DNA from: Sialis fuliginosa
Taxonomy: Eukaryota; Arthropoda; Insecta; Megaloptera; Sialidae
Direction of reading: 5' to 3'
Length of the DNA stretch: 64,000 bases
Assembly (NCBI GenBank): GCA_961205875.1
Contig: OY540814.1
Coordinates: 23,566,151-23,630,150, forward strand
Shown here: piece by piece, positions 1-64,000 of the stretch
How the letters are laid out: each line of letters opens with the position of its first letter
How positions within the stretch are numbered: the first letter of the stretch is position 1
The notes under the pieces: generated by a model
What the model saw: the letters and a program-made list of their open reading frames with translations, nothing else
Told to the model about the DNA's origin: nothing
The model's database searches: none
Made by a program: the position numbers and the translations under genes

Positions 1-699
1 TTTCTAGGAAAGAAAGATGTCGAGACTCTATAACTCTAGTACAAATGATTGCATGTAAATAAATAAAAAAACATTTTAAAGATTGAAATCTCTACTTTAC
101 AATGCTTTTTTCAGTTTGGACATTTAAAATATATCCATAGTTATAGGATTATAAGTATATGTCGATATAAATATTATCGATATTGGCATGATTTATCAAG
201 AAAAATTCTCAGCGTGAGCACGGTGCTCTGGAAGCCTACCTAAATTAAAAAATTGATAACATCTGATCTGTTTATACATTTGAAGGTTGACTTCCAGAGC
301 ACCGTGTAAAGTTTTAATTTAATTTAATTATTTCACTTTAGAGATTATCTCAAACAGCTACACTTCCAAAATGTATACTTGTTAGCACGTTCGTGGACAC
401 ATATTTCTTATTGGACTTACTAGTATAGACATATACCATAAATTTCTTATGTTTTGGTTTTTTTGAATCGTTATTGACGACATTTGAGACATTTTATTGC
501 AGACTTTTTTTTATAGGGACACAATACTTACTAGTATCATATAATTACTTTAGTTTTAATACATAACAGTCTTTTTACTACAAATGTCTCTTTTTGACCT
601 ACGGTTATAGCTGTCATTTCCTGAATAAGAGATATGATTTTGACGGATATAGCATTAGAAGGCAAAGCAGTCCCTAAAAGTTTCATAGAAAAGACTTAC
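1..699. other. Intron of the PRDM10-like gene
   Basis: No further coding exon was seen on either strand, apart from a possible acceptor at bases 4-5 on the minus strand. The stretch is AT-rich and holds one notable imperfect hairpin at 219-306, listed separately. Confidence 0.6.
219..306. repeat. Compact hairpin, 22-nt arms
   Basis: Bases 219-234 (CACGGTGCTCTGGAAG) are the exact reverse complement of 291-306. Pairing extends inward to 240/285 with two mismatches, giving 22-nt arms around a 44-nt loop, 88 nt in all. This is the size of a small pre-miRNA, but also of the end of a short inverted-repeat transposon. It lies in an intron of the PRDM10-like gene. Confidence 0.6.
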
Positions 700-2363
700 T
701 TTCATCACTGACGTCAAGCCTGTACATTTCCCCTGAGTCGCTCTCAAGCACGAGTTCAATGTCATACTTTTTGTCTATGTTCAGTGGCACCATCACACCC
801 TCTATTGGCCCAAACTGAGTTCTCTTTGGTATCAGCTTCCTTGCAAACACTCCTTGAACTGTAATAGGTAGCACGGGTTATAGTAATGTCACGTGTTTAG
901 CTCACTTCGCTAAGTCCTTACTTGGCTCTCCGTTTTCATCATTGCCAACCTTGTTGATTGACAGATAAGACGCTGGGAGGGTCGCCCGTGCTCTTGATGG
1001 GACAGGCTTGTCGCTGATGCTCTGTACACGGTGCCGGGGACACACTAGCTCATCTGTTCCGTCTAGAGGGCAGTCCGGACAGTTTACAGCTGGAAATATA
1101 AATGATAATTCATTTTAATAAAAAAGAAACATCTGTAGTTATGGTAAAAATGTTCGTGAACACAAATACTAAGCCTTTCTCCCAAATTATCCCCATTTCT
1201 GAAACATACTGTATAGCTCTGTACCGTCGTCAATGATCTCATCATCACACAGATCGTCTCTTCCGAAGAACTGTCTCTTTGACTGTCTCCGTGCCGGAGT
1301 GTCTGCATTTTCCATCTTGTCGGTAATGTACTCATCGGTCTCTATCTTTGGCAATGGCTCGTTCTCCTGGTTCAGGATCTCACTGAGCTCGCTTGCATTG
1401 CAAACTTCTTTAAAAGTGTCTGGTAGCGGGTCGGTTATACTCGGTTCTATGTTGATGTCGATGTGCTGAACGACCTGGACAAATATAGGAAGTTACATCC
1501 TGGAACTATTAATCATAGAATGATAAAATACCAACCTGAGGTAGATCATTAGTCAAATTAGACTTCATCAGCACAAGCTCGTCGAGGCCTATCATATTAG
1601 AGTCCAATGCCAAACCCTGCGCGTCAAGGAGCCTGTCTTCGGGCAGCCTCTGATCAATGCTGCTCAGCAACCCGGACAGGTCTGTCTGGTCTGTCAGACT
1701 TGCCGCCAGGTTCTCCTGGGTCCGAGTGTAGGAGATCCCATTCTGGTCGGTTATGAGGAACTCTACTGACTCTGATTCGCGCTTCATGTTATTTTTCTGC
1801 AGACTTGGCTGTTGGTTCAAGCGACTTGAAACTACCTGTCTTAAAAAATACATTCCGTCAACGGGTATCGAGATGTTATCGTTCCCATCTGATGTCTTAG
1901 GAAGTAGTACTATGGGGTTCTGGTTGTACTGCGTACTGTCTGAGGTGTAGACGGGAGAATACTGAGCTGTAGAGCCCATATTGGGGTCCAAGGCGCTGAC
2001 CTGGTCATCGTAGATGAATGGCTGTGTTATCCCTTGGGGAAGAGCACTTCCATCTGATGTGTTCAGTGCATCAAATCCCATATTCTCATCATTTACATAT
2101 TCCACCTTTAAAAAAAGAATAATAAACACAACATTAAATGTATAAATTCAAAGTTAAAAACTTACGGCAATAAGCAAGAGTTGTGAGTTGTTCGATGCAT
2201 CGGCAGAATGGATCGTGCTGAGGGTCTGTTCGTCACATTCAGAAGCCCACACTGTCATTTCTTCATCAAACGACGGTATAGTCAACACTGATTTCATTTC
2301 AGTCCCGGGACTCTTCCGTAAACTGCTGTTTTCCATCATTGTTAATGCAACAGAGTGTCGCAT
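700..2363 (-). CDS. PRDM10-like PR/SET-domain zinc-finger protein, 5' part only
   Basis: Five coding exons (minus strand): 2363-2166, 2105-1536, 1474-1210, 1089-922, 858-700. All junctions are GT/AG and the frame stays open, giving about 453 residues. The first ATG (2363) is directly preceded by an in-frame TAG; a second start, MMENSS, lies nine residues in. The first ~340 residues are acidic and look disordered. Next comes a Cys/His cluster (NCPDCP...VCPRH, about residues 347-361) and then the start of a PR/SET domain with VFARKLIPKRTQFGPIEG near residue 404. That phrase and the preceding zinc knuckle match the PRDM10/PRDM15 class of transcriptional regulators; PRDM10 is the better guess. 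The rest of the PR domain and the expected zinc-finger array lie off the left edge. A strong acceptor (pyrimidine tract then TAG on the minus strand, bases 4-5) suggests the next exon begins at base 3. Confidence 0.8.
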
Positions 2364-3452
2364 CTATGCACTAGATTGAGATCATCTGTTGAAAAATAAA
2401 CCGTCATTTATTAATTTTGGTAATTGTTGCATCGAAATTAACCTTTAATTATAATTTTGAAGATATTAAAAAATTATTTTATTTGTTTATATATAACTGT
2501 CGGTGGTTAAATAAAGAGGAGCAGAAATTTATTTATTTATATTATTACCTTTTATGATGCTAATTTACAAAAAATATTATCCAAAACGCCATTTTGATAT
2601 AATGAATGTTGACATCGTTGATATTGGAACTTTTGTTGTTTTTAAGGTGTCTTCAGGTTCGTTTAACACGCATGTGAAATTAGCTATGAATTAGCCCATT
2701 GATCTAACACATCTAATGGGATTGATTATACGCTTCGAGCATATACCTACTAGAGGCAGCCTTTCCGTCCGCCGTGCGAACAAGCGTGCGAGAGAGAAAG
2801 CGCAAATAAGTCTACAACCTTTCTCTTTCGCTCGCCGAATTCAGCACGCGGAGCGAGAGAGAAAAGATGTAAACTTATTCGCGCTTTCTCTCTTGCACGC
2901 TTGTTTTGCACGGCCGAGCGGCAAGGCTGCCTCTAGTAGGTATATGCTCGAAGATTATATGTCAAAATAAAAACGACTCCAATAGTGCAATACGCAAAGA
3001 ACCAAAATAATAGATTATGAGCATGTGTATCAACTAAAATAAATTTATTCAAGCGAATATCTATACTTTATTCATTAAATCTCAATTCAGAAATTGAATA
3101 AACATACTATTATAAATATAAATGCACTTCACGAAATAGTTTTTTTTTGTTTTGTGCATGCGTACAAGAAAATAGGTTCTTACAAGCAGCTTGAAAAAGT
3201 AAATCCAGTGATAATACTAGATCAGTGAGCTAGCTGCATAGTAAATGACATCTGCGGTAAACTTCATTTTTATCATGTATGATACATGATACGAATAATT
3301 TTAAAAATATACATCTGCGATATACTTATACAAATTAATTATTTAATTTAAGAAATGTTTTGTGTGTAATATTTACAACATGTACAATACATAAGAAAAT
3401 ATTTTTTAAACGTACTTTAATAGATTATATAATATGTTAACAAAAAATAAAA
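2364..3452. other. Divergent intergenic region, PRDM10-like / ICMT
   Basis: This is the spacer between two genes transcribed away from each other, so both promoters should lie here. I see no clear TATA box or initiator to assign. The only structured element is the fold-back MITE at 2733-2953. Confidence 0.5.
2733..2953. mobile_element. 221-bp fold-back MITE, hAT-like
   Basis: The element starts CTTCGAGCATATACCTACTA and ends in the reverse complement of that sequence. Inner arms continue to pair (GCGAGAGAGAAAGCGCAAATAAGT against ACTTATTCGCGC and so on), so most of the 221 bp can fold back. Flanks 2725-2732 (attatacg) and 2954-2961 (attatatg) match at seven of eight bases, which is the 8-bp duplication expected of hAT elements. 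It is much more GC-rich than its surroundings and contains no gene. It sits between two divergent genes, PRDM10-like and ICMT. Confidence 0.75.
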
Positions 3453-4557
3453 ATGCTATGCCATGAAGGGAAACTATCAATTTGGTGCTTTCTAGGATCA
3501 GCTTGTCTCGTGTCTCTTTTATATTTGCCAAATGTAATATACGACTATGTACCAAAAATATGGGGGGCCATGTTCTGGGGCCCCCTTTTGTACTATATAG
3601 TAATTAATATAATATTAAAATTAATTTTTCGTGGATACTATTATCAGGTACACTTATACAAACTAAAATTATTAATAATTTAATGTAATGTGGATTTTAT
3701 TTATAGGTAGCTGTCAGGTCTACATTCTTGGGCTATGTGTTCTCTATGGGTGTGTTTGTATGGGTCCTGTGCGAGCCAGGAGTTAGAATATTCGGGGCAT
3801 ACATGTGTGTAATGTCCACTTTCCATTATTCCGAGTTTTTAGCCATTGCTCTTACAAACCCACTAACGCTATCGATTGATTCATTTGTCCTGAATCACAG
3901 TAGAGAGTACGGAATAGCTGCAGTCGCATCATGGACTGAGTTTGCATTAGAATTATATTTTTATTCTGGTACATAAAAAAAAAAATTAAAAAGCATTTTT
4001 TGTCATTAATGCCTATTTGATTTCAGAAATAAAAACTTTTGAATGGGTATCACTATTGGGACTGCTCGTCTGTATAACAGGAGAATTGTTACGCAAGCTT
4101 GCTATGTTTACGGCTCAAACCAATTTTAACCATGTGGTAAATTTTAAATTTTATGAATGTTTTGTTCTGATTACTGACATGCCATTGATGTTGTAGATCC
4201 AATGCACAAAAGTCGATGGCCACGTGCTGGTGACGCACGGAGTCTACCGTTACTGTAGACACCCGAGCTACGTGGGATGGTTCTACTGGTCTATAGGAAC
4301 TCAGGTATGATATTTTTTTTAATTTCTATCAAATATGTGACAGTTTGAAATACTGAGTGTATTTTTATCAACAGATCCTTCTTTTGAACCCGGTGTGTCT
4401 GGTTGGCTATACGGCAGCCAGCTGGCTGTTCTTTAACAGCCGAGTGTTCAGCGAGGAGGTCACTTTGCTCAACTTCTTTGGCGAGCACTACTATGAGTAC
4501 CAAAAGCGGGTCCCGACAGGTCTGCCGTTCATAGACGGCTACCGCATTGAGCTCTAA
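3453..4557 (+). CDS. ste14: Protein-S-isoprenylcysteine O-methyltransferase (ICMT / ste14)
   Basis: Exons 3453-3647, 3707-3968, 4027-4136, 4197-4304 and 4375-4557 join in frame to 285 residues, the usual length for animal ICMT. The enzyme methylates the C-terminal prenylcysteine of CaaX proteins such as Ras and lamins in the endoplasmic reticulum membrane, using S-adenosylmethionine. The N-terminal two thirds are a series of hydrophobic segments. The C-terminal part carries the family signature GVYRYCRHPSYVGWFYW followed by a hydrophobic stretch and then EEVTLLNFFGEHYYEYQ and RVPTGLPFI, the conserved cofactor and substrate region. All four introns are short (50-70 bp). The stop is TAA at 4555-4557, and a possible AATAAA lies at 5058-5063. 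Confidence 0.95.
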
Positions 4558-7500
4558 TGGCCTGTTTGTTCATTTGTGATTTTTATACTTATCGTTGTAA
4601 TAATCTAACATAGAATGTCTGCGATTACAAACGATAGTTTGTAAATAATATTACCGACTTCGCTTTAGTTCTCAAAAATGACCACTTATTAAGGTTTTGA
4701 AAATTTTTGATTTTTTCTTTATTTGTATTTATATATTCCTTGTTTATAATATCGGACATTGAAGTGCTTGCTATTGTTTTTAATGAAGTAATAATAATAA
4801 TTATTATTAACCCATTAACTGGAATTTGTTTTTTATATGTTTTTGTACTTAAACTTGTTTATTTAATTCAATAACATTGAAATCAATTATTTTATTTATT
4901 CACTTATTAGCAAAAGTGTTTGAAATAGTTCTCTCTCTCTCTCTGTCCATAATGTACATAACACAGTTAATAGTCAATTTCATCAGAAATAAATTTAACT
5001 GATAAGTAGATATTTATATAATTTACTGTTGAAATAAAATGTAATACGAATAATGTGAATAAAAAATAATATGATTGTTTAACAATATTTGTGTTGTTCT
5101 TTCAGAAATTTTGAACGAGATAAAATTACAATAATACCTATATGATTGCCTTGAAAAATTAAAAAAAAGGTAAAATTCAAATCATTATATCTGTTGCTGA
5201 TTCAGAGTAGTAATAATAATAATAAATAAATGCATGCTTTTTAATTTTGTATACTTTTTATTTACATACAAAATTTTATTTACAAAAGAGTGTATATAAA
5301 GTATTTTGAACATAATTGTCATGGAAATCAGTTACGATATAAACTACAGTCAAATAAATCTATTCTTTCTAATAAATACGGCATTCAATTAATAAGTGTC
5401 TAGAAAAAACAAAAGAACTTGATATCGACAGTGGAAAGATTAAACCAAATAAGCTGATAATGATTTATTATACTAATTAAATCGGTATTTCAAACTGTGC
5501 CCAATTCAACGTAAGTCTACAATAAACAATACAGTAAAACAACTGTCGATTAAATTTAAAAAAAACCTTTACATTAAGCTACGTCACATTATTTCATTAA
5601 ATAAAGCTCAGAAAAATTACAAATGTAACTAATATTTGTAGATATAAGAATAAAAACAAAAAAACTGAAATAAATTTGATACACTCTGCTTGTTTAATTT
5701 TAGCTTTCCACCATCTGCTAATAAACGGGCAACATACAGCTATATGACCTGTTTCACTAGCAATATTTACCTCAAACTCTAACTTGACCAATAAATCGAA
5801 TTGTTTTCGATTAATTGAAAACAACAGTTTGAGATACCCATTGTTATTGAAACCGGGTATAATTGTGTGTGATAAATGAGGTAATGAACAAACAAACAAA
5901 CTGATATACAATCAAACTATATAATAGTGTATAATCCTTTCACAAAGATTCAGAAAAAAATATTTGAAATAATATTTCTTCTAGTGTCACTTGTATATAT
6001 TTAATACACGGCACATCCTGGAATTTTTTTTAGTTTTTAGCATTATCAAAGTCAATAATAATGAATAATGCAAAGAAATAACTAGAATTCTAGCATGATC
6101 CATATGTTAAATATACTAACTAATATAATATAAATAAATATATTTATTTCCCGTTTCAAAATACAATTTATAAATTTCATATAATATATTATTAAAATAA
6201 AATATATACAAATCGGTATCATAGACGTAAGTACATATTAAATGCTGCAGTTTTCGTTTGTTATTATAAATATAGGAATCAAAATCTTGGAAATACTACA
6301 CGGTTGCGAAAAGTACAGTAAAACAACATTAAGAAAATAAACAATTGTTTATATGTATTTTTATTGAACAGGTTGTTTTAACTTATACTGAATGAAAAAA
6401 AATGTCTTATGTCTGATGAGATAGAACCATGGAACTATAAATCATACAAACTTCAAAGTTTTATAATCTAGTTGCATGTATCAAAATTTTAATTTATTTC
6501 AACGAATCGTTTAGAACTTACAGCTCTTTAAGTTAAGTGTTTTTGAGTCAACAAAATAAATAAAAATAAAAAAGGCTGTAACTTTTAAATGATTCATCAG
6601 AATAAATTGAAATTTCAATACATAAAACTGGCATATATAACACACATTTTAAGACCATTCTGAAGTTGGTGTGATTTATAGTTCCGGAGTTCTATGTCAC
6701 CAAACAGGAGATGTTTTTTTTAACGACCTGATACGTAATTTTAAAAAAAAATAATTAATTTGAATTTATTTGTATTAATTGTTTCGAGTATTAAAATGGA
6801 CGACATCATATTTTATAAATAAAAATAAATTACGTATAGTAATAGAGTACAATTTAGTCACAAGAGTGGGTCCGATTATATTTTAATTTACACGTATTAT
6901 TCACTTTTTAGATTACATTCAAAGCGAAAATGGTCTTTAGAAAGAAAGGATATTTTTACTACAATATCTGAAATACATGTAACTCAAAATGAATAACGTC
7001 TCTTGGACTCATGTACTCAACTTACGGTTGTAATTAATATTACAATGTTACAATTTGTGTGAAGAAAGTTTTTTGATCATAAATTCCACATAAATGTGAC
7101 ATATTTGTTTAATTCAAGGTGGGTTTTGTAAAAATATCTATGTATTTATTTCTAAACTTAAAGCTGACGATAATCTCCAAAATAAATATCTGTAGAAAAA
7201 TATTTTATTGCATAAAAATATTAAATGTTTATATATATGTGTTTACATGTACAATATACTCTTAATTTTTCAAAAAAACTATTTAAAATATAAGAAAATA
7301 AAAAAAATGAATTCATTTTTTTTTTTAACGTTTGTTAAAAACTAAAATGAATAAAAAAATCGAGAGTGTATCATACATTAAATATTTCATAAGAACCAAC
7401 ATCAAAATTTAAGGAGTGGTGAGGGGGAGCAGACTAGACATTTTCTCAATGACCTCCAATTTAATTAATTTAATTTCCTTTACGTGATGCAAAGTCCAAA

Positions 7501-7560
7501 TAAGCAATTAAAAAACTTTATTTGTTCATCTGCCCCCTCCCCTGATCAGTTTTACCATTG
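4558..7560. other. Convergent 3' regions of ICMT and Ack
   Basis: ICMT (plus) and Ack (minus) end toward each other here, so the interval should hold both 3' UTRs plus low-complexity AT-rich spacer. Several AATAAA hexamers occur on each strand. A CT microsatellite lies near 4931-4944. An open frame of about 100 codons at 5597-5911 (minus) is low-complexity and was not accepted as a gene. No transposon with clear ends was seen. Confidence 0.5.
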
Positions 7561-10500
7561 TTACACTTGCGTTATATCACCATCTTGGTTGGCTGCCACA
7601 ACCCAGTTTGCGGCCCTGTTCAGGTCCCACTGGTTTGCGGCGAGGGCCCCGTTACAGAGACCCAGGTCCACAAACGGGTGCTCAGTCTTGAGGATATTCT
7701 GCAGCTTCGTCAGTTTTATAGCCTTGTGCACGTCCCAGTTTGAGTGCTCCAGTGCAAGCAGACACTGTTCAGCTGATATCTGAAATAGATTTGAAATTAT
7801 GCCAAATATCAAGAAAACAAAACAAATTCAAATACTCACTTCTGTTCCAAGTACTTTTGACATTATCCTGACTTGATCCGACTCTAGACCTCTCGCCCTT
7901 GGGCTTGGCTTGGTGTCTGCAAACTCCAGCAAATCCTCGCAGCTAACATGGTCCGTCGCATGCCTCAACAGTGCCTCGTTATCAGTCAAAACGTTTTCGT
8001 CCTGTTTTTTACATTCAAAATCTCCACCGTTTTTTCTTTCGGCTGATTCTAGAAAGTTTTTCTTTAATCTCGCCGTATCTACTCTGTGCTGTGTTGATTT
8101 CATATTCTCGTCATTGAGGAACACGTTCCTTTGCTTGAAAGAATCCCCAAATTCTTGCGAAGTCTCTTCTAGCTCATCTAATGCTGCAAGATTAGAATCT
8201 ATCTGTTCTTCAAAATGTAACGACTGCGTATCGAAATCTGTGTCTTCCATTTGTTGTTTGAAAGGGTTATGGTTAATATACGCAGGTTCTGTTGCCATCT
8301 TTCCATCAGGGACAATTTTAACACGATTCTGAGAGAAATCGAACCCCCTTATCGAGTTATTTGTAGAGATATCTTCAGGTGTGATGACATTCACCTTATT
8401 TAATGTTCGTTGGATACTTGAAGCGGGTATTATAAGAGGATGTTTTCTTGTGTGTCGTTTAGACACAGATGTCATCTTAGATCTGTCCCTTGGAGGAAGA
8501 GGTATGGGGTTAGTATCCTCGCTTCTGCATTCAGTGTAACTTGGAGGTGGTACACAAGTTTCACTAGAAACGCTGTTATTTTTTTGTGCTTGCCTCCGAT
8601 CTTTACTGACCACTTCCTTCCCGTCTACAAACACTTCGTCGTCATCATCAATACATTCGACAGACTCTGCGCTAGGTTTTTTGACAGGTTTGAGTTTGGT
8701 TTTGACACGAGGCTTGATGACAGATATGTTCCCAGACTTCAGCATCCTTAGAGGGTTGTCCGAACACATCATGTGGTTGTTGATTGCTACTTCGGGTGTA
8801 GGGACTTCTACTAGACTCTTGTACGCAAGTTCTGCTTCTTCTGTTAACGTGGACTAAGGAAAGGTGGCCAGGGATAATGGGCAAATAGAAAAAACAAAAA
8901 AACAAAAACAAAAAAATAAATGAAATTAAAATAAAACGTAGAAACAAAATTAAAGATACCAAAATAAGAATATGTATATTTGACAGTAGCAGTACATGGG
9001 TGTAGTATTTGGACAAACGTTTGTTACTTAATTATCTAGTGTCTTCTCAACTGATGTCTGCAAATAAATTTTCACTTTAACTTTAGAACCTTAATCAAGC
9101 AAGTTTTACCTGTACTTGAATATCAGCTGAGAAAACGTATAGTATCGTTTATTCATTATCATAGAATATACTGTAAATTGTTAAATAGCAAGTGCAACTA
9201 TAATTTGTATAGACGAAGCAATGCAGTAGTATATAAATAACAATATTATTGAATAATGTAGCTACAGTAATTATAAAATTAATTTATCTAATAAAAAAGC
9301 TTCTCGTATCTTTGATATTGCGAGGAAGCAAAAAATGAAATCAGCTACTGTTATAAATTTTACAGAAAATCAAAGCTAAGGTAAAGTTTGTTTTAATATC
9401 ACTATCGAGAATTATTAAATACATACTATGTAGAACATAACCGTAACCCAGAAGACTAGAGGTACTGAGAGCTGCCAACTATAACAAAGGGTTGGCAGCC
9501 GTAGAACCCACAGAAAGTGATCATGCATATTTAATATTACCATGCAGAGTTAGTAACACTATATTGGGCGGATATACATATTTAAAAGTCTACACTATCA
9601 TAATGGCTGCTACAAATTATAATATCTGAGGATAGAATGGTAACCAACATTCAGCATCAATAAATTGACGTTATCGTTCAATAATATGTACATAATTTAA
9701 ACGTATTTATCTCTAATCAGTCAATATATAAAGTCAATATATAAAACAATGCACAATCAAAAGACCACATTTTTGTTTCAATTATTACAAGAGATACACG
9801 TGACAAATTATTTATTGGTGTATGATTTATTTATTCTTTTAATGAATTTATAGTAGTTTAATATTAGATATATACGTATATGTTGTAATCAATAGAATTT
9901 ATTACAATTACAATATGGAAATTAATTTGTAACACAAGATTGTCTTCTAACTAACATATTTTCAGCAAAACCTCATTAATCTGAACTAGTGTTGAGTATT
10001 GGGGAATTTCTCCATTGGTGATAAACTTTTGGCAGCATGTAAGTAATGTAATTTTTATTTATCTAAAGAAATATCAAACGTTTTCATCTTCCGCTCTGGA
10101 TCAACTGCGTCCAGATCATTGAAAACTTATTGTAATTGTCTTCCATTCAAATTAACGAGACTATACTGTATAATGTATAAGTATAGAAGATACCCTGCTC
10201 ATAACTATCATAAATACACACAAAAACTGAACTAAACTATCAATTACAACATAAAATCTACAACCACAGAGATGGAATATAACCAGAGCGATAATTTAAT
10301 GTTAAAATGCTAAATCCATAAATGAAAAAGCATAGTTTTTTTTTTTTAATCTAGACTCTAGAGTAGTGAATACTAAATCATTGAACACAAGTTACCGGTA
10401 GTTTGTGAGAAATATTTTATACTATAATGTAGTTTACGGATAAAATTAACGTTTTTAGTTTAAATAATACGAAAAGGACATACCCATTATTTTCTGTCTC

Positions 10501-13500
10501 TTTACTTCTATTTGTTCTATTTATGATATTTATGATTACCAGACAAGCCGCATTTTGTAGAACACTTCTATATTTGTATTAAACCCACGCGTTTTGTTAT
10601 CTCTCGAGTTAGATACCATCTCTGTATCTAGCACACGCTGCATCACTTTTACACTATTCACAAACTAGAATCGGACGAGGAATCAGAGATATGCTGCCAG
10701 CGGGCGACAGTGGTAGGTGACAGGCCGCTCAACGCACTCGAGCTAGGCGGTGGAGACTTGGACATGGATTTGAACCCAGAATCAGGTCTCAAATACTGCA
10801 TATCTGCCGTTGCTAAATTCTTCTGGACATTCTTCAATGCGAGATCAACATTCTTAGATGAGCTTTTGTTGGGAAACTTAAACACATTGGCTGCTTCGTG
10901 GGCGTATATCTCACGACGGGTCTGCGGAAGGAGGTCAGATCTGATACTACTGTTGCTCGTTGAAAGTCGTGATAGATTACTGTGCTTCCGCCTCCCGCGG
11001 TTTCTCAACTCCATGTCAGAATGAGTGACAGACCCAGCACTCGTATACTCGCTATCAGAAGAACTCGAATCTGGGATCTGAGGGTTATAACTCTGCCTGC
11101 GAAGGTTCCTTTCTCTGATGGTTTTCCCTGACTTCTTGAAAACCTGATTTCTGGCTGCATTTCTTGTTTCTGATAGAGACAGAGCCCTCGGCCGGCCGGG
11201 ACTGATTGCGCACGGTTCGTAGAACAACCTGGTCCTCTCTAGTTGCATCTGCTGGTAGTACTCTGTGTCGTACTGTTGAGTGTAATTGTTCTTCTGTGCG
11301 TACTGGTCATCATACATCTCCCATTGGTCCATGTACGTGTTCTCACCTCCGGCAGGTACAAATTCGTTTATGGAATAGTTTATCCCGTTCTGTTGATCTC
11401 CGTACCAGTACGCTCCTGAATTTTTCATTGGGGATTGGACGTATTTGCATTTGGAATATGGCACGAAACCCTTGTTACCGTATTCAGGTGAAAAAATGTA
11501 ATTGGAATTAACGTATGTTTTTCGAGTCATTGTGTCTGATTTTGTTAGGGTCCTGAGTGACCCATTTCGAAAAGGATTTGTATCGATATTGCAAGAAGAG
11601 TTTTCTAAGATACTGTCATCGATGACTAGATCCAGCAGCTTCTTCTGTAAAACTTTCTGGTCATATATAACCTTACGTTCTGCTGCATTTTGAGAAGCCG
11701 CATTTTCATGGGCAGTCTTGATATCCCGATAAGAATTATGGGGGGCGGTTGGTTCTGTTATATGATACCTAGCACTATCGTTTCTGTACTTGTACTGTTT
11801 TTGCTGCTCTGCTTTATTTTGATCAGGGTTCTGCTCGACATTATTCACATCTTGGGGCTTATTTTCTTGTACGTTCTGGTTCTTTTGCCTCATGGAGCCC
11901 CGTTTTGAGTCAGAGCGTTTAAGAGTTGATTCATCTACAGGCGTGTTTGGGTCGTCTTGAGGTTTTTCGGAGAGGAAAGGTTTTGTGAGTATTTCACGTG
12001 ATTTGGCAAAACAGAATTCGGCGGAAGCTCTGTCCCACAGGGGGAGACGAAACGCGGAGTTTGCCGAGTCGTTCAGGGAAGTTAAAGACGAACGTAAGCG
12101 CTGCTATTTTGATTGATAGGATTTACGTGAGATAAAAAGATAAATGAAATAAAAAAAGAAATTAAATATAGGATCAGGATGATGAAAAAGGATCAAATTT
12201 AATAGAAACCCAGTATTAGTAAATTTGATATAAAGATAACACCACCTACCAGGGACAAACTGACCATTTGGATAAATATACAGGGTGAATAAAAAGTAAA
12301 TTTAAAGTTAATATTTTAGACTGCAGAAGTCACCTTGTATGATATCACTTGCTCTTTGTCAATTAGTCCCTGCCTTCTTTTATAACTTATGTTAGTAGAA
12401 ATGTGAAATATTAACTACAATTTGAGAATAATATAAATAACAGAGATCAAACAATAAATTATATATATATATTTGTATGTATACAAGTTTACAGTAAATT
12501 CAAACAAGAAAATACTAGAGATTCGTTTCACTTAACACTAACATAATTTAATAAAAATACGTTAATAAAATCCATTAGACCCAACACAGATTATAAAAGA
12601 TCATTGTTAGTCGAATTTGGAAAAGTGTAAATAAATATAAAGGTGAAATATAATAATAAATAACATTTAACTATAATTCAGTTACCTGCAGGTCTGGTAT
12701 CGACTGCGCCTCTTCCGAGAAGTTCCTCCGTTCATTCTTGCCACCGTCAGCATCCGAAGCCCCTCCAGTGTTGGGGAACCGGAAGCTAAACTTACGTTTA
12801 TTCGGGGACATCGGCGTCGTCGGTAATGGCTCGGATTCCAAATCATTCATCGACCTGGCTGTCAGTTCAGTTGCAAGTTCGATGGCAGAGTCAAGTATCT
12901 TTTGATCGTGAGCTGATATTGGCTTGACGGCCGCTTGTTTCTTCTTGTGGCCAAGGCGGGAAGTCAGCTCACGCAGCTCATTGCATTTATTGACTCCGTC
13001 GTGGTCTAAGGGAGATGCAGGCGTACCCGGTAAGGGTGATTTCAGGTTGCGGAACATTGTCTCCATTTCATCAAGTAATGAAGGCCCAAAGTCAAAGGTT
13101 TTCTAAAAAGAAATGATATAAAACTAGGCTATATAAAAATCTAATTTTAAGATAGAGATGTGCATAAGTACAAAAAAAATGTATTTAAGTACAAATATAA
13201 GTACTTTCTATAGTTGTACTTAATTTTATGTAATTACAATTACATTTGTATAAATTTAAAATTAAAAAAGTACTATATAAATATGTAAAAGTAGACTATA
13301 GGTATAATGTACATTTTAAGACCATTTAGAAGTTTCTACAATTTACAGTTCTCGAGTTCTATGTCACCAAAGACAACAATTAAATTACCTCTGATCTTGG
13401 ACTGTCAGCTACAAGATTTTCCTCATCACTGATTTCATGGTACTCATGATCAGTCTGCGGTGTGGGCTGTGGGGGCCAGCACTCCGGGGGTGTCAGCTGC

Positions 13501-16500
13501 TCGAGCTGTCTTGCTGACAGAGCTATGTGATCGCTGGCATGCAGACTTGTTGAACCAGGCTGCAAGAATAACAACAACACTTATAAAGTTATTTCGTCAA
13601 CTTTGGATTTATGCTCTGTAAACGTACCGTTACCGCTGATGGCAGGTTGGTGAGGGGCTGCGGCAGAGAAGGGAGCCCCCCCGCCGTAGCCTGCAGCAGC
13701 GGTGTCTGGTCCAGATCCTCGTGAGGCTTGTACGGTGCCACCACCTGTCTTGGCAAGTGGTTGTACTGTTGCTGCCAAATACAACGCATCAGTACAGTTT
13801 AACTCGATTGTAAACCGTGAAAATAAATAATAAATACTTACACCGAAATAGAACAGGTCACCAAAATATGCTCCGTCTAAACCCACATGCCCTACACAAA
13901 TAAAAACACATTGTTCATTACCGCAATGTTCCTGTAATAATGTACTAAAGGTACAGTCAAAATTGGTTAAGTAACGTTATATTATTATTTTAGTATTATA
14001 ATTTATTTAGCCTTTCAACTAGGACTGTTATGCTTGATGCGGGGATCGTTTATTAATACCCGTAGTTAAAGGGTTAAATAAAGATATTTTGTTTTAATTT
14101 TTTATAGATAGTAATAACCGAGTCTGACTGTGGACTAATAATTCAGGCTGTCTAGGCTACAAAGTACCTAAAATAGGAATTTTTAGGTACAATTTTGCTA
14201 CTTACAGGCCAAAAACACGCTTTTTTAAGCTGTAATAACTAATAAAGTTTAACTTTTCTTAAGTTGATACCTCTGGAAAATAAACATTTTTTTAGTACAG
14301 AACATTTACTGAAAATTAGGACCTGATATCTTCAAAAGTAAAATTGTTCAATTCTTTAAAAAATGGTAGCACTAAAAATTTTTTTATTATAAACCAATTC
14401 AATTGTTTCATAGAACCAACAATATTAAAATAATAATAGCTAAGAACCTGCTCTAAATTATTTTTTTGTATAATACTTATTTAGACCGCTATTCAGCAAA
14501 AATCAGAAAATCTGAAGAATTTTGCAATTGAACCATGGTTTACACATGATGCGGGCAACCAAAATCGGAGCAAACTTAGGGTTTTATACTAAACCACATT
14601 TGTAACAAATCCTGTAAGTAGCAAAACTGTACTTAAAAAAACCTGTTTTAGCCTTCACAGCCGGGACTATAAAACTAATCTGAATTAACATAAAATAAAA
14701 ATAAAATAAATAATAAATGCTACCACATGATGCACGTACATACAGACTATATGACTACATCAGGCTTTAAATATTGAGAAATTAACTGAAAATTATAAAT
14801 ATTTTCCACTGACTCAGGTATCAAAAGTTCTTCAGCATAAGCTAAAAAATTGATTTAAAAAATATATTTTCCTGATCCAAAATCTTGGAAAAAGGGTCTT
14901 AAAGGGGTAAAAAGGGGGCTCAAAGTTAACATATAAAATACTTTAATATATTTATATTTATATAGTATTTTATATTATGGCGTATTAATATTTTAAGCCT
15001 GGTTAAAACTATTAATATTTATATAATAACTCATGGTCATTTTGTATAAATGATGAAGCTAAATAAAATATACAGATGATTAGCAACTTTTCATACCAAT
15101 TATTCAATAATTAATTGTTGTTATGATGTATGAAATAATAAAATTTAAAATAAATCCATATGAACTAAGTTTCCGGACTGTTATCCATGTTGTTGTATTT
15201 CCTTACTTGACAGAGTTTTCTTCAGAAGTGTTTTTGAAACTAAAACTCTTCTGATATGAGAGTCAAGTAAGGAAATACAACAACTTGAACAACAGTCCAG
15301 ACATTCAGTTCATATGTACAACGGCCACGAAAGCTAACAAAAGTAAAATAAATACACATCTATTCTTATTCAATTTTGTGTAAAAAAGCACGATATTGAT
15401 AATGATAATAGCGCATGTACCCAGCGATCTGACATTTATCTCATTAATGGAAAAAGATTAACTTTACTTTAACAAATCACTTAAACATTTCAAGTAGTTT
15501 AAATGAATTGAAAACTACTTAAATGCAGTTGAATTCAAGTTTAAATATCTTTGTCCGTTACTGAGATGTAACATCCTGATTCAGGCCGCTGGGTATAGTA
15601 CTTTATGCTACACCGTTCCACAAACACAAAGTACTACTGAGATGGTTCTCTACGTTTATGCTTACCGTCAATAGTGTTAATCAGCTCTACACAAAAAAAT
15701 AAATAATATTCATAATCAATTCAACGCATCACGACATCTCTCTCTTTAATTATTTTTAGGTTCTAGATAAAAACAACTATAATTTAATTATTGTTAATTA
15801 ACGCAAAGATTATTCTATTATTTTATCTAAAACCTAATAGTTTAGTTAGTAAATGATTAGTTTATCTGCGAGATAATAATAATAACACATGAGGGATTCA
15901 GTCGATAACTGCTTCAACTCGTGAAAGTAAATAACAAAGTAACAATGTAACGTAACTAACCTGTATGTTTGAGATCGCCCTGAGGTGCGCTGATCATCTC
16001 TGATCTCAGTTTGCGCCTTGTGGATGAGTACTTTGACTCTGAGCGAGAAAAGGTGTCTGTCGGCCTATTGGGAGCTGACGGCAGGTTTGTTCCTATGTAG
16101 GCAACCGTGTGAGCTGGGTCAAACAGACCAGTCTTGCCATTAGCCAGCACGCCCTTCCACATTGCACTCCCGCCTGTTTAAAAAACTAGTTATTAACGAA
16201 TACTTGAAAATTATTTCAGGAAGAATGGGAGTACTTTTGAAAATATTACCATAAATCTGAAATTTTGAGGAATGAAAGATAACTATATCAAATATTCACT
16301 GTCAATTTTTTTTTTAGATTGATTGTCCACACCGTTTTTAAGGAATTCATTTTAAATAATAAATGCAAAAATTTGATGATAACCCCAATGTGATTAAAAA
16401 TAATTGATGCAGTGCGGCAACACTGCAAGATCTTTGAATAGGGCGAAATTCAAAATATTTCTGAGCCTGCAGCAGTCAAAGCATAATCTCCACTCCTCCT

Positions 16501-18606
16501 TAAGTATCGTTTAAATACCTGTACTAGTGACGGCTCCCTTGTCCAGCACAGTGATGATATCCCCAACACGGTGCTGCAGCTTGTCCTTCCTGCTGGGCCC
16601 AGGCTCAGACTCAGCAACCGCCTGTACTTGCTCTGGCCTGCATTCAGGCAGCATTGTCGCCAACTCAGAGAACTTGGGCCTCTTGGCCAGGTCGTGTGTC
16701 CAGCACCTGTTCATCACTCCGTAGTACTCCCTCGGACAGCATTCCGGCTGCTCTAGACGCTGGTAGTTAGGCTCGTCTATCGCCTCGAGTATTTGGTGGC
16801 CCGTGAGAGCAGCCCACGGTTGGAAGCCATAAGAGAACATCTCCCACAGAGTGACGCCGTATGCCCACACATCGCTGGCTGAAGTGAACCGCAGGTAACT
16901 TATACATTCTGGAGCGCACCTGTGTTAATAATTACTCAATTAGTACGGTGTTAGATGATGGTCGTAGTTGTGAGTACTTACCAAGCTATTGGCAGTTTGA
17001 GGTGAACGTTGAAATTAGTTTGGTAATAGTCTTTTCCTTGACCAAGAGCACGGCTCAATCCAAAGTCAGATATCTTCACTTTATTTTTAGAAAATACAAG
17101 AATATTTCTAGCTGCTAAATCTCTGCAATAAATAGACACGTCATAAAATTTTATTAGTTTTAAATTAAGAATGTTATAAATTTGATGAGTTAACAATGGA
17201 TATTACTAACAATGTCTATAAATTACATAAAAAATGATTAAATATTGTAGAAAATATCCAACCAATTCACAGAACAACTAGGAATTATACAGAATGACTA
17301 GAGATTATGTAAAATAATTAGGTACAAAAGGACTAGTAACGTATGTAAATATACCTGTGTATCAGTCGTTTGTTTTCTAAATACTGCATTCCATCACATA
17401 TTTGTAGAGCAAAGTCGCACAGAGTGAGCACAGGGAAGCTGGCTCTAAGCGACGGCTCTTTAAGGCATTCCAGTAACGATCTCAGCGGAGCTAGCTCTGT
17501 CACCTGAACACACAACGCCCATATGTAATAAACACTCACCTTACACCATCCATTCAGAAGCTAACGCAACTGACTACATATTAAACAAACAAATTAAGTC
17601 CAATCAATATCACACAAAGTAGAATTGTCTTTGTTTATACGTGAGTTTATTTGATGAGGTTTGTAGTCAGTGGCTTTAGCTTGTGTTGTTTCCCTTACCA
17701 ACATAAGGCTATCAGTGTCTAAGACTACCCCATACAATCTGACAATGTGTTCATGGTCTATTGAGTGCATTATCGCAGCCTCTTTCAGGAACTCTATCGG
17801 GTTACTCTGCATCCTCTCACGGGACAGACATTTGATAGCCACTTGGATCTGTTAATTGTATTTACACATTAGTTTAAGATCAAATAACAATAAATATCAA
17901 TATTTCTTGCTCAAAACATATATATTTAGATAAACTAACTCTGTCTCCATCGTTGGTCCACACGCCTTGCTGCACGACCCCGAATTCCCCCATTCCAAGC
18001 TCCTTGTTGACAACAATGCTCTCCGCACTGATAATGTGCTTGTTTGGCATGCGGTGGGGTTCCGTCCTTTCGTTAGCAGCCCCACAGCGACCCTCTTCTG
18101 AAGGGGGCCCAATCCCACTTCCGCCCACTCCCTGCCACCCATTTAATTTCTGTTTTACAAGTTTTAGAAAAAAAAATTAAAAGAAAAAAAATAAAGAAAA
18201 TTGGAATGAGTTCACTAACCTGGTCATTTTTATTTGGAAGTAACATTTTTTTGAACTTGGACAGGTAGTTCTGCGGGTAGTATTTGTTAAAATACTTCTT
18301 GAGACGGCGCATTTCGGGCTTGGACATTCCGAGCTGATATAGGTCTTCTTCAGTCACATATTTTAGCTGAGATGTGTTTTGTATTTTCAGATCGTTCCTG
18401 TGAATACAAGTACATATTGTTATAAACATGTGTATATAAATGCAAGTACACGAGGTAGAACGTACTTGATGCTGTTATAATAATGTTCCAATTCAGCTTC
18501 AATTAAAAATTCGTATAACCCGGGTCCTTTCGATTCTATAAATATGAAAATTATAAAGTTTAGAGTTTATTTATAAGTATGATTAAATTTTAAATAATTT
18601 ACCCAT
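7561..18606 (-). CDS. Ack: Activated Cdc42 kinase (Ack/TNK2 type), UBA-containing isoform
   Basis: Non-receptor tyrosine kinase acting downstream of Cdc42. Exons (minus): 18606-18603, 18535-18466, 18397-18220, 18149-17940, 17848-17699, 17503-17355, 17122-16982, 16919-16519, 16173-15961, 13891-13842, 13771-13628, 13559-13389, 13102-12686, 8853-7840, 7779-7561; 1176 residues. Only four coding bases (ATGG) lie in the first exon. Order: SAM-like region (about 5-70); kinase with Gly loop GMGEFG (136-141), VAIK Lys160, HRDLAARN (253-260), DFG (273-275) and loop Tyr286/287; SH3 (about 405-462); CRIB ([15 protein letters not shown], 495-509); Pro-rich disordered region including PPPSY and PLPPR; C-terminal UBA-like domain (from about 1105). 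This order is the signature of the Ack/TNK2 family. The gene lies downstream of the ZAD gene on the same strand. Confidence 0.93.
8854..10657. other. Ack intron, including the 3' UTR of the alternative last exon
   Basis: AT-rich sequence with no further exon seen. The bases just left of 10658 should be the 3' UTR of the shorter-domain isoform. A small hairpin GCTGCCAAC/GTTGGCAGC lies around 9471-9499. Confidence 0.5.
10658..12103 (-). CDS. Ack: Alternative terminal coding exon of Ack (no UBA domain)
   Basis: A 482-codon open frame begins directly after an acceptor (AATAG at 12108-12104) in phase 0, which fits the phase-0 donor of the exon ending at 12686. It closes with TGA at 10658-10660. 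Translation is a serine-, tyrosine- and asparagine-rich, probably disordered chain ([10 protein letters not shown] at the start, [11 protein letters not shown] at the end). The exon at 8853-7840 is also phase 0 at its start, so the two are interchangeable. Using this one gives about 1247 residues without the UBA domain. No internal donor that would rejoin the UBA exons in frame was found, so it looks like a mutually exclusive last exon. The bases 11893-12103 lie upstream of the first ATG in the frame but are also coding. Confidence 0.7.
   Translation of the reverse strand, partial: QRLRSSLTSLNDSANSAFRLPLWDRASAEFCFAKSREILTKPFLSEKPQDDPNTPVDESTLKRSDSKRGSMRQKNQNVQENKPQDVNNVEQNPDQNKAEQQKQYKYRNDSARYHITEPTAPHNSYRDIKTAHENAASQNAAERKVIYDQKVLQKKLLDLVIDDSILENSSCNIDTNPFRNGSLRTLTKSDTMTRKTYVNSNYIFSPEYGNKGFVPYSKCKYVQSPMKNSGAYWYGDQQNGINYSINEFVPAGGENTYMDQWEMYDDQYAQKNNYTQQYDTEYYQQMQLERTRLFYEPCAISPGRPRALSLSETRNAARNQVFKKSGKTIRERNLRRQSYNPQIPDSSSSDSEYTSAGSVTHSDMELRNRGRRKHSNLSRLSTSNSSIRSDLLPQTRREIYAHEAANVFKFPNKSSSKNVDLALKNVQKNLATADMQYLRPDSGFKSMSKSPPPSSSALSGLSPTTVARWQHISDSSSDSSL
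14128..14668. mobile_element. Inverted-repeat element in an Ack intron
   Basis: Sequence around 14150-14207 (…TTTTGCTACTTACAGG) pairs with 14610-14660 (CCTGTAAGTAGCAAAA…). Outer ends also resemble each other (GGCTGTCTAGGC near 14147, its partner GCCTTCACAGCC near 14651). The roughly 540 bp between have no coding capacity, as expected of a non-autonomous DNA transposon. No clear target duplication was found, so the ends are approximate. Confidence 0.5.
15157..15316. repeat. 160-bp fold-back sequence in an Ack intron
   Basis: Both ends read CATATGAACT-like inward, and the arms include a nearly exact stretch (TTGTTGTATTTCCTTACTTG, 15192-15211) paired with CAAGTAAGGAAATACAACAA at 15265-15284. 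The loop is about 50 bp. It lies roughly 350 bp downstream, in transcription direction, of the candidate microexon. It could be a MITE or an intronic RNA hairpin. Confidence 0.65.
15666..15686 (-). CDS. Ack: Candidate 21-nt microexon inside the Ack CRIB motif
   Basis: On the minus strand a pyrimidine-rich acceptor (TTTTTTTGTGTAG) and a consensus donor (GTAAGC) flank exactly 21 bases. The upstream exon ends in phase 1 (ACA G) and the downstream exon starts in the matching phase. Inclusion therefore adds seven residues, ELINTID, with no frameshift: [14 protein letters not shown]. The insertion falls between the two conserved halves of the Cdc42-binding motif. It is probably an alternatively spliced cassette; without RNA data a chance pairing of sites cannot be excluded. 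Confidence 0.6.
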
Positions 18607-18962
18607 TGTAAATGCAATTTATTTAAGCATTGGTGTACGTGTAATGAAAAAAAAATTGAAAAATTAAATACAAGTAATCTATTTAAATTATTTGTTGTAA
18701 AAAAAATTCTTTCCGTCAAGTCTACAATAATATGCCATTTCTTTTTAATGACAACTCATGCGAAACAACAATTTCTATGTTTTTTACTAGAGTGATATTT
18801 TACTGACGTATATAGAAATCTGTTGATCTATAGCCCCATCTCTGCTTGATTTAATATAACCAAAACATCAGTCATTGAAGTTAATTTGGTTCATATCTGC
18901 ACTAAAAATAAATAATAACTCGGATTTTATTATCAAACGTATTTATTTATAACAAAATTAAA
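18607..18962. other. Short spacer between the ZAD gene and Ack
   Basis: Only 356 bp separate the ZAD stop codon from the Ack start codon, both on the minus strand. The interval must contain the ZAD 3' end and either the Ack promoter or an Ack 5' UTR intron. No distinct motif was recognised beyond the ZAD polyadenylation signal. Confidence 0.5.
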
Positions 18963-21460
18963 TTAATGCAGTTTCTCCTTCCCGTTAGTAATTAGATCTT
19001 TCTCTTGCTCAGTTATATCAACACCAGCCCTTATTTTCTCTCTGATATGCATTTTGACGTGTTTTTTGAGAATTGTAGATGTGTGGAATCCTTTCTGGCA
19101 AATATTACACAGGTACGGTCTCTCATCTTTATGGACTCGAATGTGATGGTTCAACGCAGATAGTAGCTTGTACGTTTTATTGCATAAATGACACGCATAT
19201 CTAAAACGTAAAAACTGGTTGATTTTATTCACTTTCTTTAAATTCAGAATAACTACAAAACGAAATGAGATATTATAACGAAACAAACTTTATATTAAAG
19301 AGCGATTCAATATCTTTAAAATTATATCAAACACTTCATCATTTCCTGAATTTTTTTTACTTAAAATCAACTTTCCGTAATTTAATTAAAAAAATAACAC
19401 TTTAGAACTGTTATCCATGGAAAACTAATTTTCTATTGATTTATTACATTGAATATTAAAATGTTATGCATCAATTTAAAGTTAAATTCTCTTTAATTTA
19501 AACTGATTCGCGTTTAAATATCTTTTTCCGTTACTGAAATACAGGTATTTAAAGTAGTTAGGCACTGACCTCCTTTCGTCGGAATGTCTGGTCATGTGGC
19601 TCTTGAGCTCGTACAGCGTGTAGCATCCCTTGCCGCAGATGCTACACAGTATCCTCGGCGGTGGTGGGTTGTTCTCATGCTTAATCCTGATGTGACACTG
19701 TAGACCGTAGCGAGACCTGTAAGTCTTCGGGCATAAAGTGCACGTTAAGACTTCCTCTGACGGTTCCTTCGAGTGGTTAGACACATGCCTGTTGAGCAAA
19801 GTGTAATCAGAATCATTACAAACTGAGACATGTCTGTGTAGTGCATTTACCGTTTGATCCTCTCCCTGAGGACACTCTTGCCGCAGACATTACAGACAAC
19901 AAACTCCTGCTGCCGCTCGTGCTTGATCCGCAGATGCTTCCGGAGCGCTATCGAGTGCGCCAGCTTCTTGCCGCACTCTGGACATTGCACACAGATCTCG
20001 TCTTTCGGCCTGTGTATCAGCTTGTGGTACTCTAGCTGGTTCACTGAGATAAACCCTGTTGAAAGTCAATTATATGAATATTCAACAGTGACAAATCTTC
20101 GTAATGACTTACGTTTATCACAGGTTTCACAGACGTGTTTTCTCTCTGCGTTGTGGCACATTACATGTCGCTTTAGTTTCTTACTGTCAAATATCTTATT
20201 ACAATAGGGACACGGTGCAGACTCCAGCTGTTTCTGCTGAAGCTGCCGTTTTGTTTTGTATATTTCTCTGTAGGTATCGTCGTGAACATATCTGTAAAGA
20301 AACAAAAGCTGTGACTACAAAATGACTCACCTAAATGATGTTAATTAAGACAGATACCTGTGGTGTCTCCTGAGGGCAAACTCGTGTGCCAGTGTCTTCC
20401 CACAGAGCGGGCACTGGACGCTGACCTCGTCCCTCGGTCTGTGGGACAGTCGGTGCCTGACCAGTTCGCATCTCTCTGCGTACTCCCTGTCACAGTCTGG
20501 GCACTTGTGGCGTTTCCTCTGTCTCGTGTGGCTTTCTACGTGCCTCTGCAGCACCTTGCTTGAACTGAACTTCTTGTCACAGAACTCGCAGACAGTCTCC
20601 CTATCATTGACATCAGGAAGAGTGTCTGTTGATGTTATATTTGATTTATGAACATTTGAATGACTGACTAGCTCTGATTTCTTGATGAATGACTTCTTGC
20701 ACACTTGGCACTGATGTTTTTTCTGTTTGATGTGCAAGTCAACATGTTTCTGCAAAACGCGCTGGCTCCTGAACCCTCTGTTACAGTATTTGCATGACAG
20801 AGCCAATAGATCAAAGCTATCTACCTTTCTATTTCGTAGTTTTCGTTCTCTGACTCGACGGATTTGTACTGGTTCCGATTTTAAAACTGTCTCTTCATTT
20901 GAATTACTCAGTTCATCTTTTACTTCCATATTACATAAATAATCTAAGAAAAAAAAAGTAATATAATCATTTTCAATTGCTTATATCTATTTGTAAATAC
21001 CTGAATTGTCGATTGAATCATCATTTCTTATCATTTCAATTTTAACATCATCGTTTACAATTTCTTCAAGTTTTACAACTTCTTCAGTTTCATTTTGATT
21101 GTTTAATTTAGATACATGTTCTTCAAAAGGATTGAACTGTTGAGTTCTTAGTATTTCCTTTAAGATATGTTCAGATTCTTCACATAGTATTTTAAAAGAA
21201 TGGGCTACGTTTATTTTATCTATACAATCAAGGCATATCAGGAAAGGTAGACCGTCATTTGGCAGAATCTATTGGATTGAAATATTACAAATTAATATAA
21301 TACTTTAAAAACATGTAAATTGTTTATTTACATTAACACGACAAAATGTTTTTAATTTTTCCACTACGTCTGTTGTAGTTATCAGTTTCATTTTTTGTTT
21401 CCTTAATAGGCAAGTTCGACAGATTTTGATAAAATCTGTTATTGTAATATTTCTTGACAT
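18963..21460 (-). CDS. ZAD-domain C2H2 zinc-finger protein, 13 fingers
   Basis: Probable sequence-specific nuclear DNA-binding protein of the insect-expanded ZAD family. Exons (minus): 21460-21332, 21268-21001, 20943-20358, 20291-20113, 20055-19851, 19788-19570, 19200-18963; 607 residues, all junctions in phase. The N-terminal ZAD carries its four zinc-binding cysteines as ICRTCL (C14, C17) and LICLDC (C55, C58). An acidic linker follows to about residue 180. Thirteen C2H2 fingers span about 183-580, from CKYCNRGF to CNICQKGF...HVKMH. Two fingers (CPYCNKIF and CNVCGKSV) are one residue shorter than standard between the second Cys and first His. AATAAA on the minus strand at 18942-18947 is a good polyadenylation signal. 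Its start codon faces CTCF across 1.07 kb. Orthologue not assigned. Confidence 0.9.
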
Positions 21461-22529
21461 ACTTTAATAAATGTTTTTTAAATAATTTTATGAAATGTCA
21501 CTTTGCAATGTTATGAACATGCAAGAACAAAACTATCTATTCTTCATCTATGCCAAGTGGCATTTATCATAGATAAAATATATAAAATGGCGCTCAATTC
21601 AAATTGATGATTTAATTATATTATTTTGATTGTTGGATTTAAATAATAAAAATGCTTTATTTAATTATAATTTATTTTAAATTATTCATTGAAATCAATG
21701 AATAAACTATTTGATTATATCTATACATCAAATAAATAATGTAATTTTGTTTATAACATATCTATTAATAAATATTGTAATCTATATACAAATCTATACA
21801 GATATTTGATTATTTATTTTCTTTTGATAAAGCATCTGCGCGAAAAATATGCGCAGTAAATAACGTACCGTTATTGGAGAGATTCAAACTGCATAGATTA
21901 CCATGTTGCCGAGTCGATTGTAACGCTAGTTTCGCCATCTCTGAATCCATTTCATAGTCCATGACGCCATTTTAATAGAACGCCCTCATAGGAGCATTTC
22001 GGAGTTAAAAGGTATTTAAATATAAACTTTATGTTATTTATTCCTTTTAGTTGCTCTAAATCATTGTAAAATTGCCACCGAGTAAATTAAAATCTATAAA
22101 CGGCCGTTCCTGTAAAAAACAATGTCGTTATTCCGTCGCTTCGTTGGAGACAACAGCATTTTCACTTTTTGATAAAGCCTCCATATTGATGACAGCGCCG
22201 ACTGTGCTAATTCTCTGAATTCTTCGTTATTCTGATGCCCCCTGTATTTTAATTTGTGAAAACTACAAAATGTCAACCTCTTTAATTACATTTACTTACA
22301 TTTCATGTTACCTGACTTTCGTGATTAATTTATTATTGTATATTTGAGGCGGGCATAATGGATTGGTTTTTCAGAAATTAATTAAATAGGACAAAACCGT
22401 TTTGTCGATAAAATGATGTTTAAAATTTATTGTGGTTCAATATTAAAATAAAAATATGTGTTTATTGTCACAATATTATAAGTGTTATAATAATTATTAA
22501 AAAATAGATTACGATAATACGTAGTCAAA
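21461..22529. promoter_or_regulatory. Bidirectional promoter region, ZAD factor / CTCF
   Basis: The two start codons face away from each other across 1,069 bp. The block 21860-22010 is less AT-rich than its surroundings and contains GACGCCATTTTAATAG and a possible donor AAAAG|GTATTT at 22012. This would fit a non-coding first exon of CTCF spliced to a weak acceptor at 22505-22506. No TATA box is obvious, which suits broadly expressed regulators. The assignment rests on gene arrangement; initiation sites are inferred. Confidence 0.5.
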
Positions 22530-25500
22530 ATGACTACGCAGTTCACCGCCAGCGAAATAAAGCTAGAGGGAGCGGACGACAGCGCAGAGAATGTAACAGA
22601 AATACAGAATTACCTCGACTCGTTCAACAAAGAGATAGAAGGCGCAGATGGAACGATAACACAATTAACAGGTATGTTAGATGTTAACAATCAATCAGTA
22701 CCTGTTTAATATGTGTTTAACGCATTACAGAAGTGGGCCGGGAAGGAGACGATGATGATGAAGGAGGTACATATTTTGTGGACCAAGCTGGACACTATTA
22801 CTATCAGGCCAACTCAGATTCACAGCCTGTGCTTGCGCTGCAAGCCGACGATGATGGGGATGATAATGTTGGTTCAGCTGGCGAGGAAACGGAAGAGTTT
22901 GTGATTCACAGAGAGGATGTAGATGATGACGATGATCAAGATGGTGGAACAGAACTTAAAGTGAATTATTTATGATATGTTTGTATTTTTAGTTACTTAT
23001 ACTGTGTAACTTTTGACAGGGAACAATAATAAGTGAGAACGGCTCAAACCAGATGCTGATTGAATCAGGTGAAGCTTTCCAGACAGTTACAATTGTCCCT
23101 TCGGAAAGTGAAACTGGAGAAGTAAGCTACGTGTTGATTGTCCAGCAGCCTGATGAGGATGGTGAGGGGACAGAAGTAGATGGAGTTGACCCATCTGACG
23201 AACAAGCTGCTCTTAATGTGTATGACTTTGATGATGCAGAAGAAGCGGTGAGTTGTAATATATTTGTGTGTGTTCTCTACTACTACTAATACTACTGGAT
23301 ATATATATTTGATTTTATATTTAATATGTATATTTGTTTCAGGAGAGCGGAGTCGTTGGTGACTCTGAAGCTGAGGATGACAAGTCAAAGATAGTGAAGA
23401 TAGTTGCTAGCCGCAAGTCTCAGACAGTAACGCAGGCTCACATGTGCAACTACTGCAACTACACGAGTCCGAAGCGATATTTGCTGTCGAGGCACATGAA
23501 GAGTCACAGCGAGGAGCGGCCGCACAAGTGCAGCGTATGCGAGCGTGGCTTCAAAACGCTGCCATCGCTGCAGAATCATGTGAACACGCACACGGGCACG
23601 AAGCCACACAGGTGCCGGTACTGCGAGGCCGCGTTCACGACGTCCGGTGAGCTGGTCAGACACGTACGCTACAGACACACACACGAGAAGCCTCACAAGT
23701 GCCGCGAGTGCGACTATGCCAGTGTAGAGCTGTCGAAGCTCAAGCGGCACGTTCGGTGCCACACGGGCGAGCGACCGTACCAGTGCCCGCATTGCACGTA
23801 CGCCAGTCCAGACACGTTCAAGGTATGTAGTTTTTTTTATTGCAGGGATTTATAAAACCAAAGAGTACTTACTATACAAGGTGAGTCATATTAGGTGGAA
23901 CAAACTTGAGCAGTTGAAACTTTTCATGAGGGAGTTACAGACCCCCAAAGATTTTTATTCTTGAGGGGTGATTGTGTTATTTAACTTTGACAGCTGAAGC
24001 GGCACCTACGCATTCATACAGGAGAGAAGCCGTACGAGTGCGACGTGTGCCACATGCGGTTCACGCAGTCCAACTCGCTGAAGGCGCACAAGCTGATCCA
24101 CAGCGCTGTTGACAAGCCTGTGTTTGCATGCCAGCTGTGCCCGACAACATGTGGCCGCAAGACAGACCTACGTATACACGTGCAGAAACTGCACACATCT
24201 GCAGACAGGCCGCTGCGGTGTAGGCGATGCGGAAAGCAGTTCCCTGATAGATACAGTTACAAGGTTGGTGTCTCTTGTTCACTTTAATGTTTATAGATAT
24301 CCTTTGCAGCTTAATTAACTTACTTAGCATTTTATTAACTGAAAATAGTTAAGGTACTGGCACAAGTTTTGGATCATACTCCAGTGTTTAATTAAATGTG
24401 TTGAATTAGAAATATTTGTTGATATTAATCATAATCTATAGACACTTAACTCTAAAACAGCTTAATTTGATGACAATCGGCCCATGAGTGTCAAAATGGT
24501 GGACATTTATACTAATTATTAGTGTAATCTATTTATTAATTATTATATTATCATGGCATCTGCTTTAGGTTGTTTCAAAAAGCCAATCAATAAAAAACAA
24601 AACTTTGCTCTTAAAGCTGCCAAGACTGGTACCAGTACCTTATTTCAATTTGTTCCTATTCCCAAAACTACCAATGTATTAATATATAAATAAAAATTAC
24701 TGTTGAGCCTTGAAATTGAGTGTATTACATAATCTAAATTATTATTGTAGGTCCACAACAAAACCCACGAGGGTGAGAAATGCTTCCGGTGTGAGCTGTG
24801 CCCTTATGCATCTGCATCTGCGAGGCACCTGGAGTCCCACATGCTGATCCACACGGACCAGAAACCGTTCAGGTGTGAGCTGTGTGACCAGGCATTCCGG
24901 CAGAAACAACTGCTGAAGCGTCACCAGAATCTGTACCATAATCCGGCATACGTACCACCAGCGCCGCGTGAGAAGACTCACGAGTGTCCGGAGTGCGGCC
25001 GTGCGTTCCGTCACAAGGGCAATCTAATAAGACACATGGCCGTGCATGACCCCGATTCGGATTTACAGCGGCACCAGTTTGCGCTCAAGATAGGCAGGCA
25101 GAAGAAGGTCCACATGGTAGACGGGCGTCGGGTAGAGGTGCTTCCTACTAGCGACGATGAGGACGGCGAGGTGATGGCAGTCGAGGCATCTGACGGGCAG
25201 CAGTATGTCGTGCTAGAAGTGATCCAGCTCGGAGATGATGACGGTACAGGTGGTGGTGATGATGCTACAGCTGCTGCGCTTCTAGACGCAGATGAGATGC
25301 TACCCGATGGTGAGCTAGACGAAGCTGACGTGCTGGCCGCGCTCCAGCACTCAGAGCGGTTGCAGAAGGGTTCCAGGTGTACTGACGTTGATGGTGTTAA
25401 GAGGTTCGACACAGAAAAGGATATGGAGACGTGTTTTGGATTTGACGTAAGTAGAGCTGTGTCTCTTTAAGGGGTTAGATCTAATTGTCACTTCGAAAAA

Positions 25501-26313
25501 TGAATCTTCTTTTAGGAATTTTATTTTAGAATAATTAAAAAAGCAATCAAATGAAATTTGGAGGGTTTATTGTACAAGTCTCAAAACATACAAATAATTA
25601 TTTTTAATGAAATATAAAACAAAATAGTGATTAGTATTGCTACGTTGAGTGCATCTTTTTTGTTATGTACTCGACTGCGGAAAACAGAACTTCTATGGAT
25701 CAACACCCAGAACAAAAAAAAAATTTTTTCGTTATTTACATAAGTTTTTCCATCAAAGTACACATGATTATTAAAAAATATTGATTTTTACAAATTTTGT
25801 ATCGCTTTGAACAAAAAATCGTGTTTTTGACGAAAAAAACGACCTTAAATTGTTTATAAAAATCGTAATTGTTAACCAACCTTAAAAATCATAAGTACTT
25901 CGATGTAAAATCTATTTAAGAAGTTACAGTTAAAATTTCAAGTCGATTGGATGGAAAATGGCCAAGATACGTTTTCCGCTGTACCCCTTTACATTACCAT
26001 ATACTCATTATCACTCATTTTTCACCACTTTCACCATCTAGGTTGTTTTGTTCATTCAGATACACTTTGGAAAGTGAGCTCTAAAAATTAAAAAAAAAAA
26101 AAAAATTCTCTTATAATTATTTTTGAATATCATTTTTAAGATGTTTATACATCATTTAAACCAATAAAAAAATTGTTAAATCATGTATATGATTGTTTTT
26201 GTTTGTATGTTCAGGAGGAAGACGGTGACAACGAAGAGCTAGAAGAAAAGCACAGAATAACGTTGCTGGAAACGATGAAGGAAGATGATGAAGAGGATGA
26301 GGACTCATCGTAA
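22530..26313 (+). CDS. CTCF: CTCF insulator / chromatin architecture protein
   Basis: Nuclear zinc-finger protein that binds insulators and organises chromatin domains. Exons 22530-22671, 22731-22960, 23020-23247, 23343-23822, 23994-24263, 24751-25446, 26215-26313 join in frame to 714 residues. Residues 1-234 are acidic. Eleven tandem C2H2 fingers follow, about 235-549. Finger sequences and linkers follow the CTCF order: TTSGELVRH, then [25 protein letters not shown], and QKQLLKRH followed by NPAYVP. These, rather than generic finger content, identify it. The tail (550-714) is acidic and ends EEDEDSS. Intron 6 (25447-26214) is the longest; intron 5 (24264-24750) contains a transposon copy. 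A polyadenylation signal lies at 26362-26367. Confidence 0.95.
24353..24639 (+). mobile_element. GGTACTGG-family transposon copy 1 (in CTCF intron 5)
   Basis: Starts GGTACTGGCACAAGTTTTGG and ends CCAAGACTGGTACCAGTACC, the inverted termini of a family with eight copies in this window. At 287 bp it is an internally deleted version of the 508-bp copy at 60141-60648. It sits in a CTCF intron, in the same orientation as the gene. Confidence 0.8.
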
Positions 26314-26361
26314 TGGTAATTGCACGGAGGCCCCGTTTCTATGAAACGGGAGTTAATGAGA

Positions 26362-26367
26362 AATAAA
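26362..26367 (+). other. CTCF: CTCF polyadenylation signal
   Basis: AATAAA lies 49 bases after the CTCF stop codon, in a region with no further open frame. It is the first canonical hexamer downstream of the stop. Confidence 0.6.
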
Positions 26368-26516
26368 ACTGTCTGTACATTATTCCAAAGTTTCTTGTAA
26401 TTTAAATAAGTATTGTTTATAATTAAGTAAGAGTAAGTAAAGTTAAAAAAAATAAAATAATTAGGTAATGATTATTTATTTTTTAATCGATAACCTTTCC
26501 TATGTAGTAAGTTTTA

Positions 26517-26838
26517 AATGACCCAAGTCCACTTTGTAAATATTTCATTATTTTCCAACAAAGATGTAAAATATTATCTAGACTTGGTCAGTTTTACATC
26601 GGCTGCAAATGTGACTTAAGTCCACTTTAAATATTTAATTTAATTTTGAATAAATTGAAAGATATTTTTAATTGCATGTTTTATCAAAAGTAAGCGAACT
26701 TGGTCAGTTTTGCATCAGCTGCAAATATGACTTAAGTCCACTTTTTAAATATTTTATTTAATTTTGAATAAATTGAAAGATATTTTTAACCGCATGCTTT
26801 ATCAAAAGTAAGCGGACTTGGTCAGTTTTGCATCTGAA
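26517..26838. repeat. Tandem repeat, about 117-bp unit, about 2.5 copies
   Basis: The phrase ACTTGGTCAGTTTT recurs at 26582, 26698 and 26816, giving unit lengths of 116 and 118 bp. GACTTAAGTCCACTTT and AATTTTGAATAAATTGAAAG repeat in register, and a degenerate partial unit precedes at about 26520. The repeat lies just downstream of the CTCF 3' end. Confidence 0.8.
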
Positions 26839-26962
26839 TGATTTGAACGTAGCTGCATTCTGTAAAGATATTTTTTGTATGTTGTACATTATTTGACTTA
26901 GTTAATCGAGAAATAAAAGAATATAAAAAAATAGGTTATGTTATGTTTTTATTTTTATTATT

Positions 26963-27720
26963 TTGATTGCGTTTAGGTTTTTTAGTTTACAAAAGCAAGT
27001 AAGTACAATTTTTATTGGTATTTAAAAAAATAATATCACTGACAGTAAATTGATGAATATTTTTATATTTCACAACAGATACTAATTTAAAATTTAATTG
27101 AAGGAAATTAGTTTGAAGCTTCTATTATTCAAAAATCAGTTTTACAATAAAAAAACTGCTGTAGACACCACGGAAATTATATATTTTTTGACAACGGTTC
27201 GTTATATCAGAAAAATGGATAGGGCATAAATTATAGATAACTTTATTCTCTAAAATTTTTAGCGCAAGTATTTTTTTCTATTACGCACCGTTAAAGAATT
27301 AATTAGAAAAACAATTCACATTGTTGTAGAACAGTTCCGAGATATATCGATAGATGGCGCCACCGATATAAAAATGGAACTTAAATACGTTTTGAAACTA
27401 TTTTCAAATAAAACGAACTTTTTTCTTAAATTGTTTTGATTGCGTTTAGGTTTTTTAGTTGACACCAATGGATTATTATCTTTATTCTGTCCTGTGTAAA
27501 TGATAGGAGTTATACAGAACCAAATATATTAACAACGGTTAGTTATAATGGAAAAATGGATAGAACATAAATTATAGATAGTTATATTCTTTATAATTTT
27601 TATTTAAAGTATTTTTTTCTATTACGCATCGTTACAGAATTAACTAGAAAAACAATTCACATTGTTGCAGAACAGTTCCTAGATATATCGATAGATGGCG
27701 CCGTCAACATGAAAATGAAC
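26963..27720. repeat. Diverged direct duplication
   Basis: GATTGCGTTTAGGTTTTTTA occurs at 26965 and 27438. A longer block (ACAACGGTT … ATCGATAGATGGCGCC) occurs at about 27191-27362 and again at about 27532-27703. The two offsets differ (473 and 341 bp), so one copy has gained or lost about 130 bp between the blocks. No coding potential was recognised. Confidence 0.7.
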
Positions 27721-29492
27721 TTGTATCACAAACTACAACTCAAAAACCATGCAAAATTAATTTGAATGTTTTCAAATAAAAAACTTATTTATTCTCTTTT
27801 GTAGGTAATTTATTTTGGTATTTATACTTAAATATTTGTTCTATGTAACTCATTTTTTCTCATTTAATACCTTTAACTGGGTTGTATCTAGGATGTCTAT
27901 CATGCAAAACAGTTTTATTAAAATAAATTACATCTTATTGTGGGCCCACGTATTAGGATTTACGGCAGGCCCTCTCCTGTTGAGAAACCTAAAATATTTT
28001 TGACGATTACAAAAAAGAAAGCTTGTGACTCACCGCACCAGGCCCACAGGCTAGAGTCCTGTCAGCCCCCACCTTTATGGGGGCCATGTAATATTTATTT
28101 ATACATTTTTATATATTGTTTGTTATTTTCATAGAGCATTTTTAAATTTGGCGCCGTTGTGACCATGTGATATGTTCAAGGTCAAAGCGACATTAAGATA
28201 ATGCGCCGTGAGAGTGAACTAATGATTTGTCGTTATTAGAATCGAGGTCACTATTTCAGCTATTTACAGCAGAGTCGTATTCAAATACATTTAGATGAGT
28301 CATTTAAATGTTTATTTTTACAATAAATTCTTACAATATTTTTATTCGCTTATTATTTTTAGCTGATTTGTTTATTATTTTTTAAATGAAAACTTTAATA
28401 TTTATTTTTTAAATATAAATGTATATTAAATACTTATTAACACGAAGTCTAACAATGCAAATATTAAAAGAATGTTTTCGAAATTATTATTAATATGTAT
28501 TTTAATTTTTTTATTCGCCCAGTTACTTAGATATGTATTGTAAATGCAATATATATTTTTTTTCACTAATGATTTTTAAATGTTTACTTCACAATTTTAA
28601 ATGTTGAGAAAAATATTAAAATTTTACCTCAATACGGATCTGTATAGCATTTCGATGACATTTATAACCTTTATAACACAACCTTTTAATACCTAGGGTG
28701 GGATTCCTATATAATTATTTAATCATTATACTTTATATATTACTTTCCTTTTTTGTACTGTCACAAGAATGCATTTATTATATAAATTGATTACTATACA
28801 ATTTTTATTAAAACACATTTAATTATGAAAAGCTTATACATTCGGGAAAAAATAATTTAAAAATCAATTACCCAATAAATCTGAAATAATTTCAGTGAAA
28901 TTAGAATTTTCTACTTTTCAACAATGCTTAATTTGACGCTTTTTAAAAATAAATGTTTATCTAACAAATACACCGTCGCCTTACGCGGTCCTGGACACCA
29001 CTTTTAATAAAATAAAAAAGCAATATACTTCTTCATACGATTGTGTTTTTGGAAACACTGGCGTTGGGTACACATAATATGAGAATGTTGATAGTACAAT
29101 AAAAATCAACATTGAAACTGAGATGACAAGGCCAGGTAACCATATTGGCGAAAACCAGTTCAATATACACAGATACAATGTAGAATCACGTCCAATAATT
29201 TATTATTTATTCTTAATTCAACAATTAATTGTTCTAAGAACCAAATCCAAGATTAAATTCTAATAATTGTTTTATATGATAGATTAATATAACTGATTTT
29301 TTTTTTTATTTTCACACGTCATTATGAAAATATTAAATTTTGAAAATTGTCATTATTTAGTATGGCCAGTATAGGAAAACGAAGCGCGTTGATGCTTTAT
29401 ATACAATTGCCGTAATATCAACAAAATTACAAACACTTTTACCGCATCGTTTCATTGTAATAAATAATTTTTTAATTAAGCTTGGGGCTCCC

Positions 29493-29637
29493 AAAATATG
29501 TGAAATTATTATTACAATTTCTAATCAAATCATCTAAAATTTTATGTCTAATCTTCTGACTAAAAAAAAAAAAAGGTCACACAATTCACAAAAAAGGTCA
29601 TTCAGTTCAAAATTGTAATAATAATTTCATATATTTT
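29493..29637. repeat. Hairpin with 28-bp arms
   Basis: 29493-29520 and 29610-29637 are reverse complements with one mismatch, around an 89-bp loop. A fragment ending in CCTACGCCACTG (to about 29701), the terminus seen at 32467, follows immediately. The two may be parts of one decayed inverted-repeat element. Confidence 0.6.
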
Positions 29638-30059
29638 AAGAACATAAAATATTTCGGGAGGGGTTTCGACCCCAAAACCCCCCCCCGTTCCTACGCCACT
29701 GATACCTACACTTGACTCATAATTACTAGAACAATCTCCTTACATATTTACAAACAATTTTTTTTATAATCTAACAATTAAAATATATTTTTTAAATAAA
29801 TTTCACAATCTTCCTATATTTTGTATAAAACAAACAGGTTCAATGTAGCAGCACGTCGTATAGCATATTTTATTATCAATAACTTCAACTCTAGCTTTTC
29901 TTTTGCGTAGAACTTTGAATTTTCTGTCAATATACAAATCCTCTAGAACGCATCGACTTGTTTAGTTGAGGAATAAAACCATGACGTAAGAATACGCGGT
30001 ATCTGAAAGCGCGCAATATCATGAACTCACCGTAGATTCGCCAGAAAAACAAATGTAGT

Positions 30060-30475
30060 TGTATTAATGCTATTTTAGTTCTGCAGCAATAAACGTGAGG
30101 CTCCATTTGGTGTAGGTGATCTCAGATATTAGCTATTTTTCAGCTGATCTCAATCAGCTACGTAGATTGTTGCAAAAAATCGTGTTCGATTGTCGTGAAA
30201 ATTGAATTTTAAATGTCAATTGTTGTGAAAATATCTGCTTGGTGAAAAATTTAACAGTGCATTGTTGTAAAACTATATGATTGGTTGAAATTTAAACGTC
30301 GATTGTTGAGTTCTTCATTTTGCAGTGCTTTGCTGAAATACTTTGTGGAATTTGTTTATAAAATAAGTGCTGTTGTTGTTAGTTAGAATTTAATAGATTG
30401 AGGTTTTGTTATTTATTTATTTTTGTAAAAAAATAAACAGTATTTTGTGTTTAAAATTGGTTAAATTATATATAG
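30060..30475 (+). promoter_or_regulatory. Possible promoter and non-coding first exon of the tetraspan gene
   Basis: This block is less AT-rich than its flanks and ends in a strong donor (AGAA|GTAAGTATG) at 30475/30476. The tetraspan gene's first coding exon has an acceptor (TTTCCAG) two bases before its ATG, so an upstream non-coding exon is required somewhere. This is the best candidate I see, 2.5 kb upstream. It also contains degenerate repeats of a GATTGTTGTGAAAAT phrase (about 30185-30320). Confidence 0.3.
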
Positions 30476-31466
30476 AAGTAAGTATGATTATGATATAATT
30501 ATAATATAATATATAATTATTACTTTCTTATATATACCAATAGCAGTGATAATAAAAATGTACAAAACATTTATTTTGAAGCCTCTTTAATACATTTTAA
30601 ATACAATTTTCTTAGTATTGAGTATGTAAAATGATTTTTAAAGTCAGATTTGATAGTCATTTAAAATTTAATCATATTATTTCACACAATATTTATTTTT
30701 TATAATAGTATCTATATATTATTCTATATACATTATACTTTCATATATAAATATTAGTAAAGTTACTTTGGTAAAGTGAAAATTGTATTGTTGCCAATTA
30801 TTTGTCCAAGTTCATGATACATATTATTCTTCTTATGTTAGAATAGAAAAAAATACAATTAAATTCAATGTAGGCGTTAGCTACAATTATTATTGTGTCC
30901 GATGATATAAAATTTTAGAACATGGTTGAGGTAAAGGGCCATTCAAGTGTTACTTAAGCATGTTTGGGGGTTGTTGGGGGTCTCGATTTTTCGTGATCCG
31001 ACGTGACCTGAAAAATTAACGGCCCGCGCCCAACTGTTTGTCAATTTTTTAATGAATAAAAAAATTCTTACGACATAACCATATTTAGGGGAGTAGGGGG
31101 TAGATATTATTATTCTGTATAGGAAAAAGGGGGGTGGGGTCTAAAATCAATTAAAATGTGCTTATGTAATACTTTCGTATATGTAATAATTCGCATTCGA
31201 TAATTTTTCACAAAAAAAAATAATGGATTCTATACTTATACGGAACCCTAGAAGACCTTGAATCTGGATCGTAAAGATCTACCAAGATTGAGAAAGGTCA
31301 CTTTTCATTTTTTTGTCCTTTCTAGACTAGTTTTAAATAATAATTTAAATAACATTGTTATGAAAACGAAATACCTAGATAAAGTTAATAACAAATGGCA
31401 CATACATTCGTATTTAAAGATTTATGAAAATGTGTCAAAATCATCATTGTTTTATTCTTCGATAAT

Positions 31467-31916
31467 GTACTGGCACCAGTCTTGGATCATACCCCAGTGT
31501 AGGACAATTGTTTAATTAAATGTACTTAATTAGAAATATTTGTTGATATTTGATAACTGCCATTAGTGAATCATAATCTATAGACATTTAACTGTAAAAC
31601 AGCTTAATTTGATGACAATCGACCAATGGGCGTCAAAATGGTGTAATCTATTTATTAATTATTATTATATTATCATAGCATTTGTTTTACATTATTTACA
31701 ATTATAGCTATGCATCGTAGTACTTATCATTTCGTAATCATTAGCAAGTGTAGTGTCCATTACTGGGTTTACTTTATCTATTACTGGAGAAAAAACATAT
31801 ACCTTCAAAATAAAAGGCTATAATTTAAAAAACAAACTATATTAGCGGACTTTGGTATAATAAAGAGCTACTTGTTTTATTAGTAATATGAGTTTATCAG
31901 AATTATAAAAAATTAT
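31467..31916 (+). mobile_element. GGTACTGG-family transposon copy 2
   Basis: Begins GTACTGGCACCAGTCTTGG and continues with the family's internal sequence (CAGCTTAATTTGATGACAAT, GTCAAAATGGTG) to about ATGAGTTTATCAG. The right terminus is missing or decayed. Confidence 0.75.
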
Positions 31917-32304
31917 TTTATTGGAAATAAAAAAAAAGTTCACAGAAATTATTAATTAACAATTTGGGTGCTTACTGCGTCTATTGGGTAATCCACCACT
32001 GTATATGTATTCATTATTATTCAGAGACGGATTTAGATCGTGACTTCATTCATGTACAGACGAATGTTGAGAATGCCAATCAGTTATAAGGAAATACACA
32101 GACATACGAAGCGTAGGCGAACACCTGTTTGTAATCATGCTAATTGGCGGTAATTGTAATAAACAAATGCCTCTTTATGGGCTATAAAGTAATTGTTGAT
32201 TATACGATGAATATTAAAATTAATTCCAAGTCATTTGCGTTCATAATTAAAATTAATTACTGCATGTGTGTTATTTTGTAATCAAACCAGAAAATATTTT
32301 GAAA

Positions 32305-32826
32305 AACACCAGTCTTGGCAGTGGCGTAGTAAGAAAAAATTTCGGGGGGGATAAATACATATGAGTTAAATTTTTTGAAGGTATTTTAAACTGATGTTTT
32401 CTCAAAACATACGTTTATATTTCGGGGGAGGTTTCGACCCCCCCCCCCCCCCGTTACTACGCCACTGAGTCTTGGTGTGCGTAAGAGCATGATGGGCTTT
32501 TTTTGTAACTCTTATCAACTCATAAAACAAGTACCTACTTCTTGATTAAATCAATTTAATTACCAAAGTCCACAAATATAAGTTATAAAATAAAAGAATC
32601 GTAAAATTGTAAACAATGTAAAGTACATAGATGCTGTGATAATATAATAGTTAATAAATACTAATAATTAATTTAAAAGTCCACCATTTTGACACCCGAT
32701 TGTCCTTAAATCTATAGATTATGATTCAGTAATGGCAGTTATCAAATATCAACAAATATTTGTAATTTAGTACATTTAATTAAACAATTGTCCAGTACTG
32801 GAGTATGAGTACTGGTGCCAGTACCT
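32305..32826 (-). mobile_element. GGTACTGG-family transposon copy 3, interrupted
   Basis: Inverted relative to copy 1: it ends in ACTGGTGCCAGTACC at 32826 and begins with the family's other terminus (ACACCAGTCTTGG). A 149-bp element (32319-32467) is inserted just inside this terminus. It lies about 120 bp upstream of the tetraspan gene's first coding exon. Confidence 0.8.
32319..32467. mobile_element. 149-bp hAT-like MITE with perfect 8-bp target duplication
   Basis: Termini CAGTGGCGTAGTAA and TTACTACGCCACTG are exact inverted repeats. The flanks 32311-32318 and 32468-32475 are both agtcttgg, an 8-bp duplication of host transposon sequence. A long C run near the right end makes the inner arms G/C-rich. 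The 8-bp duplication and CAGTGGCG start suit hAT elements. Related termini occur at about 29701, 46750 and 47660. Confidence 0.85.
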
Positions 32827-32945
32827 AAAGAATTTGCTCTAAATCAAAAGTTAAGGTCAGGTAACGCTATCTGCGATGTGTAAAATCGTTTTTTTTTCAG
32901 GATATTTGGTAATAATTAAAATAATATTTTTTGCCTATTTCCAGA

Positions 32946-35839
32946 ATGGCGCTACTAAACTCCTGCTGCCGATGCTGTACTCTCAAAACCGGCACAATCT
33001 TCAGCGGAGTTGTTGGAATTGTAAGTATACATATATATATACAATTTGACCAGTGTTTCTCAATCTACGAGTTTACTATATAAAATGACGATACAGACAA
33101 AAATATTTTTAATAATGACCTGTGATAAATATGGGTAAAATATTGAGAAACTAGAGGCTTTTCCCCAACCCCTACTTGCGCCATATTTACATACTCAAAT
33201 TTAATTTTGGTTGTGACTCTCGAATGTATATCTCTTTTCGTTGTCATCATTATCACAAAACCCGAAGAAATTATAACAAAACCCGGAGTCCGGAGAAACG
33301 GTATACATACCGTGAGACTCCGGGTGAAAACCGGTGGTCACCCTAAATGTATATATATATTATACTATACCCCTACCATTATTTTTAAAAGATCATTGTT
33401 TACATAATTATATTAATTTTAAATATTTTTAATACGTCCCTAACTTATTTATTAAATAAAAATGTATCGATTTGTACTAAAATAATAATTATTTTCGCAT
33501 ATTTCTTAATAAAATCTTCTAACATTAACAGCTCTCAGATGCTAGTGTCAGTTGTAAAGCACGCTCAAAAAACTTCAAAAAATATAAAAACAAAGTACTA
33601 TTTGTATTTCAAAACTCATCCGTTGCAAGCTTCATGCGTTATATGACACACTTAGCTTACTATTAATATGTCAATACTGTTATAAAGGAGCGTCTAAGTT
33701 ATAGTAAATATGTACATTTACATTTAAACACTATACAAGGTAAATATTTATTAATTTTGGATGCGTCTGTGCTGATAAAATATGAATAGCTAATTTTTAT
33801 TTTAAATAGGCTACATAAAAAATATACTAGTTATTATTATTAAATAATAAAGGAAACCGAAATAATTAAAATTGACGTAATAAATAATATTTCCATAGAT
33901 TTTCATCTAATATTGTATGTGAAATGGCAGAAAGCCAAAGGTCATATAGAAAATGAGATAGTGATTAAATTAAGTATGTATTGAAAGTAGACATTATAAC
34001 GACATTAAATGTAAAGTTTTATAAACGAACAGTTTGAAAAATGGTGCCTATAAATAATAATTAAAAAAATATATTTTCAATTATTTCGATAAATTTTACT
34101 TCTATGAGAAAATGTAGAGAGATACAGCAATTAAAAGTATATTTTTATATGAACACCCTAAATTAAATATTAATGACTAGCGGACTTGTCCGCGGCTTCG
34201 CCCGCGTTGTATAATTTTTTTATGTTGGCAGCACAAATACTATTTTAAGACAGGGAATGAAATATTAAATTTTTATTTTTTTACTTTTTATTCATTATAC
34301 AAAATCGTAAATATCTCGGCTCCTATGTGAGATAGGGGGTTGTTTTCCCCCTTAAACTAATTACAACCCTCCATACGTGACGGGGATGAAATATTAAATG
34401 ATTATTTTTTTTATTCATTACCTATGTATATACATATATACAAAATCGTAAAAATCTCGGAGTTAAAAATTGCAAAAACCCACTTTGATTTTATTATATA
34501 TGGGGCTATATAAGCTATTATTGGTGCTTTATTTATTGCTCTACAATTATTAGTTCCGGAGATATAAGTTTTCAAGTTATCACATATGTATTTTGTTCTA
34601 AAACAGTAGATATTTCATATTATTAATGTTATTTCCACTATCCATACAGATATTTTCAATAATCCTGCTAATCGTGATTCTGACCGACCACAACGTCGAG
34701 TTTAAAACAATCATTATCGACGCATTGCCGCAATGGGTCGTCCGATTGATCCTTGCCATAAACCTCGTCTTCACGGTCGTGATCTGCATACTTCTCATCA
34801 TTGGCGCGATCAAGCGCAACATTCTGCTGATGGTGCCCTGGGTTGTTCTGGGCATCATGTTGGTAATTGGTCTCTTTGTGTCCATCCTTTACACAAGCAT
34901 AGTGTTCTATATCGACGGGGATACGTTCAACGGGACTGTCTGGCTGGTGTTCGGCTTTCTGGCAATTTGTGAGTTTTTTTAATAAAATTAATTATAGGAG
35001 AGATACGTAATGAAACTGAAATTTGACATTGACACATTTTTTTTATTATAACAAAAAACATCATAACTGTGTCGAGCTGCACAGTTGAGGGATTGACGTG
35101 AATACGTGGAAGTGGGGTTAAATAAAACTCAGACTCATGGATTGATATAACATTAATTTTTTTGTTACACAGAAACGTTTGAATATATATAAAATTGACA
35201 TAAATTTTGCCGTTAACTAAGTCTAAATAAAGAAAAATATAACCAGTACTGTATAATAATTTTGTAGGAACATATTGTGGAAAGACGAAATTTACTTTTA
35301 TTAAAAAACTTTAATCAAAACGTTAGGCCATAGAGAATATATTCTAATATCCTGTTATTTTTTTCAATTAATTTAATTAATATTTACAAGCGCAATCGTG
35401 GACACACAAAATTAATTTTTTTTATATATATCGTTTATAATGGAAAATATCTATCCAAATGTAGATAAATACACATATTTACATCAAATCCTTAAATTAT
35501 ATAAAATTAATATTTCTTGTATGTGTAAAAAATATTTATATATAAAAATCATGGGCCGTAGTTTGGTGACCGCTGGTGTAGTCAATTGGAGCTTATAGTA
35601 ATACTAACTACAAAATTTGAATTGATTGTTCGTTTCATGAACTGTCCGTTTCATTACGTATTTCTTATATTTTGTAATTAATTAAATTGATGTAAATATA
35701 CATGAATTTTAATTTTTTCACAGTGATCTACTTGTACATGTGGGCTGTGGTCTTCAGCTTCTTCCAGATAGTCCGCGAAGAGAGCGCCAGAGGGTTGTAT
35801 GACAAGCCCCCATTCCAAAGATACCCTCAGAACGCGTAA
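32946..35839 (+). CDS. Tetraspan membrane protein, DUF4728-like
   Basis: Exons 32946-33020, 34650-34968 and 35724-35839 join in frame to 169 residues. The chain starts MALLNSCCRCCTLKTG, a cysteine cluster typical of an insect family of four-pass membrane proteins (DUF4728, the group that includes the Drosophila septate-junction pasiflora proteins). Four hydrophobic segments lie at about 17-37, 52-78, 83-112 and 121-147. A short polar tail follows, ending RGLYDKPPFQRYPQNA. An acceptor two bases before the ATG implies a non-coding first exon upstream. Family membership is from the N-terminal pattern and topology; a specific function cannot be read from sequence. Confidence 0.85.
33021..34649. 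other. Intron 1 of the tetraspan gene
   Basis: AT-rich, no exon recognised. It includes CGGACTTGTCCGCGGCTTCG near 34182-34204, a phrase common at the 3' ends of lepidopteran retroposons and seen again at 63491. No complete element could be delimited. Confidence 0.5.
34999..35665. mobile_element. Possible inverted-repeat element in tetraspan intron 2
   Basis: AGATACGTAATGAAAC at 35001-35016 is matched in reverse complement by GTTTCATTACGTAT at 35648-35661, with partial extension on both sides. The 667-bp span nearly fills the intron (34969-35723) and has no coding capacity. No target duplication was confirmed. Confidence 0.45.
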
Positions 35840-37391
35840 GCAACCCACCTATCACAACCTAACCAGCGTTGGGTGTTTACAAGATATAAAAAAATCATCA
35901 GAATTTAGGACCTTGGCTTCAAAATCTGTCAATTTTTTTATCCTCTTGCTAATTAATTCATGTGCTTAAAAAAACATTTACTCGTATAAATTCTGTTTAA
36001 TTTATTATCGAATAAGTGCAGGACTGGACTTAAATCTTACAGTATTTTATGATCCCTCCCCCCCTAATTAAAATATGACAATTGTATACAAAATAATAAA
36101 TTACTAAAATAATCATACTAATTTGTGTGCCCTGAGGCCGGTCCTGGATAATTATATACTAGTCATCCGTATGTTGTTCTCAGAGCTGTATTGACAAAGT
36201 AGGCAGCTTGAGCGTCCGATTAAAAAGGGCGCTGAAAATTATATTAAACCCGATGGTTTAATTTAGGGCATTAAATATTTTAATTACGACTCTGGTTGTT
36301 CTTAAAAATAGATATATATATATTAGAATGTCTGTGAGTTATTTTTTTATATGTTTTATAATTAATATATATATAACATTTTTTTGGATTTATTTATTAT
36401 TTTTTAATATCTTATTGATACTGGATATAAACCATGTTTTATATTCAGGATATCAGAATCATCACCATGAAAGCCTAAAACAATAAATAATGAATATAAT
36501 TTTATTCAAACTGATTCAATATCGAATCTCCACAATATTGAAATAAATAATATATTTTTATACTCGAAATAATACTTATTACTCTCTAAAACTTAATCAG
36601 TGAATAGTCACTGATTATCAGTGACTATGGACTACTCTGCACTGTGAAATAGTGAAAAGTAGACCACTGGTAATCAGTGAATAAAAAAAACCATTGTTAA
36701 TATTGTCAAAATCACGTGAAAACTGGTATAGATCACTGATTTTCAGTGACTTTTACGTTCACAGAAGGAATCAGTGGAATTCTTACTGATTCAGTTAAAG
36801 AGATTACGTTTTCTTCCTCTTTTAATATTTGTTATATTATCTACTATTATATTTAATATGATATTTACTGTATAAGCTAATAAAAAAGATACACATGTAT
36901 ATTTTTCATGTTCTTACTATCCCCTTTTTTTATTTAAAATTTTTTCACTAGGTACCTACCCTAAATTTACTCATTTAAATTTCGATTATTGGAAACTTCA
37001 AAACATCGAATTAGAAAAATGTCATAGTTACAATACTTTCAATACGTATAAGAAAGTACAAAAAATCGTCCGGAAGGAAATTTCAGGTGCCTAAAAAGGA
37101 CATATCCGTTGAACTGTAGGTGTATTAATCAGGCAGCCTACTAAAAAAAACGTGTGTTTAAAAGAACTGCAGCAATGGCGTGACCTTCAAATTGGCATAA
37201 TGATTCATTTAAATACTGATTTGTGTGGGTTTTGTAATTTTTACAAGCCTGTTAAGGCGAGACAACCAGAATAATGTCAAGTTAAAAGATGTTAAGATGA
37301 AGGTTCTTAACCTTCACTGTGTTTTATCAATGTCTATATTCTATTAAATACAACAATTAAGATGGTAAACAAAACATATAACAATAAAGAA

Positions 37392-37740
37392 CTTTTTAAG
37401 AAAAAATAAATAAAACCGACTTCAAAAAGCCCTAAAAATACTGAAAAAAGTATATAATAAATTTAGAGGTGTACCGGAATTACGGACGGAACTCACGTAG
37501 AATTAATATATATTAACGACACTACTATTATATTATGCTTTATACATATAGTATTTTCCTCTCTCGTGCCAAGTTACTGAGGCTACCTTGTATTTTACAT
37601 ACCTTGACACTTGCCTATATGTAGAACTGGTTATTTTATGTTCCTAGTGATTTTAGTTTATTCAAATCACCGGTGATATAGTAATAAGTACCATTTTTAG
37701 GTTTTTTTTTTGAAGTCGGTTTTATTTTTTTCTTAAAAAG
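37392..37740. mobile_element. 349-bp MITE ending in a CCGACTTC-type inverted repeat
   Basis: Left end CTTTTTAAGAAAAAATAAAT continues to AAAACCGACTTCAAAAA; the right end is its near-exact reverse complement (TTTGAAGTCGGTTTTATTTT to 37740). The arms are about 37 bp. A further TTTGAAGTCGATT fragment lies just downstream near 37833. No coding potential between the arms. Confidence 0.75.
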
Positions 37741-37955
37741 ATTTTATTTTCCCTTTTGAGTGGCGTATCTTCAAAGTCCATGGTTAGATTCTGATAAAAA
37801 AAAAATAATTGAATTGAAAAACTTTCCTTTTTTTGAAGTCGATTAAAAATAACAATTAAAATAAAATAAATAAACAATAAAATATAGAAATAACGAGGAA
37901 AATTTACAAAAACGAGTATTGGCTAAATCATCCATGATGGGAGAGAAAATAATAA

Positions 37956-38087
37956 TTAAAGCCTTGTCAAATAAGACAGCGCTGTAACGTCGCCGCCAAA
38001 ATGCGATGCTGGCTTATTAATTTCTACATGGTTTGAATTTTCAAAGTCGACATTACAACGCTGTCTTATTTGCCAAGGCTTTAATCA
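37956..38087. mobile_element. 132-bp MITE, fold-back
   Basis: ATTAAAGCCTTGTCAAATAA at the left and TTATTTGCCAAGGCTTTAAT at the right, with pairing continuing through GACAGCG/CGCTGTC to about 38 bp per arm with four mismatches. The central ~55 bp are unpaired. It is too small to code. Confidence 0.75.
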
Positions 38088-38829
38088 AAAGTTTATGGTG
38101 AAAAGTAATAAGCAACCAACATTTTATCTCTGGTGAAATAATTTATATGATTACATATTCAGATGAAAAACAGACAAGTTGTGAAATATACTGACGAAGT
38201 TTTGAATGCATTCAGTTATATTTAGTGGAACGTTCTGCGGGAATAAACGGGATCAATAATATGCTTGCGGGAGATCTCAAGTTCATCACGACCTACTTGC
38301 CTATTTGTTAAATATAGTCCGGATAGTTGTAATACGTTCTAATATTAAACATGTTGGACATATCTGTGAAGTAAACAAGTCAAAACGATCACCGATTTTA
38401 AAATAACCGCACTCATAATTTATTTTTAACTAAAAACATTTATATTTGATACTTGTGTGTTTTTAGTGGTGGGAGAGGGGGGGGGGGTGAACATTTAAAA
38501 AAATGGAAATATACCTACATTTGAAAAAAATATAGGGTATTGATTCTAATGTTTAAAAATTATAATATCTAGGGTAAAAGTTTTTTGATACATTTGTTTT
38601 TTTTTATATGTGACGTCATACTTCAGAGGTAGAGATATGACGTAATTTATTTATTTATTTAATACTCCCTCTCTCTCACATTTCTTCCATTACATGCTTG
38701 AATTGAGTTATGAGTAGAGTTTCATTCAAAATAAATTTTACAATATTATAATATATTTAAATTATAATTTAAAAAAACACTTATTGAAAAAAAATCTTTG
38801 TGGTTTGGTTGAAGAGAGGATGATTATAA

Positions 38830-38872
38830 AAATACAATGTTTTTCAAATATTATTTGAAAAACATTGTATTT
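38830..38872. repeat. Perfect 20-bp-arm palindrome
   Basis: AAATACAATGTTTTTCAAAT (38830-38849) is the exact reverse complement of 38853-38872 with only a 3-base centre. Confidence 0.85.
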
Positions 38873-38897
38873 GAAGCCAAATTTCTTTGTTCCTAAT

Positions 38898-39596
38898 AGT
38901 ATATTATACCACGAGTCAATAATGATAGCTATTATTACCGAGGATAATTTTCGAATCGAGCCGCGAAGCGGCGAGAGAGAAAAAACATTCCGAGGTAATA
39001 ATTGCCATTATTGCGAGTAGTATACTGTACTTTATCCACGACTATTTGAATTTCATAAAACACAACTGAATACAAGGAATGCAAGCTTCAACAAAACGTC
39101 ATGTAGAAATGAATATGAATAATGATAAAAAAAGGAAACACTTACACATCAACATTTCACTTTTAAAATACTGTTCACCATCGCGAAGAGGTTTTATAGT
39201 CTTTTTCACTACTTCGTACTAGTATTTTTGTAAATAATAAAAAATTACAATAAACTCGCTCTGATATCACACAGCTGTGAAAGTATATGTCAAACGTTAG
39301 TTCCGCAAACAGCCACTAGGGAAATTATCTTGTACCAATATTAGCTTCTACCGCATTTTTCGCATGTAATCACCGATACGTTTCACTCATTTTAATAGAC
39401 TTTAGAGTTTGTGTATTTTGTTTCCATAGTATTTTTAATTTGAAAAATTGTGATTGGGGTATAATGGTCATTATACCCGCTTGTGCACCAATCACAATTT
39501 CTCAAATTATTCATTATTCCCTCTGTGATTAATATATAGCATTATATAGTAAAAACTACGTATGTAATACATGTATTATATATAAGTCGTGGATAA
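38898..39596. repeat. Nested inverted repeats
   Basis: Two fold-back units abut. In 38898-39031, CAATAATGATAGCTATTATTACC pairs with GGTAATAATTGCCATTATTG. In 39031-39596 the ends TTTATCCACGACT and AGTCGTGGATAAA are exact inverted repeats. Inside the second lies a smaller hairpin, ATTGTGATTGGGGTATAATG against CATTATACCC…CCAATCACAAT (about 39446-39503). Likely decayed non-autonomous DNA transposons. Confidence 0.6.
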
Positions 39597-40836
39597 AAAA
39601 TAAAATGGAACAAAACCATTTATGTATTTTTCTTTGCGTGCATGAAAAACAATTTTAATTCACGTTTAATAAATCATCTATCTCTTTACAGTAGAGTATA
39701 ACAAATTGCATAGTCAGTGCATGCTATCAATATTATTATTTTGCAAAAACTGCATTTCTGATATAAAATTGATTAGATAACGTATCGCAATGCATACTCA
39801 TTAAAAATATAGGTACACATCAAATCGTGATTAAAAAATGTGTTATCTGTTAATTAATGTGTTTTTATAATCTGTATTTTTTAAATGAGTTGAAGTGATA
39901 GAAAAATAGTAATGTAATTTTTAATTTATACCAGAATTTTTTAAAAGGGGTATATAAAAAGAATAACTTGAAAGGTAAGTCAATATATTATTATATTAGT
40001 ATATTAGTTCTTTCAATATTAATTTTAGGTTAAAGACATGTACGTTTAATTACATATGTTATAAGTCGTTATAATTCGAAATATTTCGGGAATCCTCGTA
40101 AAATGAAAATACCTACAAATGAGTTTTTAAGAAATTTTTCTAATTTTTTATGTGTAGGTGGAGACGTGGAGACAATCTCTCTCTAGTAGATTGGCATTAA
40201 ACAATAAATTACCTGGAATTCGAATTTGAATTATTATGTATTATAATTTGCTCTCTCCCCCTAATGAAAAATTAACAGGTATGTTTGTCCCCTTTCCTAA
40301 GTAAGTAATTTAGATTTACTCATTTTGTTATTTGAATTATAAAACCAAACGAAAATGTTCGTTCTTTTTCTTCAAATTAAAAATTTTTAAATTTTATTTC
40401 AAAATAAATGAAAATCCAGTTTTCTTTGGAAACTTAAATGCACTTTTCCGAATCGCAATGTCTTGTCAAATTTTGACTCAAAATTTAAGCAGTTATGTCG
40501 TTTATCACCGCAAAAATATATACTTTTGAAGTTTCTATTATAAAAAATGTGTTTGAAAAATTGGAAATGTTTTTTATTTATTGATATATTTTTTACATAT
40601 ACTTATTTTATTTTGTGCTGTTTTAAAGACCATTTAATACATCAGTGAAAGTTTTTTTTTAAAGATAATAAGAAATAATTCTTTGAGTACTGACAGGTAC
40701 ATAGTTTTATACATTATTAATATGTACCATATTGGTTAATGAGTAAAAATAGATAATTTGTTTATTGTAGAAATTAATTAATAAAATTAAAAAACTTTAA
40801 TCTCTCCAACAGATAGTATTTTAATTAACAACTAAA

Positions 40837-43800
40837 ATGGTCCAGCTTGGCGCGCTATTCGGCATCGACCGCCGCACAGAGCTGCTGATTTTATGCGTTG
40901 TGGGCGTCGTGTTCGCGATGTTCGACGAGTCTTTACTCGACTTGAACGCGAACATCCAAAGCGTGTGGCGCGCCGAGATACCGCGCGAGGTGATGAGCGC
41001 TGTCGCTCAGCAAGCGATCAAGACGGTCCTCGTAGTCGTACTCGTGGTCAGGACATATGTGTCGTACCTGCAACTCGTCAGCTACATCGGCGTCTTTTGG
41101 CCGCTCGTGTTTGTCAGTATTTAAAAAACGTATAACCAATTACAAGAGTTGTAAGTAATATTTATGTTTACAGGAGACGCACCGTTGGTTGATCACGGCG
41201 TGGCTACTGGTCAGCGGCGTCCAACAGCTGGTGTTGACCGTGATGACGGCGGCAATGGGCACGCTGGTGTGTGCGCGCGTCGGCTCGGCGCGTCCCGCGT
41301 GCGTTCAGTTCACGATAGCGCAGTGCTGCAGGTTTGTGCCTGCCGCATACTTCTGGTATAGCATGTACAGGTTAGTCTTGTGTATATGCATTCATCATAT
41401 TATACAGTGTCTATATAAACGTCTATTGCGGTTGCAGTTACTACAGAGAGATGGGTTGCGAAACATCGTCGACCGAGAGAATCCTGTCTGCGGCGATCGC
41501 GAGTGCGTCCAGCGATGAGTTGCGCGCCAGCGAGATCGGAGATCTGCGAAAGTTCGAGACCGCGCTGCGCAGGCGGCAGGTACGCAGTATGGTCGCAAAC
41601 TCGCCTGGCTACAACGGATCGGATGAGAGCTTCGTCTCGGACGGGTCCAACGCTGACATGTCAGTATATTACACACATGATCCTGAGAGTTGTTATCTAT
41701 ATATGATATTTTGTCTTGTAGTGAGTGCGATGTGCGCTTGACGAAGAGCAGCAACGACAGTTCTCGGTGCAGCGAGTTCTTGAGCAACATACCGTCCGTC
41801 GGCTGCCCCAGATCCCTGGACACGCTGTTTACGAGCACTTCAACCAAATCGGACGAGAACTGCGTCTCTGGTAGATTATAATTCACAGTGTATGTTTTAT
41901 TTTCAGATATAATATGTATTATTATACAGGAGGAGATTCTGACGACACCGAATTAGACATAGAGGAGATGGCCAACGTTGCCGACAAGGTTAAGAGGCTA
42001 CTGAACATCTCCGAGAGTGACATCGAGGCCGCCAAGTGCGCGAGTCCCATCGACTGGACGTTCTTCAGTAGTAAATATAATTAAGCTGAAATTTCGTGGA
42101 ACTATATGTCCTGTAATGTAGTGATTGTTTCAGCGAAGAGACCGGACCTGTGTCTGCAGATCGCGACACACCGTCCACTATTGAATAGTGCTAGAGTATC
42201 GAAGGACGTCGATGCAGAACAAGATGCGACGGAACAGATGGCGAAGAGAAAGACAAAACGTGGCCTCGAGACAGTGGTGAAACACTCCAGAGACAAGACG
42301 GACAACTACGAGGCGACGAAAAGTCTGGTTAGTGTTTCCTTACTTTGTATATTTTATCCAGTAAAACATTGTATATAAACATTTTTAGGTGACAGATTTA
42401 CTTTATCTATATCGCTGACAGGGACTTTATAAACACCTATATATAAACACACATTATACTGTAAGTAGCACCTATGTATAGGTATTCGATTGCATTTGAA
42501 ATATCCTGCACAATACTTAAAGTTTTTCTGTTTAGACAGTTGAAGATTTTCACGAAAACGTTTCAAAAATCGAAGATGTGTCAAATAAAACCGCGCCTGA
42601 GCTGCAAATTAACACACTGGCCGTTAATAGCATAGATCAAGAGCATCCGGTGTCGTCGTCGTTGTCCGGGCCGAACACGAGCAGCAACCACGACAGCTAC
42701 ATGGACGCGAGCCTGTACAGCAGCTCTGACGGTGACGCAGTGCGTCAGAACGCGTCCGGTATCTCGGACTTTTCCAATATGTCCGAGTTCGTCGATACAG
42801 ATCTGAAAATAGATCCTACGCCGAAGCCGAAGAAGAAGAAAGAACCAAAAACCGAGACCGCGGAGGCGTTGAAGAAAATAGGAGAAGGTCTGCAAAATCA
42901 GAACGAGAGCAGCGAAGAAAAGTCGAACGAAAATAAAGAAGAAAGCAAGAATAATGATGGTGGAAATGAAAGCAAAACGCAAGATTGCGAAGTTTCGAAA
43001 AGTGACAAGACTCTCGTAGATGAAGAAAGTAATATGAACGTGGTCCATGTAGATTCGAATGTGTATTTCATAGTAGAGAAAGATCTTGAGTTGGGTATCG
43101 ATGCAAACAAGACAGAATCGGAAAAAGATAAGAGCAAAATCGATTTGAAGAAGTCTAAATCGTCTCAGATAAGCGTCGTCAACGTAAAATCCAATACGTA
43201 TGTGATCAAATCAAAGGCAAACACTCCGAAAACCGCGAATGCAAAAATAAGGACAAGCAGTTTCAGAAAACCGGCCGAGAGGAACAAAATCGACGGAGAA
43301 GTTGTCAAGAAAACCGGAAGCGGGAAGTCTGTAGCGAGTGCGAGTGAGGAGCAGAAAGACATGCTGAACGTCAGTTCGAATATTTACGTGTTGAAGAAGA
43401 CCAGCAAAGGGTCGCAGAATGAAAACAAACCCGTTGTTAATAAAAACATGCGTTCGAAACCTAGTATCTACGTGATGAATTGTAAGTCTAAGTTGAAAGG
43501 AATCGAAAATAAAGTAAATGTAAGCGCGAGACCGTCAAGTAATAATCACCCTATTGGGTTCAATGTACCCGCGAAACCAGAGTTGGTAATTGGATTGAAG
43601 AAAAACGTGATAAGAGCAAGGGATTATCAGTTTTCAAGTGATATAAAGAATAGGACGGAGATTGGAATCTACACAAGGAGTGTTGTTGAACCTCAGCAGA
43701 AAGAGTTGGCTAGATTGGATCTTGCAGATTTGCAGGTGAATAGAATTCTGCCGGATTCGCCTGCCGGGTCGACGTCGATGTTTAATAGGAATACGTTCAT

Positions 43801-43996
43801 CAAGAATAAAGAGGTCTCGTGTCAGGCATCGTCTATTTATAAGAAGTTCTTGGTGAATAACTACGATGAGTTGAGGAACAAGCTTGAGAAGGAGAAGAGA
43901 GGAAAGAAGGGGTTGCCGCACGGGTTTGCCGGGAAAAAGGAACTTGGTCGGGATTTTGATAATGTGTTTTCAGGGACGAAGAGGAAGAATTTATAA
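40837..43996 (+). CDS. Unrecognised multipass membrane protein with a long charged tail
   Basis: Exons 40837-41112, 41174-41370, 41438-41659, 41722-41870, 41930-42070, 42134-42327, 42536-43996 join in frame to 879 residues. The fifth exon could end at 42066 or 42070; both keep the frame. The first ~158 residues hold hydrophobic segments at about 15-29, 62-92, 98-125 and 138-157. The remainder is hydrophilic and rich in Ser, Lys, Glu and Asn, probably cytoplasmic and disordered. It contains four spaced copies of a short motif: NVVHVDSNVYFIV (from ~561), SVVNVKSNTYVIK (~606), MLNVSSNIYVLKK (~669) and SKPSIYVMN (~701). No known family was recognised. Exons 1-2 are more GC-rich than flanking DNA. 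The gene lies 5 kb downstream of another tetraspan gene on the same strand. AATAAA is at 44076-44081. Confidence 0.85.
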
Positions 43997-46149
43997 AATG
44001 AATGGAATCATATTTTTTTAAGTGACTGTGTTTTATTTTTTATTTAACGATGTGTACTTGTTTTGTATTTTGTTTAATAAATTTATATACTTATAAAATT
44101 TAATTTTTTAGGGTTGAGGAGTTTTTTTAGTGCTATTGCTATTTTGGAAATTATTAATTAATTATTAAAAAAAAGATATACTTATGTAAAATTATCAGAT
44201 AATAATTAAAAATATGTAGGGGCCAGGGGGAATTGTAAATAATTCTTGTATTTAATTGCTTATTTATACATTTTTAATTATCTGTATGATAATATTTCAG
44301 ATAGATATCTTAAAAAATGTTATACTATTGAAATAAAAAATGGTATAGATTAATATAAAATCTAACTATTATATTTTATTTATTTATTTATAAAAAAAGC
44401 ACACATTAAATACATTATTACTTATAATTAATCATTGCACACCCCATGCAAGCTATGCTTGGAAGTGTATTCTATTCTCGTTTACATTTTCTGAAAAAGA
44501 ACATTACAGTCTCCATATTGACTTAGTTTAATATCGATTGGTTTTAATTTTCTGTTATAAAAATATAAACAAAGTTCAATTTGTCGAGAAATTGAAATTT
44601 TTAAGTGATGGTAACACACTACAGGTCGTAAAACGTAATAAATCACTTTATCTATAATCAGAATAGAATCGTATTAAAACTCATTGTCAGCCAAATCGGA
44701 TAACTAGAAGTAAGGAAATTTTCAGTTCAGATCAAGATAAAATTTGGTAAGTTTCAATTTTTTTTTATCAGACATTACGTAAACCCGATGAAAAATGATT
44801 GGATATGATCGTATACAAATATAAAAGAAAAACCTATATAGCATTAATTGCATTGAACTCTTTTTTTATTATACAACATATTATGATTAATGATTAATAA
44901 TATTATCCTGACCCCCAACGGAAATGTTTTTTTAATGCTACTTCAAGAATCGTCCACACACCTGAACCTAGAACTCGTACTGGATCTATAATAAATCATA
45001 ATATATATTAATTAACAACATTGGCTTATTACTCACCTTCGTATTAACTTACTTGAATACATCTGCATTCACAATAAAGGTCCTGCTTATATACAAAATG
45101 AAATCACAATGTTAGTGAGAAGTAAGTCACAGCTAAAGCGTACATAGTATCTACAGCTATTACATACATACATACTGATACTTGGATATTGTTTTAATCT
45201 ATTTAAAAAAATAGTCCAGATGTGTATTAAGTAATATTTGAGGCCCGTATTGTTAAAATAACAAATTTACAAAAAAATACAGAAATCTTGTGACTATTAA
45301 AGAAATCCGAAACATATGTACATAATATGGAGAAAACCAATATGTAAAGCACATTTTCAAAGAACTCATTTAGGCTGTAGAGACATTTGTTTATAAAATA
45401 TTCTTTTAAAATAATTTTGAGTTTTACAAAACAGATCTGATTGAAAATTTTAATTATATTGTGAAGTACATTTCTATTGACAATTTGTTTACGTGTTTGA
45501 ATAGATTTTTTATTTTATATTGTGTTTGTTTCTAGTATTGTATATACGAACATATCCAATCATTTTTAATCGGGAATACAACTGTTATTATTATAATTTG
45601 GTGAAATAGAGTACATTTATTTATCTCAGACATATACGCCTGGTATTAATCAAATTTAATTGACTTATTTAACTAAAAAATCGACATTTAAATAATTTTG
45701 TATCGTAAATATTATTAATTGTTGGCATTTTTTTCTTTATTAGTATTTGTTGAAAATGAATATTATTTAATTAAGAAAAAATATAATTGCAGGATTAACG
45801 TAATAACATAAATGTATTATTATTTGTGAAATACTTTATTTCAATTTTTGTATTTAGAAAAATATTTTAACTTTTGTAACAGATCGATTTAAGAAAATTA
45901 TACTTACATATTTATATCAAATGAGTATGTCATGAAATAAAAAAAGAAGAAAATTAAAAATACTTGTACAATATATTGTCATTATTTTTGGAAATCTAAT
46001 CCTACTTATTTTTTCTTATTCAAACTAATTGATATTTTAATTTTTTATGCCGTATTAAATTAAAGATGCATTTAAAAAAGTTAGGTAGGTGTGCATTTTA
46101 TGGCCAGACAATGTTATTTTATTAATATTAATACGAGGGGTATGGGTAT
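43997..46149. other. Convergent spacer between the membrane-protein gene and yellow gene 1
   Basis: Genes on both sides end here. The interval holds their 3' UTRs and AT-rich sequence. A plus-strand polyadenylation signal lies at 44076 and a minus-strand one (TTTATT read on plus) at 46118-46123. No gene or delimited mobile element was seen. Confidence 0.5.
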
Positions 46150-49100
46150 TTAATAACCTAAACCGTTGATCCCTTTACCGGGGAAGGTGATGGGGCTCCC
46201 TGCGGGTCTAGTGGGTCTCGTGACGGGTTTGTAGAATCCATATCCGCCGTTGCTAGGTTTATGAGAACTGCCGGAACCCTTGCACCGGGATCCTCGGGTC
46301 AGGTCGCTGATTTTTGCAGCCTGAAAAAAGTATATAATGATTTAAAAGTAATAAAGTACCTATTGGCAACAGTCTTGGCTGCTTTAAGAGCAAGATACCT
46401 ATACTGTTTTTTGGGATTGATTAGGTACCTTTTTGTAATTATCATGAACTCATGTTACTAATAAAACAAGTACCTCTTTACAGTTATGAACACTTGCTAA
46501 TGATTACAAAATGATAAGTACTACAACACTAACGTTATACAATAAAGAATTGTAAAATTTGAAACAATTAAAAGTAGATGTTATGATAAAATAATAATTA
46601 ATAAATAGATTACACTAATAATTAGTTTAAATGTCCACCATTTTGACACTCATTGGCCGATAATCATCAAATCAAGCTGTTTTACAGTTAAGTGTCTATA
46701 GATTATGATTCAGTAATGGCAGTAATGAAACACTGGGATAGCATCCAAGCAGTGGCGAAGCGTCCATGATTTTGATTTCGTGTATTTTAGTCGGTATTTG
46801 TATGACGAGTTGAAGTTCACTGCAGGAAGTTTCACTAAAAAATTTTGAATTTTTTAATTCGTTAAAAGTATGTTTATTGTATAGAAAATGACGTGAAAAG
46901 TTGAATGCTTCAAACCGCAGGTCTGTATCTCAAACCGTTCTCGAGATATAGCCTCTCAAAGTTTTAGTTTTTTCAAATTTTTGGAGAAAAAAGGCCATAA
47001 CTTTTGAACGGGTGGTCGGAATTGATTTTAGTCGACGGATTTGGAATCAGCGTGTCAAAATCTATATAATGACATGTATAATACCTTAAAACTCGAAAAA
47101 AAATTTTTTGCGAAAAATCGAAAAAATTCAAAGGGGTATACTTTAAAAAATGTTGATTTTTGACCAAATTTTTTTTGTCGGATTTTAAAGTATTATACAT
47201 GTCATTATATAGATTTTGACACGCTGATTTCAAATCCGTCAACTAAAATCAATTCCGACCACGCGTTCAAAAGTTATGGCCTTTTTTCTCCAAAAATTTG
47301 AAAAAATTTAAACTTTGAAAGGCTATATCTCGAGAACGGTTTGAGATACAGACCTGCGGTTTGAAGCATTCAACTTTTCACGTCATTTTCTATACAATAA
47401 ACATACTTTTAACGAAATCAAAAATTCTAAATTTTTAGTGAAATTTCCTGCAGTGAACTTCAACTCGTCATACAAATATCGACTAAAATACAAGAAAATA
47501 AGACGTAGAATCATTTAGTTACTATATAAATATATAAGAATTTATTTTTTAAAAGTAAAAGCTTGAACTAAAGCTGTTTCATAACGTTTTTTTTTGTTAA
47601 TAGGAGGGAGAGGATTGACAAAATATGCGTCCCTTTTAAAAATTTCACGCCTCGCCACTGCATCCAAGACTGTTGATATTCTTAAATTGGACATACCTGA
47701 ATCCTAAAGTTGACTTCATTAGCATTCAATGTCCCCGTGTACAGTTTTTGTATCCTCATGGTCATGATCCATAGCTCTTGCGCGCCTTTGCGGTTACGGA
47801 CAACATTAACACCGCTGGCAAACTGCAAAGTGATCGGATCTTTCACGAGCTCCACCACGTTGTTACCGCCGTACTCAGTGCGTGTATCCCAGCACGCTAG
47901 TGATAGATCATGGACGAGACCGAAGAAGGCGATGCCGTCCTTGTCGATGGCCATCGCGGCTGCTTGGGATGTCCTAGTGCCAGAGTATAACTAGGGAATA
48001 AAAAATAATTAAATGATAATTTAATGAGGTTTTGGTGGGACTACCAACGACAAATACCAAAGTCATCAATATCATTTAAAATTTTGGAAATATAGGGAGG
48101 GGTGTCATATAATTGTTTATTTTTATTTTCATATCTAGGCATGTGGGGTGTCGAAATGTAAATCTCAATTAGTAGATATTTTTTTTTTAACTCTAAAATT
48201 CACTTTAACTTTTTTCGTCGTTAAATTAATACTTACATGAAACTGCCTAGAATTCGCTTGAGGATTTGATAAAAATGCAGTTTGGTTTCGAATCACCGAC
48301 GTTTCTACCCTGTTTTCAGTGTTACTGGCTAAACTGTGGAAGAACAATGTTCTGTCCGCTCCAGGTTTGTAAGGGGACAAAGCCAGTGCCAAAAGACCGT
48401 CCATTAGATCGAACTGTTCTCCTATTAAAAAAAATAAAATATTTATATATTTTTATGTAATAAAATTGTATCTAAATATATTCAAAATTAGTATGTGGGT
48501 AAATTTTCTTTAAGTAAAAAATTATTGAAAATCCAGTTTATGTTTGGTTTGCTCCATATCATAAAAAGAAAAAATATTTCAGACAAAAGTTGTTTACTTT
48601 TTCCCTTAAATTACGAATCTCCAACAAAAAATATGGATTACGATTTGAAAAAGAAAAAGTAAGTACCTACATACTTAAATATAATATATTAAAATTATAA
48701 TTAAACACATTTATAAGTATATAAGTTACAAGTTAAAAGTACTTATACCCGATATTATCAACCAATAATGCTCCTTTAAAATAGATTTGGTGTATTATAC
48801 TTACGTGATTTATAAACTTTTAGGCTCTCAATAAAAAATATACATATTAGTATGCGTTATAAAAACATAGTGCAGAAAATTAAAAATCATGTAACTACAT
48901 ATTATGCTTGTTCTGTTGATAATACGAGAGTTAGTTAAAGGGGTATTTAATTAAATTTGGTAATACTAGGCGTCATTTTTTTAAAAGTTTTTCTGACGTT
49001 TGGTAAAGTACTGAATACTGGTAGATTTAGTTATACCTGCGATATCGAAGAAACCCCATGGTGGGTACGGATAGAATAGGTTGTTTGTGATTCTCCAGGA

Positions 49101-50879
49101 CGCCCTACGTCTGGCGTCGAACACCAGGAGGCCGTAGGCTGTGACGTCAGCGATATACACGAAAGCGTCCATGCACTGGCCGCCGAAGAAACCTGGCGGG
49201 TCGCGTATGTCCACTATCGGAGTAACGAGCAAACTGGTGGCTGTTACTTGGTCAGAAGGGAACTCGTAACGCGTCAGGAGTTGGTTCTAAAAATAATTGT
49301 TTATCATTTTAATTAAATTAGGTCTTTAGGACTTTTATTTCTATTGAAACACGTGTAAGTCTTACAATTTTTATGGTTAAGGAATTTATATTTGATATAC
49401 ATAAATGATTATTTTTGGAAGTGAAATTTTGAAAAAAGTGAGTTAATAATATCTATTAATGATATTGATAATTATTTGTAGCATAAATATTTGTATAATA
49501 CAGTAGCACCTCGCAATAACGGCTATTCGCTTAGCGGCGTTTCGCAAAATTTCTTTTTCAGTACTGTACGTTAAATATATTTAAAGGTAAACATTGTGTA
49601 AATTTCCCTTTCTATAATTGTTTTATAGTTATTATTATTGCACACTTAATACCTATATATTAGTATATAGTACGTATAGTTTTGCTTGCTGGTACTCGCG
49701 AGGCACAAAAAGCCAATTCACTAAACGGCGAGGGTTTGGTCCCAATTACGGCGTTATTATGAAGTATTGTATACATATCTGAAACTAGCGGCCCCCAACC
49801 GCATTTTATTCATTTTTATGAATATTTATATAATTTATAAAATCCAATACCACATGCACTGTTAGTCTGGGACAATTTATTCTCTTAACTTTCAAAAAAC
49901 GTAACAAAATAAAAAAGTCCCCCTTTAGTGGTTAAATTTCGCCAAGCCCCTTTATGTTAGTACTTACAGTCTCTAGATCGAATGTAAGTAATTGTGCTGG
50001 ACAGACTTGATCGTTTTCTATTTTTCCTGTGTCCAAGACCCACAGTCTACTGCATTCGTCAATCTGAAATAAATAAATAATGAAAATAAAGTGACGCAAA
50101 ACATTGTAAAGGCGTTATTTCATTTATAATAATCCCGAAATCGTCCCATATAAATTTTATCAGAATTTGACCATGGACGCTTAGATTCGCCACTCAAAAG
50201 GGAAAAATAAAAAACTTAAAAAAATAAAAACAAACTAAAAACTTATTAATTAATTAAATTTAACAGTTTTCGAAGTCGGTACCAAGCCATTAAAACTTTT
50301 AAGTAAAAAAAAGTGGTAAAAATTACTATACTCGTAGATATACTTTTCACTGTTTTTTTTTTTTAAGTTTTTTTCATATTATGAGTAAACTTACAGCTAC
50401 TCTGAATACAGACACAATTCTCTGCGGGGGGCAGTGTCTGATATTCCTGTGCCAGCTCCAGTCCGTGGGGTAAGGCCTAAGTAACCCATCTAGGCCTACC
50501 AGGTTCAAACTAGCCGGGACTCCAGCCTGGAACCTAGGAACTGTCACGAATATCCTGTGGAGATTCCCTTGATCTATATAAAATTAAAAAAATTATACAA
50601 TGATAAAATATTTTTAATTTATAACTCACTAGCATAATGTACTTCAACATCAATGGGTACCAATGATCCCGGAATGTACTCCCCAGACTGTATTGCCTGG
50701 AGTCGTTCCTCTTCCGAAGAGAAAGCCCAGTCAAGTTGATTCCACTCATGGACCAGGGATAGCCCTTTCTTTACTACGTTAGCATCGAATCTGTTTTCGT
50801 TGAATACCTCATCGGCCTGTTGACTAGTCACAACGAAAAGTGCAGCTAGGAATGATGATATCCGTAGTGCTGTCTTCAT
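46150..50879 (-). CDS. Yellow / major royal jelly protein family, gene 1
   Basis: Secreted protein of the yellow/MRJP family, whose insect members act in cuticle pigmentation and development. Exons (minus): 50879-50630, 50573-50395, 50063-49968, 49286-49037, 48421-48237, 47990-47697, 46320-46150; 474 residues, in phase throughout. The first ~20 residues are a signal peptide (KTALRISSFLAALFVVTS). Family hallmarks follow: LDWAF near residue 50, IDECSRLWVLDTG (144-156), AFVYIADVTAYGLLVFDA, SWRI, EQFDLMDGLLALALSP, SLACWD. The tail is glycine- and proline-rich and ends GKGINGLGY. The last intron (46321-47696) is swollen by nested transposons, and intron 3 (49287-49967) holds another. Polyadenylation hexamer at 46118-46123. 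The yellow subfamily was not assigned. Confidence 0.92.
46354..47675 (-). mobile_element. GGTACTGG-family transposon copy 4, split by a 911-bp element
   Basis: Family sequence in minus orientation starts near 46354 (GGCAACAGTCTTGGCTGC) and runs to CATCCAAG at 46749. It resumes as CATCCAAGACTG at 47661 and fades by about 47675. Without the insert it is about 410 bp. It sits in the last intron of yellow gene 1. Confidence 0.75.
46750..47660. mobile_element. 911-bp fold-back element with perfect 8-bp target duplication
   Basis: Ends CAGTGGCGAAGCG and CGCCTCGCCACTG are near-exact inverted repeats. Inside, about 46810-47115 pairs with 47158-47485 almost base for base (for example CAAACCGTTCTCGAGATATA against TATATCTCGAGAACGGTTTG). 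The flanks 46742-46749 and 47661-47668 are both catccaag. The CAGTGGCG terminus is shared with the 149-bp element at 32319, so the two probably used the same hAT-like transposase. Long open frames inside, such as 46973-47242 minus, are palindrome artefacts. Confidence 0.85.
49499..49772. mobile_element. Pogo/Tigger-like MITE in a yellow gene 1 intron
   Basis: The left end TACAGTAGCACCTCGCAATA and the right end (reverse complement TATACAATACTTCATAATAACG) resemble each other. The CAGTA…CCTCG…ATAACGGC layout recalls pogo/Tigger termini. TA dinucleotides flank it. About 274 bp, non-coding, inside intron 3. Confidence 0.5.
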
Positions 50880-50947
50880 TTTGTTGAACTGGAAACCAAA
50901 TTAATTGTATAAAATTTATTTCGATTCAACACCAATTGCATTATTTG

Positions 50948-51864
50948 AGGTATTGGCACCAGTCTTGCCCGTTTTAAGAGCAAAGTACATATACTGTGTT
51001 TTTTTTTTGATTAATGGCCTTTTTTGTAATTCTCATCAACTCATGTTACTAATAAAACAAGTAACTCGTTATTAAATCAATTTAATTACTAAAGTCTGTG
51101 TATGTAGTTTGATTTTTAAATTATAGCCTTTTATTTGTTTATGTTTTTTCTCCAATAATGGACAAAATAAAACCAGTAATCGACACCCAGTGATGGGCAC
51201 TTGTTAATGATTATTATTAAGTTATAAAATCAAGAATCGTATTTGAAACAATGGGTGGCAGATGCTATGATAATATAATAATTTACAAATATATTACAAT
51301 AATAATTAGTATAATGTCCACTATTTTGACACCCGTTGGCCGATTGTTATCAAATTAAACTGTTTTAGAGTTAAGTATGGATTTTTAAAAATTTTTAGCG
51401 GATTTTTTTTTCTCGACAAAAATCAAATCCGACCACTCATTCAAAAGTTATGGCCATGAAGATACTGACCTGCGGTTTGAAAATTTCAACTTTTCACGTC
51501 ATTTTCTATATAGTTAAAATATACTTTTAACAAAATCAAAAATACATTTTTTTGTGAAATTTCCTGCACTGAACTTCAACTCGTCATACAAATATCGACT
51601 AAAATACAAGAAAATAAGACGTAGAAGTTTTATAATTGAGCGTATAAATTCATATTAAATACTATTTTTGATTTTTAGTTAAAATGTTTAAGTTGCGCAT
51701 AAAGATGAATATTCTAATAATATTTTTAAATTATTTATCAACTGAAAACACAGATTTGTATTAATTTACCCATAAAGTAAGGGATCAAATATCAACAAAT
51801 ATTTATATTTTCGTATATTTAATTAAACAACACTGGGGTATTGTCCAAGACTGGCGCTAGTACA
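50948..51864 (-). mobile_element. GGTACTGG-family transposon copy 5, carrying fold-back fragments
   Basis: Both family termini are present: AGGTATTGGCACCAGTCTTG at the left and CCAAGACTGGCGCTAGTAC at the right. In the middle (about 51377-51640) lies one arm of the fold-back element seen complete at 46750-47660 (ATTTCAACTTTTCACGTCATTTTC and so on). The copy lies just upstream of yellow gene 1. Confidence 0.75.
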
Positions 51865-52914
51865 TTACAACGAAACTTTTAAAACTAATTTGAAGTTTGT
51901 GTGATTTATAGTTCCCAAGTACTATGTCGCTAAACAGGATATTTTTTTAGAATTATTTTTTTGAGTAATATCGTTGTTCATGATCTGTTACATATACTAT
52001 AAAAATAATTATAAATGTTTTAATACACGAAGATAAAATTATAATACTTATATATCCGGTTTTCAAGGACTTTTCTTAATCCGAAAAAATTCAATAACCA
52101 TTTTTTTTGCGAATCCGTGTTCATCTTCACGTGAAGTTGAACTTTTTGTCTCTATTTCACATCTGTTATTAACCTTTTTTGTGTAGCGTTGTTGCAATTG
52201 TAATTTGTTTTCTTGAATGTGGTTTGAAAAAAGAAAAATTACCATATCGTGATCGTTCAGATAAAATACTGATTGGAATTTCCGAAACACATTGGTTGTT
52301 TTATAGAGGTTTGATTTATTGCATCTGTTAATTATTAAATGTGTTATTGGTATAAATATGAATATTTTGATGCGTATTAGTCGCAAAATTGTGACGATTT
52401 TTTTCCAAAAAATAATGAGAAATTGAATAAAAAAATTCATTTAAAAAAATAATTTCTATAAATTCTTTGATCGTTATAAAATTTTGAAAACAACAAATAA
52501 AAATAAAATAATTAAAATTCTGTTACCCAAGTGTATAAAATATATTTAAATTAAATAATATTTTTCGTGTAAATATTTCCTCACTTATTAATATTCAATA
52601 GTAGTCGTACATAGTTTTTTGTTGAATTAATTTTACGTATTTTTATTAACTGTAGGTATGTATGTTTTTTATCTGTATTAATTGGTTTTTTTATCTATTA
52701 ACTACCTATAAAATCCTATTGAAAATTCAAATGTCAATGTATTAAAACATAAATAAGATATATATTGTTACTTTGTAACAGTATTTATCATTTTATTTAC
52801 ATATATCAAAGAACCTCTATGATTATATAGATCAAATTAAAAATAACAGTTTATTGATTATCAAATCAATGAATTTTTGAGTAAAGTTGAATAATTAATT
52901 CATAAATTATTAAA

Positions 52915-53035
52915 AGTATGTTTATTATATAGATTTTTACACACTAATCTCAATTATGTCGACCAAAATCAAATTCGATCACCCGTTCAAAAGTTACGAC
53001 GATTTTTCTTCAAAATTTTGAAAAAAACTTCCAAA
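52915..53035. mobile_element. Fragment of the fold-back element
   Basis: AAAGTATGTTTATTATATAG, then CACCCGTTCAAAAGTTACGA and a Phe/Lys-poor AT stretch match an arm of the 46750-47660 element with substitutions. Only about 120 bp is recognisable. Confidence 0.5.
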
Positions 53036-53957
53036 AATGTTTACTGAATCCAATCAAAATCTTATTATTTTTTAATACATCAATGCAAAAGTAAAGGCCG
53101 TTTGCGAAATATATGTTACTAGAAAAATTATGTAACAGAGAGAAAAGTTTTTGGAAAATTTAGTTACGTAAAACATTCTAAAGTCACAAAGGTACTTAGA
53201 AATCAAAATAACCAATCCTATTTCTTATAATTTAATGACTTAATACGGAACAAACAATAAGATGTGTTCGAAAACTAACAAGTTTATAGTTTGTATGTTA
53301 ACAATAGTTAAATATGAATTAACATATTTTTCTGTACATCCCCATTAGTCACTGAAGTAAGTACTCACGTTACTTACGTACTAAGTACATCGTTATGTAA
53401 AAATTAATATATTTTCGCAGAAGATGCGTGCAAATAATAACTAACAATAAGTCTTAAGTGATTTTTGTTGATTTATTTTTTAAATATGAACGATAATATA
53501 TGTATTCTTAATCGTTTTAGAGATATATGTACCTACTATTATCATATGTATATATTTTTTATAATAAAAGCTGTGCATTTACTTAAGTACAGTCAAATGC
53601 AGAAGTGGTCGTCCAGTTTTCATTAAAATTCGCTTATCACAAACATATTAAGCTCCTCCCATTTGATTATTATAATATTTATATCATTTCTCCATGTACC
53701 AAACAAAGACAGATATTTTAAAATTCGTTTGCTAGATAAAGAAATAATATTCGTTTATAGTAATCATATATATTTGTGCGTTTAAATTATTATGTAATCT
53801 AAAGAAAATTGTATAAGTAAATTCTGTGGCAATAAATATGTGATATAAAATTAATTAATAAAATGGACGTATAGTTGTGTTTTTATTTAAAATGATACAA
53901 CTATATAAGCTCCGCCCAAGAAAAAGATAACCGATGATGTTTGTCTTAATATTTTTG

Positions 53958-55003
53958 AATCTGTTGTAAGCGATTCTGACCTTTACGGTGGCAGACGACT
54001 TCTGAAGCTCATAGTACCTACAGTACATGTACATAAGTTCTTTAATTTTACTTTTTTAATGTATTTTATTACTTTTGTAAAAATATTTTAGTATGTTTAT
54101 AATAAAAGTATTTTTGTAAAAACTTTTATACATCAATTGATATAATTTTTGTAGAGAATCTTGGCCCTAAGGCCAGTGATACGATGGTTTTATTATTGTC
54201 TTTAATCTACAATCATACAGCTATTTATGAAATTATTTGTAATAGAAATATTTTTACAAAACAAAATACATGTATAGATACGGCCAATTTTGAAGAAGTA
54301 TAAGTATTCCTATTTATAACATTTACACATAATAAATATTCAATAATAGAGTAATTAAAATATAACTAGGTATACATATTAAATGCTTTGTGAAATTTCA
54401 ATTTTATCTAGGCTAATACAAAAAAAAAACAATTACTTATTCTAATTTTGTATTAAATGTGAAGCAGATGTACATATGTAAAGTTTTTACCTTTTTTTAA
54501 AATTTTATTTAACATAAAAAAAAAAAAAATACAAACTTGTTATTTATAAATTAATATTTTTCACTAACTAAAATTTTAGAATATCACACAATTACTAAAC
54601 AACATAATATCTACATATGTAGATATGTATTTTGTATAAATATTTAGACGCACACGTGTCAGAGTAACAGGAACCGTTATTTAGAATAAGCAAGATAATA
54701 TGTGATAATTCGTAATTAGTACACAAAATATGTATACATAATAATCATTGCCGGTCACTGTATAAATTAATAAATATGAATAATACTTCAAAATAATGAT
54801 AACAACATGTACTGAATAATACAAAGTCAATACAAAAAATCCCTCGGTTTATTATCGTATTATTTTATTTTAATATAATTGGTTCTTTAAATATTATTCA
54901 CAAGTAATTAAAACAACATTATAACAAGAAAAATGATAAAGATATGTAATGGGCTTCAGAAGTCGTCTGCCACCCTAAAGGTCAGAATCGCTTAAACAGA
55001 TTT
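53958..55003. mobile_element. 1.05-kb non-autonomous DNA transposon with ~50-bp inverted termini
   Basis: 53958-54010 and 54953-55003 are inverted repeats over about 50 bp with few differences (shared core AAGCGATTCTGACCTTTA, then GGTGGCAGACGACTTCTGAA). The interior has no open frame of note. The right end directly abuts the start of GGTACTGG-family copy 6. Confidence 0.75.
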
Positions 55004-55008
55004 CAAAT

Positions 55009-55340
55009 AAGGTACTGGCACCAGTCTTGGATATGATCTCAGTAATCGCTATTTTTTATTAAATGTACTGAATTAAAAATATTCGTTGATATTTGATTAC
55101 TTCCATTTCTGAATATTAATCTATATACATTTAACTATCTTACAGCGTGATTTGATGACAATCGACCAATAGCTGTCAAAATGGTGGATATTTAAACTAA
55201 TTATTAGTATTATTTATTTATTACTGCTTTACGATTCTTTCTTTTATATCTTTTGTGTCGTAGTATTTATCATTTTGTAATCATTAGCAAGTGTCCATCA
55301 GTGCGTGCTCATTACTGGTTTTACTTTATCCATTAATGCA
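55009..55340 (+). mobile_element. GGTACTGG-family transposon copy 6
   Basis: Begins AAGGTACTGGCACCAGTCTT and contains the family core (GATTTGATGACAATCGACCA, GTCAAAATGGTGGATATTTA) and the later segment GTAATCATTAGCAAGTGT. The right terminus is lost. Confidence 0.75.
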
Positions 55341-57816
55341 CCCAGAAGCTAAGAGCCACAACTAAAAGATAATTTACTTTTTTCTAGTAAAAAAATAAAT
55401 ATAACAAAATTACAAATTATGTAAGTATTTTTCATTGCGCGCATCAAAAACTTTGATATCTCGAAATACTACTACTCTACATTTTTAAAAAGATTAATTA
55501 CTTAATATTTTGAACGAGTTTATAGTTTAAAACTATACAAATCGTGGATTCTTAACAATCATTCATTTAACAACTGGATGATTGTCTTTCTAATAAAAGA
55601 CTTATTAAATTGTAATAATTTGTATCAAATTATCCTACTTATATAAATTTTTTGAAGGAAGTTTTTAAAAATCTTAGAACTCATGTAAACTGCACTTTTC
55701 TTTAGAAAAAAAATACATATTTTTAATTTTTTAATAAAAAGTCATTATTTCTATGATAAGGAAATTAAATAAATTATTGAATTAATTATCGTCTTGACGA
55801 TTTATTAGTGTCGATTGAAGGCTTATGAATACTCATGATGTCCTTAACAAAATATCAAAAATGCAAGGTTATTATTAAGATAAATTTAATAAACTTGAAT
55901 TTTATATTGGCTATATTTCTATTATATATTATTATTTTTCCTGAATCGCACTGTTGTATCAGTTTTATAAAATACACTAATTATTATTATGTTAACAATT
56001 CACTTAACAATTACACACGAAACTGTTATATTATTATCACAAAATTACGTACCTTTAAATCTAGGAAGTGTTTATTCCACAGGGTTCAGTACACAAACTG
56101 ACTGTGTGACAAATCGTACACTAACCTATACTTGTGGCGCTGCCTGCTGTTATTTGTGTGTGTGTGTGTGTGTACGAGGTGGGTGTGTGTCGGGTAAACA
56201 ATAATTATAATGAAACGTTGGCCTTGGAGGAACATCTTCAGTGATCGTAAACGGCGGTCAAGTCATCTGACATTGGCGTGTTGTTGTTTTCAAAGATAAG
56301 ACTAGGGTTGTATTCAGAAGACGAGAGTTGGGTTAGGTTAGGTTAGGTCTATTTATTTGAATAAAAAATAGATGTTATACTTCTATACTGCCATGGTTAG
56401 GTAAAGGGCAGTAAAGTGTAAAAAGTAAAAACGAAGAAAACTGAATTCGAAGTTTTTGATATTTTTAAACTGAATTAATTTTTTTTTTTATAAAAATTTT
56501 GCGACCAATGATAAGTCAAAATGACTAAATTGAGTGACTTACTGTCTTGTATCTCTGGAAATTTAAAAGCAGTAAGATGTGGTTTACTGCCTTTGTACTC
56601 TGTAACAGAAACAGAAGTACTGCTTTAATTATTTAAATAGTTTTTTGTCAAATGTAAAACGCAGTAATGCAGGATAAAAATTCAGTTTTAATTCAATGTA
56701 TTTTATTGTGATCAAAATAAAAGTTAGTAATAGTACTTATTTTGGTTCTAATCAAATTCTTTATAAAAATGCGGAAATCAGATGGTAGGGTTGTGAATAG
56801 AAACCAAGAATCAGGATTGATTATTTTCTACCTACATCCTTTGTTTAGAAAGAAACATTAATTGTTATTATTAATAGGTTTTACCAACAACATCAAGATG
56901 GTTATCAGTTTGACATGTTCGAAAAGGATGATTTGCACAAACATAGTATGACATTATCGGTTAATGTAGGTACAGGTACCTACTTATTGCTAGAGAATAT
57001 TTTATTGAATAATATACAGAGTGGGGTATTAGTGTTACAGATTTTCATCTCGCTGCCTCAAGACTTGTATCATATAGGTAGCTATAAAAAATTATATTTA
57101 AAGCTATCTGTACCTTTATATAAAAGGAAGTTTTATATTTTATTTTTTCTACATGTTATAGGTAAACTCGAAAACTACTGAACCGATTTTAATGCAGTTT
57201 TCACCAGTAGTTAGATATTTTTTCAGTGGATGTTCTTAGCTATTAATATTTTATGAAACCTTAAGATTTAATACCAAAATACTAAAAAAATTGTTTATCA
57301 AAGCGTGTTTTGTTTCCATGCAAAACGGAAATTACTTTTTTCCAATAAAAATGAACCAAATTAACAATATCACAAATGCATTTTTCTTTTCGTGTTTAGC
57401 CTCGAAATGAGTTTTTTGTGGGTTAATACATTAGTGCAAAACATAGTCCAAATATACTATATCTAACAAATTAAATACAAACCTATAGGATTGAAAATTT
57501 TCTATATCTATATAAAAGTTAAGTATTGGTAATATGTTAGGAAAAATAAAGAAACTTAATATGTATTATAATTTAATAATTATATATTATTTTATATAAT
57601 AGTACAAAAAGTTTTCTACTTTAAATACATTTAGGTGGTAGAAAAATCAACTTTTACTTATTGTAAAAAGTTGTATGTATATAATAAACTGTATTTAACC
57701 TTACACTGCGAAGTAACAAAATAATATAATTAAAGGTTAAGGTAAGCCATCAAAGTCTAGACCGAATTCACTAATTACAACGTATTTATTTAAATAATAC
57801 AATAACCTTATGAAGA

Positions 57817-57889
57817 TACAGTGAAACCTTTGTAATAGATCAAATCTGACTCGAAACAAATGTGGTTGTCTTAAAAAGGTTTCACTGTA
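57817..57889. mobile_element. 73-bp pogo/Tc1-like MITE
   Basis: TACAGTGAAACCTTT and AAAAAGGTTTCACTGTA form inverted ends around about 40 bp, with terminal TA as expected for Tc1/mariner/pogo insertion. Confidence 0.65.
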
Positions 57890-58593
57890 GTATGTACCTT
57901 TGAAAATTTAACAGAATATTGATAAATATTTACATTTATTTTTATTATCTACATAATATGTATGTCAATAATTAATTTTAATAAGATACCTATATGTAAC
58001 CAATTAGTTAGGTATATCTATATGTAAAAATAATGGCATTACTATCTTATAACTTATTTTTAATCAGGGGCGTAGCTTGGAGTTACCCGCCCCGAAATTC
58101 TTGTCAACAAGACATATTATAAAACGAGTTAATAATTAGATATTTTGAAAATGGTTGGATTTGAAACTTAATTATACAGATTAATTATCGATGGGGTATA
58201 TTGCTGTTGATGATATGTACTCCCCCCTCTTTTCGGGAAAAGATTTCTGGTTAGAGCGCTGTTTTTAAGTATTGATACGAACGTATGCTATATTGCTATT
58301 TAATTAGTAGATACATTAATAATTACCAGTACTTATAGTACCTATACAAAAATCCATTTTATTTATTATACCTAATATAAAAATATATACACTTTCTCAA
58401 TTATTGTTTTACAAAATACATAAAATTTGTACAAGTATATATTTATATTTACAAAATTATTATATTTCTTGTATAAATTTAACCCTCTTAAAAAAATCAT
58501 ACTCAAAGATATAAAATGTCTATTCTTTAGTAATATAGTACTTTGGAATTATACATCACACAAACTTCAGGATAATGTTAAAATGTTTGTTAT

Positions 58594-59012
58594 AAGGTAC
58601 TGGCACCAATCTTGGATATGACTCCAGTAATGGCTATTTTTTAATTAAATGTACTGAATTAGAAATATTTGTTGATATTTGATTACTACTATTTCTGAAT
58701 ATTAATCTATATACATTTAACTGTCTTACAGCGTGATTTGATGACAATCGGCCAATAAGTGTCAAAATGGTGGACATTTAAACTAATTATTAGTATAACT
58801 TATTTATTAATTATTATAGTATAGAAAATGACGTAAAAAGTTGAAATTTTCTAACCGTAGGTCTGTATCTCAAACCGTTCTCGAGATATAGCCTCTCAAA
58901 GTATTAGTTTTTTTCAAATTTTTGGAGAAAAAAAGGCATAACTTTTGAACGGGTGGTCGGAATTGATTTTAGTTTACGGATTTGAAATCAGCGTGTTAAA
59001 ATCTATATATAA
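58594..59012 (+). mobile_element. GGTACTGG-family copy 7 joined to half of a fold-back element
   Basis: AAGGTACTGGCACCAATCTT starts a family copy that runs to about 58820 (ATTAATTATTATAG). From 58821 the sequence changes to one arm of the fold-back element (TATAGAAAATGACGTAAAAAG … CTCGAGATATAGCC … GGGTGGTCGGAATTGATTTT). The other arm and the rest of the host copy are missing. Confidence 0.75.
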
Positions 59013-59322
59013 CAACCCACTGATAGTTTTAATGTATGGTTAAAATAAATGACCTTAATGTATGCGCGATAAGTAGAAATAAGCGATCTAAAAGTAGTGG
59101 TGACAAGTATTTTCTAACATTTTAACATATGTATATTTTTGATGTACTTGCATAAATGGCTGTTACTTTTAAGAAAGTTATTGGAAATCTTTGATATTTT
59201 AATACATAACACTGGACTATATCTATAATGAATATTTTAAGATAATTTTGAAATCTGTGTGGTCTGTAATTCCAAAATTTTAGACATTTTACAACCCGCG
59301 CCCCTTCGTAAAACCTATTATT

Positions 59323-62300
59323 TTAGAAGAAACGCGCACCGCCCGCGCCGTAAGCGTGGACATTGTTGGCAAAGCTTGGCTGCGCTAGGAGCGCGGGTCC
59401 GGCGAGTGTGTTCCCGATGAGGTCGTCACGCGCGATGCGGATGACGCGTATGTTTGTCTCGTGTTCGCTGACCGTGCGTTTGAAGAACTTCTGGAACTTG
59501 GTGGTGAGGACCCAGATGTTGTGGTTGTCTAACTCGGCGCTGCGGACTTCGTTAGCAAACTGAAGAGCCTCTTGGTCGTACGCGAGAATTCTGAAAGAGA
59601 CAAATGTAAGTGAAACTTCTTTAGCGAGGTAGTACGACAAGTTTTCAAAATGGGAGTGCGAATATACGTGAGAGAGCGATGAGTATATGTACAAGTCAGT
59701 TTAAATCGGTTATGCGTGAGAATGTGATATATAAGAGAAAGATGCGTACAAGTTAGCTTAAGTCGGTGTCAAGCTATGTGTTTTGATTATTAAATTGATA
59801 CGTTTAGTTTTATTTATTTAATTCGCACGCTTCATGAAAACAAAATAAGTTTCACTTCAACCGTGCGCTTATGTGGGTGAGGCACACACCACTTTTTTTT
59901 AAATTATAGAACAAACTAAGGTTATATTTTCGATTATCGATAAAAAACACTAGTTGGTACATACCTTTGCTCATTTGTGTGTGGATGCCAGACAGCTACA
60001 GCTGTCTCCGTCATGGGGCTGAAGACGAGGTCGTCAGTGCGCGGGTCCACGGCCAGACCTAGACCCTGTGAGCTCTTGCGACCCACTAGTGTCACTGGAA
60101 ACTCTTCGTTCTCCTAAAACACAATTGTTATTTAATAAGTAAGGTACTGGCAGCAGTCTCGGACAATACCCCAGTGTTGGACACTTGTTTAATTAAATAT
60201 ACTAAACTGACATTGCTGAATCATAATTTACAGATACTTATATAACTGTAAAACAGCTTAATTTGATGACAATCGGCCAATGTGTGTCAAAATGGTGGAC
60301 ATTTAAACTAATTATTAGTATAATCTATTTATTAATTATAATATTGTCATAGTATCTGATTTTTGTTTCAAATTTTATCATTATTTATTTTATAACTTTT
60401 GTGTCGTAGTACTTATCATTTTGTAATCATTAGCAAGTGTGAGTGCCCATAACTGGTTTTACTTTATTTATTACTAGAGAAAAAACATAAACAAAACTAC
60501 AGACTTTGGTAATTAATTTGATTTAAAAAAGTAGGTACTTGTTTTATTAGTAACATGAGTTGATGAGAATTACAAAAAATAAGCCCATCAATCCCAAAAA
60601 ACAGTAAACCTTGCTCTTAAAGCGACCAAGACTGGTGCCTGTACCTTATTACTAGAGATTGGAAAAATAGTTTTTCAACTATTGCGTAAAAATGTATTTA
60701 TTGTAATTTTTATTACATATCGCCACCGTTTTCAGAAAACTGGTTTGATTGAACACAATTTGAAATCAACTATTTGCAACTACCTTTCCAACTATTTTTA
60801 AACAATTTACGACACTTTTAACTGCTTCGTTTGCACTAATTATTATTAAATCGTAAAAAAAAACTATTTACCAACTATTTTCCGAAAAAAAATTCAACTA
60901 GTAACTATTTCATTGAAAATAACAACTATTTTTCCATAATTAACTAAATTGTCCTGACCTGGAGTGGGCCTTTCTGCAGGAAATCCACGGACACCTTGAA
61001 CACGCGGTCAGTAGCAAGCGGTTGGTAAAACAGAGACCTAGTGGCAGTGGACATGGCAAGACCGACCACGCCGTCCATAAGCGAGAACTGTTCGTTATTG
61101 ATTACATAATCGCCGAAGTCTGGATCAGGGAACATGGTCGGGTGAATGAACCTCCATGACTGGTCTGTCGCGGCGTTGTATACCATTATACCTGGAAGAA
61201 CAAACAAAATTATAACAAGTCTAGAATAATGAGGTTTGAACGCATACCTGGTGAAGCGGTGTCTGTGATGTAGACAAACGCGTTGTCACATTTCGTGTTC
61301 GGCTGCGTTACCTCATCGATCACCAAGTTAGTGAGGAGCGAGTTGGGACGTAGAACCATTCGCGGGAATTGTACGATTCTGACCGGCTGGTCGGTGTGGA
61401 GGTCAAACACGACTATCTTGGGCGGGCAGATGGGCCGGAAGTCCTCCAGGGATGTCATTACTCCGGAATCCAGGACCCACAGTCTGGAATTATGTATAAT
61501 GATAATTATTTCACATACAGGCAAATATTTTCGACATTTATGTAAATACATTTTAAGTATAGGACATTCTTTACAAAAGTTTTAGGCCATAGGATATTGA
61601 AAAAGTACATATACTCGTATACTTTAAAATACATTCCGTTTAAAAAATTGAGTTCAGCAACTTTGAATTTTTCAAAGTTTACAGTTTTTTAACGAACAAC
61701 CTATGTAAAATAACTAAATTCTATATTAGTTGTAGCTGGTGTATATTTTAAGCTATTGCCACACCAAAACTCAAGAAGAAATCTCCAAAATTGGGCTCAA
61801 AATTGTTTTTTTAAACAATATCTAAAAACGTTTTTTTTTTTAAGTATTTTTATTTCACTTACCTCCCGCGCCTCAATGTTTTAAAAAAAAAAAACAGGAA
61901 TTAAATAACTGTGATACAAATGGTCATTCTATTTAAAAAAAAATTATCATACACATTTTTTCGAGACCACACTGTATATTAGCATTAAAAATTTGAATAT
62001 TGTTTCTATTTCAAAAAAGAGTGGAGATATCGAAGAAATACTCATGCTGTCTATAAATTATACATAATGTATATTTTACATACTTGTATATATTATTGCA
62101 TATATAAAATTTATATAAAATGTTAATTAATAAAAATTTTAATAGTTTCACTGATACATTTGTTCTTACATTTTAATTTAAAAAAAAACCGAAAAAAATA
62201 GAATAACACGACAAAAATGACTTAAGCTAAATAAATACATGAAAACAATGTCAAATATGTTTCGACTTCACAAGAAGTCCTCATCAAAGGTGATAAAAAA

Positions 62301-62576
62301 AGTGAATTTGAAAGATTAGTTTACCTGTTACATGAGTCCTGACGTATCCTGTAGACAGAGATGAGTCCGGAACAGTTGAGGTCCCCGCGCGCGGCTCCGT
62401 GCCACGCCCAGCTCGGGTAGGCTTGTAGAGGTAGGCCTGTGATGGTTGCGCCTTGGTTAAGCGCGTCACGAGGCACGCTGGCGAGTGTCGCTGCAACGCC
62501 GGATCTCAGTCTGGGTGTCGATAGAAATATACGGTCTGAGGCTATCTCTAGACCCGTAGGAACATTGTTCTCTGGT
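59323..62576 (-). CDS. Yellow / major royal jelly protein family, gene 2 (5' end not found)
   Basis: Five exons (minus): 62576-62325, 61483-61248, 61191-60959, 60113-59965, 59590-59323, in phase, ending TAA. They encode about 379 residues that begin within the N-terminal third of the family domain (PENNVPTGLEIASDRIFLSTP). Hallmarks: RLWVLDSG, AFVYITDTASPG then IMVYNAATDQSWRF, EQFSLMDGVVGLAMS, VAVWHPHT. The signal-peptide exon and the first domain exon should lie to the right; 62577-64000 contains only one weak candidate. The exon order and several junction phases parallel yellow gene 1, consistent with tandem duplication. Subfamily not assigned. Confidence 0.9.
60141..60648 (+). mobile_element. 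GGTACTGG-family transposon copy 8, the most complete (508 bp)
   Basis: Starts AAGGTACTGGCAGCAGTCTC and ends CCAAGACTGGTGCCTGTACC-TT, so both inverted termini (about 22 bp) are intact. Internal order: TTTGATGACAATCGGCCAAT, GTCAAAATGGTGGACATTTA, ATTAGCAAGTGT, ACTGGTTTTACTTTATTTAT, AAGTAGGTACTTG, ATGAGTTGATGAGAATTACA, CTCTTAAAGCGACC. It has no coding capacity. It lies in an intron of yellow gene 2 and serves as the reference copy for the family. Confidence 0.85.
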
Positions 62577-64000
62577 CTGAAATGGATAAATATATAGTTA
62601 TTGACAACTATACAGATTCTTAAAACGAAAATATAGAGTTTCATAAAAAAACAATGTCACCATTTAAAAAGTCATAACAATATCCATAAATAAAAAATAT
62701 CGTCATATTTCCCCCTCCAAACTGAGGAACTATTGTCAGGGAAATTTTTTTCCTGTAAACTTTAAAAATAAAAATTCGTTACTTTTTATTTTGAATTTTG
62801 AAAATCAATCTCTTTTACTTATGTCCATTTTCATAAACGATAGATATCTACAAACTGTGTAACTGAAGCTTTTCATTTTCAAAATTTTAAAAATTCCGAT
62901 GTTTTATTAATTTTCACAAAACGGCCGAGGCAGGGGCACTTACAAATGAAACTGTTTATCCATATATATTTTACATGGCCCCTGCCTCCACCCTGGTTAC
63001 GCCACTGATAAGTACATGTAATTAATTGACAGAAGGTGACAAAATTATATTCAGGAATGAAATTATTTTGTATGAAATAAGTTTTAATTTTTTGAGAGTT
63101 AATAAATAAATATATATTATGAAATGTTTTTGATTAATGAAAAGTACATTGATATATTAATCAATAGAAAGTATAATTTGGTTATTGATAACTTTTTTCT
63201 GTTTCAAAATTTGCTATTTGTAAATATGTATGTTACCTTTTCCATTTTATTCATGTGCGAAAAAATATTTTAGAACAATTTCTCTTGGATCAACTTTCTC
63301 ATATGTATTTGATAGACACGTTTTTGTCAACATCGCTAATTTAAGATTTAACTGCGCGCTGAATTTTAATTCAGATACATTTATTACCTTTAATCTTTTA
63401 CGACAATATAGCAGCAGGTGGTATCTTCACTTCCTCAGAATCATATATACTTATATAGATATTTCTTAGTTCAAACTTTATAAATGACTATGTCCGCGGC
63501 TTCGCTCGCGTGGAGTACGGAATTATTGTTTAGGATTTTTGGAAAATAGTAATAGTTGAATTAAGTACAAACACGATTAGTTATTATTGTAAAAAAAAAC
63601 GAATCAGAACAAAAAGTACAAATAATTTTTGTTCTGTTTAAAAAAAGTTAATTATTGAAAACAAAATAAACAAAACAAAAAAAAACTTTATTTATTTAGT
63701 CTGCTAAAGTCTATATTAATAAATAATTATAATTGGTAACTTATTATTTCGTTTCATCAAACATAGATCTTACCGCTTGCATCTTAAAGACTGTAACCAG
63801 ACTTCCTTAAACTGAATGACACTATCTTGTACTTGCATCTATTTTTGTTATTTGTTGGTATTACTCAATATATATAAAAGTAAAAATATATGCATAGGAA
63901 CTATATATTTTATAGATTGTCATATTGTATCACGAAGCATATAATTTATAGTTAGATTTAGTTAGAGAAGAAATAACTCCATAAATGTACGAACAATATA
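62577..64000. other. Upstream intron(s) of yellow gene 2
   Basis: No clear exon. One possible short exon at 63838-63774 (minus) is discussed in the findings. CCGCGGCTTCGCTCGCGT near 63493, a lepidopteran retroposon-like phrase, and TTACGCCACTGAT at about 62998 mark decayed repeats. Confidence 0.45.

Follow-up and report, generated by a model that had tools for sequence, protein, structure and literature searches.

A candidate 21-nucleotide cassette microexon between the two halves of the CRIB motif of an insect Ack-like kinase gene

The Ack-like gene and its candidate microexon

The window analysed here is a stretch of DNA of 64,000 nucleotides, and all positions refer to it. On its reverse strand lies a multi-exon gene (Table 1) whose exons were joined by hand into a frame that is open throughout; the exon carrying the start codon was not located, and the gene model begins without one. 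In Pfam searches, the predicted protein matches SAM_TNK (84 bits) and PK_Tyr_Ser-Thr (287 bits), and gives weak matches to SH3 and UBA that lie below the cut-off. Among the matches listed in protein searches, those with a name appear as activated Cdc42 kinase-like, Ack-like or PR2. The domain order and the names of the best matches fit the Ack family, and on these grounds the gene is assigned to it as an Ack-like (PR2) kinase gene.

Two alternative 3' ends follow exon 12, one at 12100-10658 (-) and the other at 8853-7840 plus 7779-7561 (-). The first of these, exon 13a, has its own stop and is without the UBA-like tail, which is carried by exons 13b and 14. The starts of exons 13a and 13b are found in 19/234 and 77/234 orthologue representatives (described below), respectively, and both are found in 2. 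Since both starts are present in orthologues, the UBA-less isoform looks old in insects as judged from these sequences.

Table 1. Features of the Ack-like locus discussed in the text (window positions)
Feature	Position	Strand	Description
Ack-like gene as modelled	7561..18535	(-)	SAM, tyrosine kinase, SH3, CRIB, UBA-like tail
Exon 8	15961..16173	(-)	SH3 end and first CRIB half; ends in phase 1
Host intron 8	13892..15960	(-)	2,069 nt, of which 274 nt precede and 1,774 nt follow the candidate microexon
Candidate acceptor and preceding AG-free 49 nt	15687..15737	(-)	U-rich tract, TTGAT at -33, TTTTTTTGTGTAG at end
Acceptor region matching that of exon 9 (13892-13918)	15687..15713	(-)	27 nt, 21/27 identical, in register with the AG
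Candidate cassette microexon	15666..15686	(-)	21 nt, phase 1 to phase 1, encodes ELINTID
Candidate donor	15658..15665	(-)	GTAAGCAT, after ACG
Exon 9	13842..13891	(-)	Second CRIB half

Exon 8 contributes one base of a split codon (AAA CAT ACA G|GTTAGT), and the remaining two bases of that codon open exon 9, so that direct joining of the two exons reads KHTGHVG. Within the intron that separates them, the acceptor TTATTTATTTTTTTGTGTAG ends at 15687, directly before the candidate microexon. The form that includes it is stop-free and keeps its frame unchanged, and the seven added residues fall between the two invariant histidines of the CRIB motif, whose spacing changes from 3 to 10. A preliminary description of this DNA had proposed a microexon here, and its account of the acceptor, the donor, the length of 21 nt, the phase and the placing of ELINTID between KHT and GHVG is correct base for base. 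The junctions at which it proposed to look for spliced reads, 15961 to 15686 and 15666 to 13891, agree with the exon joins. The AG-free zone before the microexon measures 49 nt and is the longest among the seven Ack-like acceptors compared; the other six have 10, 13, 18, 19, 29 and 38 nt.

A 151-base stretch around the microexon has one match in the genome, in a search that skips very common words, and the microexon is therefore not a detectable repeat copy. The RNA structure around it showed nothing unusual (z 0.63). A recursive splice site was considered and rejected, since 21 nt separate the acceptor from the donor, and the intron, of about 2 kb, is short. Downstream of the microexon, at 15157-15316, the same intron contains a 55-base inverted repeat with 50 bases between its arms, which are 87% complementary; this is perhaps a small inverted-repeat transposon.

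Splice-site scores and the twin of the exon 9 acceptor

Splice sites were scored with three models. The generic model uses general insect-like site frequencies, the own-site model was trained on about 14 Ack-like sites and is overfitted, and the mixed model is half of each. Candidate pairs were counted if they were in-frame, stop-free and at most 30 nt apart, with phase 1 only in the scans of the window (128,000 strand-bases) and of a genome sample made up of both strands of 20 other 10-kb segments from this contig (400,000 strand-bases). The intron set comprised 13 Ack-like introns with 7,448 nt in total, in which the intron after exon 12 as scanned includes the alternative exon 13a.

Under the generic model, the microexon acceptor scores 5.3 and its donor 5.7, and with a sum of 11.0 the pair ranks first among 122 in-frame pairs in the Ack-like introns, where the runner-up reaches 5.5. 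No second pair of equal score was found in this frame on either strand of the window, the genome sample contains no pair as good, and only 1/500 dinucleotide shuffles of the host intron attains the score. Similarly, the mixed model finds no equal pair in the genome sample and one in the window, which is the microexon itself. The own-site model is less favourable. With the exon 9 acceptor in its training, it finds 4 pairs by sum and 1 by both scores in the window, microexon included. With that acceptor left out, 23 pairs in the genome sample are equal or better by sum and 7 by both scores, and the window holds 11 by sum; the own-site expectation for equal pairs is 0.12 in the host intron and 0.43 over all Ack-like introns. 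The rarity of the microexon beyond chance depends on the splice model, and the own-site result counts against it.

Taken singly, the acceptor exceeds 13 of the gene's 14 scored acceptors under the generic model and is mid-range, with a score of 8.5, under the own-site model without exon 9. The donor lies above 11/13 of the gene's donors in the generic model, 5/13 in the mixed model and 3/13 in the own-site model with leave-one-out training (score 4.8). The strength of the donor thus varies with the splice model, and in the own-site model it is weak. The exon 8 donor, CAG|GTTAGT, is joint best of 13 (5.9 generic; 10.8 own-site leave-one-out).

These scores bear on the explanation that the site is an unused look-alike, in which a U-rich AG and a GTAAG have come together by chance in an AT-rich intron and are never or almost never spliced in. 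The equal or better pairs under the own-site model are as expected for such a pair, as is a donor that this model places below 10/13 of the gene's own, and the look-elsewhere effect is large because the microexon was picked from the whole window. Against this stand the generic and mixed models, without an equal in 400,000 strand-bases, and the result of the shuffles. Additionally, the long AG-free zone and the similarity to the exon 9 acceptor (below) are unexpected for a random pair, although neither was sought in advance. An unused look-alike is quite possible, though it falls short of probable, and we consider it fairly probable that the microexon is spliced in at some level.

The microexon acceptor and the exon 9 acceptor form the first direct repeat returned by a repeat scan of the host intron. 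The tests of this twin came after it had been seen in the data. Among 120 pairs of acceptors within the gene, the next best match is 16/27 and the mean is 10.5, compared with 21/27 for the microexon and exon 9. The alignment score is attained by 10/2,000 shuffles for the sequence upstream of the AG and by 4/2,000 over both sides of it. Two of the 22,735 AG sites in the genome sample and window reach 21/27 with the exon 9 acceptor, and the microexon is one of them; when only the 447 acceptors scoring at least 4 are considered, the microexon alone reaches 20/27.

On the exon side, the microexon and exon 9 regions both have GACGG..AGCATA, almost equally far from the AG. However, the exon-side similarity is not significant (141/2,000 shuffles attain the score), and a full duplication of exon 9 was rejected for this reason. 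In a 90-base alignment to the exon 9 region, 6 of the 1,111 acceptors scoring at least 2.5 equal the microexon score, the microexon itself being counted. The similarity outside the acceptor is thus not significant, which leaves local copying of the exon 9 acceptor as one possible origin of the twin; alternatively, the two sites may share a functional sequence.

A recent local copy of this kind, joined by a new donor downstream, could also have produced a real but noisy exon, with low, unregulated inclusion that yields some useless Cdc42-blind kinase. The in-register match of the two acceptors and their common GACGG..AGCATA fit such an origin, whereas the similarity beyond the acceptor is not significant in either of the comparisons above. 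The bearing of the orthologues on this explanation is given below.

The CRIB motif and its conservation

The CRIB consensus has been given as ISxPxxxxFxHxxHVG (PMC10047419). The skipped form of the Ack-like protein agrees with the rule of two histidines three apart followed by VG, and has Leu at the aromatic position, as do many orthologues. The Pfam PBD profile recognises the skipped fragment at 22.9 bits (cut-off 21.3), and the full protein scores 19.2, below the cut-off. In the included form the histidine spacing of 10 departs from the rule; its fragment is not recognised by PBD and matches nothing in the Pfam search. A PDB sequence search, run with one fragment and with a profile of 5 rows, returned no chain up to E = 1. 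For the fly kinase DACK, the reviews PMC10047419 and PMC3101793 disagree in their statements on the presence of a CRIB motif.

In human ACK, the section between Ser-461 and His-467 contains residues described as vital to Cdc42 binding: H464A raises the Kd 125-fold and H467A 89-fold, and binding of the double mutant H464A/H467A is undetectable (PMC5500802). According to the same source, the intermolecular beta strand ends at His-464, which contacts Phe-37 of Cdc42, and His-467 is near Asp-63 of Cdc42, a possible switch II contact (PMC5500802). The seven residues of the microexon would fall between the counterparts of these two histidines. Given these mutants and the loss of the PBD match in the included fragment, the suggestion that the insert would weaken binding is well founded as a structural argument. 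With ELINTID present, the CRIB halves would be out of register, and a strong fall in Cdc42 binding is therefore expected. Since the insert could conceivably loop out and leave both halves bound, we infer such a strong loss of affinity rather than assert it.

Inclusion in every transcript would leave this species with an Ack-like kinase that lacks tight Cdc42 binding altogether. The generic model, which puts both splice sites above most of the gene's own, would suit a constitutive exon, but both CRIB halves are intact, as they should be if the joined motif remains in use. A constitutive exon is thus highly improbable.

Orthologues were collected in three protein searches, in which the best 120 of 133, 120 of 7,894 and 120 of 161 matches were listed and which gave 234 distinct representatives from many arthropod orders. 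A CRIB insert was found in 0/234 of these representatives, in which isoforms were merged at 90% identity and could therefore be hidden; in every one, exactly two residues separate the histidines. With isoforms merged and no close relative among the matches listed, this is a weak test of conservation. The representatives include proteins from short contigs (source 'lgn'), and some of these probably represent transcripts. The absence of the insert is as expected for an unused look-alike. It is likewise no sign of evolutionary depth, as expected for a noisy exon. The fly neural microexons that depend on eMIC/Srrm234 show little conservation in mosquito, beetle and bee, as reported in PMC8797185, which would also fit a noisy exon. 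Nevertheless, in view of the similarity tests outside the acceptor, a noisy exon is regarded as improbable. As those fly exons are little conserved in other holometabolous insects, absence elsewhere is also compatible with use of the microexon here.

Among the matches listed, the best full-length one is from the ground beetle Carabus (57%), with no close relative listed, and the names include a caddisfly and no moth, butterfly or lacewing, while several of the rows are without a name. In a tree of the Ack-like protein with 45 rows, the window sequence stands beside beetles (SH-aLRT 97; 95 with 25 rows), apart from one caddisfly, although a clade of the window sequence and the caddisfly (Trichoptera) is not formally rejected (p-AU 0.057). 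The preliminary description had referred to related Lepidoptera. This placement is unsupported, since the tree favours a sister of beetles, and Lepidoptera was rejected as a given fact. The insect may instead belong to an outgroup of beetles, for example among the relatives of lacewings. Searches for stray relatives of exon 8 gave 26 pattern matches in viral contigs and 87 in prokaryote contigs, of which 0 were confirmed.

Known splice systems and the proposed reading

The preliminary description also held that no account of such a device was known. For this exact site this stands, in that no description of it was found in the open-access papers searched, but the idea itself has a precedent in PAK3. 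By residue numbering, the PAK3 b insert presumably lies just after the CRIB core. In mammalian PAK3, exons b and c add 15 and 21 residues, respectively, to the regulatory region. The isoforms b, c and cb are described as having high constitutive kinase activity for which GTPase activation is not needed (PMC10017488). PAK3 thus resembles the candidate in having in-frame cassette exons in a Cdc42/Rac effector kinase (PMC10017488). The b insert, however, is placed between residues 92 and 93 of PAK3a (PMC10017488), whereas the candidate insert is between the CRIB histidines. The PAK3 exons are also longer, and isoforms a and b were shown by Western blot. In addition, PAK3 is a serine/threonine kinase with its own autoinhibitory domain, and the Ack-like protein is a tyrosine kinase.

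Within the Ack family, bovine Ack2 is thought to be a splice form of Ack1 and has a 15-residue insert (PMC3101793). Like the candidate, this is an alternative insert in an Ack-family kinase. Unlike it, the Ack2 insert is described as lying in the C-terminal region, in a protein with 344 fewer residues than Ack1 (PMC3101793), and Ack2 is reported to keep its CRIB motif (PMC10047419).

In the fly eMIC/Srrm234-dependent neural microexons, as reported in PMC8797185, the 3' splice sites are extremely weak and the 5' splice sites weak, the flanking introns are short, a UGC lies near the 3' splice site, and the tracts are rich in UCUC; a CUAAY branch point was taken as a further mark of this class. 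The candidate resembles them as a very short in-frame cassette with a long AG exclusion zone and a strong upstream 5' splice site. It differs in that its 3' site is not weak and its downstream intron is 1,774 nt long. Its own donor is strong or weak according to the splice model. Its UGC is at -42, and it has a U-rich tract with GUGU, no UCUC and the branch-like TTGAT at -33. Membership in the fly eMIC programme was rejected, as most of the eMIC features described in that source are missing. A Pfam SRRM_C search for the eMIC domain gave no match in the genome and none in 14 controls either. If the microexon is regulated, our guess is that another factor is more likely, perhaps a binder of the U-rich acceptor tract.

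The reading we prefer, with a probability of roughly 0.46, is that the 21 bases are a lineage-restricted cassette microexon of the Ack-like (PR2) gene, whose inclusion would strongly weaken Cdc42 binding. Two look-alike acceptors, 1,795 bases apart, lie ahead of the exon 8 donor. In the default transcript, exon 8 would be joined to exon 9, which gives a normal CRIB motif. In some cells, the exon 8 donor would be spliced instead to the twin acceptor upstream, which would bring the 21 nt into the transcript. The product would retain the SAM, kinase and SH3 domains and the tail, and would gain ELINTID between the CRIB histidines. The halves that pair with strand beta-2 of Cdc42 and reach switch II would lose register; Cdc42 binding would fall strongly, and the kinase would still answer to other inputs. 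Such variation of inclusion from cell to cell would be a further assumption of this scheme.

That such a splice switch, acting on two near-identical competing 3' sites, uncouples a Cdc42-effector tyrosine kinase from its GTPase is a doubtful proposition at present. Should it apply, a small shift in the choice between the near-identical competing acceptors would toggle Cdc42 coupling and leave the other domains untouched.

According to PMC3101793, relatively little is known of the part that each domain plays in the regulation of Ack1, and the roles of the fly Ack kinases are not yet dissected. If used, the microexon would give an Ack-family kinase a natural uncoupling allele, produced by splicing and reversible, which would separate Cdc42-dependent from Cdc42-independent functions of Ack. 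It would likewise demonstrate that splicing can act on the CRIB core itself.
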